NCBI RefSeq assembly: GCF_036246005.1 | Contig: NZ_CP109171.1 | Location: forward strand, 6,498,001-6,562,000 | DNA from: Streptomyces sp. NBC_01723 | GTDB taxonomy: Bacteria > Actinomycetota > Actinomycetes > Streptomycetales > Streptomycetaceae | Length of the DNA: 64,000 nucleotides | Direction: 5' to 3' | Shown here: positions 1 to 64,000 of the stretch, in pieces | How the letters are laid out: each line of letters begins with the position of its first letter | How positions within the stretch are numbered: the first letter of the stretch is position 1 | The notes under the pieces: generated by a model | Seen by the model: only the letters and a program-made list of their open reading frames with translations | Databases searched by the model: none | What the model was told of the DNA's origin: nothing | Made by a program: the position numbers and the translations under genes

Positions 1-330
1 CAGCCCGCCCAGGCTGAACCCGAGCAGGTCGGCCCGCTCGATGCCGAGCGCGTCGAGCAGGGCGACCACGTCACCCGCCAGGTTGGGCACGGTGATGGCG
101 CGCTCGATGTCGGCGGTGTGGCCGTGCCCCTGCAACTCGGGGGCCACGATGTGCCGGCCGGCGGCGAGCGCGGGCAGCAGGGCGCCGAAGCTCAGTCCGA
201 CGGTGAGGACACCGCCGTGCAGCAGGACCAGCGGACGCCGGGTGCCGTCCCGGCCGGTGCCGTGGATCTCGTAGTACATCTCCAGGCCGTCGAGGTCGGC
301 GTGGGCGGAACTGTTCGGCACGGTGATCAC
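1..330 (-). CDS. alpha/beta hydrolase, partial (C-terminus beyond window)
   Basis: My own reverse translation gives 110 residues from a GTG at 330 to the window edge. A strand-loop segment LVLLHGG (about residues 35-41, the oxyanion region) is followed by PELQGHGHT and by LLGFSLGG at the edge, which is the nucleophile elbow G-F-S-L-G with the catalytic Ser. This is the alpha/beta-hydrolase fold; the substrate cannot be told. The Asp/His part of the triad lies outside the window. A second in-frame GTG three codons in is an alternative start. The gene is divergent from the regulator gene that starts at 500. Confidence 0.8.
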   Translation of the reverse strand, partial: MITVPNSSAHADLDGLEMYYEIHGTGRDGTRRPLVLLHGGVLTVGLSFGALLPALAAGRHIVAPELQGHGHTADIERAITVPNLAGDVVALLDALGIERADLLGFSLGGL

Positions 331-499
331 GTCCGTTTCTGGGAGGTGCGTCTCCTGGGCAGACCGTCCCGCCTCGCGGAACTCATCGCACGCGCACCGG
401 CGTGGCCGCCGTTCAGCGGGCGTCAACCGTTTGCGTATGCGGGCGGCCCACGCTGGCCGTGGACGAGTTCGGCGCCCGTCGGGGGAACGGGGGAACACC

Positions 500-1573
500 T
501 TGCTGCGGATCCACTTCACCGGACAGGACCTGGAGAACATCAGACTGGCGCGCGGCCCCGATCCGCTGTGGGAGATCGTGTGCAGCGTCTGCCGCCTCCA
601 GACACGGGAGGGCGCGCTCGCCTTCGACCCGTGGCGGCGGCAGGTCAGGGCCCGGCTGCTGCGCGACGGCACGGCCCGCCGGGCCGCGCTGGCGCTGCGT
701 GGCCTGGTGCCGTTCGGCGCGTACTTCCCGGACTTCCTCACCCCGCCCGTAGAGGGCCACCACGTGACCCTGCGGGACGGCGTCGAACGGGTGCTCGCCA
801 CCCCGCGCGGCCGCCTCCGGCACGAGCTGGCCCTGCTGGCCGCGTCCGGCGCGCGGCCGGTCCCGGGCGCGGCGGCACTGGCCCGGGGCGACGTGACGGC
901 GCTCGGAGAGCTGGGCGGCGGCCTGCGCGCCTACGACGAGGCGTTGCTCGAACCCGTGCGCGACCGGATCGGGTCGGCCGTGGGCGCCGACCTCGCCTGG
1001 CGCACCCGCGCCCTGGTGACCGGCGGGACGGCCGCCCTGCTGGCCACCTTCCGGCCGGTGGCGGTGTGGCGGCCACCGGTGCTCGAAGTGGACTATCCGG
1101 TCCGGCGCGACCTGCACCTGGAGGGGCGTGGGCTGCTGCTCGTGCCCTCGTACTTCTGCTGGCGGCGGCCGATCACCCTGGTCGACGCGGACCAGAGCCC
1201 CGTGCTGGTCTACCCGGCGGACAAGACGGTCGTCCCGGCGCCGCTCACCGGGTTCGCCGCGCTCACCGCCCTGGTGGGCCCCACCCGGGCCGCGCTGCTC
1301 CACGAGGCGGCCGGACGCGCGTGCGGGACGACGTCCGAGCTGGCGGCGGCGGTCGGCATCTCGCTGCCCAGCGGCAGCCAGCAGCTGGCGGTGCTGCGGG
1401 AGGCGGGCCTGCTCACGACGCGCCGGGCCGGCAAGTACGTCCTGCACTCGGTGACCGCCCTGGGTCTGCGGCTGCTCGGCGACGATTTGGCTGGGTCCGA
1501 ACAGTGGTGCGCGAACGGCACCCGCGCCAGGAACCTGCCGGTGCAGGAAACCGCAACGGAGGGAATCCCATGA
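500..1573 (+). CDS. ArsR-like winged-helix regulator with DUF5937-type N-terminus
   Basis: The protein has 357 residues from a TTG start preceded by a G-rich stretch. The reading frame stays open upstream to 323, but that extension is Arg/Ser-rich and looks non-coding. The N-terminal part (HFTGQDLENIRLARGPDPLWE) resembles the DUF5937 region found ahead of ArsR-like domains in actinomycetes. The last ~90 residues form a helix-turn-helix (TTSELAAAVGISLPSGSQQLAVLREAGLL, then the wing RRAGKYVLHS). The stop codon overlaps the ATG of the next gene in an ATGA, so the two are probably translationally coupled and co-regulated. The effector is unknown. Confidence 0.8.
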   Translation: MLRIHFTGQDLENIRLARGPDPLWEIVCSVCRLQTREGALAFDPWRRQVRARLLRDGTARRAALALRGLVPFGAYFPDFLTPPVEGHHVTLRDGVERVLATPRGRLRHELALLAASGARPVPGAAALARGDVTALGELGGGLRAYDEALLEPVRDRIGSAVGADLAWRTRALVTGGTAALLATFRPVAVWRPPVLEVDYPVRRDLHLEGRGLLLVPSYFCWRRPITLVDADQSPVLVYPADKTVVPAPLTGFAALTALVGPTRAALLHEAAGRACGTTSELAAAVGISLPSGSQQLAVLREAGLLTTRRAGKYVLHSVTALGLRLLGDDLAGSEQWCANGTRARNLPVQETATEGIP

Positions 1574-1950
1574 AGCTCTTCCACCGCGCACTCGCCGGCG
1601 GCGCCGCGTCCGTCGCCCTCACGGCCGGGCTGCTGGGCGCCGGCACGGGGGCGGCGTCCGCGGCACCGGTCGCGGACTCCCAGTACGGATGTCCGGTCGG
1701 GGCCGTCTGCATCTACCCGCAGGGCGAGTACTGGAAGGACAGCAAGCCGACCCACTTCTACTACTCCCGGGGGGTGCACAAGCTCTACGACCAGTTCGGA
1801 GACCACTGGGTCTACAACAACCAGACCGACGGCTGGACCGTGCGGCTGTGCACGGGCGGCAACGGTACGGGCTGCGGCGACCGCATTCCCCCGGACTGGG
1901 CCTGGAACCGCAACCTCACGCCCATCAACTCGATCAAGATCGAGTCGTAG
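1570..1950 (+). CDS. secreted small beta/gamma-crystallin-like protein, peptidase inhibitor I36 type
   Basis: The protein has 126 residues. A clear Sec signal peptide (MKLFHRALAGG, then a hydrophobic run, ending ASAAP) is followed by a mature domain of about 95 residues. That domain carries YGCPVGAVCIYP and later LCTGGNGTGCGD, four cysteines likely forming two disulfides. This pattern is typical of Streptomyces proteins annotated as peptidase inhibitor family I36. The function is inferred from family resemblance only. The start overlaps the stop of the upstream regulator by 4 bp and a GGAGGG stretch lies just before the ATG. The 3' end overlaps the convergent Pth2 gene by 17 bp. Confidence 0.8.
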   Translation: MKLFHRALAGGAASVALTAGLLGAGTGAASAAPVADSQYGCPVGAVCIYPQGEYWKDSKPTHFYYSRGVHKLYDQFGDHWVYNNQTDGWTVRLCTGGNGTGCGDRIPPDWAWNRNLTPINSIKIES

Positions 1951-2671
1951 CACCAGGCAGCGCCGGGTGGTCCGCGACCACCGTGCACGAGCCCGGCGCG
2001 ATCTCCGTGAACCCGGCGTCGCGGACCACCGGCAGGCCACTCGTGGTCAGGCCGCTCCAGCGGGCGGGATCCGGCGTGCGCACGGCCAGCGGGTAGCCCG
2101 CCGCCCGCCACGCCGCCCGCGCCCCGGCGTCCAGCTCCCACCAGGCGAGCTGGGCGCCGTGGCCCGCCTGGGCCATGGCCTTGCCCGCCGACATGTCCAG
2201 GTCCGGGTTCATCCAGAGCACCGGCGCCGAGAGGTCGGCCTCGACCGGCGGCTCCGGATCCTCGAGGTCGGTGCCGGAGACCTGGAGACGGGCCAGGTCC
2301 TTCGGCCAGCCGTCCAGCGGGACCGGGGGAAAGACCCGGACCTCCGCCGACCCGCCGGCGACCGTGATGCCGGGCAGCGCCTCGGCCCGCCGCCACTCGG
2401 CGCCGCGGGCCCGGCGCACCACCTTGCGGATGCGCGCGTCCTGCCAGTCCCGCACCGCCTGCGCCCACTCGCCGTCGCCGGCCGACCGCTCGTCGCCGAG
2501 CATCACCAGCACCGCCCGGGCCGCGGTCTCCAGCGCGTCGGTACGGGCCGGCGGCGCCACCCGCTCGATGCGCACCACCAGCGGCAGGACGAACTGCGGC
2601 GCGAGATCGCGGTCGCCGGGTTCGGGACGGAAGGGGCTGTCGGGGACGGGCGTCGTCGCTTCGTTGCTCAC
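1934..2671 (-). CDS. peptidyl-tRNA hydrolase (Pth2-type) domain protein
   Basis: The protein has 245 residues. The C-terminal half contains DLDMSAGKAMAQAGHGAQLAWW, which fits the PTH2 fold core in which a Lys and the glycine-rich AQ(A)GH segment mark the active site. An N-terminal region of about 120 residues is not part of the classical PTH2 domain but is usual in the actinomycete version. Pth2 enzymes release peptides from peptidyl-tRNA, and the main bacterial enzyme is the unrelated Pth1, so this is probably an accessory enzyme. The gene is convergent with the I36-like gene, with a short overlap of coding ends. Confidence 0.75.
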   Translation of the reverse strand: MSNEATTPVPDSPFRPEPGDRDLAPQFVLPLVVRIERVAPPARTDALETAARAVLVMLGDERSAGDGEWAQAVRDWQDARIRKVVRRARGAEWRRAEALPGITVAGGSAEVRVFPPVPLDGWPKDLARLQVSGTDLEDPEPPVEADLSAPVLWMNPDLDMSAGKAMAQAGHGAQLAWWELDAGARAAWRAAGYPLAVRTPDPARWSGLTTSGLPVVRDAGFTEIAPGSCTVVADHPALPGATTRS

Positions 2672-2699
2672 GCCCCCAGTCTGCCAATCCGCGTGCCGG

Positions 2700-2912
2700 T
2701 CAGCCCGAGCAGGCCGTGCGCTGCGCCTCCTGCCACTCGCAGACCGGGCAGTATGTGATGCCCTTGTACGACTCCGGGTACTCCGTCGGTTCCCGGCACA
2801 GCACGCACTCCGCGTACGGCGGCCCGTCGGCCTTGGGCGGCCGGGTGGCGTCGATGAGGCAGTAGTCGTTCGGACCCCGTTCGTCCGGACCCTGGTCGTC
2901 GTCGCTGTTCAT
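2700..2912 (-). CDS. small zinc-ribbon protein, function unknown
   Basis: The 70-residue acidic protein has two CxxC knuckles, C36-V-L-C39 and C55-P-V-C58, spaced as in a zinc ribbon. It has no other recognisable domain, signal peptide or membrane segment. The ATG at 2912 is preceded by GGAGAG, a good ribosome site. It lies 28 bp upstream of the Pth2 gene on the same strand and 18 bp after the deacetylase gene, so the three may be co-transcribed. It could be a small regulatory or RNA/DNA-binding protein. Confidence 0.7.
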   Translation of the reverse strand: MNSDDDQGPDERGPNDYCLIDATRPPKADGPPYAECVLCREPTEYPESYKGITYCPVCEWQEAQRTACSG

Positions 2913-2930
2913 CTCTCCAGCGTAGGCCCG

Positions 2931-3782
2931 TCAGGCGCGGCCGTGCGCGGTGCCGATCAGCTCCGAGACCTTCACGAAGCGGTAGCCCCTCTCGCGCAGT
3001 TCGGGCACGATCGTCCGGACCGCCCGCTCGGTCACCGGGGCGGCGCTGCGTGTGCAGTGCATGACGACCACCGACCCCGGCCGCACCCCGTCCAGCACCT
3101 GCCGGGCCACCGCGTCGGCGTCGGTCGCGAAGGCGTCCCCGCTCACCACGTCCCACTGCACGGCGGTGACACCGGCGGCGGTCAGCTCCCTGCGGGCCGC
3201 CTCGTCGTAGCAGCCGCCGGGAAAGCGGAAGTAGGGCATCGCGTCCCGGACCCCGGCCTTCCGGAACGACGTGTACGCCCGCTCCAGGTCCGAGCGCATC
3301 CGGTCCCGGGCCACGGTCGGCAGTCCGTAGCAGTCGTCGGTGTAGGCGTAGTGGCTGTAGGAGTGGTTGGCGATCTCGAACCGCGGGTCCCGGCCGATGG
3401 ACCGGGCCGCGTCCGGGTACTCCTCGGCCCACCGGCCGGTCATGAACACCGTGGCCGGCACCTTCAGCCGCCGCAGCGTCGCGATCAGCCCGGGATTGTC
3501 GAAACGCTCACCCGACGCCGCCCGGGGCCCCTGGTCGGCGGTCATGTCGGCGTCGAAGGTGAGCGCGACCGTCTTGCCGGCGGTGCGCGAGCCGTGTTCG
3601 AAGACGGGGGTCAGACCGGCCGGGCCGGGCGCGAGCGTCGGTGGCCGGGAGGGTTTCGACGGGGCGGTGGAGGGCGCGCTGGGCGCCGGTCGGGGCGCCC
3701 GCGGGGACTCGGAGGTTCCGCAGGCGGCGAGGGCGGCGCCCAGCACGCAGAGGGCGGTGGCACGACGTACGAGAGTGATCAC
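2931..3782 (-). CDS. lipoprotein polysaccharide deacetylase (NodB domain, CE4)
   Basis: The protein has 283 residues. The N-terminus is a lipoprotein signal peptide with lipobox ALAAC (Cys about residue 21), followed by a Pro/Ser-rich linker. The NodB domain begins near residue 70: motif 1 is TFDADMT (catalytic base and metal Asp), motif 2 is HSYSH (two metal His), motif 3 is RFPGGCY, and HC near the C-terminus provides the last active-site His. CE4 enzymes remove N-acetyl groups from peptidoglycan or chitin-type glycans, here at the outer face of the membrane. The GTG start at 3782 has no clear Shine-Dalgarno sequence. Confidence 0.85.
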   Translation of the reverse strand: MITLVRRATALCVLGAALAACGTSESPRAPRPAPSAPSTAPSKPSRPPTLAPGPAGLTPVFEHGSRTAGKTVALTFDADMTADQGPRAASGERFDNPGLIATLRRLKVPATVFMTGRWAEEYPDAARSIGRDPRFEIANHSYSHYAYTDDCYGLPTVARDRMRSDLERAYTSFRKAGVRDAMPYFRFPGGCYDEAARRELTAAGVTAVQWDVVSGDAFATDADAVARQVLDGVRPGSVVVMHCTRSAAPVTERAVRTIVPELRERGYRFVKVSELIGTAHGRA

Positions 3783-3859
3783 CGTACGAACGTATGAGTG
3801 TGTTCTTCGGTTTGTACGACTATGGGGCGTGACGTGCCCCGAGGCTCACCCTCCCGGGC

Positions 3860-5242
3860 CTACCCGCGCCAGGGACCCGTGACCGCGAAGGTGGTGCCGG
3901 GTGTGTAGCAGTTGACGTACATCGTGTCGCCGTCGGGGGAGAAGGTGACCCCCGCGAACTCGCCCCACTCCGGCGCCTCGGGCGTCCCGATGTTCTGGGC
4001 GCCCCGGGCCATCGCGTACACCTCGCCGCGCCGGGTCACCCCGAACACGTGCTGGGCGCCCCCGCCGTCCTCGCAGACCATCAGGCCGCCGCTGGGAGCC
4101 AGGCAGATGTTGTCCGGGGACTCGCCCGGCAGCTGCACGTCGGTGTCCGGACCGAAGACGATCACCAGGGTCAGGCGGCGCCGTTCGGGGTCGTAGCGCC
4201 AGATCTGCCCGTAGTGGTCGGCGGCCGAGCCCTCGTCGCTGTGGGCGAAGGACGACACGAAGTACACGCACCGCCCGCCCCAGTAGCAGCCCTCCAGCTT
4301 CTGCGCGTGGGTGATGCCGCCCCGGCCGAAGTCCTGGAAGCGGATCGGCGTCCCGGTGGCCAGCGGGTCGGGTACGTCCACCCACTCGATGCCGTCGAAT
4401 TCGGCGCCCGTCTCCTGGATCGAGGACAGGTCGGGCACGCCGGGCACCCGCATCGCCTGGAGCCTGCCGCCCGCCCGCAGTGAACCCCGGCCGCCGAGCG
4501 GCTTCTCGGGCAGGAACCGGTAGAACAGTCCGAACGGCCGCTCGAACGCGTCCTCCGTCTCGTACACGACGCCGCGCCGCGGGTCCACGGCGATCGCCTC
4601 GTGCTGGAAGCGGCCCATCGCGGTCAGCGGTACCGCGCCGGTGCGGTGCGGGTCGACCGGGTCGACCTCGAAGATGAAGCCGTGGTCCTTCGTGTAGCCG
4701 TTGGTGCCGGCCTTGTCCTCGGTCTCCTCGCAGGTCAGCCAGGTGTGCCAGGGCGTGGGCCCGCCCGCGCAGTTGACGGCCGTACCGGCGATCGCGACCC
4801 GCTCGGACAGCACGCGGTTGCGGGAGTCCAGCGCCAGCGCCGTACAGCCGCCCTTGCCCTCGGGGTCGTAGGTCAGGCCCTTGACCGTCGGGACCGGGAC
4901 GCGGCCGTCCTCGCGGTTCTCGTGGTTGCGGACCAGGTGGACCCCGCCGTGCCGGCCCGGGAAGGCGGCCATGCCGTCGTGGTTGGAGGGCACCGGGCCC
5001 TCGCCGGAGCGCAGCCGGTCGCCCTCGCGGGACAGTACCCGGTAGCGGAAGCCCCTGGGCAGGTCGAGCAGGGCGTCGGGGTCGGGCACCAGGGGGCCGT
5101 AGCCGGTGTGGCCCAGGGTCTGGGCCGCGGCGGTGCCGGCGAAGAGTTCGGAGAGGGCCCCGGTGAAGGCGATGCCTGCGCCCAGGGCTCCCGTGCGGGC
5201 GAGTACCTGACGTCGGGTCGCCTCGTTGCTGGACATGGTCAT
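3860..5242 (-). CDS. PhoX-like secreted phosphatase family protein (DUF839), Tat substrate
   Basis: The protein has 460 residues when started at the ATG at 5242 (MTMSSNEAT), which sits behind a GGAAGG box; an upstream extension of 29 residues is open but lacks signal-peptide character. The N-terminus is a twin-arginine signal (TRRQVLART, hydrophobic stretch, then AGTAAAQ). The body matches the DUF839/PhoX family, a calcium-dependent beta-propeller-like phosphatase fold, with NHDG, NHENREDG, CEETEDKAG and the C-terminal PDGDTMYVNCYTPG. Export in folded form by Tat is expected. The substrate is unproven. It lies 91 bp downstream of the slipin gene. Confidence 0.82.
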   Translation of the reverse strand: MTMSSNEATRRQVLARTGALGAGIAFTGALSELFAGTAAAQTLGHTGYGPLVPDPDALLDLPRGFRYRVLSREGDRLRSGEGPVPSNHDGMAAFPGRHGGVHLVRNHENREDGRVPVPTVKGLTYDPEGKGGCTALALDSRNRVLSERVAIAGTAVNCAGGPTPWHTWLTCEETEDKAGTNGYTKDHGFIFEVDPVDPHRTGAVPLTAMGRFQHEAIAVDPRRGVVYETEDAFERPFGLFYRFLPEKPLGGRGSLRAGGRLQAMRVPGVPDLSSIQETGAEFDGIEWVDVPDPLATGTPIRFQDFGRGGITHAQKLEGCYWGGRCVYFVSSFAHSDEGSAADHYGQIWRYDPERRRLTLVIVFGPDTDVQLPGESPDNICLAPSGGLMVCEDGGGAQHVFGVTRRGEVYAMARGAQNIGTPEAPEWGEFAGVTFSPDGDTMYVNCYTPGTTFAVTGPWRG

Positions 5243-5332
5243 GGGGGAAACCTTCCTGCTGGCGGACAGGATTGTGACCCCGCCGTGTCTATCACCTGCC
5301 AGGAGTCCCGGGAACCACGCGCGTAGCACGTG

Positions 5333-6109
5333 TCACTGCTCCACGGGGTGCTCCTGAGCCTTCTCCAGGAACCGCAGCAGCTCCACCGGGAAGGGAAGCA
5401 CGAGGGTCGAGTTCTTCTCGGCGGCCACCGCCACCACCGTCTGCAAGAGGCGCAGTTGCAGCGCCGCGGGTGTCTCGGACATCTCCCGAGCCGCCTCCGC
5501 GAGGACCTTCGAGGCCTGCAGTTCGGCGTCGGCGTTGATGACCCGGGCCCGGCGCTCCCGGTCGGCCTCGGCCTGCCGGGCCATCGAGCGCTTCATGGTG
5601 TCGGGCAGGGACACGTCCTTGATCTCCACCCGGTCCACCTGCACGCCCCACCCCACGGCCGGGCTGTCGATCATCAGCTCCAGGCCCTGGTTCAGCTTCT
5701 CCCGGTTGGACAGCAGGTCGTCCAGCTCGCTCTTGCCGATGATCGAGCGCAGGGAGGTCTGGGCCATCTGGGAGACGGCGAAGCGGTAGTCCTCGACACG
5801 GACCAGCGCGTTGGCCGCGTCGATCACCTTGAAGTAGACGACGGCGTCCACCCGCACCGTGACGTTGTCGCGGGTGATGCCCTCCTGGGCGGGCACCGGC
5901 AGGGTGACGATCTGCATGTTCACCTTGTGCAGCCGGTCCACGACCGGCACCACCATCGTGAACCCGGGCCCGCGCACCTCGCCCGCGAGCCGCCCGAGGC
6001 GGAAGACCACCCCGCGCTCGTACTGCTTGACGACCCGCGCGGCCGAGGCGACGTACACCACCCCGGCGCTTCCCACGGCCGCGGCCGCGGTCAGGAGCTC
6101 CTCGAGCAT
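5333..6109 (-). CDS. slipin / stomatin-like SPFH-domain protein
   Basis: The protein has 258 residues. One short hydrophobic N-terminal segment (residues about 5-25) is followed by an SPFH/band-7 domain: YERGVVFRLGRL, GPGFTMVVPVVD, RDNVTVRVDAVVYFKV and the conserved GKSELDDLLSNRE. A charged helical stretch (ARQAEADRERRARVINADAE) follows, as in stomatins. These proteins oligomerise on the inner membrane and organise membrane microdomains or assist membrane proteases. No NfeD partner gene is next to it. The downstream gene is the PhoX-like protein on the same strand. Confidence 0.88.
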   Translation of the reverse strand: MLEELLTAAAAVGSAGVVYVASAARVVKQYERGVVFRLGRLAGEVRGPGFTMVVPVVDRLHKVNMQIVTLPVPAQEGITRDNVTVRVDAVVYFKVIDAANALVRVEDYRFAVSQMAQTSLRSIIGKSELDDLLSNREKLNQGLELMIDSPAVGWGVQVDRVEIKDVSLPDTMKRSMARQAEADRERRARVINADAELQASKVLAEAAREMSETPAALQLRLLQTVVAVAAEKNSTLVLPFPVELLRFLEKAQEHPVEQ

Positions 6110-6166
6110 GACGGCCTCCTCGCTCAGAGGTCCGATTCATCTGCTCCTGCCACGATATTCCCGACG

Positions 6167-6196
6167 CCCGGTCCGGGGCCATGGCCCCGGACCGGG
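6167..6196. terminator. 30-bp perfect palindrome, terminator of the carbonic anhydrase-SulP operon
   Basis: Positions 6167-6181 and 6182-6196 are exact reverse complements (CCCGGTCCGGGGCCA in the left half), so the transcript can form a long GC stem with almost no loop. It lies 9 bp after the stop of the SulP gene (minus strand) and upstream of the slipin start. There is no U-run, which is common for Streptomyces terminators. Confidence 0.65.
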
Positions 6197-6204
6197 GTGT
6201 GCCG

Positions 6205-7698
6205 CTACACCGAGACCGCCTTCGGCGGTTCCGTGACCGTCACCGGGTCCGTGCCGGCGGTGCTGTGCCGTTCGGCCCAGTTCTCCAGGGCCGTGCGACA
6301 GGCGTGGTCCAGGTGGTGCAGGCCGGACAGGTCCAGCTCGACCGGGCGGTCCTGCGGCAGCGACTCCAGGCTCTCCAGGATCTTCGGCAGCCGCAGGAAG
6401 GTCGCGTTGCCCGACAGGTGGGCCTGGACGGGGCCCGCGCCCTTGTCGACGATCTCCAGCTTGAGGTGCGACGCCTCCCAGGCGGTCTTGACCACGGACA
6501 GGGCCAGACCGATCAGCACGCCCTCGAACATGTTCACCGCGACGATCGACACGGCCGTGACCACCAGGATCAGCGCCTCGCCCCGGTGCTCCCGCCACAG
6601 CGGCACGATGCCGCGGAACGGGATCAGCTTCCAGCCCGCGTGGACCAGGATGCCGGCCAGCGCGGGCAGCGGGATCAGGGCCAGCGCGGACGGCAGCAGC
6701 GCGGCGAACAGCAGCAGCCACACGCCGTGCAGCACCCGGGACGCCTTGGTCTTCGCACCGGCGCTCACATTGGCGGAGCTGCGCACGATGACCGCCGTCA
6801 TCGGCAGCGCGCCGAGCACACCGCACACCGTGTTGCCGGCGCCCTGCGCCATCAGTTCCTTGTTGTACTCGGTGCGCGGCCCCTTGTGCAGCCGGTCCAC
6901 CGCGGCGGCGCTGAACAGGCTCTCCGCCGAGGCGATCAGGGTGAAGGCGATGATGGTGCCGAGGAGCCCGATGTTCGCCAGCTCGCCGAAGGCGCCGGCG
7001 CCGGGCGGCTGGATGGAGTCCAGCAGGCCGTTGACCTCGACCGTCGCGACCGACAGGCCGAACACCGCCGTGACCGACGTGGCCAGGACGACCGCGGCCA
7101 GCGCGCCCGGCAGGGTCTGCGCCCGCTTCGGCAGCCGCTTCCACAGCACCATGACCGCGACGGTGCCGGCGCCCAGGGCGAGCGAGGTGAGCGCCTCGGT
7201 GCTGCCCAGCGCGTCGGCGGCGGCGCCGGGCAGCCCGGTGAGCTTGTCCAGGCCGGAGGCGGGCGCCTCCAGTCCGGCGGCCGCGTAGAGCTGTCCGGCG
7301 ATGAGCACCAGGCCGATGCCGGCCAGCATGCCCTCGACCACCGACAGTGAGATCGCCCGGAACCAGCGCCCCAGCTTCAGGGCGCCCATCGCGAGCTGGA
7401 GGAGGCCGGAGGCCAGCACGATCACACCGAGCGCGGGCAGTCCGTACTGGTCGACCGCGCCGAAGACCAGAACGGTGAGGCCGGCGGCCGGGCCGGACAC
7501 CTGGAGGCTGCTGCCCGGCAGGAGTCCGGTGACCAGGCCGCCCACGATGCCGGTGACGAGGCCGAGTTCGGCCGGGACGCCGGAGGCGACGGCCACGCCC
7601 ACGCACAGCGGGAGCGCGACCAGGAACACGACCAGCGAGGAGGTGACGTCCTGCCGCCAGTGGGGGAACTTGGCTATGCGGTTCATGCCGGCGCTCAC
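6205..7698 (-). CDS. SulP-family anion transporter with STAS domain
   Basis: The protein has 497 residues. The first ~400 hold about 10-12 hydrophobic segments with the SulP signature near the N-terminus (VVFLVALPLCVGVAVASGVPAELGLVTGIVGG) and the conserved SAESLFSAAAVDRL. The C-terminal ~75 residues form a STAS domain (ELDLSGLHHLDHACRTAL). SulP proteins carry sulfate, bicarbonate or other anions. The neighbour is a carbonic anhydrase with an overlapping stop/start (GTGA, 4 bp), which makes bicarbonate the most likely substrate. A GTG at 7698 or an ATG at 7686 could be the start; neither has a strong ribosome site. Confidence 0.88.
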   Translation of the reverse strand: MSAGMNRIAKFPHWRQDVTSSLVVFLVALPLCVGVAVASGVPAELGLVTGIVGGLVTGLLPGSSLQVSGPAAGLTVLVFGAVDQYGLPALGVIVLASGLLQLAMGALKLGRWFRAISLSVVEGMLAGIGLVLIAGQLYAAAGLEAPASGLDKLTGLPGAAADALGSTEALTSLALGAGTVAVMVLWKRLPKRAQTLPGALAAVVLATSVTAVFGLSVATVEVNGLLDSIQPPGAGAFGELANIGLLGTIIAFTLIASAESLFSAAAVDRLHKGPRTEYNKELMAQGAGNTVCGVLGALPMTAVIVRSSANVSAGAKTKASRVLHGVWLLLFAALLPSALALIPLPALAGILVHAGWKLIPFRGIVPLWREHRGEALILVVTAVSIVAVNMFEGVLIGLALSVVKTAWEASHLKLEIVDKGAGPVQAHLSGNATFLRLPKILESLESLPQDRPVELDLSGLHHLDHACRTALENWAERHSTAGTDPVTVTEPPKAVSV

Positions 7699-8276
7699 AG
7701 GGTCTCGAACGCGTCGGTGTCCGCGCTGTGTTGGCGTACGGCCCCGGTGTGGACCTCGTAGTACCAGCCGTGCAGCCGCAGCCGGCCCTCCGTCAGGCGT
7801 TGTTCCACGCAGGGGTAGGAGCGCAGCCGCTCCAGTTGCGCCAGGACGTGGTGCTGCACGGCCTCGGCGACGGTCGGGTCGGCGGGGTCGCAGGGCTTCG
7901 GCTCCTCGGCGGCGTACGCCAGCCAGTCGCGCACGGCGGGTACGGCGCTCAGGTCGTCGCCGCGCACCAGCGCGCCGACGGCGCCGCAGTGCGAGTGGCC
8001 GCAGACCACGATGTCGCCGACGCCGAGCACCGCCACGGCGTACTCGATGGTGGCGGCCTCGCCGGAGGGGTGGCCGGTGCCGTGCGGCGGGACGACGTTG
8101 CCCGCGGTGCGCAGCTCGAAGAGCCGGCCGGGCCGGGCGCCCGTGATCAGGGCCGGGACGACCCGGGAGTCGGAGCAGGTGATGAACAGTACTTCGGGCG
8201 ACTGGCCTTCGGCGTGCCCGGCGAACTCCTCAGGGCGCTGTCCGAACGTACGGGCGTTGTCGATGAGGGGTTGCAT
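7695..8276 (-). CDS. beta-class carbonic anhydrase
   Basis: The protein has 193 residues. The zinc ligands are visible: C34 with the D36-R38 pair in TCSDSR, and H94 and C97 in CGHSHCGA. The enzyme interconverts CO2 and bicarbonate in the cytoplasm. The ATG at 8276 follows an AGGAGG box. It is the first gene of a two-gene operon with the SulP transporter, and the pair probably handles bicarbonate uptake and use. The length is typical of the short bacterial beta class. Confidence 0.93.
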   Translation of the reverse strand: MQPLIDNARTFGQRPEEFAGHAEGQSPEVLFITCSDSRVVPALITGARPGRLFELRTAGNVVPPHGTGHPSGEAATIEYAVAVLGVGDIVVCGHSHCGAVGALVRGDDLSAVPAVRDWLAYAAEEPKPCDPADPTVAEAVQHHVLAQLERLRSYPCVEQRLTEGRLRLHGWYYEVHTGAVRQHSADTDAFETL

Positions 8277-8357
8277 GATGCGGGATTCCTCCTGGCGCGC
8301 AGTGGGGGCGCGTCGGATGGGCAGGACAGAGGTGGGGGGGGGCGATCCGGCCGTCCC

Positions 8358-8741
8358 TCAGCAGCGGAAGACCTGAAGTGCCGCCGGGGAGTGGTCCGTC
8401 GAGGGTCTGGACCGGTGGTCGGCGTGCCGCCCGGAGGCGGCCACCTCGGTCCACGCGAGCGGGCGCTCGGGCGGACCGGGCGGGGGCGCGGTGGTGGTGC
8501 GGTGCCGGTCGCGGACGCGAGTGGCGTCGTGGGCGTTCGCGCAGCGGCCGCTGTCGTGACAGCCGGCCCGCTCCTCGTACGGCGCCGTGCCGGAGAGAGT
8601 GGTTCCGGGGTGGGCGTTGGCCATGGCGTCACGGCTCGTATGCGCGAATGCGAAGGACGCGGCCGGAGCGAAGAGCAGGAGCACGATCAGGACGGCGGCG
8701 GGGAACGGAATCCGCGTCCGCGCCGTCGTGCCTCGGAACAT
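8358..8741 (-). CDS. small exported protein of unknown function
   Basis: The protein has 127 residues from the ATG at 8741, chosen because GGAGG lies at proper distance; the frame is open a further 21 residues without ribosome site. A positively charged start (MFRGTTARTRI) and one hydrophobic segment ending ASFAFAHT look like a signal peptide or anchor. The rest is His/Thr/Pro-rich and contains GCHDSGRC and a C-terminal Cys. I do not recognise a family. The notable context is the five-unit 11-bp repeat 47-97 bp upstream of the start. Confidence 0.6.
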   Translation of the reverse strand: MFRGTTARTRIPFPAAVLIVLLLFAPAASFAFAHTSRDAMANAHPGTTLSGTAPYEERAGCHDSGRCANAHDATRVRDRHRTTTAPPPGPPERPLAWTEVAASGRHADHRSRPSTDHSPAALQVFRC

Positions 8742-8787
8742 GCGCCCCCCTCCAGGCATTTCACGCCTTCGATGTGTGCCGGTGCAT

Positions 8788-8838
8788 GGTCGGTGCACGG
8801 TCATCGCTTGGTCAACGCATGGTCAATGCGTGGTCAAG
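8788..8838 (+). promoter_or_regulatory. five 11-bp direct repeats resembling PhoP (PHO box) binding units
   Basis: GGTC recurs at exactly 8788, 8799, 8810, 8821 and 8832, an 11-bp spacing. The best units are GGTCATCGCTT, GGTCAACGCAT and GGTCAATGCGT. Streptomyces PhoP binds tandem 11-nt direct repeat units with a GTTCAYY-type core, and SARP regulators such as AfsR bind similar arrays. The only promoter nearby is that of the small exported protein gene starting at 8741 on the minus strand. Binding itself is inferred. Confidence 0.6.
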
Positions 8839-8842
8839 AAAC

Positions 8843-8878
8843 ACGTTAACCCTGCAAAGAGCTTTGCAGGGTTAACGT
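8843..8878. repeat. perfect 17-bp inverted repeat, 2-nt spacer
   Basis: The left arm ACGTTAACCCTGCAAAG (8843-8859) and the right arm CTTTGCAGGGTTAACGT (8862-8878) are exact complements separated by AG. It lies immediately beside the 11-bp repeats and 61 bp from the stop of the convergent-side ZapE gene. It contains AT-rich ends unlike the neighbourhood. It could be a terminator for the ZapE gene on the minus strand or an operator. Confidence 0.65.
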
Positions 8879-8938
8879 AGCGTTACGAGCTGAAGAGAGC
8901 CTGAAAATCGCGGGTCGGTTGGCGCGAAGCGGCCGTTC

Positions 8939-10060
8939 TCAGGGCGTGTCGGGGCCGTCGACCAGGCGCGCGGCGTCCCGGGCCAGCGCGGTGAGCCGCG
9001 AGATCGCCCGGAAGTACTTCTTGCGGTAGCCGCCCTTCAGCATGTCCTCGCCGAAGAGTTGGTCGAAGGGCAGTCCGGACGCCAGGACGGGCACCTCGCG
9101 GTCGTAGAGGCGGTCCGCGAGCACCACGAGGCGCAGCGCCGTCGACTGGTCCGGGACCGGGCGCACCCCGGTGAGGCACACCGCCGCGAGGTCGTCGGTC
9201 AGGGCGCCGTAGCGGCTGGGGTGGACGCGGGCGAGGTGGTCGAGGAGCGCGCCGAAGTCGTCGAGCGAGGCGCCCGCGGTGGCTCGCGCCGCCCGGGTGA
9301 CCTGCTCGTCGGAGTGCGGTGCCGGGGCCTCGGGCAGGCCGCGGTGGCGGTAGTCCTCGCCGTCGATGCGCAGGGTGCGGAAGTGGGCGGACAGGCCCTG
9401 GATCTCGCGCAGGAAGTCCACCGCCGCGAAGCGGCCCTCGCCGAGCTTGCCGGGCAGCGTGTTGGAGGTGGCGGCGAGTGCCACACCGGCCTCGACGAGC
9501 CGGGCGAGCAGGCTGGAGACGAGGACGGTGTCGCCGGGGTCGTCCAGCTCGAATTCGTCGATGCACAGGAGGCGGTGCCCGGAGAGGGTCCGCACGGTCT
9601 GCTGGAAGCCGAGGGCGCCGACGAGGTTGGTCAGCTCGACGAAGGTGCCGAAGGCCTTGCGGGAGGGGTCGGCGGGGGTGGCGTGCCACAGGGAGGCCAG
9701 CAGGTGGGTCTTGCCGACCCCGTAGCCGCCGTCGAGGTAGACGCCGCGGGGGCCGGCCGGGGCCTTCGGCGCCTTGCTCCGCCCGAACCCGAGGAACCCG
9801 CGCCGCCCGGTGCCCGCGCCGGACGGCTCGCCCAGCCCGCCCGCGAACTCCTCCAGGACCCGTACGGCCTCGTGCTGGCTGGGCTGGTTCGGGTCCGGCA
9901 CATAGGTCCCGAACCGGACCGAGTCGAACCGCGGCGGCGGCACCATCTCGGCGACCAGGTGGTCGGCGGGCACATGCGGCTCACGAGCACACAGGGACAA
10001 GGGATCGGCCCCGGCTATCGGGGTGGACCCGGGGCCGGCGGCGGAGGAGGAGGGCGACAC
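8939..10060 (-). CDS. zapE: ZapE/AFG1-family P-loop ATPase
   Basis: The protein has about 373 residues. Walker A is GGYGVGKTHLL, Walker B is LLCIDEFELDD, sensor 1 is AATSNTLPG, and the C-terminus LPFDQLFGEDMLKGGYRKKYFRAISRL is typical of actinobacterial ZapE/AFG1-like proteins. ZapE interacts with the division machinery in Proteobacteria; the role in Streptomyces is not settled. The start is uncertain: the GTG at 10060 is used here, the ATG at 9946 (MVPPPRFDS) is an alternative, and the longer open frame to 10786 is Pro/Arg-rich and antisense to the next gene. Confidence 0.8.
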   Translation of the reverse strand: MSPSSSAAGPGSTPIAGADPLSLCAREPHVPADHLVAEMVPPPRFDSVRFGTYVPDPNQPSQHEAVRVLEEFAGGLGEPSGAGTGRRGFLGFGRSKAPKAPAGPRGVYLDGGYGVGKTHLLASLWHATPADPSRKAFGTFVELTNLVGALGFQQTVRTLSGHRLLCIDEFELDDPGDTVLVSSLLARLVEAGVALAATSNTLPGKLGEGRFAAVDFLREIQGLSAHFRTLRIDGEDYRHRGLPEAPAPHSDEQVTRAARATAGASLDDFGALLDHLARVHPSRYGALTDDLAAVCLTGVRPVPDQSTALRLVVLADRLYDREVPVLASGLPFDQLFGEDMLKGGYRKKYFRAISRLTALARDAARLVDGPDTP

Positions 10061-10473
10061 GGTGGTCCATGGTAGGCCCTGCGGGCCCGGGGCCCCGGTC
10101 GAGCGGCCGGCGCCCCCGGTGCCGGTGGCGGCCCCGGGCCGGGGCGCCCCCGGTGTCCACGGCGTCCCCGGGGCTGGTGCGGGTGTGCGGCCGGTGCCTT
10201 GGACGCGGGCCTGCCCGCGGTGTGTGGGCCGCGCGGCCGAACGCGGCAGATCTTGATCCTGTCGGCCCCGCCACAGCGGCAGCCGCAGCCGCCGACGGCT
10301 CCGGGGCCGATGCGGGCGCCCGGCCGGGGCCCTGGACGCGGGGCCTGCCCGCGGCACGTGGGTCCGGAGGTGCGTGGGGCCCCCGCGGCGATGCGGCGGA
10401 CCTCGGCGCCACGGGGTCCCACCGGCGGCTCCGGGGCCGGTCCGGGTTCCCGGGGCGTGGAAGACTGCATCGC
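10061..10473. repeat. 413-bp gene-free, very GC-rich region with a diverged ~133-bp repeat
   Basis: No convincing gene is present. Two related modules are seen: a palindrome CGCGGGC-CT-GCCCGCG at 10204-10219 and a close copy at 10337-10353, 133 bp apart, both preceded by TGGACG or TTGGACG. A GGCTCCGGGGCCG string also occurs twice (about 10296 and 10427). It separates the divergent ZapE and reductase genes and must hold both promoters. Confidence 0.5.
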
Positions 10474-11271
10474 ATGCGACGTCTGTTCCCTGTGATCGAT
10501 CAGACAGCCGGCCCCGGGGCGGGCCCGGACCCCGACGGGGGTGATCGGGAATGGAGCCTGGCCGAGCTGGCGGAGGCCTACGCCTATCCCGTGCCGGACG
10601 GGCGGCGTGCGGCGTGGCTGCGGGCCAACATGGTGTCCACCCTCGACGGCGCCGCCCAGCACGAGGGCCGTTCCCAGCCCATCTCCAGCGCGGCCGACAT
10701 GCGCGTCTTCGGGACCCTGCGCGCGCTCGCCGACGTGGTGGTCGCCGGCGCCGAGACCGTACGGCAGGAGGGGTACCGGCCCGCACGCGCGCGTGCCGAG
10801 TTCGCGGAGGCGCGGCGGGCGGCCGGGCAGACCCCCGTGCCCGCGGTCGCGGTGGTCAGCGCGAGCCTGGAGCTGGACCTCACCCTGCCGCTGTTCACCG
10901 CCCCGCTGGTGCCCACCCTGATCCTGACCGGGGCAGCCGCGCCCCGGGACCGGATCACGGCCGCCGAGAAGGCGGGCGCCCGGGTCGTGATCGCCGGGGA
11001 CGGTGCCGGTGTGGATCCCGTCCGGGCCGTCGGCGCGCTGGCCGGGCTCGGACACACCCGGCTGCTGACCGAGGGCGGCCCGCGGCTGCTGGGCCAGTTC
11101 GTCGCGGCCGGTGTGCTGGACGAGCTGTGCCTGACCGTGTCCCCGATGCTCACCGCCGGGGACGCCCAGCGGATCGCGGGCGGGCCCCCCGTCGGGGTGC
11201 CGCGGCGGTTCGCGCTGGCGTCCCTCCTGGAGGAGGAAGGTTTCCTCTTCAGCCGCTACCGGCGGGACTAG
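10474..11271 (+). CDS. RibD C-terminal-type reductase (pyrimidine reductase family)
   Basis: The protein has 265 residues. It shows the dihydrofolate-reductase-like RibD C-terminal fold: RANMVSTLDGAA near residue 45, ALADVVVAGAETVRQEGY, and the nucleotide-binding TEGGPRLLGQFVAAGVLDELCLTVSP near residue 210. The family uses NADPH to reduce the ribosyl side chain of a pyrimidine intermediate in riboflavin synthesis, but isolated members like this are often of unknown substrate. There is no deaminase domain and no other rib gene nearby. The ATG at 10474 begins the first conserved segment. Confidence 0.8.
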   Translation: MRRLFPVIDQTAGPGAGPDPDGGDREWSLAELAEAYAYPVPDGRRAAWLRANMVSTLDGAAQHEGRSQPISSAADMRVFGTLRALADVVVAGAETVRQEGYRPARARAEFAEARRAAGQTPVPAVAVVSASLELDLTLPLFTAPLVPTLILTGAAAPRDRITAAEKAGARVVIAGDGAGVDPVRAVGALAGLGHTRLLTEGGPRLLGQFVAAGVLDELCLTVSPMLTAGDAQRIAGGPPVGVPRRFALASLLEEEGFLFSRYRRD

Positions 11272-11485
11272 GACATACCGTCCCGGGCAGACGACGGCCA
11301 CCGGATACGGGTTCGGCCGTACCGCACCTCCGGGAATCGACGGAACCGTCCGTTCCGTTTGGTCCGCGCCGGGCACACTGAATCCGGCAGTACCCGAGCG
11401 ATCACGGGGCAGGATGGTTTCCGCAGGGTCCGGTACGGCCTACGGAGGGTGGGCCCACGGGCCCTCGAAGGAGAAGGGGCGCCTG

Positions 11486-11959
11486 GTGTTCACAAGCGTT
11501 TTGATGATCGAGAAGGCCCTGACGTCCGCCGACGTGGAGTTCGTCACCACCTTGCACGGCGAGGAGACGGTCGCCTTCCACGTGCTGCTCCAGCCGCGCG
11601 GCGATCAGGCCGACAGGCTGTTGAGAGCGATCGACGACGTCGCGCTCGGCGAGCTGGACGACGCCGTCCGGGAGGGTGAGACGCCCGAGGGCGACGACGC
11701 GCAGAGCGTCGGCCGGCGGGCACTGGCGGTCTCCCTCACCGCCCTGCGCGCGTCCGGCGCCGAGGCCGAGGGCCGGCTGATCGAGGACCACCCGCTGGAA
11801 GAGCTGAGGTCCCTGGTCCTGGAGATCGGCGCCGACGAGGTGATCGTCCTGACGGACCCGCACTACGTGGAGGAGTTCTTCCACCGCGACTGGGCCTCCC
11901 GGGCCCGGCACAAGGTCGGCGTGCCGGTCCTGAAACTGTTCTCCCACAGCAAGGCATAG
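11486..11959 (+). CDS. conserved small protein resembling a universal-stress-like fold
   Basis: The protein has 157 residues from a GTG at 11486 (VFTSVLMIEKALTSADVEFVTTLHG); an ATG at 11504 is also possible. The C-terminal part LGADEVIVLTDPHYVEEFF then GVPVLKLFSHS has an alternating strand/helix pattern like nucleotide-binding USP-type domains. Homologues sit beside murC in other streptomycetes; some are labelled indole-3-glycerol phosphate synthase in databases, which nothing in this sequence supports. It lies 73 bp before murC on the same strand. Confidence 0.65.
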   Translation: MFTSVLMIEKALTSADVEFVTTLHGEETVAFHVLLQPRGDQADRLLRAIDDVALGELDDAVREGETPEGDDAQSVGRRALAVSLTALRASGAEAEGRLIEDHPLEELRSLVLEIGADEVIVLTDPHYVEEFFHRDWASRARHKVGVPVLKLFSHSKA

Positions 11960-12032
11960 GCTGGTGCCGCGCCCCCGCCCAGGGGGCGCGCCAACCAGCA
12001 GACCACCCGCCGCACCCCTGGGAGAACAGCGC

Positions 12033-13430
12033 ATGGCACCCGGCCTTCCCACCGCCATGGACCGACCGCACTTCATCGGCATCGGCGGCGCCGGAATGTC
12101 GGGCATCGCCAGGATCCTCGCCCAGCGCGGCGCCCAGGTGGCGGGCAGCGACGCCAAGGAGTCCGAGACCGCCGAGGCGCTGCGCGCCCTGGGCGCCACC
12201 GTGCACATCGGGCACGCGGCGGAGCACCTCGCCGACGACGCCAGCTGCGTCGTCGTGTCGTCCGCGATCCGCCAGGACAACCCGGAGCTGGCCCGCGCCG
12301 CCGAGCTGGGCGTCCCGGTCGTGCACCGCTCCGACGCCCTCGCCGCCCTGATGAACGGCCTGCGCCCGATCGCGGTGGCCGGCACCCACGGCAAGACCAC
12401 CACCACCTCGATGCTCGCGGTCAGCCTGTCCGAGCTGGGCCTCAACCCCTCGTACGCCATCGGCGGCGACCTGGACACGCCCGGCTCCAACGCCCTGCAC
12501 GGCGACGGCGAGATCTTCGTGGCCGAGGCGGACGAAAGCGACCGCAGCTTCCACAAGTACGCCCCCGAGGTCGCCATCGTCCTCAACGTCGAGCTGGACC
12601 ACCACGCCAACTACGCCTCGATGGACGAGATCTACGAGTCCTTCGAGACCTTCGCCGACCGGATCGTCCCCGGCGGCACCCTGGTGATCGCGGCCGACCA
12701 GCAGGGCGCCCGAGAGCTGACGCGGCGCCTGGCCGGCAAGGTGCGGACCGTGACCTACGGGGAGTCCGAGGACGCCGACGTGCGCATCCTGTCGGTCGTC
12801 CCGCAGGGCCTGAAGAGCGAGGTCACGGTGGTGCTGGACGGCACGGAGCTGACCTTCGCGGTCTCCGTCCCCGGCCGCCACTACGCCCACAACGCCGTCG
12901 CCGCCCTCGCCGCGGGCGCCGCCCTCGGCGTCCCCGCCGCCGAGCTGGCCCCCGCCCTGGCCGCCTACACGGGCGTCAAGCGGCGCCTCCAGCTCAAGGG
13001 CGAGGCGGCCGGCGTCCAGGTCGTCGACTCCTACGCGCACCACCCCACCGAGATGACCGCCGACCTGGAGGCCATGCGCGCCGCGGTCGGCGACGCCCGC
13101 ATCCTGGTCCTCTTCCAGCCGCACCTCTTCTCCCGCACCCAGGAACTGGGCAAGGAGATGGGCCAGGCCCTGTCCCTGGCGGACGCCTCGGTCGTCCTGG
13201 ACATCTACCCGGCCCGCGAGGACCCGATCCCGGGCATCACCAGCGACCTGATCATCGAGGCGGCCCGGGCCGCCGGCGCCGACGTCACCCCGGTCCACGA
13301 CAAGGCCGGGGCGCCCGCGGTGGTCGCGGGAATGGCGAAGGCCGGCGATCTCGTTCTCACCATGGGCGCGGGCGACGTCACCGACCTCGGACCGCGCATC
13401 CTGGACCAGCTGTCGAGCACCGGAAACTAA
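12033..13430 (+). CDS. murC: UDP-N-acetylmuramate-L-alanine ligase
   Basis: The protein has 465 residues. It adds L-alanine to UDP-MurNAc in cytoplasmic peptidoglycan precursor synthesis. The N-terminal Rossmann motif is GIGGAGMSGIA (residues 15-25), the ATP-binding loop is GTHGKTTTT (117-125), and the C-terminal domain has DSYAHHPTEM. The ATG at 12033 follows a GGGAG box. The gene is separated from the division/cell-wall (dcw) genes; msrB follows by 14 bp and is probably co-transcribed. Confidence 0.93.
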   Translation: MAPGLPTAMDRPHFIGIGGAGMSGIARILAQRGAQVAGSDAKESETAEALRALGATVHIGHAAEHLADDASCVVVSSAIRQDNPELARAAELGVPVVHRSDALAALMNGLRPIAVAGTHGKTTTTSMLAVSLSELGLNPSYAIGGDLDTPGSNALHGDGEIFVAEADESDRSFHKYAPEVAIVLNVELDHHANYASMDEIYESFETFADRIVPGGTLVIAADQQGARELTRRLAGKVRTVTYGESEDADVRILSVVPQGLKSEVTVVLDGTELTFAVSVPGRHYAHNAVAALAAGAALGVPAAELAPALAAYTGVKRRLQLKGEAAGVQVVDSYAHHPTEMTADLEAMRAAVGDARILVLFQPHLFSRTQELGKEMGQALSLADASVVLDIYPAREDPIPGITSDLIIEAARAAGADVTPVHDKAGAPAVVAGMAKAGDLVLTMGAGDVTDLGPRILDQLSSTGN

Positions 13431-13444
13431 GGGGCTGAGGACTC

Positions 13445-13852
13445 ATGTCGTACGACGTCGAGAAGCCGGACGAGCAGTGGCGCGCGGAGCTGGCCCCGGC
13501 CGAGTACGCCGTGCTGCGCCAGGCCGGCACCGAACCGGCCTTCACCGGTGAGTACACCGACACCAAGACCGAGGGCGTCTACTCCTGCCGGGCCTGCGGC
13601 GCGGACCTGTTCACCTCCACGACCAAGTTCGAGTCGCACTGCGGCTGGCCGTCCTTCTTCGACCCGAAGGACACCGACGCGGTCGAGCTGATCGAGGACC
13701 GCTCGCACGGGATGGTCCGCACCGAGGTGCGCTGCGCCCGCTGCGGCTCGCACCTCGGGCACGTCTTCCAGGGCGAGGGCTACCCGACCCCGACCGACCA
13801 GCGGTACTGCATCAACAGCATCTCGCTGCGGCTGACGCCCGCGGAGGACTGA
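13445..13852 (+). CDS. msrB: peptide methionine (R)-S-oxide reductase
   Basis: The protein has 135 residues. Zinc-binding cysteines are C48, C51, C97 and C100; the catalytic cysteine is C122 in RYCINSISL, with C66 (SHCGWPSF) the likely recycling cysteine. It reduces the R form of methionine sulfoxide in proteins. It lies directly behind murC (14-bp gap) and its stop codon abuts the convergent sensor kinase gene. Confidence 0.95.
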   Translation: MSYDVEKPDEQWRAELAPAEYAVLRQAGTEPAFTGEYTDTKTEGVYSCRACGADLFTSTTKFESHCGWPSFFDPKDTDAVELIEDRSHGMVRTEVRCARCGSHLGHVFQGEGYPTPTDQRYCINSISLRLTPAED

Positions 13853-13853
13853 G

Positions 13854-15305
13854 TCACCGGGCGGCGGACGCGTCACGGGCGGCGGCCGGGAGCGTCACGG
13901 TGAACACCGTCGCGCCCGGCTCGCCGTCCACCTCGACCGTGCCGCCGTGCGCGCGCACCAGCGAGGCGGCGACGGACAGGCCCAGGCCGCTGCCGCCCCG
14001 GTCGCGGCTGCGGGCCTTGTCGACGCGGTAGAAGCGGTCGAAGATCCGTTCCCGGTCCGCCGCCGGGATGCCCGGCCCCGCGTCGGCCACCGACACCCGG
14101 ACCGCGTCCGCCCCGCCGGAGACGGTGACCGAGACCGCGGTGCCCGGCGGCGTGTGCACGGCCGCGTTGGTGAGCAGGTTGTCGAGAACCTGCCGGATCC
14201 GCTGCGGGTCGAGCCGCAGCTTCACCACCGCCGCACCCGTCCGCACCGTCAGCGGACGGTCCGGGTGCCCGGCGCGGAAGGCGTCCGCGGCCTGCCGCAC
14301 CAGCTCCGTCAGATCCGCGTCCTCCCGGCGCAGCGGCGCCTCCACCTCGTCGGCGTCCAGCCGGGCGAGCAGCAGCAGATCGTCGAGGAGCACCCCCATC
14401 CGGGCGGCCTCGGCCCGCAGCCGGGCCAGGTGCCGCTCCCGTTCCGCGGGCTCGTTGGCCGCCGCGTACTGGAAGAGGTCGGCGTAGCCCCGCACCGACA
14501 TCAGCGGCGTGCGCAGCTCGTGCGAGGCGTCGGCGACGAACCGGCGCAGCCGCCGCTCCGCCTCCGCCCGCACCGCCAGCGACGCGTCGATGTGCTCCAG
14601 CATCGTGTTGAACGCGGTCCGCAGCTCCGCCACCTCCTGCCCGCCGTCGCGCCCGTCGGCCCGCAGCGGGAGCCGGGCCGCCGACTCGGTGAGGTCGTGC
14701 GAGGCGATGCCGTGCGCCGTGCTCGCCATGTCGCTCAGCGGCTTCAGGCCGCGCCGCAGCATCCGCCGTCCGAACACCACCAGGGCGAGCAGCGCCAGCC
14801 CGAAGGCGACGACCTGCACCGTGATCAGCTGGTCGACGGTGTCCTCGACGTCTCCCATGGGCGCCGCGCTGACCAGCACCACCCCGGGCTCCACCTCGCA
14901 GGCGCGCAGCAGGTAGGGGCCGTGCCCGCCGAGCCGCACCGTGCGGGTGATGTCCTCCTCCGAGCGTGCCATCGTCCGCGCCAGGTCGGTCAGGGCCCGG
15001 CTGTCGGCCGGCACCTCGGCGGGCGTGCGCAGGTCGACCGAGGTGCCGGAGACGTCGTACACGGCCGTGTACCAGCCGTAGTACGGCTTGCGTTGCACCG
15101 TGCCGTGCGTCGCCGCGTCCTTGGACTGCACGACCTGCACCAGCTTCATCTGGTCGGCGAGCTGCCGCTCCAGGTAGTCGCGCATGTACGCGGTCAGCAC
15201 CGTGCCGACCACCGCGAACACCACCAGCGACAGCACCCCGAGGCCCAGCGCCAGCCGGGTCCCGAGCCGCAGCCCCCGGTAGGCGCGCCACCACCGCCGG
15301 ATCAC
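13854..15305 (-). CDS. membrane sensor histidine kinase
   Basis: The protein has 483 residues. Membrane segments at about residues 18-40 and 161-178 enclose an extracytoplasmic sensor of about 120 residues. A HAMP region follows (about 180-245). The dimerisation box is DASHELRTPLMSVRGY with H262 as phosphoacceptor. The ATPase domain carries the N box (LLTNAAVHTPPGT), DAGPGIP and GGSGLGLSVA. The kinase autophosphorylates and passes phosphate to the response regulator encoded just upstream, with which it overlaps by 4 bp. The stimulus is unknown. Confidence 0.92.
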   Translation of the reverse strand: MIRRWWRAYRGLRLGTRLALGLGVLSLVVFAVVGTVLTAYMRDYLERQLADQMKLVQVVQSKDAATHGTVQRKPYYGWYTAVYDVSGTSVDLRTPAEVPADSRALTDLARTMARSEEDITRTVRLGGHGPYLLRACEVEPGVVLVSAAPMGDVEDTVDQLITVQVVAFGLALLALVVFGRRMLRRGLKPLSDMASTAHGIASHDLTESAARLPLRADGRDGGQEVAELRTAFNTMLEHIDASLAVRAEAERRLRRFVADASHELRTPLMSVRGYADLFQYAAANEPAERERHLARLRAEAARMGVLLDDLLLLARLDADEVEAPLRREDADLTELVRQAADAFRAGHPDRPLTVRTGAAVVKLRLDPQRIRQVLDNLLTNAAVHTPPGTAVSVTVSGGADAVRVSVADAGPGIPAADRERIFDRFYRVDKARSRDRGGSGLGLSVAASLVRAHGGTVEVDGEPGATVFTVTLPAAARDASAAR

Positions 15306-16009
15306 CGGGCCGTCTCCCGGACCGCGTACCCGAAGCCCCGCACCGTCTGGATCAGCGGCTCACCCGTGTCGTCGAGCTTGCGCCGCAGCCGGCTGACGAC
15401 CAGCTCGACGACGTTGGACCGGCCGCCGAACCCGTACTCCCAGACGTGGTCGAGGATCTGCGCCTTCGTCATCACGGACGGCGACCTGCGCATCAGGTAG
15501 CGCAGCACCTCGAACTCCGTCGGCGTCAGCGACAGCCGCCGCCCGCCGCGCCGGACCTCGCGCGTGTCCTCGTCCACCTCCAGGTCCGCCACCCGCAGCA
15601 CCGACCGCGGGGACGCCGGCCCGGTGCTGCGCCGCAGGACCGTCCGCAGCCGGGCCATCAGCTCCTCCACCGCGAACGGCTTGACCAGGTAGTCGTCACC
15701 GCCCCGGGTCAGCCCCGCCACCCGGTCGGCCACCCCGTCCCGCGCCGTCAGGAACACCACCGGCACCATCGTGCCCGAGTGGCGCAGCCGGTCCAGGACG
15801 CCGAAGCCGTCGACGTCCGGCAGCATCAGGTCGAGCACCACGATGTCCGGACGGAACCCGGCGGCCAGCCGCAGCGCCTGCTCGCCGGTGTTCGCGGTGA
15901 CCGCCTCCCACCCCTCGTAGCGGGCGACCGTGGCCACGAGATCGGCGATGGGCGGGTCGTCGTCCACGACGAGGAGTCGCACTTTGTCCACCCGCACATA
16001 CTGCGCCAC
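15302..16009 (-). CDS. OmpR/PhoB-family response regulator
   Basis: The protein has 235 residues. The receiver domain has the acidic pocket VVDDDP and the phosphoacceptor D60 in VLDLMLPDVDG, with K in LVKPF. The C-terminal winged helix ends LIQTVRGFGYAVRE, typical of OmpR-type DNA binders. It forms an operon with the downstream kinase. The GTG start at 16009 lacks a well-spaced ribosome site; a GTG five codons in is possible. Confidence 0.92.
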   Translation of the reverse strand: MAQYVRVDKVRLLVVDDDPPIADLVATVARYEGWEAVTANTGEQALRLAAGFRPDIVVLDLMLPDVDGFGVLDRLRHSGTMVPVVFLTARDGVADRVAGLTRGGDDYLVKPFAVEELMARLRTVLRRSTGPASPRSVLRVADLEVDEDTREVRRGGRRLSLTPTEFEVLRYLMRRSPSVMTKAQILDHVWEYGFGGRSNVVELVVSRLRRKLDDTGEPLIQTVRGFGYAVRETAR

Positions 16010-16058
16010 CTGCCGCCCGAACCCCTAGGGGCCGACCGGCCGGACTGCCGCAGGGGCG

Positions 16059-16889
16059 TCAGGCGCTGCGGCGGGCGGTGAGCAGCAGATACTCCCACTC
16101 GAGGACACCGTCCTCGAGCGCACCGCGCGCCAGGTCCACGAGAGCCGCGTCCAGGGCGGCGGTGCGTTCGGGGTCGTCGGCCAGGTTCCGGTAGACGCTG
16201 ATCGTCGGCCCGTACGCGGACTTGAAGAACGCGCGGAAGTCCTCCGGCTCGCCGAACGTGTCCACGCGAAGCGACCGCCGCCGCGCTTCGACGCCCGTGA
16301 CACGGTCACCGAGCAGCATCCGCACGTGCTCCTCCCGACCCCACAACGGCGGAGGCTGGGCACCGGGAGGAGGCGGCGGCGCGAACGGTTTCATGGTCGC
16401 GAACATCTGCCCGACGAACCCCTCGGGGGTCCAGTTCAGGAGCCCGATCGTGCCACCCGGCCGACACACCCGCACCAACTCGTCGGCGGCGGCCTGGTGA
16501 TGGGGAGCGAACATGACGCCCACGCAGGACATCACGGTGTCGAAGGACCCGTCCTCGAACGGCAGATCCTCGGCATCCGCCTCCTGCCAGCTCACTGCCG
16601 CGCCGCGCGCTTCCGCCTCGTTCCGGCCCACGTCCAGCAGTTCGGGAGTGAGGTCGGAGGCCACCACGTCCCCGCCGGCCAAGGCGGCCGGGATCGAGGC
16701 GTTCCCCGATCCGGCGGCCACGTCCAGCACGCGGTCGCCGTCCTTGATCCCACAGGCCGCCACGAGGGCGGGGCCCAGACCGGCCACGACGTCCCGCGCC
16801 ACCGCCGGATAGTCGCCGAGGGCCCACATCGAGCGATGCTTCGCCTTGAGCGCGCGGTCGGCCTCACGCGCCTGTGCCGTCCCGGTCAT
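16059..16889 (-). CDS. class I SAM-dependent methyltransferase (UbiE-like)
   Basis: The protein has 276 residues from the ATG at 16889 (MTGTAQARE). The SAM-binding motif is VLDVAAGSGNASIPAA (motif I, about residues 55-70), with EADAEDLPFEDGSFDTVMSCVGVMF as motifs II/III. The family methylates small molecules, and the substrate is not evident. It is divergent from the DJ-1/PfpI gene and marks the left end of a stretch of accessory-type genes. Confidence 0.85.
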   Translation of the reverse strand: MTGTAQAREADRALKAKHRSMWALGDYPAVARDVVAGLGPALVAACGIKDGDRVLDVAAGSGNASIPAALAGGDVVASDLTPELLDVGRNEAEARGAAVSWQEADAEDLPFEDGSFDTVMSCVGVMFAPHHQAAADELVRVCRPGGTIGLLNWTPEGFVGQMFATMKPFAPPPPPGAQPPPLWGREEHVRMLLGDRVTGVEARRRSLRVDTFGEPEDFRAFFKSAYGPTISVYRNLADDPERTAALDAALVDLARGALEDGVLEWEYLLLTARRSA

Positions 16890-17070
16890 GTGACCCGCCT
16901 CCACGCGGTACCGATGGCTGCCCTTCTTCGAGGATAGGGACGCGGCGGCCGACTCGCCCGGCGAGCACGACCTGCGAGGGGCGGTGTGAGCCGGATGCGT
17001 CCCAGCGGGCCCGCTTCTAGACTGGAACGGTGCCTGATCGCCTCGATGGCCCGAGTGGAGGCGCAGAGCG

Positions 17071-17766
17071 ATGGCAACAGTCCTGTTCATGGTCAGTGGT
17101 GCGACGTACTGGGTGCTGAAGGACGGCACACGATATGCGACGGGCTATTGGGCGGAGGAGTTCGCCAAGCCCTACAAGGCTCTGACGGATGCCGGTCACG
17201 CCGTCGTGGTGGCGACTCCGGGCGGCACGACTCCGAACGTCGACATGATGAGCCTCCGTCCGTCGATGGCGGGCGGGGAGCAAGGTGCCCTGGACCTGGA
17301 GTCCATCATCCGGGACGCCGAAGTGATGCGTCGCCCGCTGAAGCTCTCGGACGTCCGCCTGGAGGACTACGACGCGGTGTACCTGCCGGGTGGGCACGGC
17401 CCGATGTCGGATCTCGCCTTCGACGCCGACGCCGGTCGGCTCCTGACGGCACAACTCGGTTCGGGCGAGCCGTTGTTCATCGTGTGCCATGCGCCCGCCG
17501 CGATGCTGGCGACACGGATCCACGGAGTGTCGCCGTTCGAGGGGTACAAGGTCACGGGTTTCACCAACGACGAGGAAGAGGGCGTGGGCCTGGCTCCCCG
17601 GGCGACCTGGCTCCTGGAGACGGACCTGAAGGACAAGGTCGGTGTCCAGTACAGCCGGGGGCCCGTCTGGGAGCCGTACATGGTCGAGGACAGGAATCTG
17701 GTCACCGGGCAGAACCCGGCCTCCGCCGAGGTGCTGGCCGAGCGAATGCTGAAGATCCTCGCCTGA
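17071..17766 (+). CDS. DJ-1/PfpI-family class I glutamine amidotransferase-like protein
   Basis: The protein has 231 residues. The nucleophile elbow IVCHAPAAM places Cys139 next to His140, and the conserved acid is in YWAEE near residue 29. PGGHGP (about 106-111) is the oxyanion region. The length and EEF...P pattern match the Hsp31/YajL-side members that act as glyoxalase III or chaperones on methylglyoxal-damaged molecules; the exact activity is inferred. A cupin remnant follows after 26 bp. Confidence 0.87.
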   Translation: MATVLFMVSGATYWVLKDGTRYATGYWAEEFAKPYKALTDAGHAVVVATPGGTTPNVDMMSLRPSMAGGEQGALDLESIIRDAEVMRRPLKLSDVRLEDYDAVYLPGGHGPMSDLAFDADAGRLLTAQLGSGEPLFIVCHAPAAMLATRIHGVSPFEGYKVTGFTNDEEEGVGLAPRATWLLETDLKDKVGVQYSRGPVWEPYMVEDRNLVTGQNPASAEVLAERMLKILA

Positions 17767-17792
17767 GCCGTCGCCCGCTGCGCAGGATGACC

Positions 17793-18135
17793 ATGGAATC
17801 CACGAACACCGCCCTGGTCGTGCAGTCCGGCGAAGCGGTCGGCGCACAACTGACCGACGGGGCGTTCGAGTTGCTTGCCGACGGCGGAGCGGTGAGCGCC
17901 AGTCGTCTCACGCTCGTGACCGGGGCGGACGGCGCTCCGCCCCCCAACACCAGCTGTCCCACGAGGTCTTCCACGTGCTGGGTGGGACGATGCTCTTCCG
18001 GCTCGGGGACACTCTGACGACGGTGGGCAAGGGAGGCTCGTCATCATCCCGGCTCACGTCCTTGCAGCCGCACCCGAACGTTCCCGGTCCGACCGGATGA
18101 CCCTGCGCGGCGCGTGGGTTCAGAGCAGCTGCTGA
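17793..18135 (+). pseudogene. decayed cupin-domain gene with two frameshifts
   Basis: The first frame from the ATG at 17793 encodes VVQSGEAVGAQLTDGAFELLADGG up to GADGAPP and then loses sense. One frame over, HQLSHEVFHVLGGTMLFRLGDTLTTVGKGG continues a cupin strand pattern; a third frame then gives LVIIPAHVLAAAPERSRSD. The shifts map to a six-C run at 17940-17945 and to the G-rich 18031-18036, each explained by one lost base. The tail past PAHV looks truncated. A sequencing error at one site is possible but two make decay more likely. Confidence 0.7.
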
Positions 18136-18857
18136 CCGCCGTCGATGTCGTACGTGGCCCCGGTCAGCGCCTCGTTGCGCATGATGTGGAGGGCCAGACC
18201 GGCGACGTCCTCCGGCCCGACCACGCGGCGGATCGGCAGGGTCGACCTCAGTTCCTCCCGCCTCGCCTCGAGGCGATCGCCCAGCAGGGATGCCGAGAGC
18301 GGTGTGTCGACGAAGCCGGCCGCGATGAGGTTCACGCGCACGGGGGCCAGTTCGAGGGCCAGATTGGCGGTGAGGGCGGGGAGCGCCGCGGTGAGCGCCG
18401 CGATCACCGTCCGCCCGACGCCGGGCCGCCTGCCTCCGGTGCCGCCGATGAAGAGCAGCGTTCCCCCGGCTCGGACCTTGTCCTGAGCGTACTTCGCGAT
18501 AGCCAGGGTCATGGCCAGGCGGTCACCGAAGTGACGGCTGGTCTCGCCGATTTCCATCTCGGCCAGCGGCAGATACGACGGCCCGCCGGCCGTGGAGATG
18601 ACGTGATCGACGGGGTGCGGCAGATTCCGGAAGAACGTCCGGACTCCGTCGGGGTCCGTGGCGTCGAACGTGGCCGTACCCAGCGGCTGGATCTGTGCCG
18701 CCGCTCTTTCCAGCCGCTCCGCGTTCCGCCCCGTCATGAACACCTGGCCGCCCTCGGCGCGCACGCGGCGAGCGGTCTCGAAGCCCATACCCGAGCTGCC
18801 ACCGATCACCACGACGACTTGCCCGGCAAGCCCGCCGTCCTTCTGCTCATGGGTCAT
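18120..18857 (-). CDS. SDR-family protein lacking the catalytic Tyr-Lys pair
   Basis: The protein has 245 residues from the ATG at 18857, which follows a perfect GGAGG. The NAD(P)-binding loop GGSSGMG (residues 19-25) and ELAPVRVNLIAAGFVDTP with the C-terminal ATYDIDGGQQLL are standard for short-chain dehydrogenases. However, the expected YxxxK stretch reads VIAALT (151-156), so Tyr is replaced by Ile and Lys by Thr, and the catalytic Ser region reads GGTGG. It may bind nucleotide without the classical reaction. It is convergent with the cupin remnant. Confidence 0.82.
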   Translation of the reverse strand: MTHEQKDGGLAGQVVVVIGGSSGMGFETARRVRAEGGQVFMTGRNAERLERAAAQIQPLGTATFDATDPDGVRTFFRNLPHPVDHVISTAGGPSYLPLAEMEIGETSRHFGDRLAMTLAIAKYAQDKVRAGGTLLFIGGTGGRRPGVGRTVIAALTAALPALTANLALELAPVRVNLIAAGFVDTPLSASLLGDRLEARREELRSTLPIRRVVGPEDVAGLALHIMRNEALTGATYDIDGGQQLL

Positions 18858-19063
18858 CGCAGACCTCCGATCAGGCAGCCGGAACCGTGGACGAGAATAC
18901 CGGGCCGAAGAAATACCCACCATTCGACGCGTTTTGTTTTGGTACTCGTCGCGGCCACGGACGTGGGAACCGATGATGAGGGCGGCGGATGAATTGCCGA
19001 GGCTGCCCCCATGCCTATCCTTGAAGCGAGATGTGACGAGACGGCCGAATTACGGAGTCGTAC

Positions 19064-19606
19064 ATGGCAACAGCCCAGAGATTGTCGGCTCTCGCCGTCG
19101 CACTCGGCGGCGAGCCGCGCATCGAGGAGGGCGACCTGTCACTCGCGCTGGCGGCCGCCGAACTCATCGATCTCACGGAGGCGCAGGCCGTTCTTCTCCA
19201 CGGCGACCGTCTCCTGCCCGCCGCGCGGGTGGGAACCGGCTCCCCGATGCTGATCGAGGCCGCGTCGGAGCTTGTCCGGGACGCCCCCTACGAGACGGTC
19301 GTGGGATGGCTGTGGCGCCGGGGCAGCGGCCTGGCCGGACGCTACCGAGTCGCTGTGGAGGATGCCAGTCACCTCCACCGTCACGCGGCCGAAGCCGTGC
19401 GGGACTGGAACGACCCCGTCCTTGCCCACCTCGCGGCAGCGGCCGGGATGCGTCCGACGCCCCCCGACGACGCTTCCGCGGACCTCGATCACGATCAGGT
19501 CGCCATCCTGGGTGAGGTGCACCAGGCCGTCACGCAACTGGCCGCCGAAAGGCAGCGCAGGTCGATCGAGCGAGGCCCCTTCGAAGGCATCCTGCGCGGT
19601 TTCTGA
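19064..19606 (+). CDS. hypothetical protein, 180 residues
   Basis: I do not recognise a family. The protein is soluble, helical in appearance and rich in Ala, Glu and His (for example HLHRHAAEAVRDW and DLDHDQVAILGEVHQAV). No signal peptide, membrane segment or Cys cluster is present. The ATG at 19064 has GGAG at good distance. It lies 134 bp upstream of the second secY gene on the same strand and might share its transcript. Confidence 0.65.
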   Translation: MATAQRLSALAVALGGEPRIEEGDLSLALAAAELIDLTEAQAVLLHGDRLLPAARVGTGSPMLIEAASELVRDAPYETVVGWLWRRGSGLAGRYRVAVEDASHLHRHAAEAVRDWNDPVLAHLAAAAGMRPTPPDDASADLDHDQVAILGEVHQAVTQLAAERQRRSIERGPFEGILRGF

Positions 19607-19740
19607 CCCCGCCGCCGAACCCGGACGGCCTACCGACGCCACCGGATGGGATCACCAGGACGGGCCGGTCGCGCCCGGTTCGTGCAGCATGACCTCAAGG
19701 AGCCGCGGACCGGCACCTCGGGCTCACAAGAGGAACCATC

Positions 19741-21048
19741 GTGCTGAACGCGTTCGCAAGCGTTTTCAAGACCCCCGACCTCCGCAAAAAGCTGGCATTT
19801 ACTCTGGGCATCATCATCCTGTTCCGTCTCGGCTCCCACGTGCCGATTCCAGGAGTGGACTACCAGAGGGTCCAGAGTTGCGTGGATTCCGTCTCCCAGT
19901 CGAACGGAATCCTCGGGCTGGTCAATCTGTTCAGTGGCGGTGCGCTCCTGCAGATCACGGTGTTCGCTCTCGGGATCCTTCCCTACATCACGGCCAGCAT
20001 CATTCTCCAGCTGCTCACGGCGGTGATTCCGAGGCTGGAGGCGTTGAAGAAGGAAGGCGCCTCCGGCCAGGCCAAAATCACTCAGTACACTCGCTACCTC
20101 ACGGTGGCTCTCGCCGTTCTCCAGGGGACCGGTCTCGTGGCGACCGCCCGTAACGGCGCCCTGTTTCCCAGTTGCCCGGACGCGTCCCGGATCGTTCCGG
20201 ACGACTCCGTCTTCGTCACCGCCGTCATGGTCGTGACCATCACCGCCGGCACGGCATGCGTCATGTGGCTCGGTGAACTCATCACCGAACGGGGTGTCGG
20301 CAACGGCATGTCGATGCTGATCTTCCTCTCCATCGCCTCGACCCTCCCCGGCGCCCTCTGGGCCGTGAAGCAGGAGAGCACCCTTGCCGGAGGCTGGCTC
20401 GCTTTCGGCATCGTCCTGCTGGTGGGGTTCGTGATGGTGGGCCTGGTCGTCTTCGTGGAGCAGGCGCAGCGCCGCATCCCGGTGCAGTACGCCAAGCGCA
20501 TGATCGGCCGTAAGTCGTACGGGGGGACCGCCACCTACATCCCGCTGAAGGTCAACCAGGCCGGCGTGGTCCCCGTCATCTTCGCCTCCTCGCTGCTCTA
20601 CATTCCCGCGCTGATCGCGCAGTTCGCCGGATCCGATTCCGGGTGGTCGACCTGGATCACGAACAACCTGAGCAGAGGGAATCATCCCTACTATGTGGCG
20701 ATCTACTTCCTTCTGATCGTCTTCTTCGCCTTCTTCTACGTATCCATCACTTTCAACCCGGACGAGATCGCGGGGAACATCAAGCAGGCCGGAGGGTTCA
20801 TTCCGGGGATCCGTGCCGGGAAGGCCACCGCGCAGTACCTGGGTTACGTCCTCAACCGCCTCACCTGGCCGGGATCGCTCTATCTCGGTCTGATCGCCCT
20901 CGTTCCGACCGTGGCCCTCGGCAGTTTCGGCAGCGCGAACCAGCTCACGGGGACGAGCATCCTCATCATCGTGAGTGTCGGGCTGGAGACCGTCAAACAG
21001 ATCAGCAGCCAGATCGAGCAGCACCGCTACGAGGGATTCCTGCGCTGA
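19741..21048 (+). CDS. secY: second copy of protein translocase subunit SecY
   Basis: The protein has 435 residues and aligns end to end with housekeeping Streptomyces SecY: KTPDLRKKL, the plug region HVPIPGVDY, LFSGGALLQITVFALGI(L)PYITASIILQLL, RYLTVALAVLQGTGLVATAR, FVEQAQRRIPVQYAKRMIGR and the C-terminal ILIIVSVGLETVKQI. About ten membrane segments are expected. The housekeeping gene lies in the ribosomal protein cluster next to adk; this one stands alone, without ribosomal protein, adk, secE or secA genes. Codon third positions show more A/T than the neighbours. The GTG start follows AGAGGAA. Confidence 0.9.
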   Translation: MLNAFASVFKTPDLRKKLAFTLGIIILFRLGSHVPIPGVDYQRVQSCVDSVSQSNGILGLVNLFSGGALLQITVFALGILPYITASIILQLLTAVIPRLEALKKEGASGQAKITQYTRYLTVALAVLQGTGLVATARNGALFPSCPDASRIVPDDSVFVTAVMVVTITAGTACVMWLGELITERGVGNGMSMLIFLSIASTLPGALWAVKQESTLAGGWLAFGIVLLVGFVMVGLVVFVEQAQRRIPVQYAKRMIGRKSYGGTATYIPLKVNQAGVVPVIFASSLLYIPALIAQFAGSDSGWSTWITNNLSRGNHPYYVAIYFLLIVFFAFFYVSITFNPDEIAGNIKQAGGFIPGIRAGKATAQYLGYVLNRLTWPGSLYLGLIALVPTVALGSFGSANQLTGTSILIIVSVGLETVKQISSQIEQHRYEGFLR

Positions 21049-21075
21049 GCGGCCGGCGACACGATCCGCCCTCTC

Positions 21076-22803
21076 TCACATGTCCAGGACGACATCGCCG
21101 TCCGGCCGGGCGCAGCAGATCAGCACCTCGCCGGTCGCGGGGTACTCCAGCGGGGCCGGGTCGTAGCCGACCGTCCCGGACAGGAGTGCGGTGACGCAGG
21201 TGTGGCACACCCCGGTGCGGCAGGACCAGCGGACCGGGACGTCGCAGGCCTCGGCCAGCTCGAGAAGGCTCCGCCGGCCCGCGGGGTACCGGGTGGCGAG
21301 GCCGCTGCGGGCGAAGGTGACCTGTGGGCCCGTTCCGGGCTCGCCGGCGGGCTGGTGCGGCGCCGCGACCACCTGCGGGGCGATACCGGGGCGGAGGGCC
21401 GGCAGGGCCGAGAAGGCCTCGGTGTGCGTCCGGGCCGGATCGATCCCGGCCGCGTGGAGTGCCTGCCGCATGTCGTCCATGAAGCCCTCGGGCCCGCAGA
21501 CGTAGGCGCTGGCGTCGGCGGGAAGGGAGAGGGCCGTGAGCGCCTCCCTCGTGAGCCGTCCCCGTACGGCGTGGCCGAGTCGGTGGTCCCCGGGTGCGGC
21601 GGAGCTGTAGTAGACGTGCTCATGCCCGTTCGGAAGACCGGTGAGCAGGTCGTGGGCCTCCGCGGCGAGCGGGTGCTCCTCGGGCCGGCGGGCGCCGTGG
21701 ATCCACCAGACCTCACGCTCGCGGTCATGGGCGGCGAGCTCGTGGAGCATGGCCAGCACCGGTGTCAGACCGATTCCGGCCGAGACGAGGACGATCGGCT
21801 CACTGCCGCGGTCGAGCACGAACTCGCCTCGGGGAGCCGCCACGTCGAGGCGGGCACCACGGTGCGTGCGCGTGGTCAGGTAGCCGCTCACCGAGCCTCG
21901 GGGGTCGTGTTTGACGCTGATGCGGTACCGGCCGTCGGCCGAGGTCGAGGACAGTGAGTAGCTGCGCACCGGGGCCGGCTCGGCGAGCGAGGGAAGGCGC
22001 AGCGTGACGTACTGCCCGGCCCGGGCTTCTGGGAGAGGCGACCCGTCGGGCGAGCTGAGATAGAGGGAGGTGACAGAGGCGTTCTCGGGGACCACCTGGT
22101 CCACCAGAAGCTCCCGGAACCCCGACCACCTCGGACTCAAGGCCGCGTCGGGATCTTCGGCGGCGGCCAGCAGGTCACGGAACGAGCCGCGCCAGCCGGG
22201 GCTGAGGGCGGGGATGGACAGGGCGACTCGCAGCGTGCCGACGTCGTGGTCGGGCAGGTACAGCAGGGCATCGGCGTCAGTGACGCTCAGTGACCCCCAT
22301 CCGGTGCGCGTCCTGACGATCGGGTCCCCGGCCCGGATGCGGCCCTCCCGGATCACCCGCATGTAGAAGCCGGGCCGGCGGTGGCTGACCAGCAGAGCCG
22401 GCATCCGCGGCTCCGCGAGCCGCATTCCGACGCGGTAGCAGGTGACCCTGGGCTGGGTGACCTCGAACTCGGCCTCCCCGATGGCGTAGCGATCACCGAT
22501 GCAGACCCGGTCGTCGGGCAGACCGTCGACGGTGAGGTTCTCGCCGAACCGGCCGTAGCCGAAGTCGTCACGGTGGAGGGCCTGCTCCCAGTACCGGTAG
22601 GACTGCACCTGGTACACGAGGACCGCGCGCTGTTCACCCCCGTGTCCCGCCCGGTCGCCCTGCCCGTCGCCGTCGAGATTGAGGCGGCGGGCCGTCACCG
22701 GGCCGGACCGGGGCCTCTTCCACACGCCGGTGTGGACCGTGTCGCCGTGCCAGGCCACGTTCCGCGGCATTCCCACGTTCACCGACAGCAGGGAAGACAC
22801 CAC
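21076..22803 (-). CDS. MOSC domain fused to ferredoxin reductase and 2Fe-2S ferredoxin
   Basis: The protein has about 575 residues from a GTG at 22803 with GGGAG before it. The N-terminal MOSC domain has GENLTVDGL and the conserved Cys in PRVTCYRVG, followed by the YiiM-type three-helix domain (about 170-220). A flavin reductase part follows with the FAD motif RSYSLSS and the pyridine-nucleotide motif SAGIGLTPVLAML, then CGPEGFM. The C-terminal plant-type 2Fe-2S domain has CRTGVCHTC and a later Cys pair in ICCARP. It looks like a self-contained electron chain to a molybdenum-cofactor sulfur/metal site. Confidence 0.87.
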   Translation of the reverse strand: MVSSLLSVNVGMPRNVAWHGDTVHTGVWKRPRSGPVTARRLNLDGDGQGDRAGHGGEQRAVLVYQVQSYRYWEQALHRDDFGYGRFGENLTVDGLPDDRVCIGDRYAIGEAEFEVTQPRVTCYRVGMRLAEPRMPALLVSHRRPGFYMRVIREGRIRAGDPIVRTRTGWGSLSVTDADALLYLPDHDVGTLRVALSIPALSPGWRGSFRDLLAAAEDPDAALSPRWSGFRELLVDQVVPENASVTSLYLSSPDGSPLPEARAGQYVTLRLPSLAEPAPVRSYSLSSTSADGRYRISVKHDPRGSVSGYLTTRTHRGARLDVAAPRGEFVLDRGSEPIVLVSAGIGLTPVLAMLHELAAHDREREVWWIHGARRPEEHPLAAEAHDLLTGLPNGHEHVYYSSAAPGDHRLGHAVRGRLTREALTALSLPADASAYVCGPEGFMDDMRQALHAAGIDPARTHTEAFSALPALRPGIAPQVVAAPHQPAGEPGTGPQVTFARSGLATRYPAGRRSLLELAEACDVPVRWSCRTGVCHTCVTALLSGTVGYDPAPLEYPATGEVLICCARPDGDVVLDM

Positions 22804-23050
22804 GTTGCTCCCATCGGACGCCGGGGACGTCTTCCCTCCAGTGTCGTACTCCGGCCGACGTGATGCCCGGCCGCGTACCCGCCCGCGTGCGTCGTACCCG
22901 ACGACCCGGTGTGAACGCCCGGCCAGGGGGAAGGAGTCGCCCCGGACCAACGGGCCCGGCAGATCCGCCGTCTACACTCGACCGGCGACGGCCCCACCGA
23001 CCGCGGCCGGAGCGGGCAGCTTCTGCCAGACCCGAAGGGCATTCGGCGTT

Positions 23051-24217
23051 TTGATACGCATGGACTCAGTCACCAAGCGGTACCCGGACGGCACCGTGGC
23101 GGTCGACCACCTGTCGCTGGAGATACCCGACCGCGCGATAACCGTCCTCGTCGGACCCTCGGGCTGCGGCAAGACGACGACCCTGCGGATGATCAACAGG
23201 ATGGTCGAGCCCACCGAGGGCACCATCCTTCTCGACGGTGAGGACCTCGGCCGGCAGCCGGTCACCACGCTGCGCCGCTCGATGGGCTACGTCATCCAGA
23301 ACGCCGGGCTCTTCCAGCACCGGACGATCCTCGACAACATCGCGACCGTGCCCCGCATGATCGGCTGGGGCAAGCAGAAGTCCCGGGAACGCGCGGCCGA
23401 GCTGATGGAACGCGTGGGGCTGGACGCCTCCCTGGGCAAGCGCTACCCGTACCAGCTCTCCGGCGGCCAGCAGCAGCGCGTCGGCGTGGCCCGGGCGCTC
23501 GCCGCCGACCCGCCGGTGCTGCTCATGGACGAGCCGTTCTCCGCCGTCGACCCCGTGGTCCGCAAGGGGCTCCAGGACGAACTCCTGCGCATCCAGGACG
23601 AACTGGGCAAGACCATCGTCTTCGTCACGCACGACATCGACGAGGCCATCAAGCTGGGCACCATGGTCGCGGTGATGCGCACCGGCGGCCGGCTCGCGCA
23701 GTTCGCGCCGCCCGCCGAGCTGCTGTCCGACCCCGCGGACGAGTTCGTCGAGGACTTCCTCGGCGCCGACCGCGGCATCCGGCGGCTCTCCTTCTTCCCG
23801 TCCGCGGACCTGGAGCCGACCCGCGACCCGGTCGTGCGCACCGGCGCCACCGAGGCGCCGCCCGCCGCGGCCGACGCGCCCTACCTCCTGGTGACCGACG
23901 CGGACGACAGGCCGCTGGGCTGGGCCCGGCCGGAGGACCTGACCGCCGGCGACGTCGCCCCCGAGCGGCTGCTGTCCCACGGGCGGCCGTTCACGCCCGG
24001 CACGGACTCGCTGCGCGCCGCCCTCGACTGCGCCGTCCTCTCGCCCACCGGCTGGGCGGTCGCCGTGGACGCCGACGGCCGGGTGATCGGGGTCGTCTCC
24101 CAGCAGACCATCGCCGAGGCCATCCGCGCCGCCCACGACGGCACGGCCACCACCCGGGCGTCCGACGCCGGGGCGTCCGGCGCCGGGGCCGCCGATGTCA
24201 CGAAGGTCGCGCCGTGA
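23051..24217 (+). CDS. quaternary-amine ABC importer, ATP-binding subunit (OpuCA/ProV type)
   Basis: The protein has 388 residues from a TTG (LIRMDSVTKRYPDGT); an ATG three codons later is an alternative. It shows Walker A GPSGCGKTT, signature LSGGQQQR, Walker B LLMDEPF, and a His switch in FVTHDIDEA. The C-terminal ~120 residues form a degraded CBS-like part (LLVTDADDRPLGW ... VAVDADGRVIGVVSQQTI), as in OpuCA where it senses ionic strength. It starts a four-gene operon with overlapping stop/start (GTGA) to the permease. The likely substrates are glycine betaine, choline or related osmoprotectants. Confidence 0.9.
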   Translation: MIRMDSVTKRYPDGTVAVDHLSLEIPDRAITVLVGPSGCGKTTTLRMINRMVEPTEGTILLDGEDLGRQPVTTLRRSMGYVIQNAGLFQHRTILDNIATVPRMIGWGKQKSRERAAELMERVGLDASLGKRYPYQLSGGQQQRVGVARALAADPPVLLMDEPFSAVDPVVRKGLQDELLRIQDELGKTIVFVTHDIDEAIKLGTMVAVMRTGGRLAQFAPPAELLSDPADEFVEDFLGADRGIRRLSFFPSADLEPTRDPVVRTGATEAPPAAADAPYLLVTDADDRPLGWARPEDLTAGDVAPERLLSHGRPFTPGTDSLRAALDCAVLSPTGWAVAVDADGRVIGVVSQQTIAEAIRAAHDGTATTRASDAGASGAGAADVTKVAP

Positions 24218-24924
24218 ACGGCTTCTTCGACATCCCGAGCGACCTCGACAACACCTACTTCGGCCTGATCGGCCTGCACCTGCGCGAGGCGCTGCTGCCG
24301 GTGCTGGCCGGACTGCTGGCCGCGCTGCCCGTCGCCCAGCTGTGCGTGCGCTTCCGCTGGCTGTACCCGCCGGTGCTCGGCGTGACCACCGTCTTCTACG
24401 CCGTCCCGTCGCTGGCCGTCTTCGTCGTCCTCATCGACTACACCGGCCAGACCGAGCTGACGGTGATGATCCCGCTGGCCGTGTACAGCCTGGTCGTGCT
24501 GGTCCCGGCGATCGTGGACGGCGTGCGGTCGGTGCCCGAGGAGACCCTGGCCGCGTCGACCGCTATGGGCTTCGGTCCGGCACGGCGTTATCTCCAGGTG
24601 CAGTTGCCGATCGCCGTGCCCGCCATCCTCGCCGGGCTCCGCGTCGCCGTGTCGGCGAGCATCTCGCTGGTCAGCGTCGGTGCCCTGATCGGCAACCAGG
24701 GCGCCCTCGGCAACCTGCTCGCGGACGCCCAGAAGTACGGCCGGCCGGAACTTGCGGTCAACTCCGTCCTGACCACCGCCGTACTGGCCGTTCTGTGCGA
24801 CGCCGTGCTCGTCCTGATCCGGAACCTGCTGACCCCGTGGATGCCGCGCGGCAAGGGCCGGCGCCCCAAGGAGTCCGCCGCCCGGCGGGAACTGCCCGAG
24901 CCGAGGGAGGCGTCGGCCCGGTGA
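24214..24924 (+). CDS. quaternary-amine ABC importer, permease 1
   Basis: The protein has 236 residues, about five or six membrane segments and the cytoplasmic EAA-type loop AASTAMGFGPARRYLQVQLPIAVPAILAG. A GTG start overlaps the ATPase stop by 4 bp. It resembles OpuCB/OpuCD permeases. A charged C-terminal tail (RGKGRRPKESAARREL) is cytoplasmic. It forms the membrane channel with the next gene product. Confidence 0.9.
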   Translation: MNGFFDIPSDLDNTYFGLIGLHLREALLPVLAGLLAALPVAQLCVRFRWLYPPVLGVTTVFYAVPSLAVFVVLIDYTGQTELTVMIPLAVYSLVVLVPAIVDGVRSVPEETLAASTAMGFGPARRYLQVQLPIAVPAILAGLRVAVSASISLVSVGALIGNQGALGNLLADAQKYGRPELAVNSVLTTAVLAVLCDAVLVLIRNLLTPWMPRGKGRRPKESAARRELPEPREASAR

Positions 24925-25586
24925 ACGTACTCAACTTCGTCAACGCCTTCTTCAGCGACAGCGCCCACTGGCACGGCTACGACGGCATCCCGCAGCGCCT
25001 GCTGGAACACGTCCAGTACACGCTGATGGCCCTCGGCCTCGCCACCGCGATCGGCCTGCCCGTCGGGCTGCTGACCGGGCACACCGGGCGCGGCGGCAAC
25101 GCCGTCGCGTTCGTCGCCACCGCCGCCCGCGCGCTGCCCAGCTTCGGTCTGCTGGTGCTGATCGCCGTCGTGGTCGGCATCGGCCTGCTGCCCGTGATGG
25201 TCCCGCTCGTCATCCTCGCGATCCCGCCGATCCTGGTGACCACCTACGAGGCGGTCCGCTCCGTCGACCCTTCACCCGTGGACGCCGCGCGCGGCATGGG
25301 CATGCACGAGTCGAGCATCCTGTTCCGGGTGGAACTGCCCGTCGCGCTGCCGCTCGTCCTCAGCGGACTGCGCTCCGCCGCCATCCAGGTCGTGTCGACG
25401 GCGACCATCGCGGCGTACGTCTCCCTCGGCGGGATCGGCCGGTACATCATCGACGGCCTCTACCAGCGCGACTACGAGAAGGTGGTCGGCGGCGCCACCC
25501 TGGTCGCCCTCCTGGCGCTGGTCACGCTCGCGGCGTTCTGGGCGGCGGGACGGCTGGCGGTGTCGCCGGGCGTGCGGCGGCGCTGA
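24921..25586 (+). CDS. quaternary-amine ABC importer, permease 2
   Basis: The protein has 221 residues with about six membrane segments. The EAA-like loop is VDAARGMGMHESSILFRVELPVALPLVLSG, and ISLGGIGRYIIDG-like residues (VSLGGIGRYIIDG) near the C-terminus match OpuC-type permeases. A GTG start overlaps the previous stop by 4 bp, so both permeases are made in equal amounts. Confidence 0.9.
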   Translation: MNVLNFVNAFFSDSAHWHGYDGIPQRLLEHVQYTLMALGLATAIGLPVGLLTGHTGRGGNAVAFVATAARALPSFGLLVLIAVVVGIGLLPVMVPLVILAIPPILVTTYEAVRSVDPSPVDAARGMGMHESSILFRVELPVALPLVLSGLRSAAIQVVSTATIAAYVSLGGIGRYIIDGLYQRDYEKVVGGATLVALLALVTLAAFWAAGRLAVSPGVRRR

Positions 25587-25670
25587 GAGGCGACGGCTGT
25601 GACCCCCGTAAAAGAAACCGTAACCAGGCCGTTCTTGACTGACCGACATGTGGCTCGTTTGGATCGATGG

Positions 25671-26633
25671 ATGACTTCTACCAGGAAGAGCAGCTGGTCC
25701 AGGACGAGGCACTCCGGCGCGGCGGCCGTCGCGCTCACCGCCGCGGCGGCGCTGCTCGCGGGCTGTTCCTCCGACTCCGACGACACGTCCGACAATCCGC
25801 TGGCCGGCGAGAAGGCGAAGGCCGGCACCGTCGTCGTCGGCTCGAACAACTTCGCCGAGAGCACCCTGCTCGCCGACATCTACGGCGAGGCGCTGAAGGC
25901 CAAGGGCCTCAAGGTCACCTACAAGCACAACATAGGCAGCAGGGAGACGACGTACGGCCTGATGAAGAACGGCTCGGTCACGGTGCTGCCCGAGTACAAC
26001 GGCTCGCTGCTGGCCTACCTCGACCCCGAGGCCGGGCAGCAGTCCGCCGACGCGGTCAACGAGGCCGTGAAGGCCAAGCTCGACAAGAAGCTGACCGTGC
26101 TGGAGTCCTCGCCGGCCGAGAACAAGGACTCGGTGAGCGTCAACGCCGAGACCGCGAAGAAGTACGGACTCACCGCCGAGTCGACCCTCGCCGACCTCAA
26201 GGACGCCGCCCCGGACCTGACGATCGGCGGCTCGCCCGAGTTCCAGACCCGGCAGCAGGGCCTGAAGGGCCTGGAGTCGGTGTACGGGCTGAAGTTCAAG
26301 TCCTTCAAGGCGCTTGACGCGGGCGGCCCGCTGACCCAGTCCGCGCTGACGAAGAACACCGTGCAGGCGGCGGACGTCTTCACCACCGACCCGACCATCG
26401 TCAAGGAGAAGTTCGTCGTCCTGAAGGACCCGGAGAACCTCTTCGGGTACGCGAACGTGACCCCGCTGGTCACCAAGGACGGACTGTCCAAGGAGGGCGT
26501 GGCCACGCTCAACGCGGTCTCCGCCAAGCTGGACACCAAGACCCTCCTGGACCTGGACGCCCAGGTCCAGCTGGACAAGAAGGACCCGCTGGACGTGGCC
26601 AAGGAGTGGCTCAGGTCCGCGGGTCTCGTCTGA
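25671..26633 (+). CDS. quaternary-amine ABC importer, substrate-binding lipoprotein
   Basis: The protein has 320 residues from the ATG at 25671; GTG codons at 25650 and 25599 are in frame and cannot be excluded. The lipobox is LLAGC. The mature part begins VVVGSNNFAESTLLADIYGEAL, which is the OpuCC/ProX type II opening, and contains GSVTVLPEYNGSLLAYLDP and ADVFTTDPTI. It captures the osmoprotectant outside the membrane. It ends the operon begun at 23051; a hairpin follows at 26658. Confidence 0.88.
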   Translation: MTSTRKSSWSRTRHSGAAAVALTAAAALLAGCSSDSDDTSDNPLAGEKAKAGTVVVGSNNFAESTLLADIYGEALKAKGLKVTYKHNIGSRETTYGLMKNGSVTVLPEYNGSLLAYLDPEAGQQSADAVNEAVKAKLDKKLTVLESSPAENKDSVSVNAETAKKYGLTAESTLADLKDAAPDLTIGGSPEFQTRQQGLKGLESVYGLKFKSFKALDAGGPLTQSALTKNTVQAADVFTTDPTIVKEKFVVLKDPENLFGYANVTPLVTKDGLSKEGVATLNAVSAKLDTKTLLDLDAQVQLDKKDPLDVAKEWLRSAGLV

Positions 26634-26654
26634 CGGACGCCCGCAGACGACCGG

Positions 26655-27266
26655 CTACGACGCCGCGGCCCCGGTCGCGGCGTCGATCAACTGGTCGATC
26701 AGGGCGATGAGGACGTCCCGGCTGGAGGTCCGCTCCCGCGCGTCGCACAGCAGCACCTGCACGTGCTCCGGCAGCGCGAGGGCCTCGCGGATCTCCGCCG
26801 CCGGGTACGGGTGCCGCCCGTGGAAGCCGTTGACGCCGACCACGAACGGGATGCCCCGCCGCTCGAAGAAGTCGATGGCGGCGAAGCTCGACTCGGGCCT
26901 GCGGACGTCGACCAGCACCACCGCCCCGAGCGCGCCGATCGCCAGGTCGTTCCACATGAACCAGAACCGCTGCTGACCGGGCGTGCCGAAGAGGTACAGC
27001 ACCAGTTCCCGGCCGATGGTGATCCGCCCGAAGTCCAGGGCCACGGTGGTGGCCCGCTTCTCCTCGATGCCGGCCAGGTCGTCGACGTCGAGTCCCGCGG
27101 CGGTCAGCGGTTCCTCGGTGCGCAGCGGGGCGATCTCGCTGACCGAGCCCACCATGGTGGTCTTGCCGACGCCGAAACCGCCGGCGATCAGGATCTTGAC
27201 GGCGTCGGGCGCGGTCGCGCGTGCCGATGCCGTGGGCGCCTCAGCGGCGCGGTCAGAGCCGGCCAA
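26655..27266 (-). CDS. cvnD: conservon small GTPase-like ATP/GTP-binding protein CvnD
   Basis: The protein has 203 residues. The P-loop is GGFGVGKTT (about residues 29-37), the switch II motif is FGTPGQQRFWFMW with a Gln pair, and VLVDVRRPESSFAAIDFFE and GVNGFHG follow. This is the Streptomyces conservon GTPase, related to Rag/MglA-type switches. It overlaps the 3' end of cvnC by 14 bp. In characterised conservons the four Cvn proteins form a membrane-associated complex resembling a eukaryotic G-protein-coupled system. Confidence 0.92.
   Translation of the reverse strand: MAGSDRAAEAPTASARATAPDAVKILIAGGFGVGKTTMVGSVSEIAPLRTEEPLTAAGLDVDDLAGIEEKRATTVALDFGRITIGRELVLYLFGTPGQQRFWFMWNDLAIGALGAVVLVDVRRPESSFAAIDFFERRGIPFVVGVNGFHGRHPYPAAEIREALALPEHVQVLLCDARERTSSRDVLIALIDQLIDAATGAAAS
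26658..26685. terminator. hairpin with 10-bp stem between convergent operons
   Basis: The arms CGACGCCGCG (26658-26667) and CGCGGCGTCG (26676-26685) are perfect complements with an 8-nt loop. They lie 25 bp after the substrate-binding protein gene and inside the last codons of the convergent cvnD gene, so this is likely the terminator of the OpuC-type operon. Confidence 0.55.
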
Positions 27267-27612
27267 GGCCGTCCCTCACTTTCTGCAGCAGGTCAAGGTC
27301 CGGGTTGGCGCGGGAGACGAGGTGCGGCGGCCGGGCGGTGATCCGGCCGGCCTCCAGCAGGTCGGAGAGGAGGATGACCACCACGCTCACCGGCAGGTCG
27401 AGGCGGGCCGCGACCTCCGCCACGGCCACCGGCTCGGCGCACAGCCGCAGGATCCGCAGGTGCTCGGGCTGCGGCCGCGCGCCGCGGGTCGGCTGGGGGT
27501 CGACCGCGGTCACCGTCGTGATGAGGGTGAAGTCGGCGCGGCTGGGCCGGGTCCGGCCGCCGGTCAGGGTGAACGGCCGCACGAGCCGGCCGCCCGCGTC
27601 GCCTCCGGTCAC
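27253..27612 (-). CDS. cvnC: conservon DUF742 protein CvnC
   Basis: The protein has 119 residues. The DUF742 pattern is clear: RLVRPFTLTGGRTRPS at the start, RILRLCAEPVAVAEVAARLDLPVSVVVILLSDLLEAG in the middle, which looks like a winged-helix fold, and NPDLDLLQKVRDGL at the end. It starts one base after the cvnB stop and overlaps cvnD, so expression is tightly coupled. Confidence 0.92.
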   Translation of the reverse strand: MTGGDAGGRLVRPFTLTGGRTRPSRADFTLITTVTAVDPQPTRGARPQPEHLRILRLCAEPVAVAEVAARLDLPVSVVVILLSDLLEAGRITARPPHLVSRANPDLDLLQKVRDGLGRL

Positions 27613-27613
27613 G

Positions 27614-28033
27614 TCACTCGCCGGGGCCGACGGTGGCCCGCGGTGCCGCGCTCAGGTGCTCGCCGATCTTCTTCACCAGCATGTTCATCTGGTACGCCAC
27701 CACACCGACGTCCGCGTTCGGCCCGGTGAGCACGACCAGGTGGGCGCCGGGACCCGCGGAGCTGAGGATCAGGTAGCTGTTGGCCATCTCGATGAGCGCC
27801 TGACGCACCGGGCCGCCGCGGAAGTCCATGCTGACGCCCTTGCTGAGGCTCATCAGGCCCGACGCGGTCGCCGCCAGCCGCTCGGCGTCGTCCCGCAGGA
27901 ACCCGGTGGACTTGCTGACGACGAGCCCGTCCTCGGAGAGCACCACCGCCTGGTTCACGTCGGCGACCCGCTCCACGAGTCCGGTGAGCAACTGGTCCAG
28001 CTCGCTGTGCGTGGCGGGGGAGGGTCGGGTCAT
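27614..28033 (-). CDS. cvnB: conservon roadblock/LC7 protein CvnB
   Basis: The protein has 139 residues. It is a roadblock/LC7 domain with ELDQLLTGLVERV, AVVLSEDGLVVSKS, and VVLTGPNADVGVVAYQMNMLVKKIGEHL. In MglA/MglB-like systems this domain acts as regulator of the small GTPase (here CvnD). The start overlaps the cvnA stop by 4 bp. Confidence 0.92.
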   Translation of the reverse strand: MTRPSPATHSELDQLLTGLVERVADVNQAVVLSEDGLVVSKSTGFLRDDAERLAATASGLMSLSKGVSMDFRGGPVRQALIEMANSYLILSSAGPGAHLVVLTGPNADVGVVAYQMNMLVKKIGEHLSAAPRATVGPGE

Positions 28034-30441
28034 CGGGTGTCCTTCGTCGGCGGTCGGCGGTCGGCGGTGGGAGTGGAGGGGGCGGAGGAGGACAACACCT
28101 GCCCGTCGGTGTCGTCGGTGTCGTCGGTGTCGTCGGGGGCGGCGTCGGCCTGGGCCCGCAGCGTGCCGCGCTGGAACCCGCCGAGGGACGACGCGGCGCG
28201 TTCGGCCGTGAAGTCGGCGTAGTCGTCGGGTGTGTCGTCCCGGCCGCCGACGGTGTCCTCGTCCCGCAGCTCGGCGGCGAGGCTGGTCTGCGGAACCCTG
28301 CGGGGCAGCGGCGCCAGGCCGTTCGGCTCGGCGGCGGAGACAGGGGCGGAGGCGGCGGCCGGGGCGGCGGGCGAGGCGGGTTCGGCCCGGCTCGCGGGCA
28401 CCGGCCGCGGCCGTACCGTGGGCCCGGCGGGGTCGACGGGCCCACCGGACGTGGAGCCCTCGGAACCCGGCCCGTCCGCCGGCGCCGGCGCGGGTGCCGC
28501 GGGCGCCTCGTCGACGGGCTCCCGCACCACGATCTCGTGCGGGATCAGCACGATCGCCGTGGTCCCGCCGTACGGCGAGGAACGCAGGGTCACGGTGATG
28601 CCGTGCCGGTGCGCGAGGCGGGCCACGACGAACATGCCGAGCCGCAGGTCGTCGGCGAGCGCCACCACGTCGAACTGCGGGGCCACCGCCAACTGCTCGT
28701 TGAACGCCGCGTAGTCCTCCTCGGACAGCCCGAGCCCGCGGTCCTCGATCTCGACCGCAAGCCCCTTGGCCACCAGCGCCGCGCGCACCCCGACCGGGTT
28801 GGGCGCGGGGGAGTAGGCCGTCGCGTTGTCGATCAGCTCGGCCAGCAGGTGGATCACGTCGGCGACCGCGGGCGGCGCGAGCGCCACCTCCTCGTCGGTG
28901 TGCAGCTCCACGCGCTGGTACTCGGCCACCTCACCCACGGCGCTGCGCAGGATGTCGACCAGCGAGACGGGCTCGCGCCAGGTGCGCCTGGGCTGCTCGC
29001 CGCTGATGATGACGAGGTTCTCCTCGTAGCGGCGCAACTGGCTCGCCGTCGAGTCCAGTTCGTACAGACCCTTCAGGATCTCGGGGTCGGTGTGCTCGCG
29101 TTCCAGGGCGTCCAGCTTGCCGAGCTGCATGTTGACCAGGTTCTGGCTCTGCCGGGCGATGCCCAGGATGACCTTCTGGAAGCCGCGCCGGGTGTCGGCC
29201 AGTTCGACGGCGGTGTGCACGGCGGTGCGCTGCGCCGTGTTGAACGCCTGGGCGACCTGGCCGAGTTCGTCCCGGCCGTAGTCCAGCGGCGGGGTCGCCG
29301 ACTCCACGTCGACCTTCTCGCCCCGCTCCAGCCGCGCCACCACGTCCGGCAGCCGCTCCTCGGCCAGGCTCAGCGTGGCCAGCCGCAGCCCGCGCAGCCG
29401 CCTCGACAGCGAGCGCGTGATGCGCCAGGACATGCCGACGCACAGGAGCAGGGCGACCAGCCCGCCGGCGCTGAGGGAGGCGGCCGTGATCAGCAGCTGG
29501 CGCGCCTCGTCGGCGCTGCGGTCGAGGAGCCCGCCCGTCTGCTGCCGGATCAGTTTCCCGTACGCGTCGGAGACCTTCGCGAACGCCGCGGTCCACTGCT
29601 CCCGCAGCTCCGGCAGGTCGATCCGGTCCGCACCCTCCGACGCGCGGGCCGCGAGCACCCTGTCCTCGACCTGCTGGAGGGTCTGCCACTCGGGGCTGGC
29701 GAGGATCCGCTCGGTCTCCGTCTTCGCGCTGCCGCTCAGGGAGGGGACGATCTGGTCCTGGACCAGCCAGCGCCGGGTGTGCACCAGTTGCGCGAAGTGC
29801 GCCCACTGCTGCTCGTCCATCCGGTCGGACGGCCAGGCCAGGGTGAGCCGGGCGTCCTCCTGGGAGGTCAGTTCGGCCGCGTGCTCCAGGGCGACCAGCG
29901 GCCCGGCCTGCGAGGTGAGGTCGCCGTCGTCGACCTGGGACAGTTCCTGGAAGGCGTGGACCTGCTCGTCGATGATCGAGGTGTACTGGTCGAGCGCCTG
30001 CTCGGGGGTGATGTCGCTCGGGTCGTCGACCTGGTTGCGGTAGTACTCCAGGCTGCCCACCGAGCCGAGCACCGAGTACAGCCGGTCCGCGACCCGGGAG
30101 GGCGCGTCCTCGATCGCGTCGGACTGGCCGACCAGCTGGGCGACCTCCTCGTCCGTCTTCCTGCGCTGCGCCTCCAGTTCCGCCCGATCGCCCTCGGGCG
30201 CGGCCAGCCAGGCGGCCGACAGGCTGCGCTCCTTCTGCAGGGCGAGCGTCGCCTCGGTGCCCATGGCCCCGGTGTCGCGGCTCAGTTCCGTCTGCGAGCG
30301 CAGCCGCAGACCCTCCGAGAACATCTGGATCGTCGTCACCCCCCACACGGCGGCCAGCGTGACGCCGGGCACCAGGGCCAGGAGGATCAGGGAGAGACGT
30401 ATGGAGCCGAGGCGGCGCCGGGCTCCCTTCCGTGCGGGCAT
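28030..30441 (-). CDS. cvnA: conservon sensor kinase-like protein CvnA with nitrate/nitrite-sensing-type domain
   Basis: The protein has 803 residues. Transmembrane segments near residues 17-37 and 320-340 flank an all-helical extracellular sensor of the NIT type (LALQKERSLSAAWL). A HAMP segment follows, then a coiled region, then a GHKL ATPase domain (ELIDNATAYSPAPN, EIEDRGLGLSEED, GMFVVARLAHRHGI) but no ordinary His phosphoacceptor box. The last ~150 residues are a disordered Pro/Ala/Ser tail with three Asp-Asp-Thr units encoded by 9-bp repeats (28104-28130). A sugar-binding-type lipoprotein gene lies 68 bp upstream. Confidence 0.9.
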   Translation of the reverse strand: MPARKGARRRLGSIRLSLILLALVPGVTLAAVWGVTTIQMFSEGLRLRSQTELSRDTGAMGTEATLALQKERSLSAAWLAAPEGDRAELEAQRRKTDEEVAQLVGQSDAIEDAPSRVADRLYSVLGSVGSLEYYRNQVDDPSDITPEQALDQYTSIIDEQVHAFQELSQVDDGDLTSQAGPLVALEHAAELTSQEDARLTLAWPSDRMDEQQWAHFAQLVHTRRWLVQDQIVPSLSGSAKTETERILASPEWQTLQQVEDRVLAARASEGADRIDLPELREQWTAAFAKVSDAYGKLIRQQTGGLLDRSADEARQLLITAASLSAGGLVALLLCVGMSWRITRSLSRRLRGLRLATLSLAEERLPDVVARLERGEKVDVESATPPLDYGRDELGQVAQAFNTAQRTAVHTAVELADTRRGFQKVILGIARQSQNLVNMQLGKLDALEREHTDPEILKGLYELDSTASQLRRYEENLVIISGEQPRRTWREPVSLVDILRSAVGEVAEYQRVELHTDEEVALAPPAVADVIHLLAELIDNATAYSPAPNPVGVRAALVAKGLAVEIEDRGLGLSEEDYAAFNEQLAVAPQFDVVALADDLRLGMFVVARLAHRHGITVTLRSSPYGGTTAIVLIPHEIVVREPVDEAPAAPAPAPADGPGSEGSTSGGPVDPAGPTVRPRPVPASRAEPASPAAPAAASAPVSAAEPNGLAPLPRRVPQTSLAAELRDEDTVGGRDDTPDDYADFTAERAASSLGGFQRGTLRAQADAAPDDTDDTDDTDGQVLSSSAPSTPTADRRPPTKDTR
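28047..28067 (+). repeat. three tandem 7-bp units (TCGGCGG) at the 3' end of cvnA
   Basis: TCGGCGG repeats at 28047, 28054 and 28061, inside the last codons of cvnA and about 15 bp before the cvnB start. Because the unit is not a multiple of three, gain or loss of one copy would shift the reading frame of the CvnA C-terminus and its coupling to cvnB. A separate 9-bp in-frame repeat lies at 28104-28130. Confidence 0.7.
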
Positions 30442-30509
30442 CGTCGTCCTAGGCGATCATCGGGGAAGGATGTTCGAGGTGCGGGCGAGCCGGTGGCCGC
30501 GGGGCCCGG

Positions 30510-31523
30510 TCACCGGGTGCCGCCCGCGGCGAACTTCGCGACCGTGTCGGCGTTCGTGCGGGTCACGAACGCGGGGCCGGTCAGCACGGGCGCCACTCCG
30601 CCGCCGCTGACGTTGCCGTTGGTCCGGTACAGCCAGAGCGCGTCCACCGCGAGATAGCCCTGCAGATACGGCTGCTGGTCCACCGCGAACTGGACGTCCC
30701 CCCGTTTGACGGCGTCGACCAGGTCGTTGTCGAGGTCGAAGGTGGCGACGTGGGCGCTGCTGCCCGCCTCGTCGACCGACTTGACCGCGGTGAGCGCGAA
30801 CGCCGCGCCGTTCGTGACGACTTCGTCGATGCTGGGGTCCTGGCGCAGCCGCGCGGTGACCGCGGCGCCGACCGCCTTCATGTCGGTGCCCTCGACGTAG
30901 AGCATCTCGGTCTCGCCCTTGAACGTCTTCTTCACACCGGCGCAGCGGGCCTCCACGGCAACGTTGCCACGCTCGTGGATGACGCACAGGGCGTGTTTCG
31001 CCTTGAGGTCGTTGAGTTTGTCGCCGACGGCCCGGCCCGCCACGCTCTCGTCCTGTCCGAAGTACTCCAGGAGTCCCGACGACCGCCAGGCGTCCATACC
31101 GGAGTTGAGGCCGACCACGGGGATCCCGGCCGCCTTGGCCTCGGCGACCGGCGCCTTCATCGCCTGCGGCTTGGCCAGCGTCAGGGCGATGCCGTCCACC
31201 TTGTCGCGGACCGCGTCCCGCACCAGGTCGGCCTGGCCGGCGGTGTCGGCGTCGCCCGCGTACGTCAGGTCGATGCCGTCCTTGGCCGCCGCCGCCTCGG
31301 CGCCCTTGCGCACCCGGTCCCAGAAGGCGTCGCCCTCGCCGCCGTGGGTGACCATGACGACCTTCATCCGGTCGGCGCCGGACCCGCCGGCGGCGTCCGC
31401 CGTCGAGCCGTCCTCGTCCCCGCCGAGGGCGGAGCAGCCGGCCGTCAGCAGACAGACGGCCGCGGCGAGGGCCGCGGCGCGCAGCGGGCCGGGGGAGTGG
31501 GTGGGCGGGAGAGAAGTACTCAT
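30510..31523 (-). CDS. periplasmic-binding-protein-like lipoprotein (sugar type), linked to the conservon
   Basis: The protein has 337 residues from the ATG at 31523. The lipobox is LLTAGC. The body matches the type 1 periplasmic binding fold of ribose/autoinducer-2 binding proteins: VVMVTHGGEGDAFWDRVRKGAEAA, VDGIALTLAKPQAM, GIPVVGLNSGMDAW, ATFDLDNDLVDAVKRGDVQFAVDQQPYLQGYLAVDAL. No permease or ATPase gene is adjacent. It is followed on the same strand by cvnA after 68 bp, so it may deliver a ligand signal to the conservon sensor rather than serve transport. Confidence 0.85.
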   Translation of the reverse strand: MSTSLPPTHSPGPLRAAALAAAVCLLTAGCSALGGDEDGSTADAAGGSGADRMKVVMVTHGGEGDAFWDRVRKGAEAAAAKDGIDLTYAGDADTAGQADLVRDAVRDKVDGIALTLAKPQAMKAPVAEAKAAGIPVVGLNSGMDAWRSSGLLEYFGQDESVAGRAVGDKLNDLKAKHALCVIHERGNVAVEARCAGVKKTFKGETEMLYVEGTDMKAVGAAVTARLRQDPSIDEVVTNGAAFALTAVKSVDEAGSSAHVATFDLDNDLVDAVKRGDVQFAVDQQPYLQGYLAVDALWLYRTNGNVSGGGVAPVLTGPAFVTRTNADTVAKFAAGGTR

Positions 31524-31642
31524 GGGGGTGGGGGCACCTCGCTGTGCGGCCGAGCAGGAGGAACGGGGCGAGATGGCCCGGAGCCACGTGTCGCTGCGCC
31601 AACCGGGTGAATCTCGCCTGGCCGGAGCAAACCGTGAGTGAC

Positions 31643-31665
31643 CGCTGGTAGTCAAGTGACCAGCG
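31643..31665. promoter_or_regulatory. 7-bp inverted repeat in divergent promoter region
   Basis: CGCTGGT (31643-31649) and ACCAGCG (31659-31665) are complements with a 9-nt spacer. AGTGACC occurs just left and again inside the structure. It lies 120 bp upstream of the lipoprotein-cvn operon and 188 bp upstream of cprB, a fitting place for an operator. Confidence 0.4.
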
Positions 31666-31762
31666 ACCAGGTGTGAGTTGTCGGTGCCGCATCGTGATGA
31701 ACGGGACAGGTGGCGAACGGTGCTCCTCGACGTCCGCTCCAGGGGTTCACAAGGAGGACTAT

Positions 31763-31773
31763 CTGACGGTCAG
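31763..31773. promoter_or_regulatory. candidate CprB operator palindrome upstream of cprB
   Basis: CTGACGGTCAG is a palindrome with one central base, 80 bp before the cprB start, followed by two AGTTATCG copies (31772 and 31783). CprB-type receptors repress their own promoters through palindromic sites, so this is a reasonable candidate. No binding consensus was compared. Confidence 0.4.
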
Positions 31774-31852
31774 TTATCGGTGAGTTATCGTGTACAGGGG
31801 GTAAAGGCAGGCCGCACGGCCTGTTGCGTTCCAGCCCAGGAGAGTTCAGCCG

Positions 31853-32500
31853 ATGGCGAGGCAGCTACGCGCCGAGCAGACCCGCGCGACGATCGTCGGC
31901 GCCGCCGCCGACCTGTTCGACCGTCACGGCTACGAGTCGACCAGCCTGAGCGAGATCGTGGCCCACGCCGGGGTCACCAAGGGCGCCCTGTACTTCCACT
32001 TCGCGGCGAAGGAAGACCTCGCCCACGCCATCATGGAGATCCAGTCCAGGACCTCGCGGCAACTCGCCACGGACCTGGGCGGGCGCGGCTACACCTCGCT
32101 GGAGGCGCTGATGCGCCTCACCTTCGGCATGGCCCGGCTGTGCGAGGAGGGGCCGGTGCTCCGCGCCGGTCTGCGGCTCGCCACCGCGGGCGTGCCGGTA
32201 CGGCCGCCGCTGCCGCACCCCTTCACCGAGTGGCGGGAGATCGCCACCTCCCGGCTCCTCGACGCCGTCCGGCAGTCCGACCTGCATCCGGACATCGACG
32301 TCGACTCCGTCGCCCACACCCTCGTCTGCTCCATCGTCGGCACCCGCGTGGTCAGCGGGACCCTGGAACCGGCCGGGCGCCAGCCCCGCCGCCTGGCCGA
32401 GATGTGGCACATCCTCATCCGCGGCATGGTGCCGGTGACCCGCCGCGCCCGCTACGTCACCCTCGCGGCGCGCCTGGAGCGCGAGACAGCCTCCGCCTGA
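31853..32500 (+). CDS. cprB: TetR-family gamma-butyrolactone receptor homologue CprB
   Basis: The protein has 215 residues, the known CprB length. The N-terminal HTH (RATIVGAAADLFDRHGYESTSLSEIVAHAGVTKGALYFHFAAKEDLA, residues about 10-57) and the ligand-domain residues around WREIATSRLLDAV match what I recall of S. coelicolor CprB almost residue for residue. CprB is a ScbR/ArpA-like DNA-binding protein that affects sporulation and antibiotic production; its natural ligand is uncertain. As in S. coelicolor, the geosmin synthase gene lies two genes downstream. Confidence 0.93.
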   Translation: MARQLRAEQTRATIVGAAADLFDRHGYESTSLSEIVAHAGVTKGALYFHFAAKEDLAHAIMEIQSRTSRQLATDLGGRGYTSLEALMRLTFGMARLCEEGPVLRAGLRLATAGVPVRPPLPHPFTEWREIATSRLLDAVRQSDLHPDIDVDSVAHTLVCSIVGTRVVSGTLEPAGRQPRRLAEMWHILIRGMVPVTRRARYVTLAARLERETASA

Positions 32501-32531
32501 ACGGACCGGCCCGCGCGGTACGGTGAGGCGC

Positions 32532-33740
32532 ATGCCCGACACCCCGTCCGCGCCCGCCCCCGTCATCCTCGGTGACGAGCCCGGGTCCTTCCCGCACGGT
32601 GTGCTCGCCGACCGGCACCCCGCCGTCGTCCGGCAGGTGCGCGACGCGTTCCCCTACGGCCCCGAACGGTTGCGCGCCCTCGACGCGCTGCTGGCGAGCT
32701 GTGCCGACGGCGTGATCGAACCGCTGCCCGCCGACGCCGACCCCCGCGACCGGGACCGCTGGGCGCGGTGGGGCCTGGACGCGTACGCCGGCCGCTCCTG
32801 GTACGACGTGCCCTGGCTGTGGGCCGAGAGCCACTTCTACCGCCGGCTCCTCGACGCCGTCGGCTACTTCGCCCCCGGGACCTGGCAGGGCGTCGACCCC
32901 TTCCGGCCGGCCAAGCTCGCCGAACTCGACGACCCCGCGACGGACGAGGAACTCGCCGCGCTCGACGGCCTCGCGGGCCTGCCCGCCGACGAGCGGACCC
33001 GGGCCCTGCTGCACGGCTCGCTCTGGGGCAACCGGGCGGACCTCGGCTTCCGCCTCTCCGAGGGCGGCACCGGCACCGGGGAGCAGGTGGAGGCCCTCGT
33101 GTGCGACGACAGCGACGCCCTGTGGTCCCTGCTCCCGCCCTCCGAAGGACCGGGCACGGCGGGACCGAGCACTCTGTGCCTCGTCGCCGACAACGCGGGC
33201 CGCGAACTCGTCCCCGACCTGCTCCTCGTCTCCCACCTGCTCGCCGAGGGCCGTGTCGACCGGGCCGTCCTGCACGTCAAGCCGCACCCGTACTACGTCT
33301 CCGACGCGACGCCCACCGACGTGCTCGACGCGCTGCGGCGGCTGGTGGCGGCGGGCGGCGCGGCCGAGGAGTACGGGCGGCGGCTGTGGACCGCGCTGCG
33401 GGACGGGCACGTCACCGTCCGCGCCCACCCGTTCTCCTGCGCCCCGCTGCCGTACGCCGACATGCCCGACGACCTGCGCGCGGAGTTCGCCGCGGCCACC
33501 GTCACCGTCCTCAAGGGCGACCTGAACTACCGCCGCCTGGTGGGCGACCGGTGGTGGCCGCCGACCACGCCCTTCGCGGACGTCACCGCGTACTTCCCGG
33601 GTCCGGTCGCCGCCCTGCGCACCCTCAAGTCCGATGTGATCACCGGCCTGTCGGAGAAGACCGAGGCGGCGCTGGAGTCCGGCGGGGAGCGGCGCTGGCG
33701 GACCGGCGGGACGCACGCCCTGATCCAGGTCAGGACCTGA
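32532..33740 (+). CDS. DUF89 / ARMT1-family damage-control phosphatase
   Basis: The protein has 402 residues from the ATG at 32532. Metal-binding motifs of the DUF89 family are visible: CLVADNAGRELVPDLLL (Asp-Asn) and LKGDLNYRRLVGDRWWP (Asp). HVKPHPYYVSDAT completes the site. Such enzymes use Mn or Ni to dephosphorylate damaged or over-phosphorylated metabolites; the human homologue was also reported as an acidic-residue methyltransferase. It lies 31 bp after cprB and 95 bp before geoA on the same strand. Confidence 0.8.
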   Translation: MPDTPSAPAPVILGDEPGSFPHGVLADRHPAVVRQVRDAFPYGPERLRALDALLASCADGVIEPLPADADPRDRDRWARWGLDAYAGRSWYDVPWLWAESHFYRRLLDAVGYFAPGTWQGVDPFRPAKLAELDDPATDEELAALDGLAGLPADERTRALLHGSLWGNRADLGFRLSEGGTGTGEQVEALVCDDSDALWSLLPPSEGPGTAGPSTLCLVADNAGRELVPDLLLVSHLLAEGRVDRAVLHVKPHPYYVSDATPTDVLDALRRLVAAGGAAEEYGRRLWTALRDGHVTVRAHPFSCAPLPYADMPDDLRAEFAAATVTVLKGDLNYRRLVGDRWWPPTTPFADVTAYFPGPVAALRTLKSDVITGLSEKTEAALESGGERRWRTGGTHALIQVRT

Positions 33741-33826
33741 GCGCGAAGTTCCCGCGTTCCGCGCTCTTTCACGCGATGGTGTGATCATGTGCCGCCGGGC
33801 GGATGCGCCCTCGGAGCCCTGGGTAG

Positions 33827-36028
<2,202 letters not shown>

Positions 36029-36103
36029 CCGACGCTCAGTCTCACTCGTTCGTGGCTCGTCACGCGCCGGTGCGCCGGGTAGAGCACCTGCCGGAGGCGA
36101 TCC

Positions 36104-36697
36104 ATGGAACAGACAGCGTTGCGGCCCAAACCGATGCCCGGCCGGGAACCGGCCGCCCGCACCGACCCCGACGGCCCCCGGCGTCCGCACGCCGGGCGCC
36201 GGCGCCGTCGGCGGCTGACCACCGTGCTGCTCGGCGTGTTCGCCGCGACCGTGCTGGTCCTGGCGGGCGTGGGACTGGGCACGGTGGGCGCCACGGTGAT
36301 CGGCATGAGCGAACTCGCCGCACTGCAACAGCGGTCGGGAGCGGCGGCGCCCGGACCGGGGGCGGGGGGCCGGACCGGCTCCCTCACCGCCCCGGCGCCC
36401 CCGTCGGCGGCGTCCCCCTCCCCGGCGCGGGCCGCCGCGACCCTCGGCGTGGAGGCCGTGGACCACGAGAAGCCGGGAGCCCTGGTCGTGGGTGTCCACG
36501 TGCCCGGCCCCGGGTACGCGGCGGGGCTGGTCCGGGGCGACGTGCTGCTGGTGTTCGGCACGACCCGCGTCGACTCGGCCGCCGATCTCGCACGGGCGGT
36601 GGCCCGCGCGCGGCCCGGCAAGGACGTGAAGATCACCGTCCGCCACGAGAGCGGCGGCTACCAGCAGTTGACGGCCGTACCGGGTGTCGTCACGTGA
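36104..36697 (+). CDS. single-pass membrane protein with extracytoplasmic PDZ domain
   Basis: The protein has 197 residues. A basic cytoplasmic N-terminus (HAGRRRRRRLTT) is followed by one membrane segment (about residues 38-65), a Pro/Ala linker, and a PDZ domain (residues about 110-190: ALVVGVHVPGPGYAAGLVRGDVLLVFGTTRVDSAADL). No protease triad is present, so it is a PDZ-only protein, perhaps a partner of a membrane protease. The start follows GGAGG. It ends 8 bp inside the convergent metallophosphoesterase gene. Confidence 0.78.
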   Translation: MEQTALRPKPMPGREPAARTDPDGPRRPHAGRRRRRRLTTVLLGVFAATVLVLAGVGLGTVGATVIGMSELAALQQRSGAAAPGPGAGGRTGSLTAPAPPSAASPSPARAAATLGVEAVDHEKPGALVVGVHVPGPGYAAGLVRGDVLLVFGTTRVDSAADLARAVARARPGKDVKITVRHESGGYQQLTAVPGVVT

Positions 36698-37442
36698 CGG
36701 TGCGGAAGTGGCTGGTGAGCCGTCCGGCGTCGTCCAGCACGTGGTAGGCCAGCCCGACCGGCGCGTCCCGGTCCGCGACCTGCTCGCCCTCCCAGGGCAG
36801 CCGCAGGGTCCAGGTCACCCCGGGGCCGACCATCACGGGCCGCCCGGCGAAGACGGTGGCGGCGGGGGTGTGGGCGTGCCCGGTGATCAGCCCGGCGACC
36901 CGGGGCCGCCGTTCCAGCAGAGCGGCGAGGCGCTCGGGCCGGCGCAGCGGGTACGCGTCGGGCAGGGGGTGGTGCAGGGGCGTCGGCGGGTGGTGGAAGG
37001 CGAGCAGCGCCGGGCGGTCGCCGAGTCCGTCGAGCGTCGACTCGATCCAGCCGTACGTCTCCTCGTCCAGCTCCCCCTCGTCGCTCCCCGGGACGCTGGA
37101 GTCGCACATCAGCACCGCGCCGCCGGCGAGGACACGCACCTCGTTGACCGGACCGTCGGCGGCGGGCAGTCCCAGCAGGGCCTTGCGGTAGGGGGCGCGG
37201 ACGTCGTGGTTGCCCGGGCAGGTCAGCACGGGGAACGGCGCGGTGCCGTCGCGCAGCCCGAGGAGCGCGGCGGCCTCCTCGTACTCCGCCTCGGCGCCGT
37301 GGTCCGCGATGTCGCCGGTCACCAGCAGCGCGTCCACCCGCCCCGGCAGTCCCCACAGGTGGTCACGGACCCGCGCGGCGCGCTCGGTCGAGCGCGGGCT
37401 CCCGTCGAGATGAAGATCGCTGATGTGCGCGAGTACGAGCAC
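36690..37442 (-). CDS. calcineurin-like metallophosphoesterase (CpdA/Icc type)
   Basis: The protein has 250 residues. The five metal motifs are DLH (ISDLHLDG), GDIADHG, GNHD, a mid His (AFHHPP) and GHAH. Cyclic-nucleotide phosphodiesterases of the CpdA/GpdQ group show this set; the true substrate could be cAMP or another phosphodiester. It is divergent from the M24 peptidase gene. Confidence 0.88.
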   Translation of the reverse strand: MLVLAHISDLHLDGSPRSTERAARVRDHLWGLPGRVDALLVTGDIADHGAEAEYEEAAALLGLRDGTAPFPVLTCPGNHDVRAPYRKALLGLPAADGPVNEVRVLAGGAVLMCDSSVPGSDEGELDEETYGWIESTLDGLGDRPALLAFHHPPTPLHHPLPDAYPLRRPERLAALLERRPRVAGLITGHAHTPAATVFAGRPVMVGPGVTWTLRLPWEGEQVADRDAPVGLAYHVLDDAGRLTSHFRTVT

Positions 37443-37483
37443 GGTGCCCCTCCTTCGGGCGCCCGGACGGCACGCCCCCCTTG

Positions 37484-37506
37484 TTTAATGCTTGCCACGC
37501 ATAAAA
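37484..37506. promoter_or_regulatory. AT-rich imperfect palindrome between divergent genes
   Basis: TTTAATGC (37484-37491) faces GCATAAAA (37499-37506), 7 of 8 pairs, with a 7-nt spacer. It lies 42 bp from the phosphoesterase start and 107 bp from the M24 peptidase start. Such an AT island in this GC-rich DNA is likely a promoter/operator core. Confidence 0.4.
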
Positions 37507-37612
37507 CCATTAGCCAGGTCGGTCGATCAATGCCAATCGGCTCGCGCCGCCCCCTCGCTGCGGGCAGGATGCTGCCCGTGGTTCCTTCACTCTCTCGCCC
37601 AGGGAGGCCCGG

Positions 37613-38743
37613 ATGACCGGCCGCAGGCCCGCCGCTTCCTTCACCGCCGACGACTACCGGGCCCGCATGGAGCGCGCCGCGGGCGCCGCCGCCGACGCCG
37701 GTCTCGCCGGGCTGCTGGTGGCGCCGGGCCCGGACCTCGTGTGGCTCACCGGCTACGCGCCCACCGCGGACACCGAACGGCTCACGCTGCTCGTGCTCGC
37801 CCCCGGCCGCGACCCCGTGCTGGTCGTCCCCACGCTGGAGGCCCCCGACGCGGCGAAGGCGACCGGCGCACCCGCCCTCACCCTGCGCGACTGGACCGAC
37901 GGCAAGGACCCCTACGCCGCCACCGCCGCCCTCCTCGACGGATCCGGGCGGTTCGGCATCAGCGACAACGCCTGGGCGATGCACCTGCTGGCCCTGCAGA
38001 GCGCCCTGCCCGGCACCTCCTACGCCTCCCTCACCGAGGCGCTGCCCATGCTGCGCGCCGTCAAGGACGCGGCGGAGCTGGATCTGCTGGCGGCGGCCGG
38101 CGCGGCGGCGGACGCCGCGTTCGAGGAGATCCGCGCCGTCCGCTTCGGCGGCCGCCGGGAGTCCGAGGTCGCCGCCGACCTCGCCGGCCTGCTGCTGGGC
38201 TTCGGCCACTCCCAGGTCGACTTCACCATCGTCGCCTCCGGCCCGAACGGCGCCAATCCGCACCACGAGGTCGGCGACCGTGTCATCGAGGACGGCGACA
38301 TGGTCGTCCTCGACTTCGGCGGCCTGAAGGACGGCTACGGCTCGGACACCTCCCGCACCGTCCACGTGGGCGAACCCACCGACGAGGAGCGCCGGGTGCA
38401 CGACCTGGTCCGCGAGGCCCAGGAGGCGGGCTTCCGGGCGGTGCGGCCCGGCGCCGCCTGCCAGGACGTCGACCGGGCCGCCCGCGCGGTCATCGCCGAC
38501 GCCGGGTACGGCGAGTACTTCATCCACCGCACCGGGCACGGCATCGGCGTCACCACGCACGAACCGCCGTACATGATCGAGGGCGAGGAGCGGCCCCTCG
38601 TGCCCGGCATGTGCTTCTCCGTCGAGCCCGGCGTCTATCTGCCCGGCCGGTTCGGGGTACGCATCGAGGACATCGTCACCGTCACGCAGGACGGCGGCCG
38701 GCGTTTCAACGACACCACCCGGGAGCTGGTCGTGGTGGAGTGA
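37613..38743 (+). CDS. M24 family Xaa-Pro aminopeptidase-like metallopeptidase
   Basis: The protein has 376 residues. The N-terminal creatinase-like domain (about 1-130) is followed by the pita-bread domain. Metal ligands are visible as D in VVLDFGG, D in GSDTSRT, H in HRTGHGIG, E in FSVEPGVY and E in RIEDIV. It removes N-terminal residues before proline or acts on related dipeptides in the cytoplasm. The ATG follows GGGAGG. The kinase-like gene follows after 54 bp. Confidence 0.9.
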   Translation: MTGRRPAASFTADDYRARMERAAGAAADAGLAGLLVAPGPDLVWLTGYAPTADTERLTLLVLAPGRDPVLVVPTLEAPDAAKATGAPALTLRDWTDGKDPYAATAALLDGSGRFGISDNAWAMHLLALQSALPGTSYASLTEALPMLRAVKDAAELDLLAAAGAAADAAFEEIRAVRFGGRRESEVAADLAGLLLGFGHSQVDFTIVASGPNGANPHHEVGDRVIEDGDMVVLDFGGLKDGYGSDTSRTVHVGEPTDEERRVHDLVREAQEAGFRAVRPGAACQDVDRAARAVIADAGYGEYFIHRTGHGIGVTTHEPPYMIEGEERPLVPGMCFSVEPGVYLPGRFGVRIEDIVTVTQDGGRRFNDTTRELVVVE

Positions 38744-38797
38744 CCGGCGACAGAAGGACCCGACCGCCCCGGCGACCCGGAGGACGACGGCGCGACC

Positions 38798-39742
38798 ATG
38801 ACCCAGGCACCGACACCCACCGCGGACACCGTCCGCCGACTGGTCGGCTCCCTGCTGGGCGGGAGCACACGACCCGACGTACGGCCCGTAGCCGCGGGCA
38901 CGGGACCCGCCACCTGGTGGGTCGGCACCCGGCACGTGCTGCGGCTGGCCCCCGACCGCGACGCGGCCGTACGCCAGCGCCGCGAGCTGCGCCTGCGCGA
39001 ACTGGTGCGGCCGTACCTGCCCGTCGCGGTGCCCACCAGCGTGGCGCACGGCGAGTGGGCGCCGGGACTGACCTACACGCTGGACGCCAAGGTGCCCGGC
39101 GGTTCGGGCGAGGACCACGACGTGTCCGCGCTGGGTGAGGCGGACCTCGCGGCGCTGCTCACCGCCGTGCGCGAGGTGCCGGTCCGCCAGGCCGAGACCC
39201 TCGGCGTGCCCCGGTCCGCCCCGCGCTCCCTGGAGGCGCTGCGCGGGATCGCCGAGCGGGCCGCCGGACGCCTCGCCGAGGCCGACGAGTTCGACGCCAC
39301 GCGTCCGGAGCGGCTCACCCGGCAGGCGGCCGCCCAGCTCGGCGCACAGCCGGGTGCGGCCGTCCTCGTCCACCACGGACTGACCGGCGAGCACCTGGTG
39401 GTCAGCGCCGACGGCCGGGTCCGCGGCGTCCTCGGCTGGACCGAGGCCGTCGTCGGGGACCCGGCCGAGGACATCGCCGGACTCGCGCTCTCCGTCGGCT
39501 CACCGGCCGCGGTGCGCGCCGCCACGCTCGCCGGGTACGGCGCCCGCCCCTGCCTGCGCGGCCTGTGGCTGGCCCGCTGCGACACCGCCGTCCAGCTCGC
39601 CGACGCCCTCGCGGGCCGCTCCGCCACCGCCCTGCCCCTGCTGAGGACGCGGCTGCGGCGCGCCTGGGAGCCGATCCTGCTGGAACGCGTGACGGAGCTG
39701 CGCGAGGACGACGGGGACGGCAAGGGCGACGCGCCCGCCTGA
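38798..39742 (+). CDS. phosphotransferase-fold (APH-like) protein
   Basis: The protein has 314 residues. The N-terminal lobe has VGTRHVLRLAPDRDAAVRQRRELRL, the C-terminal lobe HHGLTGEHLVVSADGRVRGVLGWTEAVVGDPAEDIAGL. In active APH enzymes the catalytic loop reads HGDLxxxN and the metal motif IDWxD; here these are HGLTGEH and LGWTEA, so the catalytic Asp is missing and activity is doubtful. It may be a degenerate family member. Confidence 0.7.
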   Translation: MTQAPTPTADTVRRLVGSLLGGSTRPDVRPVAAGTGPATWWVGTRHVLRLAPDRDAAVRQRRELRLRELVRPYLPVAVPTSVAHGEWAPGLTYTLDAKVPGGSGEDHDVSALGEADLAALLTAVREVPVRQAETLGVPRSAPRSLEALRGIAERAAGRLAEADEFDATRPERLTRQAAAQLGAQPGAAVLVHHGLTGEHLVVSADGRVRGVLGWTEAVVGDPAEDIAGLALSVGSPAAVRAATLAGYGARPCLRGLWLARCDTAVQLADALAGRSATALPLLRTRLRRAWEPILLERVTELREDDGDGKGDAPA

Positions 39743-39774
39743 GCGAGCCGCCCCGGCAGCGACGCCGAGTCCCG

Positions 39775-41520
39775 TCACTGCTGTTCGAGCACCACGCTCG
39801 ACTCGCCCGGCACTCGCAGTATCCCGTCCGCGCCCGGTCCCTCCACCGGTTCCCACGCGGCGAGCACGCGCGCGGGGCGACTGCCCAGCGGGATGAGAGC
39901 CGGCTCGGGGCCCAGGTTGACGGCCACCCGGATGTCGCCGCGCCGGAAGGCCAGCCAGCGCGCCCCGGAGTCGTACGCCACCCTCGTGTCGGCGAGGTCG
40001 GGGTCGGTGAGGTCCGGCTGCTCGGCGCGCAGGGCGATGAGTCGCCGGTACCAGTCCAGTACGCGCGCGTGCGGCTCGCGCTCCGGCTCGGACCAGTCGA
40101 GGCAGGAGCGCCGGCGCGTCGCCGGGTCCTGCGGGTCGGGCACGTCCTCCTCCTTCCAGCCGTGCGCGGCGAACTCCCGCCGCCTGCCGTTCCGCACGGC
40201 CTCGGCCAGCTCCGGGTCGGTGTGGTCGGTGAAGAACTGCCACGGTGTCCCGGCGGCCCACTCCTCGCCCATGAAGAGCATCGGTGTGAACGGCGCCGTC
40301 AGCGTCAGGGTGGCCGCGCAGGCCGCGAGGCCGGGGGAGACCAGCGCGGCGAGCCGGTCGCCCCGGGCGCGGTTGCCGATCTGGTCGTGGGTCTGGCTGT
40401 AGCCGGTCAGCCGGTGCGCGGCCACCCGCCCGCGGTCCAGCGGACGGCCGTGACCGCGCCCGCGGAAGCTGGAGTAGGTGCCGTCGTGGAAGTAACCCCG
40501 GGACAGCGTCTTGGCCAGCGCCGCCAGCGGGTCGCGCGCGAAGTCGGCGTAGTAGCCCTGCGACTCCCCGGTCAGCGCGGTGTGCAGGGCGTGGTGGAAG
40601 TCGTCGTTCCACTGCGCGTGCACGCCCAGACCGCCCTCCGCGCGCGGGGTGATGATCCGCGGGTCGTTGAGGTCGGACTCGGCGATCAGGAACAGCGGGC
40701 GGTCCAGGTCGGCCGCGAGGTCGTCCACGGCGGTCGACAGCTGCTCCAGGAAGTGGGACGCGCGCGTGTCCACCAGGGCGTGCACCGCGTCCAGGCGCAG
40801 GCCGTCGATGCGGTAGTCCCGCAGCCACGCCAGCGCGCTGTCCACGAGGTACGCGCGCACCTCGTCGGAGCCGGGCGCGTCCAGGTTGACGGCGACGCCC
40901 CAGGGCGTGTGGTGGGTGTCGGTGAAGTACGGGCCGAAGACGGGCAGGTAGTTGCCGGACGGGCCCAGGTGGTTGTGCACCACGTCCAGGACCACGCCCA
41001 GGCCCAGCTCGTGCGCCCGGTCGACGAACCGTTTCAGCGCCTCGGGCCCGCCGTACGGCTCGTGCACCGCCCACAGCGAGACACCCTCGTACCCCCAGCC
41101 GTGCCGGCCCGGAAAGGGGCACAGGGGCATCAGCTCGACGTGCGTGACGCCCAGTTCGGCCAGATGCCCGAGCCGCTCGGCGGCCGCGTCGAGCGTGCCC
41201 TCGGGCGTGTACGTGCCCACGTGCAGCTCGTACAGCACGCCGCCGGGCAGCGGCCGCCCCGCCCACTCGGCGCGCCAGGCGTGCCGGCCGTGGTCGACGA
41301 CGGCGCTGAGCCCGTCCGGTCCGTCCGGCTGCCGTCGCGAGCGGGGGTCAGGCAGCACCGGCCCGTCGTCCACCGCGAAGCCGTACCGCGAGCCGTCACC
41401 CGCCTCGCTCTCCCCGCACCACCATCCCGGCCGCTCGGGATCGCGCTCCAACGCGCGCGTGGCGCCGTCGCACTCCAGCGTCACTCGGCCGGCCTGTGGT
41501 GCCCACACCTCGAACTGCAC
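39775..41520 (-). CDS. treZ: malto-oligosyltrehalose trehalohydrolase
   Basis: The protein has 581 residues. An N-terminal CBM48-like domain (MQFEVWAPQAGRVTL) is followed by a GH13 barrel: DVVHNHLG (region I), GLRLDAVHAL with the nucleophile Asp, FLIAESDLNDPR with the acid/base Glu, and TGYSQTHDQIGNR. It releases trehalose from maltooligosyl-trehalose made by TreY, encoded about 2.3 kb to the right on the same strand. The ATG follows AAGGGG. An 86-bp inverted-repeat element lies just upstream. Confidence 0.93.
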   Translation of the reverse strand: MQFEVWAPQAGRVTLECDGATRALERDPERPGWWCGESEAGDGSRYGFAVDDGPVLPDPRSRRQPDGPDGLSAVVDHGRHAWRAEWAGRPLPGGVLYELHVGTYTPEGTLDAAAERLGHLAELGVTHVELMPLCPFPGRHGWGYEGVSLWAVHEPYGGPEALKRFVDRAHELGLGVVLDVVHNHLGPSGNYLPVFGPYFTDTHHTPWGVAVNLDAPGSDEVRAYLVDSALAWLRDYRIDGLRLDAVHALVDTRASHFLEQLSTAVDDLAADLDRPLFLIAESDLNDPRIITPRAEGGLGVHAQWNDDFHHALHTALTGESQGYYADFARDPLAALAKTLSRGYFHDGTYSSFRGRGHGRPLDRGRVAAHRLTGYSQTHDQIGNRARGDRLAALVSPGLAACAATLTLTAPFTPMLFMGEEWAAGTPWQFFTDHTDPELAEAVRNGRRREFAAHGWKEEDVPDPQDPATRRRSCLDWSEPEREPHARVLDWYRRLIALRAEQPDLTDPDLADTRVAYDSGARWLAFRRGDIRVAVNLGPEPALIPLGSRPARVLAAWEPVEGPGADGILRVPGESSVVLEQQ

Positions 41521-41561
41521 GGACGGTTCCCCTTCGTCTGCTCACCGTGATTCACGTGATT

Positions 41562-41647
41562 CAGGGGCTGTCGTTCGGACCATGCCGCAGACGCGGGGTC
41601 GACCAGTCACGCACTTCCCTGCGGCCCGATCCGAACGACAGCCCCTG
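41562..41647. mobile_element. 86-bp MITE-like element with 18-bp perfect terminal inverted repeats
   Basis: CAGGGGCTGTCGTTCGGA at 41562-41579 is exactly inverted at 41630-41647. The 50-bp interior has no coding capacity. A terminator is unlikely because the element lies between divergent gene starts (treZ and the FHA gene). Ends beginning with GGGGCTGT resemble those of IS5-type elements in Streptomyces, but I see no clear target duplication in the flanks. Confidence 0.6.
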
Positions 41648-41731
41648 GCCCGTCCATGGTCCTTCATGGGGGAGCGGTCCGCTGGGGAATGTCGACGCCC
41701 GCCGTCGGTGTCGTCCCGTCCGGCCGTCTTC

Positions 41732-41761
41732 TGGACACCTCGGGCGCGGCTGACCGACAAT
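41732..41761 (+). promoter_or_regulatory. promoter for leaderless FHA gene
   Basis: TGGACA at 41732-41737 and GACAAT at 41756-41761 have an 18-bp spacer and resemble a housekeeping sigma promoter. The expected start of transcription, 7-8 bases on, coincides with the GTG codon at 41769, and no Shine-Dalgarno sequence is present. Confidence 0.55.
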
Positions 41762-41768
41762 CACCTGT

Positions 41769-42320
41769 GTGACGTCGTCCTTCGAGTTCCCCACGCACCC
41801 CGCGCGGTTGTCCGACGCGGAGCGCGACAAGGCGCTGAACCTGCTCCGGGACGGCGTCGTCATGGGGCGGCTGTCGCACGACACGTTCGTGCGCCGGATG
41901 GAACTGGCGCTCGCCGCCCGCCGTCTGGAGGAGCTGGCCCCGCTCACCGCCGACCTGCCCACCGAGGGCCGGCTGTCCCGGTTCGTGTTCGGCACCGTCG
42001 AGGCGGTGTCCGGGTTCGGCGTGCGGCTCGGCAGGGCCTGGCGGGCCGAGCGGCTGCCCAAGCTGCTGCTGCCCCATCCCGCCACCGGCCACCCGCTGCG
42101 GATAGGGCGCGACCCCTCCAGCGGCCTGCGGCTGAACCACGAGACGGTCTCCCGGGTGCACGCGGAACTCAGCCGCCAGGGCGGCATGTGGGTCCTGCGC
42201 GACCTCGGCTCCACCAACGGCACCACGGTCAACGGACGGCGGGTCATCGCGGCGGCCGTCGTCCGCGAGGGCGACCAGATCGGCTTCGGCCGGATGGCCT
42301 TCCGCCTCGCGGTGAACTGA
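41769..42320 (+). CDS. DUF1707 plus FHA-domain protein
   Basis: The protein has 183 residues. Residues about 10-60 are a DUF1707 segment (RLSDAERDKALNLLRDGVVMGRLSHDTFVRRMELALAAR). The C-terminal 85 residues form an FHA domain: LRIGRDPSSGLRL, VSRVHAELSRQGGMWVLRDLGSTNGTTVNG. FHA domains bind phospho-threonine, so this is probably a reader of Ser/Thr kinase signalling. No kinase gene is next to it. The gene appears to be translated from a leaderless message. Confidence 0.9.
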   Translation: MTSSFEFPTHPARLSDAERDKALNLLRDGVVMGRLSHDTFVRRMELALAARRLEELAPLTADLPTEGRLSRFVFGTVEAVSGFGVRLGRAWRAERLPKLLLPHPATGHPLRIGRDPSSGLRLNHETVSRVHAELSRQGGMWVLRDLGSTNGTTVNGRRVIAAAVVREGDQIGFGRMAFRLAVN

Positions 42321-42464
42321 GGGCGGCGGACGAGCCCGTGCACACCACTGGCCTGGGCTTCACGCTTTGTCATGCGGTGTTCCGTGGCGTACTTCCCTTT
42401 GCGTTGCGTGGTGTTGACGTACCCCCCAAGTCGTGACTGACTGTGCGTACACCGCGCACGTCAG

Positions 42465-43850
42465 GTGAACCGTCGGCCCACTTCGTGGAGGTGTGCCCTG
42501 CCGCCCCTCCTGCGCTATCCGACCGTGGACGAGCTGGGTGCCCGGGCCGCCGCCTTCGTCGCCCGCCATCCCCGACACGCCCGGCTGCGCCAGGTCGGCA
42601 CCTCCCGCGCGGGCACCCCGCTGCTGCTGCTCTCCGTCGGCCACGGCGGACGGCACGTCCTCGTCGTCGCCGGACCGCACGCCAACGAGCCCGTGGGCGG
42701 CGCCACCGCCCTCCGGCTGGCCGAGCGGGCCGCGGCCGACCCCCGGCTCACCGAGGGCGCCGACGCCACCTGGAACCTGCTCCTCTGCGCCGACCCCGAC
42801 GGGCTGCGCCGCAACGAGGGCTGGCTGTCCGGCCCGTACACCCTCGGCCGCTACGCCCGTAACTTCTTCCGGCCCGGGTTCCTGGAGCAGCCCGAGTGGC
42901 TGCCCGACGGCCCGGACCGCGCCACCCTGCCCGAGACCCGCACCCTGCTCGCCCTCCAGGACGAACTGCGCCCCTTCCTCCAGTGCTCCCTGCACGGCGT
43001 CGACGTCGGCGGCGGTTTCGTCGAGCTGACCCACGACCTCCCCGGTATGGCCCAGCGCATCGCCCACGCCGCCGCCAGGCTCGGCATCCCCCGCGAACTG
43101 GGCGCCTACGACACCCTGTACTGGCCCGACCTCGGCCCCGCCGTCTACCGCATACCGCCGCCCCGCCGCGGCGACCTCACCGCGGCCATCACGGAGGCCG
43201 CCGTCGACTCGACCTGGTGCCACCCGGGGCGCTACGGCACGGTCACCGCGGTCGTCGAGGCGCCCATGTGGGGGGTCGCCGCCGTCGCCGACGGCACGCT
43301 CCCGGCCGACCGGGACGGGGTGCTGCGGGCCGTGAGCCGCGCCCTGCGGCACGACACGCGGCGCCTGCAGCGCGTCCTCGCCCGCGTCCGGCCGCACCTG
43401 GCCGCGGTGCCGGAGGCGGCGCACCTGCTCGCCCCGGTCGACGACTACCTGCTGGTCTGCCCGCGGCTCGCCGACGCCTGGGACCCCGACACCGACGACG
43501 GGTCGGGCCGCTCGCTGCCGCCCATGAGCACCGCCCACCTGGTCGCCCTGCGCCTGGCCGGGCGGCGCCTGGCCCTGCGCACCGCGGGGCTGCTGCACCA
43601 GTTGGTGACCCGCGCGGGGAGCGACCCGGCGGGCGTCCTGCCCGAACTGGACCGGCTAGTCGACGAGGGCTGCGCCGACTACCGCGACGGCTGCGCGGCC
43701 CGCTGGATACCGATCGCACGCCAGGCGGAGTACCAGACCCGGGTCGTCCTCGCCGCCTTCGCACTGGCCGGACGGCGCCCCACCGCGCGTTTACGGTCGG
43801 GGGAGCCCGGGTGGGGCTCCGAGGCCGCCGTGCCCGTGCACCGGGAGTGA
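42465..43850 (+). CDS. M14-family zinc carboxypeptidase
   Basis: The protein has up to 461 residues. Zinc ligands are H and E in GPHANEPVGG and H in CSLHGVD; the catalytic Glu is expected in VVEAPMWG (about residue 265). No signal peptide is visible, so it is cytoplasmic. The true start is unclear: the GTG at 42465 lacks a ribosome site, while a CTG at 42498 lies six bases after GGAGG and directly before the conserved PPLLRYPTVDEL. The last codons approach the convergent treY gene to 7 bp. Confidence 0.82.
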   Translation: MNRRPTSWRCALPPLLRYPTVDELGARAAAFVARHPRHARLRQVGTSRAGTPLLLLSVGHGGRHVLVVAGPHANEPVGGATALRLAERAAADPRLTEGADATWNLLLCADPDGLRRNEGWLSGPYTLGRYARNFFRPGFLEQPEWLPDGPDRATLPETRTLLALQDELRPFLQCSLHGVDVGGGFVELTHDLPGMAQRIAHAAARLGIPRELGAYDTLYWPDLGPAVYRIPPPRRGDLTAAITEAAVDSTWCHPGRYGTVTAVVEAPMWGVAAVADGTLPADRDGVLRAVSRALRHDTRRLQRVLARVRPHLAAVPEAAHLLAPVDDYLLVCPRLADAWDPDTDDGSGRSLPPMSTAHLVALRLAGRRLALRTAGLLHQLVTRAGSDPAGVLPELDRLVDEGCADYRDGCAARWIPIARQAEYQTRVVLAAFALAGRRPTARLRSGEPGWGSEAAVPVHRE

Positions 43851-43857
43851 CCCCGCC

Positions 43858-46278
43858 TCAGCCGTCCTGACCGGTGCCCTCCACCCGTTCCAGCAGCGCG
43901 ACCGGTGTGACCGCGAACAGGTCCGCCACGCGCGCGTGCCCCTTGAACTCCCTCTCCGGCGCCAGCGCGTCGGCCCACCGGCCCGGCGGCAGCGGAAGCG
44001 TCGTGGCGCCCCAGCCGCCCGCCTCCGCCAGCCGCAGCGACAGCCGGGTGACGGCCGTGACGGTCTCCCCGGAGCGCACGAACGCCAGGCAGTGCGCCGC
44101 CGCCGGGCCCTCGGCGGGCAGCGGCTCGTACGTCGCCGTGTCGCCGAAGGCACCGGGCCGCCGGGCGCGCAGCGCGAGCGCCGCCCGCGTCACGGCCGCC
44201 TTCTCGCCGGACGCCCCCGGCTCCGTCGGCCCTCCGTGCCCCCGCGGGCCGGCCGGGAACTCCACCGGCCGCCGGTTGTCCGGATCGACCAGGGCCAGGT
44301 ACTCGTGCTCGGTGCCCTGGTACAGGTCCGGCACGCCCGGCATCGTGAGGTGGGTGAGAGCCGTGCCGAGGACGTTGGCCCGGATGTGCGGCGCCAGGGA
44401 GTCGCGCAGCGCGGCCACCCGCTCGCCCGGTGCGCCGCACGGCCCCGCCGCCACGAACGCCGCCACCGCCTCCTCGTACGACGGCTCCTGTTCCGTCCAG
44501 CTGGTGTGTGTCCCCGCCTCGCGGACGTGCTTCAGGAGCGCCTCCCGCACCCGCTCACCGTCCGCCGGGCCCAGCCCGAACACCGTCTGCCAGGCCGCCC
44601 ACGCCAGCTGCGCGTCGGGCCCGTCCCCGCCGGTACGGGTGACCTCCGCGAGGACGTCCGCCCACCGCTCGGGGCACTCGGTGAGCACGGCCAGCGCGGC
44701 GCGCACGTCGGCGCTGCGCTTGGTGTCGTGCGTCGAGACGACCGTGCCCGTCGTCGGCCAGTCGCGCTGTACGCGCGCGCAGTAGGCGTGGAACCGCTCC
44801 GGGGACAGCGCCGGACCGCCCGGGTTCCCGCCCACCTCCGTCGCCGACAGCAGCGGCACGTAGCGGTAGAAGGCGGTGTCCTCGACGGACTTGGCGCGCA
44901 GCGCCGACGCGGTCTGCGCGAACCGGTCCCGGAACTCCGCGTGCTCCGGCCCGTCGCCGTACCGCCCCAGCACGAGGTCCCGTACGACGTCCACCGCGCC
45001 GGCCTCCTCCGGCACCGCGAAGACGGCGCGCGCCTCGGCCGCCGCCTCCTCGGTCACCACGGACGCCGCGTCCCCGGCGCCGTACGGCCGGTACACCTCC
45101 AGGCGCACCAGCAGCTCGCACAGCGCCGTGCGCAGCGCCCAGGGCGACCGGTCGCGCAGCGCGGGCTCCGGCGAGGCGACGCACAGGCGGTGCGCCACCC
45201 GGGTCAGGCGGTCCGTCTCGGTGGCCAGTTCGTGCCCGAGCACCCGGTACGCAGCCCGCCGCACCGTCGCCGCCCAGTCCCCGCCCAGGTCCTCCCGGGG
45301 GGCGGCGAACGCACGGTAGTGCCCCAGCAGTTCCCCGTACCCGGCCGGGTCCGTGAAGACCCCGTCGACGTGCCGCAGGGCGTCGTATCCGGTCGTGCCC
45401 GCGACGGGCCACACGGCCGGCAGCCGCTCCCCGTCCGCGAGGATCTTCTCCACCACCGTCCACCGCCCGCCGCTCGCCTCGTGCAGCCGCCTGAGGTAGG
45501 CGCCGGGGTCCGCGAGGCCGTCGGGGTGGTCGACGCGCAGCCCGTCGATCACCCCTTCGTGCAGCAGCCGCAGGACGGTGCCGTGCGTGGCCTCGAACAC
45601 CTCGGGGTCCTCCACGCGTACGCCGATCAGCTCCGAGATGCTGAAGAAGCGCCGGTAGTTCAGCTCGGTGCGGGCGAGCCGCCACCACACCGGGCGGTAC
45701 CACTGGGCGTCCAGGAGCTGCGGCAGCGGCAGGTCCGCGGTGCCGTCCCGCAGCGGGAAGGCGTGCTCGTGGTAGCGCAGTACGTCGCCGTCCACGCACA
45801 GCTGGTCGAGGACCTCGCCGACGGGAGCGCCGAGCACCGGCAGCAGGAGCTGCCCGCCCTGCGCCTCCCAGTCGATGTCGAACCACCGCGCGTGGGGCGA
45901 CGCCGGACCCTGGCGCAGCACGTCCCACAGGGCGCCGTTGTGCCGGGGGGACATCGCCATGTGGTTGGGAACGATGTCCACCACCAGGCCGAGACCGTGC
46001 TCCCGCGCGGTGCGCGACAGGGCCCGCAGCCCCTCCTCGCCGCCCAGTTCCGCGCGCACACGCGCGTGGTCCACGACGTCGTAGCCGTGCCCCGACCCCG
46101 GCACCGCCTCCAGCACCGGCGACAGGTGCAGGTGGGACACGCCGAGCGAGGCCAGGTACGGCACGGCCGCCGAGGCGGCGGCGAAGGGGAAGTCGGGCTG
46201 GAGCTGGAGCCGGTAGGTGGCGCGGGGAGCGGAGGAGGGGGCCGTGGACGTCACCGGGTCGGGTCGCTCAGGTGTCAT
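43858..46278 (-). CDS. treY: malto-oligosyltrehalose synthase
   Basis: The protein has 806 residues. The GH13 barrel opens with ATYRLQLQPDFPF, DIVPNHMA (region I), GLRVDHPDGLADP (nucleophile Asp) and WTVVEKILADGERLP (Glu), followed by the large TreY-specific insertion and KSVEDTAFYRYVPLLSATEVGG. It rearranges the reducing-end alpha-1,4 bond of a glucan to alpha-1,1, feeding TreZ. glgX lies 93 bp upstream on the same strand and probably supplies debranched chains. Confidence 0.93.
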   Translation of the reverse strand: MTPERPDPVTSTAPSSAPRATYRLQLQPDFPFAAASAAVPYLASLGVSHLHLSPVLEAVPGSGHGYDVVDHARVRAELGGEEGLRALSRTAREHGLGLVVDIVPNHMAMSPRHNGALWDVLRQGPASPHARWFDIDWEAQGGQLLLPVLGAPVGEVLDQLCVDGDVLRYHEHAFPLRDGTADLPLPQLLDAQWYRPVWWRLARTELNYRRFFSISELIGVRVEDPEVFEATHGTVLRLLHEGVIDGLRVDHPDGLADPGAYLRRLHEASGGRWTVVEKILADGERLPAVWPVAGTTGYDALRHVDGVFTDPAGYGELLGHYRAFAAPREDLGGDWAATVRRAAYRVLGHELATETDRLTRVAHRLCVASPEPALRDRSPWALRTALCELLVRLEVYRPYGAGDAASVVTEEAAAEARAVFAVPEEAGAVDVVRDLVLGRYGDGPEHAEFRDRFAQTASALRAKSVEDTAFYRYVPLLSATEVGGNPGGPALSPERFHAYCARVQRDWPTTGTVVSTHDTKRSADVRAALAVLTECPERWADVLAEVTRTGGDGPDAQLAWAAWQTVFGLGPADGERVREALLKHVREAGTHTSWTEQEPSYEEAVAAFVAAGPCGAPGERVAALRDSLAPHIRANVLGTALTHLTMPGVPDLYQGTEHEYLALVDPDNRRPVEFPAGPRGHGGPTEPGASGEKAAVTRAALALRARRPGAFGDTATYEPLPAEGPAAAHCLAFVRSGETVTAVTRLSLRLAEAGGWGATTLPLPPGRWADALAPEREFKGHARVADLFAVTPVALLERVEGTGQDG

Positions 46279-46371
46279 GCAGAGCTACGTACCCGCCCCG
46301 CCGCCTTTCGTGTCACCGGCCCCCTGCACGGGTGAGGGGCGTCCACGCCGCGCGGGCGCCCCGCGCCCGCG

Positions 46372-48489
<2,118 letters not shown>

Positions 48490-48844
48490 GAACACGACTC
48501 TTTCAGGTGTGGGGCGCCGGTGCGGACGCCTTGGCTGCGAGTCTCCCCGAAAGTGAGGCGACCACCTAGCACGTACGTCTCCCTACCCACCCTTCGGCGT
48601 TCTGCTCCACACGCGCCGCGGGACGGGCGCGGGGAAGTCTTCCCCGTACCCGGCCACGTCACCGCTATGACTCCGCTCACTCGCCCGTGGGGTGCGACCC
48701 GGAACGGGCCGGTGGATCAAGGAGGTTGGGAAAACCGGCCCGTCCATCGGGCTGCACCGCGGACCGCTCCCGGAGTACCCTTCCTTGATCGTTGGGACGG
48801 GGTGTCCCCGGGAAGCGTCCGGGGGAGCGGAAGGCGGTACACGG
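48490..48844. promoter_or_regulatory. 355-bp divergent region between glgX and the HEPN gene, with a 15-bp palindrome
   Basis: No gene is supported here. GGGGAAGTCTTCCCC at 48631-48645 is a perfect palindrome around a single central base and is a candidate operator. It lies 142 bp upstream of glgX and 200 bp upstream of the HEPN gene. An AAGGAGG at about 48719 has no start codon at proper distance that leads to a convincing protein. Confidence 0.45.
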
Positions 48845-50092
48845 GTGGGCTCGGGAGGGCTGGAGCTGCCTCCTGGTGACGACGGTCACCAGGAGAACTC
48901 CACGGACGTCCCGCCCGGTGCGGTGTCCCTGGCGCGGCCGATGAACGCGGGCGCGATCGGTCCGGAACTGGACTGGGACGGCGGCGCCTGGCACGAGGTG
49001 CGCACCCGCGCCCAGCGGGCCGGCCGCGCCTACATCTGGCTGAACCTCGTCGAACAGCGGCTGCGCGCGGTCGTGGCGGCCGTCCTGAGGCCGATCTACG
49101 AGCCCGTCCACGGCGACGACTGGGTGGTCGCCGCGGCCGGGCCCGCCGGCCAGGAGTGGGTGCAGCGCGCCGTCGCGGTCCGCGAGGTCAGCCGCCGCAA
49201 GGGCTACCTGCTGGACCCGGCCGACGACAACGTCCTCAGCTTCCTCACCCTGCCCCAGCTGCGCGAGCTGATGGTGCAGCACTGGCCCTGCTTCGAGCCC
49301 TACGTGGACGAGCGCCGGGACGTCGAACTCGCCCTGGACGAGCTGGAGGTCACCCGCAACGTCGTCTCCCGCAACCGGGCGCTGTCCGAGGCGGTGCTGA
49401 GCCAGGCCGAGCGGGCCTCGGCACGACTCCTCGAGGTCCTCGGCGCGGGCGGCGACGTGCCGTCCGCGCGCCGGCTGCCGGTGGACGCGGTCGAGGACCT
49501 GGTCGGCGACCGCTACGCCGACGTCGTCGCCGTCCACTCCGACCGGGTGCGGCTGCTGCGCATGTTCCCGGCCGAGGACCTGTTCGGCGGGGCCCGCCGC
49601 GTGGACGCCCTCGGCATCGGCCTCAACCTGCTCGTCCAGAACTTCTCCGGCCGCCGTCTGCTGCGGCTGGCCGAGTCCGGCGGCCGGGTGCGGCTGCTCT
49701 TCCTGAACCCGGCCTCCAGCGCCATAAAGCGCCGCGAGCGCGAACTGGGCATCAAGCGGGGCGAGCTGAGCCGGTCCGTGGAGATGAACATCCTGCACAT
49801 GCGCCGGGTGCGCGCCCGGCTGCGGGACCCGGGGGCGTTCGAGATCCAGGTCTTCGACGAGACGCCTCGCTTCACCGCGTACCTCGTCGACGGGGACGGC
49901 GCCGACGGCATCGCGGTCGTGCAGTCCTATCTGCGCCGGACGCGGGGGATGGAGGCACCGGTCCTCGTCCTGCGCAACGGGCGGGGCGGCGGCAGGGTGG
50001 TGAAGGCGGACGAAATCGACGAAGGCGGACTCTTCCCCACCTATCGTGAGGAGTTCGAGCTGATGTGGGCGGATTCGCGGCCGGTGTCGTGA
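48845..50092 (+). CDS. SAV2148-family HEPN-domain protein
   Basis: The protein has 415 residues from a GTG at 48845 with GGAAGG upstream; a further 51 residues of open frame are unlikely to be coding. The family is a conserved Streptomyces protein annotated as HEPN-domain. An R-x5-H motif (R140-ELMVQ-H146) fits the HEPN RNase signature RX4-6H. The C-terminal half (residues about 200-415) has a phospholipase-D/DUF5919-like look: LLFLNPASSAIKRRERELGI, FEIQVFDETPRFTAYLVDGDG. It is soluble with no antitoxin gene beside it, so a toxin role is unproven. Confidence 0.78.
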   Translation: MGSGGLELPPGDDGHQENSTDVPPGAVSLARPMNAGAIGPELDWDGGAWHEVRTRAQRAGRAYIWLNLVEQRLRAVVAAVLRPIYEPVHGDDWVVAAAGPAGQEWVQRAVAVREVSRRKGYLLDPADDNVLSFLTLPQLRELMVQHWPCFEPYVDERRDVELALDELEVTRNVVSRNRALSEAVLSQAERASARLLEVLGAGGDVPSARRLPVDAVEDLVGDRYADVVAVHSDRVRLLRMFPAEDLFGGARRVDALGIGLNLLVQNFSGRRLLRLAESGGRVRLLFLNPASSAIKRRERELGIKRGELSRSVEMNILHMRRVRARLRDPGAFEIQVFDETPRFTAYLVDGDGADGIAVVQSYLRRTRGMEAPVLVLRNGRGGGRVVKADEIDEGGLFPTYREEFELMWADSRPVS

Positions 50093-50240
50093 AGGTCCTG
50101 TCTGGTGTCGCCCGGAGGTCCGTCCGGGGTCCGGCCCGGGTCCGGAGCGGGGTAAGCGGAATGCGATCCTCGGATTGTCAGTGGCCCGTGGGAAGGTGGA
50201 GACCACTGGGGGAACGCACCACCAAGAAGGGGGACCGCCC

Positions 50241-50963
50241 ATGGGCTGGCACCGGGAGCTGCTGATCGGCTTCGACCTGGAGACGACGGGCACCGATCCG
50301 CGCGAGGCGCGCATCGTCACGGGGGCCGTGATCGAGGTCAGGGGCGGGGAGCCGCAGGGCCGCCGGGAGTGGCTGGCCGACCCGGGCGTGGAGATCCCGG
50401 CCGAGGCGGTCGCGGTGCACGGCATCAGCAATGAGCGGGCGGCCGCCGAGGGCAGGCCCGCCGACCAGGTCGCGGACGCCATCGCCGCCGTGCTCACGGA
50501 CCACTGGCGCACCGGCGTCCCGGTCGTCGCCTACAACGCGGCCTTCGACCTCACCCTGCTCGCCGCCGAGCTGCGGCGCCACGGACTGCCGTCCCTGCGC
50601 GACCGCCTGGGCGGCACGGACCCCGCCCCGGTCGTCGACCCGTACACCATCGACCGCTCCGTCGACCGCTACCGCAGGGGCAAGCGCAATCTGGAAGCGG
50701 TCTGCCGGGAGTACGGCGTCCCGCTCGACGCGGCCCACGACGCCACCGCCGACGCGCTCGCCGCGGCCCGGCTGGCCTGCGCGATAGCCGACCGCCACCC
50801 GAAGGTCGCGTCCCTCGGCCCGGCGGACCTGCACCACCGCCAGGTCGAGTGGTACGCCGAGTGGGCGGCGGACTTCCAGAGCTTCCTGCGCCGCAAGGGC
50901 GACGCCACGGCCGTCGTCGACGCGACGTGGCCTCTGCGCGAGCCGGCCGACGAGCGCGTCTGA
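50241..50963 (+). CDS. DnaQ-like 3'-5' exonuclease (DNA polymerase III epsilon type)
   Basis: The protein has 240 residues. DEDDh motifs are FDLETTGTD (Exo I, Asp9-Glu11 of the motif), YNAAFDLTLL (Exo II) and HDATADA (Exo III). It degrades DNA or RNA from the 3' end and may proofread or act in repair. It lacks the C-terminal region that binds the polymerase alpha subunit in E. coli. The ATG follows AAGGGGG. Its stop codon lies in a 21-bp tandem duplication. Confidence 0.88.
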   Translation: MGWHRELLIGFDLETTGTDPREARIVTGAVIEVRGGEPQGRREWLADPGVEIPAEAVAVHGISNERAAAEGRPADQVADAIAAVLTDHWRTGVPVVAYNAAFDLTLLAAELRRHGLPSLRDRLGGTDPAPVVDPYTIDRSVDRYRRGKRNLEAVCREYGVPLDAAHDATADALAAARLACAIADRHPKVASLGPADLHHRQVEWYAEWAADFQSFLRRKGDATAVVDATWPLREPADERV

Positions 50964-50990
50964 CCGGGCGACGAGCGCGGCTGACCGGGC
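50949..50990 (+). repeat. 21-bp tandem duplication over the stop codon of the exonuclease gene
   Basis: Units at 50949-50969 and 50970-50990 differ at one position. The first unit carries the last codons and the TGA stop; the second repeats the same codons in the same frame after the stop. It is a recent-looking duplication. Confidence 0.75.
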
Positions 50991-50995
50991 GGCGT

Positions 50996-51031
50996 CCCGG
51001 ACCGCCGGAGCGCCGCCCGGGACGGTCCGGG
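50996..51031. terminator. hairpin between convergent exonuclease and phosphotransferase genes
   Basis: CCCGGACCG (50996-51004) pairs perfectly with CGGTCCGGG (51023-51031). The 18-nt loop can also fold, because GGGCGGCG to the left matches CGCCGCCC inside. Placement directly between two convergent stop codons supports a bidirectional terminator. Confidence 0.5.
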
Positions 51032-51895
51032 TCAGAAGGGATACCAGCGCACCGTCGGGTCCCCGTCCCGCAGCGACGCCACCCTGCGCTCGAACTCGGC
51101 CAGCGCCTTCGGATTGCTCGGCGCGTGCTGGGCCACCCACGCGCAGCTGGCCGTCTCCCGGGCGCCGCGCAGCACCGCACAGCCGTCCCACTCGCGTACG
51201 TCCCAGCCGTAGGTGGCCGTGAAGGCGTCGTACGCCTCGGCGGGCAGCCCGTAGCGGTCCCGGCTGAGCGCCAGCACCACGAGATCGTGCTCGCGCAGGT
51301 CGGCGGAGAAGGTCTCCAGGTCCACCAGGACCGGCCCGTCGGGACCGACGTGCACATTGCGGGGCAGCGCGTCGCCATGGATCGGGCCCGGCGTCAGGTG
51401 CGGGGTGAGCGCGGCGGCGGCCGAGGCGAATCCGTCCCGGCGCTCGCGCAGATACGCGGCGTCCGCGGGGTCGATCACGTCGCCCGCGAGCCGCAGCCAG
51501 CGCTCCACACCGCCCAGCAGCTCGCGGGGCGGCAGCTCGAAGGAGGAGGGGAGGGCCAGTTCGTGGACCAGCCGCAGCAGCACGGCCACGTCCCGCGGCT
51601 CGGCGGGCCGCACCGGCTCGGGCAGCCGCCGCCACACCGTCACCGGATGCCCGTCGACGAACAGCGCCGTCGGGCGGGCCGCCCGCACCGCCGGCACGCC
51701 TGCCTCCTCCAGCCAGAGTGCGACGGCCAGTTCCCGGCGCGCCCGGTCGAGGAGTTCCGCGTCCCGGCCCACCTTGACCGCGAGGTCACCGGCGGCGAAC
51801 ACCGCGTTCTCGCCGAGGGCCAGCAGCCGCGCCTGAGCCGGTCGGGGCAGTGCGCCCGCCCCGGCCAGCACCTCCCGGGCCCGTGCCTCGTCCAT
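51032..51895 (-). CDS. aminoglycoside phosphotransferase-family protein
   Basis: The protein has 287 residues. The catalytic loop is PIHGDALPRNVHV (His-Gly-Asp, Asn) and the metal Asp is in VLVDLETFSADLREHDLV. The N-lobe Lys is in DLAVKVGRDAELL. All key residues are therefore present, unlike the related protein at 38798. The family phosphorylates small alcohols, sugars or aminoglycosides; the substrate is unknown. It is divergent from the sugar ABC operon. Confidence 0.85.
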   Translation of the reverse strand: MDEARAREVLAGAGALPRPAQARLLALGENAVFAAGDLAVKVGRDAELLDRARRELAVALWLEEAGVPAVRAARPTALFVDGHPVTVWRRLPEPVRPAEPRDVAVLLRLVHELALPSSFELPPRELLGGVERWLRLAGDVIDPADAAYLRERRDGFASAAAALTPHLTPGPIHGDALPRNVHVGPDGPVLVDLETFSADLREHDLVVLALSRDRYGLPAEAYDAFTATYGWDVREWDGCAVLRGARETASCAWVAQHAPSNPKALAEFERRVASLRDGDPTVRWYPF

Positions 51896-51954
51896 CGTCG
51901 TACGCCTCCGTGTCCGTCATGTCCGCCGGGTTCCCGCCGTCCGTCGGCCAGTGT

Positions 51955-51982
51955 CGCATTCGCACAGGTGGGAGCGGATGCG
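51955..51982. promoter_or_regulatory. inverted repeat upstream of the sugar ABC operon
   Basis: CGCATTCGC (51955-51963) faces GCGGATGCG (51974-51982), 8 of 9 pairs, with a 10-nt spacer. It sits 8 bp upstream of the -35 element at 51990 and 60 bp from the phosphotransferase start, so it could be an operator for either promoter. Confidence 0.4.
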
Positions 51983-51989
51983 CGGGCTC

Positions 51990-52018
51990 TTGACGGGTCG
52001 CGGTCACTTCACGACCAT
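51990..52018 (+). promoter_or_regulatory. putative promoter of the sugar ABC operon
   Basis: TTGACG at 51990-51995 and GACCAT at 52013-52018 are separated by 17 bp. This predicts a transcript start near 52025 and an untranslated leader of about 32 nt before the GTG at 52057, which has an AAAGGGG ribosome site. Confidence 0.5.
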
Positions 52019-52056
52019 GACGAGGCCCGTCCGAGCAGCGCAAAGGGGCTGATTAC

Positions 52057-53004
52057 GTGGCATTGGTGACCGAGTCGAGGAAACCGGCGCGCCGTGCGCC
52101 CGGCACGGAGCGGGGACGGCACGGGCCGGACCACGGCGCCTGGTTCCTCGTGCTGCCCGCGCTGATCCCCATTCTGGTGCTCAGCGTCGGACCGCTGCTC
52201 TACGGCATCCTGCTGGCGTTCACCGACGCCCAGTCCGGCCGCACCGAGCCCACCCGGTGGATCGGCACGCTGAACTTCCAGGACCTGCTGCACGACACGC
52301 TGTTCTGGGAGTCCTTCCGGATCGGGCTCGTCTGGGCGGTCGGGGTGACGGTGCCGCAGTTCCTGCTCGCACTCGGTCTCGCCCTGCTGCTCAACCAGAA
52401 CCTCCGCCTGCGCTGGCTGGCCCGCGCCCTCGCGATCATCCCCTGGGCGATGCCCGAGGTCGTCGTGGGCGTCATGTGGCGGCTCGTCTACAACACGGAC
52501 GCGGGCATCCTCAACGAGACGCTGCGCGACCTCGGCCTCGGCAACGGACACGACTGGCTCAGCGGCCTCGGCACCGCCCTGCCCGCCGTCATCGTCGTCG
52601 GCGTCTGGGCCGGCATGCCGCAGACGACGGTGGCGCTCCTCGCCGGACTCCAGAACACCCCCCGCGAGCTGCACGAGGCCGCCGCCGTCGACGGCGCCGG
52701 AGCCTGGCGCCGCTTCCGCACCGTCACCTGGCCCGCCCTCAGACCCATCGCGCTCGCCATCACCGCGCTCAACCTCATCTGGAACTTCAACTCCTTCGCC
52801 CTGGTCTACGTGCTGACCAACGGCGGCCCCGGTGGCCGCACCCGGCTGCCCATGCTCTTCGCCTACGAGGAAGCCTTCCGCTACGGGCAGTTCGGCTATG
52901 CGGCAGCGATGGGCTGCGTCATGGTGGCGGCGATCTCGGTCCTGCTGGCCGTCTTCCTCGCCGGCCGGCTGAAGGGCGGACTCAAGGGAGGTGACGAGGC
53001 GTGA
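52057..53004 (+). CDS. carbohydrate ABC importer permease (MalF type)
   Basis: The protein has 315 residues and about six membrane segments. The EAA loop is EAAAVDGAGAWRRFRTVTWPALRPI (about residues 207-230). It resembles MalF/UgpA-type permeases. It forms an operon with the next two genes through 4-bp and 1-bp overlaps. No ATPase gene is nearby; streptomycetes often power such importers with the shared ATPase MsiK. Confidence 0.92.
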   Translation: MALVTESRKPARRAPGTERGRHGPDHGAWFLVLPALIPILVLSVGPLLYGILLAFTDAQSGRTEPTRWIGTLNFQDLLHDTLFWESFRIGLVWAVGVTVPQFLLALGLALLLNQNLRLRWLARALAIIPWAMPEVVVGVMWRLVYNTDAGILNETLRDLGLGNGHDWLSGLGTALPAVIVVGVWAGMPQTTVALLAGLQNTPRELHEAAAVDGAGAWRRFRTVTWPALRPIALAITALNLIWNFNSFALVYVLTNGGPGGRTRLPMLFAYEEAFRYGQFGYAAAMGCVMVAAISVLLAVFLAGRLKGGLKGGDEA

Positions 53005-53834
53005 GGACCTCGACCACGGCCCGCGTCGGCCAGTACGCCGCGCTGCTCGCGTATCTCGTCTTCCTGGCCTTCCCGTTCCTCTGGCTGATCTCCACCGCGT
53101 TCAAACCGCCACGCGAGCTGGGCAGTCTGCACCCCACCTGGATCCCGGAGAACCCCACCCTCGACAACTTCCGGCAGGCCTTCGACGAACAGCCCCTGCT
53201 GCACGCCGCGCTCAACTCCCTGCTCGCCGCGCTCGGCGCCGCGGTGATCGCCGTGGTGATCGCCACCCCGATGGCCTACGTCATGGCCCGCCGCCGCGGC
53301 CGGCTCGCCAGGGCGGCCACCGGGTGGGTCGTGGTCAGCCAGGCCTTCCCCTTCGTCCTGCTGATCATCCCGCTCTTCCTGGTCCTGAAGAACCTCGGAC
53401 TGATCAACTCCGTGCCCGGGCTGGTGATGGTGTACGTCGTGTGGTCGCTGCCGTTCGCGCTGTGGATGCTCGCCGGGTACGTCCGCGCCGTACCGGCCGA
53501 GCTGGAGGAGGCGGCGGCGGTCGACGGCGCCGGGCGGCTGCGGACGCTGGTCTCGGTGACCGCGCCGTTGCTCGCGCCGGGGATCGTGGCGACGGCCCTG
53601 TTCGCGTTCATCACCGCGTGGAACGAGTTCTTCTTCGCGCTGGTGTTGCTGAAGACACCGGAGAAACAGACCCTGCCGGTGATCCTCACCCACTTCATCG
53701 GCGCCGAAGGCGTCGCCGACCTCGGCCCGCTGGCCGCGGCGGCCTTCCTCGCGACGCTGCCCTCACTGGTGATCTTCGCGCTGATCCAGCGGCGGATCAC
53801 GGGCGGCATGCTCGCCGGGGCGGTGAAGAGCTGA
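53001..53834 (+). CDS. carbohydrate ABC importer permease (MalG type)
   Basis: The protein has 277 residues and about six membrane segments. The EAA loop is EEAAAVDGAGRLRTLVSVTAPLLAPG, and the N-terminal FPFLWLISTAFKPP is typical of MalG-type permeases. The GTG start overlaps the previous stop by 4 bp. It pairs with the preceding permease. Confidence 0.92.
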   Translation: MRTSTTARVGQYAALLAYLVFLAFPFLWLISTAFKPPRELGSLHPTWIPENPTLDNFRQAFDEQPLLHAALNSLLAALGAAVIAVVIATPMAYVMARRRGRLARAATGWVVVSQAFPFVLLIIPLFLVLKNLGLINSVPGLVMVYVVWSLPFALWMLAGYVRAVPAELEEAAAVDGAGRLRTLVSVTAPLLAPGIVATALFAFITAWNEFFFALVLLKTPEKQTLPVILTHFIGAEGVADLGPLAAAAFLATLPSLVIFALIQRRITGGMLAGAVKS

Positions 53835-55117
53835 TGCGCACCCGCACCGCGACCCTGCTCGTCGCCCTCGCCCTGCTGCTCGCCGGCTGCACCTCGGGCG
53901 GCGGCGACGCGGACGACGGCCGGATCACCCTGCGCTTCCAGTCGCTGGCCTGGCAGGAGGAGTCGGTCGAGGCCAACAAGGAACTGGTCCGGGAGTGGAA
54001 CGCCGCCCACCCGGACGTACGCGTCGAGTACGTCCAGGGCAGCTGGGACAGCGTCCACGACCAGCTCCTCACGTCCTTCGAGGGCGGTGAGGCGCCCGAC
54101 ATCATCCACGACGCCTCCGACGACCTCGCCGACTTCGCGTACGGCGGTTACCTCGCCGACCTGACCGAGCTGCTGCCCGACCGGCTGAAGTCGGACATTC
54201 CCGAGCGCAGTTGGGAGACGGTCACCTTCGACGACGGGGTCTACGGTGTGCCGTTCCTCCAGGAACCCCGGGTGCTGATCGCCAACGCCGACCTGCTGCG
54301 GAAGGCGGACGTCCGGATCCCCACGCCCGAACACCCCTGGACCTGGGCGGAGTTCCGGCAGGTGACGGAGCGGCTCAGCGGCGACGGCAGGTACGGGGTG
54401 GCGTGGCCGCTCAAGGAGCCCGTCTCCGCGACGCTCAACCTCTCCCTGTCCAACGGCGGCCGGATGTTCCACCGGGACGCGGACGGAAAGGTCACCGTCC
54501 GCTTCGAGGAGGGCGACCAGGTGGTGCCCCGCACCATCCACGACCAGGTCGAGACGGACCGCAGCGCCTCGTCCGACACGCTGGGCAGCGGCGGCTCCGA
54601 CACCCTGCCCGGCTTCTTCGCGGGCAAGTACGCGATGGTGCCCCTCGGCTTCTCCTACCGCCAGCAGATCGAGCAGCAGGCCCCGGAGGGCTTCGACTGG
54701 CAGGTGCTGCCCGCCCCCGCGGGCACCGACGGGCTCGCCCAGGGCGTCAGCCCGCAGACCCTGTCGATCGCCGAGGACACCCCGCACAAGAAGGAGGCCG
54801 CCGCCTTCCTCGACTTCCTCCTCCAGCCGGACAACATGGTGCGCCTGGCCCTCGGCGACTGGATGCTGCCCACCGCCACGCGCGCGCTGAAGGCCCCCGC
54901 CCTGCACACGGCCGAGCGGGGCTGGGCCACCGGCACCGCGCTCGCCGGCCACCTGCGCTCGGCACCCGCGCAGTCCGTCCGGGGGTACCCCGAGTGGAAG
55001 GACAAGGTGGCCACCCCCGCGCTCCAGGAGTACTACAGCGGGGCGATCGGCCTGGACGAGCTGCGCGAGCGACTGGAGGAGGACGGCAACCTCGTACTCG
55101 CCCGCTACCAGCGCTGA
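53834..55117 (+). CDS. carbohydrate ABC importer solute-binding lipoprotein
   Basis: The protein has 427 residues. Lipobox LLLAGC (Cys about residue 20), then the type 2 sugar-binding fold: RFQSLAWQEESVEANKELVREWNAAHPDVRVEYVQG, IIHDASDDLADFA, YGVPFLQEPRVLIAN. The sugar is not evident. Unusually for Streptomyces the binding-protein gene is last rather than first in the operon. The start overlaps the previous stop by one base. Confidence 0.92.
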   Translation: MRTRTATLLVALALLLAGCTSGGGDADDGRITLRFQSLAWQEESVEANKELVREWNAAHPDVRVEYVQGSWDSVHDQLLTSFEGGEAPDIIHDASDDLADFAYGGYLADLTELLPDRLKSDIPERSWETVTFDDGVYGVPFLQEPRVLIANADLLRKADVRIPTPEHPWTWAEFRQVTERLSGDGRYGVAWPLKEPVSATLNLSLSNGGRMFHRDADGKVTVRFEEGDQVVPRTIHDQVETDRSASSDTLGSGGSDTLPGFFAGKYAMVPLGFSYRQQIEQQAPEGFDWQVLPAPAGTDGLAQGVSPQTLSIAEDTPHKKEAAAFLDFLLQPDNMVRLALGDWMLPTATRALKAPALHTAERGWATGTALAGHLRSAPAQSVRGYPEWKDKVATPALQEYYSGAIGLDELRERLEEDGNLVLARYQR

Positions 55118-55164
55118 CGCCGGGCGGTGGGCGGCCCGCGCCCGGGGCCCGCGCCGAAAACCCG

Positions 55165-55194
55165 TTGCCCGCCCGGCGCGCGGCCGCCTAGCGT
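55165..55194 (+). promoter_or_regulatory. promoter of the resistance leader transcript
   Basis: TTGCCC at 55165-55170 and TAGCGT at 55189-55194 with an 18-bp spacer fit a housekeeping-type Streptomyces promoter. The start of transcription is predicted at about 55201-55202, that is, on the GTG of the leader peptide, which makes that peptide leaderless. Confidence 0.6.
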
Positions 55195-55201
55195 CACCTG
55201 C

Positions 55202-55315
55202 GTGGCAGCTTTCAACGCGATCTTCAACTCCGGTCTCGGCCGGGGCTGCACGTACTCCATCAGGATGCGTCGTGGCCCCGGAGCCCTGACCGGCCCGGGG
55301 TCCCCCCGCCGCTGA
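55202..55315 (+). CDS. 37-residue leader peptide of the lrm-type methyltransferase gene
   Basis: The peptide begins GTG and reads MAAFNAIFNSGLGRGC..., with the basic run Ile-Arg-Met-Arg-Arg at residues 20-24 and a Gly/Pro/Arg tail before TGA. It has no ribosome site and seems to start at the 5' end of the transcript. Erm genes are often controlled by such peptides, in which a macrolide-bound ribosome stalls at Arg-X-Arg type or hydrophobic motifs. The frame is open 75 bp further upstream, but that part lies before the promoter. Function is inferred from position and motif. Confidence 0.7.
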   Translation: MAAFNAIFNSGLGRGCTYSIRMRRGPGALTGPGSPRR

Positions 55316-55440
55316 GGCACGTCACGCGCTGACGCACGTCTCCCACCCGCGGCGGGGCTGAGCCTCCGCGATCTCCTTTCGCCTTCGTCTTCCGGTCGGG
55401 GCCTTCGGCTGCCCTTTTCCCCTCCACGGAAGACAAAGGA
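55304..55440 (+). promoter_or_regulatory. candidate translational attenuator of lrm, with Shine-Dalgarno sequestration
   Basis: Stem A pairs CCCCGCCGC (55304-55312, over the end of the leader peptide) with GCGGCGGGG (55349-55357). Stem B pairs GTCTTCC (55387-55393) with GGAAGAC (55428-55434), and TCCTTT (55374-55379) with AAAGGA (55435-55440), which is the ribosome-binding site of the methyltransferase gene. Thus the site would be closed unless the RNA refolds. How ribosome stalling would open stem B was not worked out. Confidence 0.6.
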
Positions 55441-55449
55441 CCGCAGGCC

Positions 55450-56229
55450 ATGGCCCGCCCCACCCAGCGTGCCCGCACGCTCTCGCAGAACTTCCTCGCC
55501 GACCGCGCCACCGCCGACCGTGTCGCCCGGCTCGCCGCGCCCGACAGCCGGCACCCTCCGCTCCTGCTCGAAGTGGGCGCCGGTCAGGGCGCCCTCACCG
55601 AGCCGCTGGCCCGCCGCAGCCGGGAACTGCGCGCCTACGAGATCGATCCCCGGCTCCTGCCGGGGCTCCGCGCCCGTTTCGCGCACACCCCCCACGTCCG
55701 CGTCGTCGCCGGTGACTTCCTCGCCGCGCGGCCGCCGCGCACCCCGTTCGCCGTCGCCGGGAACGTGCCCTTCTCGCGCACCGCGGACATCGTGGACTGG
55801 TGCCTCACGGCTCCCGCGCTCACCCACGCCACCTTGATCACGCAGCTGGAGTACGCCCGCAAACGCACCGGTGACTACGGTCGCTGGACGCTGCTGACGG
55901 TCCGGACCTGGCCGTGCCACGAGTGGCGCCTGGTGGGCAGGGTGGGCCGGTACCGCTTCCGCCCGGCGCCGCGCGTCGACGCCGGGATCCTCCGCCTCGA
56001 ACGCCGCCCCACCCCGCTGCTCACCGGCGCCGCCCGCCGGAGCTGGGACGACCTGGTCGAGCTGGGCTTCTCGGGGGTCGGCGGCTCGCTGCACGCGTCC
56101 CTGCGGCGGGCCCGCCCGGCCCGGCGCGTGGACGCCGCGTTCCGGGCAGCACGGCTCGACCCGCGCGTGCTGGTGGGCGAGGTCCCGCCCGCGGCGTGGC
56201 TGCGGCTGCACGAGGTGCTGGCGCCGTGA
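55450..56229 (+). CDS. lrm: Erm-family 23S rRNA adenine N6-methyltransferase, Lrm/Erm(O)-like
   Basis: The protein has 259 residues. It opens [23 protein letters not shown], typical of Erm/KsgA enzymes; the SAM site is [15 protein letters not shown], followed by YEIDPRL and VVAGDFL; the catalytic motif IV is [10 protein letters not shown] (N-x-P-F). Erm enzymes methylate A2058 of 23S rRNA and block macrolide, lincosamide and streptogramin B binding. A glycosyltransferase gene of the mgt type lies 59 bp downstream, the same pair known as lrm-mgt in S. lividans. Whether it mono- or dimethylates cannot be told here. Confidence 0.9.
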
Positions 56230-56252
56230 TCCGGAAAGATGCGCCCCAGAGC

Positions 56253-56282
56253 TTGCACGAGACGTCTCGTCTCGCGTACGGT
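56253..56282 (+). promoter_or_regulatory. promoter of mgt with 14-bp palindrome in the spacer
   Basis: TTGCAC at 56253-56258 and TACGGT at 56277-56282 are 18 bp apart, and the ATG lies 6 bp after the -10 box, so the message should be leaderless. ACGAGACGTCTCGT at 56257-56270 is a perfect palindrome overlapping the -35 box and spacer, the typical place for a TetR-type repressor site. Confidence 0.6.
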
Positions 56283-56288
56283 CGGCGC

Positions 56289-57491
56289 ATGACCAGTCCC
56301 GCGCACATCGCCATGTTCTCCATCGCCGCCCACGGCCACGTGAACCCCAGCCTGGAGGTGATCCGCGAGCTCGTCGCGCGAGGGCACCGGGTGACGTACG
56401 CGATCCCGCCGCTCCTCGCGGGGAAGGTCGCCGAGGCGGGGGCCGAACCCAAGCTCTGGGACAGCACGCTGCCCGGCCCCGACGCCGACCCGGAGGCATG
56501 GGGGAGCACCCTGCTGGACAACGTGGAGCCGTTCCTGGACGACGCCATCCAGTCGCTCCCACAGCTCGCCGAGGCGTACGAGGGCGACGAACCGGACCTC
56601 GTCCTGCACGACATCGCCTCCTACACGGCCCGCGTCCTCGGCCACCGCTGGGACGTGCCGGTGGTCTCCCTGTCGCCCTGCATGGTCGCCTGGGAGGGGT
56701 ACGAGCAGGAGGTCGCCGAGCCGATGTGGGAGGAGCCGCTGAAGACCGAGCGCGGCCAGGCGTACTACGCCCGCTTCCGGGCCTGGCTGGAGGAGAACGG
56801 GATCACCACTCACCCCGACCCCTTCGTCGGCCGCCCCGAGCGCTCCCTGGTGCTGATCCCCAAGGCCCTCCAGCCCAACGCCGAGCGGGTCGACGAGACG
56901 ACGTACACCTTCGTCGGCGCCTGCCAGGGCGACCGGACCGCCGAGGGCGACTGGACGCGCCCCGAGAGCGCGGAGAAGGTCGTGCTGGTCTCCCTCGGGT
57001 CCGCCTTCACCAAGCAGCCCGGTTTCTACCGGGAGTGCGTCAAGGCCTTCGGTGAGCTGCCCGGCTGGCACACGGTGCTCCAGATCGGCCGGCACGTCGA
57101 CCCGGCCGAGCTGGGCGAGGTGCCGGACCACGTGGAAGTGCGGACCTGGGTACCGCAGTTGGCGGTCCTCCAGCAGGCCGACCTGTTCGTCACCCACGCG
57201 GGCGCCGGCGGCAGCCAGGAGGGCCTGGCGACCGCCACGCCGATGATCGCCGTACCGCAGGCCGCGGACCAGTTCGGCAACGCCGGCATGCTCCAGGGGC
57301 TCGGTGTCGCCCGGCAGCTCGACACCGAGGAGGCCACCGCCGAAGCGCTGCGCACCGCCGCCCTCGCCCTGGTCGACGACCCTGAGGTGGCCCGGCGCCT
57401 CAAGGAGATCCAGGGCGGGATGGCCCACGAGGGCGGCACCCGGCGGGCCGCCGACCTGATCGAGGAGCGACTGGCCGCCGCCAGGGCCTGA
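56289..57491 (+). CDS. mgt: macrolide glycosyltransferase (GT1 family, Mgt/OleD-like)
   Basis: The protein has 400 residues. The start [20 protein letters not shown] (with the catalytic His in AAHGH) and the C-terminal nucleotide-sugar signature [27 protein letters not shown] ... [10 protein letters not shown] follow OleD and the S. lividans Mgt very closely. The enzyme inactivates macrolides by adding glucose from UDP-glucose to the desosamine 2'-OH. No Shine-Dalgarno sequence precedes the ATG; a separate leaderless promoter is proposed. It complements target protection by Lrm. Confidence 0.94.
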
Positions 57492-57510
57492 CCGGCACCC
57501 GGCACAGCAC

Positions 57511-57554
57511 GCCGCGGGCCCGCCGGTTCCTCTCGGAACCGGCGGGCCCGCGGC
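57511..57554. terminator. 20-bp-stem terminator between mgt and the MMPL gene
   Basis: The arms 57511-57530 and 57535-57554 are perfect complements across 20 bp with loop TCTC. It lies 19 bp after mgt and 14 bp after the convergent MMPL stop, so it should end transcription from both sides. Confidence 0.85.
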
Positions 57555-57568
57555 AGTGGTGGGGCCGC

Positions 57569-59836
57569 TCACACCCCCACCCGCTCACCCCGCTCCCCGC
57601 GCTCGCCCTCGTCGTCGCGGACCGCCGGCGCGATCGCCTCGGGCGCCTCGTCGTGGGTGAGGTCCGGCAGCCGGTGCAGCCACTTCGGCAGGTACCAGTT
57701 GCGCTCTCCGAGCAGGGACATCACGGCCGGCAGCAGGACACCGCGGATGATCGTCGCGTCGATCAGCACCGCCGCCGCCAGGCCCACGCCCATCTGCTTC
57801 ATGGACTGCATGGACAGCGTCCCGAAGATGGCGAACACCGCGACCATGATGACGGCCGCACTGGTGACGACCCCCGCCGTGGTGACCACCCCGTGCCGGA
57901 TCGCGTCCGCCGTGTTCCGCCCGCGCAGCCGCGCCTCACGGATCCGCGAGACCACGAACACGTGGTAGTCCATCGACAGGCCGAACAGGATCACGAAGAG
58001 GAACAGCGGCAGCCACGTGATGATGGCGCCCACACCCTCCGCGCCCACCAGCGACGCGCCCCAGCCGTGCTGGAAGACGGCGACCAGGATGCCGTAGGCG
58101 GCGCCCACCGACAGCAGGTTCAGCACGATCGAGGTGAGCGCGATCGTCAGTGAGCGGAAGGACAGCAGCATCAGCAGGAAGGCGAAGGCCACCACGAAGG
58201 CGAAGACCGGCAGGACCGAGCCGACCAACTGGTCGTTGAAGTCCTTCGACCCGGCGACCTGACCGGTGATCGGCGCCTCCACGCCGTCGACCTTGCCCAG
58301 CGTGGCCGGCCGCACCTCGTCCCGCAGCTTGTCGAGGCTCTCGCCCGCCTTGTCCTGGTCGGAGCCGCCGACCAGCGGGACGTAGACCAGGGCGACGTTC
58401 TGCTCGTCGTGCGTCGTGACGTCGACCGGGCCGCGTGAAACACCCGAACTCACGGCCCGCTCACGGAAGTCGGCGAGTGCGGCCCGCACCTCCGGCGCGT
58501 TGATGTCGTCGGCCTTCACGACCACCTCGGCCGGGTCCGACCCGCCGGGGAACGCCTCGTTGACCCGGTTGTACGTCTGCACGATCGGCAGCGAGTCGCC
58601 GAACTCCTGGTCCAGCGTGAGGTTCTCCGTCTTCATGCCGATCGCCGGGGCGGCCACGGCCAGCAGCGCGCCGGTCGCCACCACGGCGGCGAGCAGCGGC
58701 TTGGCCAGGACGCGGTTCAGGACCGCCGTCCAGAACCGGCTGCCCTCCGAGGCGCCGCCCTTGCGGCGCCGGCGCAGGAACGGCAGGCGGCCCTTCTCGA
58801 CCCGGTCGCCCAGCAGCGACAGCAGCGCGGGCAGCACCGTCACCGAGCCGACCATGGCGACCGCGACCACCATCAGCGAGGCCAGGCCCATCGCCTCGAA
58901 CTCGGCGATGCCCGTGAACAGCATGCCCGCCATGGCCACGCACACCGTGACACCGGAGACGACGATCGCCCGGCCGCTGGTGGCGGCGGCGATCCTGAGC
59001 GCGGTCTGCGCGTCCCGGCCCGCGGCGCGCTCCTCGCGCTCACGGCGCAGGTAGAACAGGCAGTAGTCGACGCCGACGGCCAGACCGACCAGCAGCATCA
59101 CGGAGTTGGCGGTCTCGCTCATCGGCTGGAAGTGGCTCACCAGGGCCATCAGACCCATCGTCGCGATGATCGCGGTGATCGCCAGCGCCACCGGTACCAG
59201 CGCCGCCACCAGCGCCCCGAACGCGACCAGCAGGATGCCGAGCGCCACCGGCACCGCCGAGTACTCGGCCTTCTTGAAGTCGTCGCCGAACGCGTCGTCG
59301 AACGTCTTCATCATGCTGGCGCCGCCGATCTCCTCGATCCGCAGCGACTCGTGCTCCTTCTGGACGTCCGCGACGGCGTTCAGCACCGGCTCGACCCGGT
59401 CGCCCGCCGTGTCCGCCTCGCCGCGCATGTCGAACCGCACCAGCGCGCTGCGGCCGTCCTTCGAAATCGTCTTGGCCTCGTACGGGGAGGTCACCCCCGT
59501 GACCTGGCCGGTCCCCTCCACCGCCGTGACGACCGCGGTGACCGCGGCCCGGAAGTCGGCGTCCGTCGCCTTGAGGCCGCCGTCCTTCGCCTGGACGAGG
59601 ACGGACTCACCGGCCGGCTCCTCGATCCCGGCATCCTCGACGATCTGCGCGGCGGTGTGCGTCTCGCCGCCCATCTGGTCGCTGTCCTTGACGTCGACCC
59701 GGCCGGCCGCCGACCCGAGCCCCATCGCGAGGACGACGAACAGCACCCAGATGCCGACGGCGGCCCATCGGTGTCTGGCGCTCCAGCCGCCGGCCCGCGC
59801 GGCTATGCCCCGCACCCGTGTGTCTCGGTTCCGCAT
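57569..59836 (-). CDS. MMPL-family (RND superfamily) membrane transporter
   Basis: The protein has 755 residues from the ATG at 59836 (MRNRDTRVRG); an ATG at 59854 is also possible. The architecture is one N-terminal helix, an extracellular domain, five helices, then a repeat of the same, 11-12 in total. Conserved segments are SVMLLVGLAVGVDYCLFYLRREREERAAG and VILFGLSMDYHVFVVSRIREA, with the Asp-Tyr pairs of proton relay. Actinobacterial MMPL proteins export lipids or drugs. It is adjacent to the resistance genes but convergent and probably independent. Confidence 0.92.
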   Translation of the reverse strand: MRNRDTRVRGIAARAGGWSARHRWAAVGIWVLFVVLAMGLGSAAGRVDVKDSDQMGGETHTAAQIVEDAGIEEPAGESVLVQAKDGGLKATDADFRAAVTAVVTAVEGTGQVTGVTSPYEAKTISKDGRSALVRFDMRGEADTAGDRVEPVLNAVADVQKEHESLRIEEIGGASMMKTFDDAFGDDFKKAEYSAVPVALGILLVAFGALVAALVPVALAITAIIATMGLMALVSHFQPMSETANSVMLLVGLAVGVDYCLFYLRREREERAAGRDAQTALRIAAATSGRAIVVSGVTVCVAMAGMLFTGIAEFEAMGLASLMVVAVAMVGSVTVLPALLSLLGDRVEKGRLPFLRRRRKGGASEGSRFWTAVLNRVLAKPLLAAVVATGALLAVAAPAIGMKTENLTLDQEFGDSLPIVQTYNRVNEAFPGGSDPAEVVVKADDINAPEVRAALADFRERAVSSGVSRGPVDVTTHDEQNVALVYVPLVGGSDQDKAGESLDKLRDEVRPATLGKVDGVEAPITGQVAGSKDFNDQLVGSVLPVFAFVVAFAFLLMLLSFRSLTIALTSIVLNLLSVGAAYGILVAVFQHGWGASLVGAEGVGAIITWLPLFLFVILFGLSMDYHVFVVSRIREARLRGRNTADAIRHGVVTTAGVVTSAAVIMVAVFAIFGTLSMQSMKQMGVGLAAAVLIDATIIRGVLLPAVMSLLGERNWYLPKWLHRLPDLTHDEAPEAIAPAVRDDEGERGERGERVGV

Positions 59837-60159
59837 GACCGGCCTGCCCCCCATTGAGCGGCGACGACCCCCTGCCGTCACCTTGCGCTTCGAAGGTATG
59901 GCCCGCGTAAGAACACCGCGTCGTGCTCCTTGGTGACGCACCCCGGCGACGGGTCATCCCTCCGTACCGCCGTGTCTCACCGCTGAGGAGGATTCCGGCC
60001 CCTTACATCTTTCGGGTCGCCGGGGTGCGGGCTCGGGGTGCGCCGGGGGCGCCGGTACCCTTTCGCAGGCTTGTTGTCTAAGTCACAGGTGCGTGTAGTG
60101 GTTGAACCACGCACACCGCATCGGAGAGAGTGGCGCGCACGTCCGCCGCCGTGCGGACC

Positions 60160-60196
60160 CGGCCGTCGTGCCCGCCCCCACGGGGCACGACGGCCG
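60160..60196. terminator. 14-bp hairpin just upstream of the DUF1697 gene
   Basis: CGGCCGTCGTGCCC (60160-60173) pairs with its exact complement at 60183-60196, loop of 9 nt, followed by TTCT. It ends 15 bp before the DUF1697 start. The 375-bp region to its left (59837-60211) holds no gene but contains a second hairpin GTGGTT-G-AACCAC at about 60100. It may end a small RNA, regulate the gene, or stop antisense transcripts. Confidence 0.6.
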
Positions 60197-60211
60197 TTCT
60201 AGGGTGTGCCC

Positions 60212-60760
60212 ATGACGACGATGTACGCGGCGCTGCTGCGCGGGGTCAATGTCGGCGGGGCGAGGAAGCTCCCGATGGGCGACCTGCGCGCGCTTCTGAC
60301 GGACCTCGGCCACGACGCCGTACGCACGTATCTGCAGAGCGGGCAGGCCGTCTTCGCCGCCGCGCACGGGGACGAGGATTCCCTGGCCGCCGAGTTGGCG
60401 GGGGCGATCGAGAAGCGCTTCGGCTTCGCGGTGGACGTGATCGTGCGCGACCACGCCTATCTGAAGGCCGTCGCCGAGGCGTGCCCCTTCCCGGCAGCCG
60501 AACTGGAGGCCAAGCAGTTGCACGTCACCTACTTCTCCGCCCCCGTGGACGCGGAGCGCTTCGCGCCGGTCGACGCGCCGGCCTTCCTCCCGGAGGAGTT
60601 CCGCCTCGGCGACCGCGCCCTGTACCTCTACGCGCCCGACGGTCTCGGCCGCTCCAAGCTCGCCGAGGCCCTCGCGCGTCCCCGCGTGAACAAGGGCGTG
60701 GTCGCGACCACCCGCAACTGGAACACCGTCGTCAGACTCGTGGAGATGACCGGCCCCTAG
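60212..60760 (+). CDS. DUF1697 protein
   Basis: The protein has 182 residues from the ATG at 60212 with AGGG in front. The DUF1697 opening MYAALLRGVNVGGARKLPMGDLRALL and YLQSGQAVF, then FLPEEFRLGDRALYLY and VNKGVVATTRNWNTVVRL, are all family marks. The fold is alpha/beta and the function is unknown. It is convergent with the chelatase gene. Confidence 0.88.
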   Translation: MTTMYAALLRGVNVGGARKLPMGDLRALLTDLGHDAVRTYLQSGQAVFAAAHGDEDSLAAELAGAIEKRFGFAVDVIVRDHAYLKAVAEACPFPAAELEAKQLHVTYFSAPVDAERFAPVDAPAFLPEEFRLGDRALYLYAPDGLGRSKLAEALARPRVNKGVVATTRNWNTVVRLVEMTGP

Positions 60761-60783
60761 AGGCGGGACTGCGCTCCCTCACG

Positions 60784-61521
60784 TCAGGCCCCGACCGCCG
60801 CCAGTACCGGGGTCCGCGCCGCGTCGTACCGCTCCAGCAGGACCCGCGCCACTTCCGGGGAGGGGCCGAGGACGTCCGCCAGTACGTCCGCCCCGGCCGC
60901 GCCCCGCGCGATCCGGTCCGGCAGGCGGCCGGGCGCGAGGACGTACGGGGCGACGGCGACGCGTGCGCAGTCCAGAGCGCGCAGCTCCCGCACGGCGTCC
61001 TCGGTGCGGGGGAGGGATGCGGAGGCGAACGCAGGCCGCACGGCGCACCAACCGGAACGCCGCCACTCCCGCGCGATTTCTGCGATCACTGCGATCGCCT
61101 CCGGGTCGGAGGACCCCGCCGAGGCCAGGACGACCCCGGTCGAGGACTTGTCGGCGGGCGTGAGGCCCGCCTCGTACAGCCGCCGCTCCAGCGCCGCCAG
61201 CAGCAGCGGCGAGGGGCCGAGCACGTCCGCCTGACGGATCCTGAGCCGCGGCGGGGCGTCCGCCAGGACCGCCGGGATGTCCGCCTTGGCGTGGAAGGCG
61301 CGGGTCAGCAGCAGCGGCAGCGCCACCACGTCCCGCACCCCCTCCGTCGCCAGGGATTCCAGCACGCCCGGCACGGAGGGCACGTTGAAGTCCAGGAAGC
61401 CCGTCTCCACCCGTACGTCGGGGCGCAGCGCCCTGACCCGGCGGACCAGGGCGTGCACGGTCGCGGCGTGCCGCGGGTCGCGGCTGCCGTGGGCGATGAC
61501 CAGAAGGACCGGTGCGGACAT
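60784..61521 (-). CDS. CbiX/SirB-like sirohydrochlorin chelatase family protein
   Basis: The protein has 245 residues from the ATG at 61521 with GAGG in front. The N-terminal LLVIAHGSRDPRHAATVHAL holds the active-site His typical of CbiX/SirB, and a second half has VVLASAGSSDPEAI and RVAVAPYVLAPGRL, so it is a two-repeat form. The likely reaction is iron insertion into sirohydrochlorin to make sirohaem, the cofactor of sulfite and nitrite reductases. It follows the sulfonate-type transporter genes by 8 bp, which supports a place in sulfur assimilation. Confidence 0.87.
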   Translation of the reverse strand: MSAPVLLVIAHGSRDPRHAATVHALVRRVRALRPDVRVETGFLDFNVPSVPGVLESLATEGVRDVVALPLLLTRAFHAKADIPAVLADAPPRLRIRQADVLGPSPLLLAALERRLYEAGLTPADKSSTGVVLASAGSSDPEAIAVIAEIAREWRRSGWCAVRPAFASASLPRTEDAVRELRALDCARVAVAPYVLAPGRLPDRIARGAAGADVLADVLGPSPEVARVLLERYDAARTPVLAAVGA

Positions 61522-61529
61522 GTCGTACC

Positions 61530-62426
61530 TCAGCTCTTCACCAGCAGGCCGCGGCTGCGCAGTACCCACCGCTCCAGCGGGCTGAAGATGAGCAGGTCGA
61601 TGGCGATGCCGACGATGAGGATGAGGAGGATGGCTTCGAAGACCATGGCCATGTCGCTGGCGTTGCGGCCGTTCTCCAGCAGCTGGCCCAGGCCCACCCC
61701 CAGGTCGGGGAAGGAGGCGATGATCTCGGCGGCCATCAGTGAGCGCCAGGAGAACGCCCAGCCCTGTTTGAGGCCGGCGACGTAGCCGGGCAGGGCGGCG
61801 GGAAGGACGATGTGCCAGGTGCCTTTCAGTCCGGTGGCGCCCAGGGTGCGGCCGGCGCGCAGGAAGAGGGGGGAGACCTGGTCGACGCCGGAGACGAGGC
61901 CGTTGGCGATGGAGGGGACGGCGCCGAGGAGGATGACGGCGTACATCATGGAGTTGTTCAGGCCCAGCCAGATGACGGCGGGGGGTACCCAGGCGACCGA
62001 GGGCAGGGACTGGAGGCCGGACAGGATGGGGCCGATGGCGGCGCGGACGACTTTGACCCGGGCGACCAGCAGCCCGAGGGGGGTGCCGATCACGAGGGCG
62101 AGCAGGAAGCCGGAGAGTCCGCGCGAGACGCTGGTCCAGATGTAGCCGAGCAGTTCGCCCTGGAGCCAGGCGTCCTGCGCCACCCGCCACACGTCTGCCG
62201 GGGCGGGCAGTTTGGTCGGGTCGTCGACGATCTTGAAGGAGACCAGGGCCTGCCAGATGGCGAGCACCAGCAGGACGGCGACGGCGGGCGGCAGGATCTT
62301 CTCCACGAAGGTCTGCCTGAAGGGGATCCGGGTCTTCTGCCGGGTCTCCAGGGCGTCGAGGCCCGCCTCCAGACCGGCGAGATCTCCCGCGTCCTTGGCG
62401 GGCGTGGTGGTCTCAGTGCTGGCCAT
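61530..62426 (-). CDS. ssuC: ABC transporter permease, sulfonate/nitrate/taurine type
   Basis: The protein has 298 residues from the ATG at 62426 (MASTETTTPAKD) with GGGGAG upstream. After a soluble N-terminal region of 50 residues come about six membrane segments. The EAA loop is AGRTLGATGLKGTWHIVLPAALPGYVAGL. It overlaps the ATPase gene by 14 bp. The SsuC/TauC/NrtB family transports sulfonates, taurine or nitrate; the chelatase neighbour favours sulfur. Confidence 0.85.
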   Translation of the reverse strand: MASTETTTPAKDAGDLAGLEAGLDALETRQKTRIPFRQTFVEKILPPAVAVLLVLAIWQALVSFKIVDDPTKLPAPADVWRVAQDAWLQGELLGYIWTSVSRGLSGFLLALVIGTPLGLLVARVKVVRAAIGPILSGLQSLPSVAWVPPAVIWLGLNNSMMYAVILLGAVPSIANGLVSGVDQVSPLFLRAGRTLGATGLKGTWHIVLPAALPGYVAGLKQGWAFSWRSLMAAEIIASFPDLGVGLGQLLENGRNASDMAMVFEAILLILIVGIAIDLLIFSPLERWVLRSRGLLVKS

Positions 62427-63207
62427 GACGGCGGATCTCCCCACGCAGTTCTTCGGTGATCTCGACGGAGAGTTCCGCCACGGCGGTGTCCTCGATGCGG
62501 CGCGGCTGCGGAAGGCCGACCGTCCACTGGCGGGCGATGCGCCCGGGGCGGGAGGACAGCAGCACCACGCGTTCGGCGAGGCGGACGGCCTCGCGCACGT
62601 TGTGGGTGACGAACAGGACGGACAGCTGGGTCTCGCGCCAGATGCGGGTCAGTTCGTCGTGCAGTACGTCGCGGGTGATGGCGTCGAGTGCCGCGAACGG
62701 CTCGTCCATCAGCAGCAGTTTGCTCTCCTGGGCGAGCGCCCGGGCGAGCGCGACGCGCTGGCGCATGCCGCCGGACAGTTCGTGCACCCGCTTGCCGTGC
62801 GCGCCCTTGAGCCGGACGAGTTCGAGCAGCTCCTCCGCCTTGTCACGGCGCTCTGTCTTGGGCACGCCGCGCAGTTTGAGGGCGAGTTCGATGTTCTTGC
62901 CCGCGGTGAGCCAGGGGAAGAGGGCGTGCTCCTGGAACATGAGGGCGGGGCGTCCGTCGGTGGTGATCTCGCCGGTGCTGGGCCGGTCCAGGCCCGCCAC
63001 CAGGTTGAGCAGCGTGGACTTGCCGCAGCCGGAGGCCCCCAGGAGGGTGACGAACTCGCCGGGCGCGACATCGAGGGTGATGTCGTCCAGCACGAGCTGC
63101 TGCCCGGCGGGGCCCGCGAACGACTTCGAGACATGCTCGATACGGGCGGCGTGGACGGCCGACTCGGTGCCGTCGGCGGCCTTGGCGAGGGTCGTGGTCG
63201 TGGCCAT
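62413..63207 (-). CDS. ssuB: ABC transporter ATP-binding protein, sulfonate/nitrate/taurine type
   Basis: The protein has 264 residues from the ATG at 63207, placed behind AGGAGG; the upstream GTG at 63216 would be inside that box. Walker A is GASGCGKST, the signature is LSGGMRQR, Walker B is LLMDEPFAALD, and the switch His is in FVTHNVREA. It energises the SsuC permease. Confidence 0.88.
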   Translation of the reverse strand: MATTTTLAKAADGTESAVHAARIEHVSKSFAGPAGQQLVLDDITLDVAPGEFVTLLGASGCGKSTLLNLVAGLDRPSTGEITTDGRPALMFQEHALFPWLTAGKNIELALKLRGVPKTERRDKAEELLELVRLKGAHGKRVHELSGGMRQRVALARALAQESKLLLMDEPFAALDAITRDVLHDELTRIWRETQLSVLFVTHNVREAVRLAERVVLLSSRPGRIARQWTVGLPQPRRIEDTAVAELSVEITEELRGEIRRHGQH

Positions 63208-63243
63208 GGTCGTCACCTCCTGGGGAACGGTCGGATCCGGGCT

Positions 63244-64000
63244 TTACTGGGCGCCGAGTCCGGCGTCGTCGACGGTGGGCTTGCCCTTGGCCTTGAGGAC
63301 CTTGTTGAGCAGTGTGAGGTCGTAGATGCCGCCCAGGTCGGGCTGGTCGAGCAGGCCGGCCTTGACGGCGTGTTCGGCCTGGGCGTCGAGGGTGGCGGCC
63401 AGCGGGTCGTCGGTGAGCTGGATCGACTTCCACGCCGGGTCGAGGACGTCGGCGGGCAGGGCCTTGCCGGTGTCCTTCTCCAGCTGCTTGTTGGCGGCGG
63501 CCTTGGCCTCGTCGGGGTTGGCCTTGATCCACGCGTTGGTGTCGACCGAGGCCTTCAGCACCGCCTCGACAGCCTTCGGGTGTTCGGTGAGGAACTTCTG
63601 CGACACGATGATGTTCGTGATCACGAACTTCTTGTTGGGCCACAGCGTCGACTCGTCCAGCAGTACCTTGCCGCCCTCGGCGACCAGCTTCGACGCGGTC
63701 GGCTCGGGCACCCAGGCGCCGTCCAGGGAACCGGACTTGTAGGCGTCGGGTGTGACCTTGTTGTCGCTGCGCACGACGGTCACGTCGCCCTTGCCGGACT
63801 GTGCGTCGGTCTTCCAGCCCTGCTCGGCGATCCAGTTCAGGAAGGCGACGTCCTGGGTGTTGCCGAGCTGCGGGGTGGCGATGCGCTTGCCCTTGACGTC
63901 CTTCAGCGACTTGATCTTGTCCGGGTTCACCACCAGTTTGACGCCGCCGGAGGCGGAGCCGCCGATGATGCGGAGGTTCTTGCCGCCGGACTTGGTGTAG
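63244..64000 (-). CDS. ssuA: ABC transporter substrate-binding protein, sulfonate type, partial (N-terminus beyond window)
   Basis: 252 residues of the C-terminal part are present. The open frame runs through the edge (YTKSGGKNLRIIGGSASGG), so the signal peptide lies outside. Segments GKRIATPQLGNTQDVAFLNWI, GSLDGAWVPEPTASKLV and NIIVSQKFLTEHPKAVEAVLKA are typical of SsuA/TauA/NrtA-like proteins. It is the first gene of the binding protein-ATPase-permease-chelatase series on the minus strand. Confidence 0.88.
   Translation of the reverse strand, partial: YTKSGGKNLRIIGGSASGGVKLVVNPDKIKSLKDVKGKRIATPQLGNTQDVAFLNWIAEQGWKTDAQSGKGDVTVVRSDNKVTPDAYKSGSLDGAWVPEPTASKLVAEGGKVLLDESTLWPNKKFVITNIIVSQKFLTEHPKAVEAVLKASVDTNAWIKANPDEAKAAANKQLEKDTGKALPADVLDPAWKSIQLTDDPLAATLDAQAEHAVKAGLLDQPDLGGIYDLTLLNKVLKAKGKPTVDDAGLGAQ

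Follow-up and report, generated by a model that had tools for sequence, protein, structure and literature searches.

A conserved Arg-X-Arg leader ORF as the probable drug sensor upstream of erm(O) in Streptomyces

Introduction

Inducible Erm resistance is often thought to originate in soil actinomycetes, and the erm(O) locus of Streptomyces sp. NBC_01723 raises the question of what, in the short region ahead of such a gene, could sense a macrolide and pass the signal on. We analyzed a stretch of 64,000 nucleotides around this locus, called the window below. Here an Erm(O)-type 23S rRNA A2058 N6-methyltransferase is encoded at 55450-56229 (NCBIfam NF000087, 505.5 bits with a cut-off of 450), and the next gene is that of a macrolide glycosyltransferase (56289-57491). 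Ahead of erm(O) is a 37-codon ORF at 55202-55315, beginning with GTG at 55202 and ending with a stop codon at 55313-55315; this ORF, the promoter elements before it, the RNA segments discussed below, and erm(O) are all on the + strand. Its translation in the window is VAAFNAIFNSGLGRGCTYSIRMRRGPGALTGPGSPRR, and the leader is without a match in NCBIfam, Pfam, and Rfam. We find that this leader ORF is probably the drug sensor for erm(O), since an Arg-X-Arg motif is kept while the peptide around it drifts, and this motif sits where a stalled ribosome could flip an RNA switch.

A WblC-type promoter and a leaderless-type start

The earlier note had placed a promoter, TTGCCC-18-TAGCGT-7-GTG, directly in front of a 37-codon ORF carrying R21-M22-R23-R24 upstream of the Erm-type gene, and direct reading together with the ORF listing confirmed this arrangement. 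The promoter occupies 55165-55194, with TTGCCC at 55165-55170 and TAGCGT at 55189-55194, and is found again in relatives. A strict sigma-70 scan returned 0 sites and left this promoter uncalled. We also shuffled the 420 nt upstream of erm with dinucleotide composition retained and counted sequences having the promoter, a start 6-7 nt behind it, and a 25-45-codon ORF containing R-X-R; none of 3000 shuffles reproduced this combination.

Three nucleotides upstream of the -35 lies GAAAAC (55156-55161), which fits the published WblC motif, described in the available text of PMC7157823 as GAAAWY located 3 nt upstream of the -35. The spelling GAAAAC-CCG-TTGCCC in the window is what would be expected of a WblC/WhiB7 regulon promoter. 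Among the 75 leaders compared below, GAAAWY is exact at this position in 51, and the looser G[A/T]AAWY is present in 61. The same source, as available, lists SCO6089, the Erm(O)-type gene of S. coelicolor, as a WblC target and member of this regulon, whose box next to the -35 the erm(O) leader shares (PMC7157823); among the matches listed in our literature search, SCO6089 was found only there.

The distance from the -10 to the start codon is close to constant, at 7 nt in 71 of the 75 leaders and 6 nt in the other 4, and the start codon is GTG in 64 and ATG in 11. This spacing fits the leaderless-type start that had been proposed from the window and would put the first transcribed base on the GTG or no more than 1 nt away from it.

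The leader is conserved together with erm(O)

A contig scan yielded 94 relatives of the Erm protein, and the best 80 of these 94 were kept, one from Kitasatospora and the remainder from Streptomyces. Enough upstream DNA was available for 79 (the contig of L039 begins 55 nt before erm), which together with the window gave 80 sequences. In 75/80, namely the window and 74 of the 79 relatives, a -35 and a -10 are followed after 6-7 nt by the start codon of a leader containing R-X-R, and Arg21 and Arg23 are present in all 75. ORF choice favored R-X-R where there were several candidates; exactly one R-X-R candidate per sequence existed in 75/75. Relative L072 keeps the leader with an altered -35, and L070 and L078 have a diverged leader in which R-L-R is still there. 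No such leader was seen upstream of erm in L081 and L082, whose Erm proteins are 55-56% identical.

An independent survey compared a leader profile with 295 Streptomyces genomes, scoring 26 candidates per genome. It gave 39 matches at E <= 1.1e-10, followed by weak ones from 0.0017. All 39 strong matches fall in Erm-bearing genomes, with Erm itself found in 58/295 at E <= 1e-40, and by coordinates 38 of the 39 are followed within 200 nt by an Erm(O)-like gene. The remaining match stops one base away from the end of its contig, and in the same genome Erm lies 55 nt from the end of another contig. Among Erm matches of at least 70% identity, the sole one without a leader match is a gene fragment (G193). 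The short ORF is therefore found directly upstream of erm and is conserved with it, as in Erm attenuators, and the comparison indicates at the sequence level that the leader ORF is functional.

Several Erm(O)-like genes in this survey are in two pieces, fragmentary, or interrupted by an internal stop (G190, G235, G193, G333, and G049), and a leader match stands in front of three of them (G190, G235, and G049). This suggests gene decay or assembly errors.

RNA segments that could open or hide the erm(O) Shine-Dalgarno sequence

The Shine-Dalgarno sequence of erm(O), AAAGGA (55435-55440), lies 9 nt before the ATG and in folds is covered by a hairpin (55382-55439). The 5' arm of this hairpin consists of CCTT (55382-55385) and GTCTTCCGG (55387-55395), and the 3' arm of CGGAAGAC (55427-55434) and AAGG (55436-55439). 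Two further segments are complementary to each other over 11 nt, with one G-U pair in the window: segment 2, GCCCTGACCGG (55283-55293), which covers codons 28-31 of the leader, and segment 3, CCGGTCGGGGC (55392-55402), whose end is 47 nt before the erm start. Segment 3 can pair with segment 2 or take part in the hairpin next to the Shine-Dalgarno sequence, TCTTCCGG..CGGAAGAC, which is exact in 64/75; in folds of the other 11 a stem proximal to the Shine-Dalgarno sequence forms with different letters. In the minimum-energy fold, a segment 1 (codons 10-16, 55230-55247) pairs with the region of codons 24-31. The stability of the whole region exceeds that of shuffles only to a moderate degree, with a z-score of -1.84 and 8/200 shuffles at least as stable.

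The pairing of segments 2 and 3 is uninterrupted in 72 of the 75 leaders, with one mismatch each in L060, L065, and L068, and in L069 and L079 both sides have changed in a compensatory manner, giving A-U for G-C. In the diverged L070, GCTCTGACCGTCG pairs with CGACGGTCAGGGC over 13 pairs, one of them G-U. The start of the first Arg codon precedes segment 2 by 21 nt in 72/75 and by 20 nt in 2, and in L025 the motif is one codon nearer. Natural frameshifts separate a peptide-level from an RNA-level layer here: L023, L050, and L105 lose the frame right after R-X-R-R and still keep the segment 2 arm, and in L070, L078, and L108 R-L-R is in frame and the ORF stops within the arm. The earlier note had suggested induction at the level of translation, and the comparison supports this, since the leader also specifies an arm that, as RNA, can pair with part of the hairpin covering the erm Shine-Dalgarno sequence.

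The same segments could in principle serve transcriptional attenuation, in which segment 3 would act as an intrinsic terminator, spelled GGGGCCTTCGGCTGCCCTTTT in the window, while ribosome stalling would make the antiterminator. The tlrA gene of S. fradiae is controlled in this way, by transcriptional attenuation with an antiterminator made by stalling. If segment 2 captures segment 3 kinetically, this would suit both mechanisms, and the window does have GCCCTTTT after the GC hairpin. The U-tract, however, is not kept among relatives, where the 8 nt after GCCC hold at most three T in 42/75, four in 27, and five or more in 6, and what is kept in place of a T-run is the stem proximal to the Shine-Dalgarno sequence. 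We therefore reject an intrinsic terminator as a conserved feature of these leaders and regard transcriptional attenuation as an unlikely account of erm(O) control. A simple terminator scan marked two terminator-like sites in the region, one of them on the + strand at 55352-55369.

Modeled switching by a stalled ribosome

The effect of a stalled ribosome on the proposed translational switch was modeled through the pairing probability of segments 2 and 3, P(2:3). In the main model, everything upstream of a point 15 nt beyond the first base of the P-site codon was barred from pairing. With the upstream RNA fully blocked in this way, mean P(2:3) peaks at 0.64 with codon 22 in the P site, where 51/75 sequences exceed 0.5, and is 0.00 from P-site codon 25 on. 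In the window, the values are 0.01, 0.99, 0.92, 0.19, and 0.00 for codons 20 to 24. The hairpin over the Shine-Dalgarno sequence behaves in the opposite way in the 64 sequences with the exact stem, with a mean probability of 0.32 with the ribosome stalled, 0.87 with the ribosome at the stop codon, and 0.83 without a ribosome. The result least favorable to the switching model comes from a run in which pairing past the ribosome was allowed: codon 22 is then not the optimum, with 15/75 above 0.5 as against 38/75 at codon 23, and the window gives 0.01 at codon 22.

Accessibility of the Shine-Dalgarno sequence shifts modestly, from a mean of 0.22 with a terminating ribosome to 0.29-0.32 with a stalled one. 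It rises by more than 0.05 in 33-44/75 and falls in 8-11/75, depending on the 3' end chosen, and in the window it falls slightly in the shortest construct (0.30 vs 0.34) and rises in the two longer ones. A first trial with 11 sequences gave no clean switch by this measure. Because equilibrium accessibility is a weak signal, the specific stems were measured instead. Complementarity, covariation, and modeling of P(2:3) and P(3:4) agree on mutually exclusive stems, one of which covers the erm Shine-Dalgarno sequence, and this result depends on the ribosome-blocking assumption. We consider the stems themselves well supported, while the switching energetics in these models are unsettled.

Selection on Arg-X-Arg at the codon level

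To see which layer selection acts on, codon changes were counted by parsimony on a 75-tip Erm tree, with the leaders anchored on R-X-R. The Arg codons at 21 and 23 have changed 11 and 17 times, respectively, and every change was synonymous; codon 24 shows 15 synonymous and 2 nonsynonymous changes, and codon 22, between the two invariant Arg, shows no synonymous and 16-17 nonsynonymous changes. Arg21 and Arg23 are found in 75/75, spelled by five and four different Arg codons, respectively, and residue 24 is Arg in 73/75. Eight residues occur at position 22, namely Met in 53 leaders, Val in 7, Leu in 5, Thr in 4, Lys and Arg in 2 each, and Ser and Ile in 1 each. In the window the motif is Arg21-Met22-Arg23-Arg24 (55262-55273), the proposed site of drug-dependent arrest.

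Several controls bear on this pattern. Codons 8, 9, 12, 16, 18, and 20 have 15 to 32 nonsynonymous against 1 to 4 synonymous changes. Around the motif, none of 16 off-frame triplets is without a nonsynonymous change, and the most synonymous of them has 14 synonymous and 5 nonsynonymous changes, so that the off-frame control is not wholly flat. When the leaders were re-anchored on segment 2, R-X-R fell at the expected codon in 74/75, the exception being L025 with its motif one codon nearer. At codon 21 both the first and the third base vary, yet the residue stays Arg. Codon 23 varies in the third base only, with CG in 75/75, and could for that reason reflect a kept CG if taken by itself. Codons 3, 27, and 31 are likewise synonymous-rich (21/7, 10/3, and 12/1 synonymous/nonsynonymous changes). 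With these codons and the third-base restriction of codon 23 in view, the Arg residues give the clearest signal of this kind, though not the sole one.

Taken with the free X22 and the off-frame control, the lack of nonsynonymous change at R21 and R23 supports Arg-X-Arg, the motif singled out in the earlier note, as the selected element. The motif thus has the form of the +X+ class, Arg-X-Arg with X free and kept at the peptide level, and all the evidence combined is read as selection on the Arg-X-Arg(-Arg) peptide. The stretch after the Arg motif (codons 28-31) is kept mainly as RNA, the nucleotides of codons 28-30 themselves being almost constant. A part played by the two Phe-Asn repeats (AFN at residues 3-5 and IFN at residues 7-9 in the window), which had also been suggested, did not survive: residue 8 is Phe in 25/75, residue 9 is Asn in 28/75, and codon 4 has 23-27 nonsynonymous changes on the 75-tip tree. 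The repeats were rejected as a functional element for this poor conservation.

An arrest earlier in the leader would assign the Arg residues a smaller part. In such a scheme the drug would stop the ribosome at codons 7-9, near Asn-Ala-Ile, and R-X-R-R would only slow or secure it. P(2:3) does have a second maximum at P-site codons 7-8, with means of 0.56 and 0.60 and 45-46/75 above 0.5, and a 10-row alignment shows no variation at A6 and I7, I7 being present in 69/75 leaders. Codons 8 and 9, by contrast, vary freely (3/32 and 1/29 synonymous/nonsynonymous changes), codons 5-7 have so few synonymous changes (0, 0, and 3) that they may be kept as RNA, and the changes at R21 and R23 are all synonymous. 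We hold it to be very unlikely as the main site of arrest. As an observation in its own right, Asn-Ala-Ile at codons 5-7 (55214-55222 in the window) is largely conserved and modeled switching also occurs at codons 7-8, and a second, early arrest site in this region is possible.

The Arg codons might instead sense a shortage of arginine or Arg-tRNA, as in amino-acid attenuators, and not a drug. Arg at 75/75 for positions 21 and 23 and 73/75 for position 24 would suit this, as would the lack of Lys at these three codons, although Lys would satisfy +X+. The downstream gene, however, encodes a methyltransferase for macrolide resistance, the Arg residues are spelled by freely changing codons, and the free residue between the Arg is what +X+ predicts, all of which makes such sensing highly improbable. 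That the WblC promoter and the conserved RNA alone matter, with the ORF a by-product, fits the near constancy of codons 28-30, the third-base variation of codon 23, and the place of SCO6089 among the WblC targets in the available text of PMC7157823, but is scarcely credible. R21 remains Arg although its first as well as its third base has changed, and none of the 28 changes at R21 and R23 alters the residue, an outcome with a probability of about 1e-10 for independent changes of which a fraction of 0.44 would be synonymous by chance.

Proposed mechanism

We propose that erm(O) is governed by a WblC-transcribed, leaderless translational attenuator with predicted drug-dependent arrest at Arg-X-Arg, and we put the probability of this reading at roughly four in five. 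The proposal builds on conservation, codon-level selection, complementarity, and spacing, and predicts from them the transcript start, the arrest, and the induction. Translation inhibitors would induce WblC, which would switch on the leader promoter. With a transcript beginning at the GTG, as the spacing suggests, the leader would be translated without a Shine-Dalgarno sequence. In the absence of drug, the ribosome would reach the stop codon and cover segment 2, leaving segment 3 to join the hairpin that hides the erm Shine-Dalgarno sequence. When a macrolide occupies the exit tunnel, the +X+ rule of ErmDL predicts an arrest with Arg21-X22 in the P site and Arg23 in the A site. Codon 22 is the expected P-site codon because Arg-X-Arg motifs block peptide bond formation in macrolide-bound ribosomes, according to the parts of PMC8298421 available. 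The stalled ribosome would block segment 1, and segment 2, just 3' of the ribosome, could then capture segment 3. This capture would open the hairpin and allow erm(O) to be translated, the stems involved being those that complementarity, covariation, and modeling point to.

Comparison with known attenuators and significance

Erm attenuators and Arg-Leu-Arg leaders are known. The leader ErmDL of Bacillus has an Arg-Leu-Arg arrest motif before an Erm gene and a model of RNA refolding, as proposed here, with the motif at codons 6-8, whereas in erm(O) it lies at codons 21-23 of a leaderless-type 37-codon ORF (PMC8298421, as available). Arrest of ErmDL by erythromycin depends only weakly on its Arg residues according to the same text (PMC8298421); this and the different motif position count against our proposal. 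We liken the two leaders in their working, and kinship is not implied. ErmCL and ErmBL share the leader ORF, competing stems, and a hidden methyltransferase Shine-Dalgarno sequence in the available portions of PMC10219788 and PMC11264731. They differ in having other arrest peptides, the arrest on ErmBL being at the tenth codon in the portion available of PMC8274638. Antibiotic-sensing uORFs like the proposed leader are also described in Streptomyces for are5sc and tiaA, but their products are MLV and a 9-residue peptide, they carry ribosome binding sites, and stalling takes place at the start codon, as given in the accessible text of PMC12421871.

Among the closest known leaders is that of ermSV. 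Judged by score, Erm(V) is a near relative of the Erm in the window, which reaches 406 bits, below the Erm(V) cut-off of 500. Kamimiya and Weisblum reportedly described ermSV of S. viridochromogenes NRRL 2860 in 1997 as a translational attenuator induced by 14- and 16-membered macrolides. Its leader, like that proposed for erm(O), would thus be a translational attenuator of a Streptomyces erm and is probably a member of the erm(O) leader family. Among the matches listed in our literature search, there was no paper on the erm(O)/lrm leader. The leaderless start, the deep motif, and the codon-level evidence may be new, and one family member has possibly already been described. Arrest on ErmCL is near its ninth codon, and ErmCL and ErmBL are not known to have a WblC promoter.

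We tentatively suggest, as a possibility we do not lean toward, that these leaders form a distinct class of Streptomyces drug sensors present in at least two Erm clades, with a WblC-type promoter, a leader without a Shine-Dalgarno sequence, and, as the clearest selected residues, a deep Arg-X-Arg that precedes an RNA capture arm by about 20 nt, and that the class may be drug-selective. Because drug-bound ribosomes must pass codons 8-10, the sensor may favor drugs that permit elongation, such as ketolides and 16-membered macrolides. If this is true, the leaderless start may keep the sensor working when normal initiation is impaired. Under the mechanism proposed above, WblC-driven transcription and translational sensing by the ribosome, two layers of the response to antibiotics, come together in one short region. 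The likely arrest motif is named here from natural variation alone, that is, from synonymous-only residues, a free residue between them, and natural frameshifts. The locus offers a direct test of two ideas, a leaderless ORF as drug sensor and programmed arrest at an Arg-X-Arg located beyond the first 20 codons of a leader.

Leaders of more distant Erm genes and the glycosyltransferase promoter

The second Erm clade comes from a more distant set of 13 loci whose Erm proteins are 52-58% identical. In 10 of the 13, an upstream ORF encodes Arg-Pro-Arg-X-Arg-Arg or nearly so, and nine of these ORFs follow the same type of promoter. R-P-R-X-R-R is found in L091, L094-L096, L098-L100, and L110, and L097 has R-P-R-A-C-R; the leader of L112 was read by eye, without a matched promoter. 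L092 has a 25-codon ORF with R-L-R upstream, and no leader ORF was found in L093 and L111. In 8/9 distant leaders analyzed (L094 is without it), an arm such as GGCCCTGG lies 18-20 nt downstream of the first base of the first Arg codon and can form GGCCCTGG:CCAGGGCC-type pairing over 8-11 nt with a complementary segment farther downstream; in L091 and L099 another complement scores better. Three distant examples were folded, and the Shine-Dalgarno sequence lay inside a GTCCTC..GAGGAC hairpin. We regard the R-P-R-X-R-R leaders as a second, analogous family. For N-terminally extended Erm proteins that are 61-65% identical, the promoter pattern found no leader in 9 loci (L083-L090 and L113; G372 and G357 lie outside the sample).

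The glycosyltransferase gene behind erm(O) has a leaderless-type promoter of its own, TTGCAC-18-TACGGT-6-ATG, at 56253-56291 in the window, and the spacer of this promoter holds an operator-like palindrome, CGAGACGTCTCG. Among 78 relatives (L003-L080), 63 have an operator-like match and 59 have such a promoter ahead of an ATG. This suggests that the glycosyltransferase is under separate, repressor-type control.
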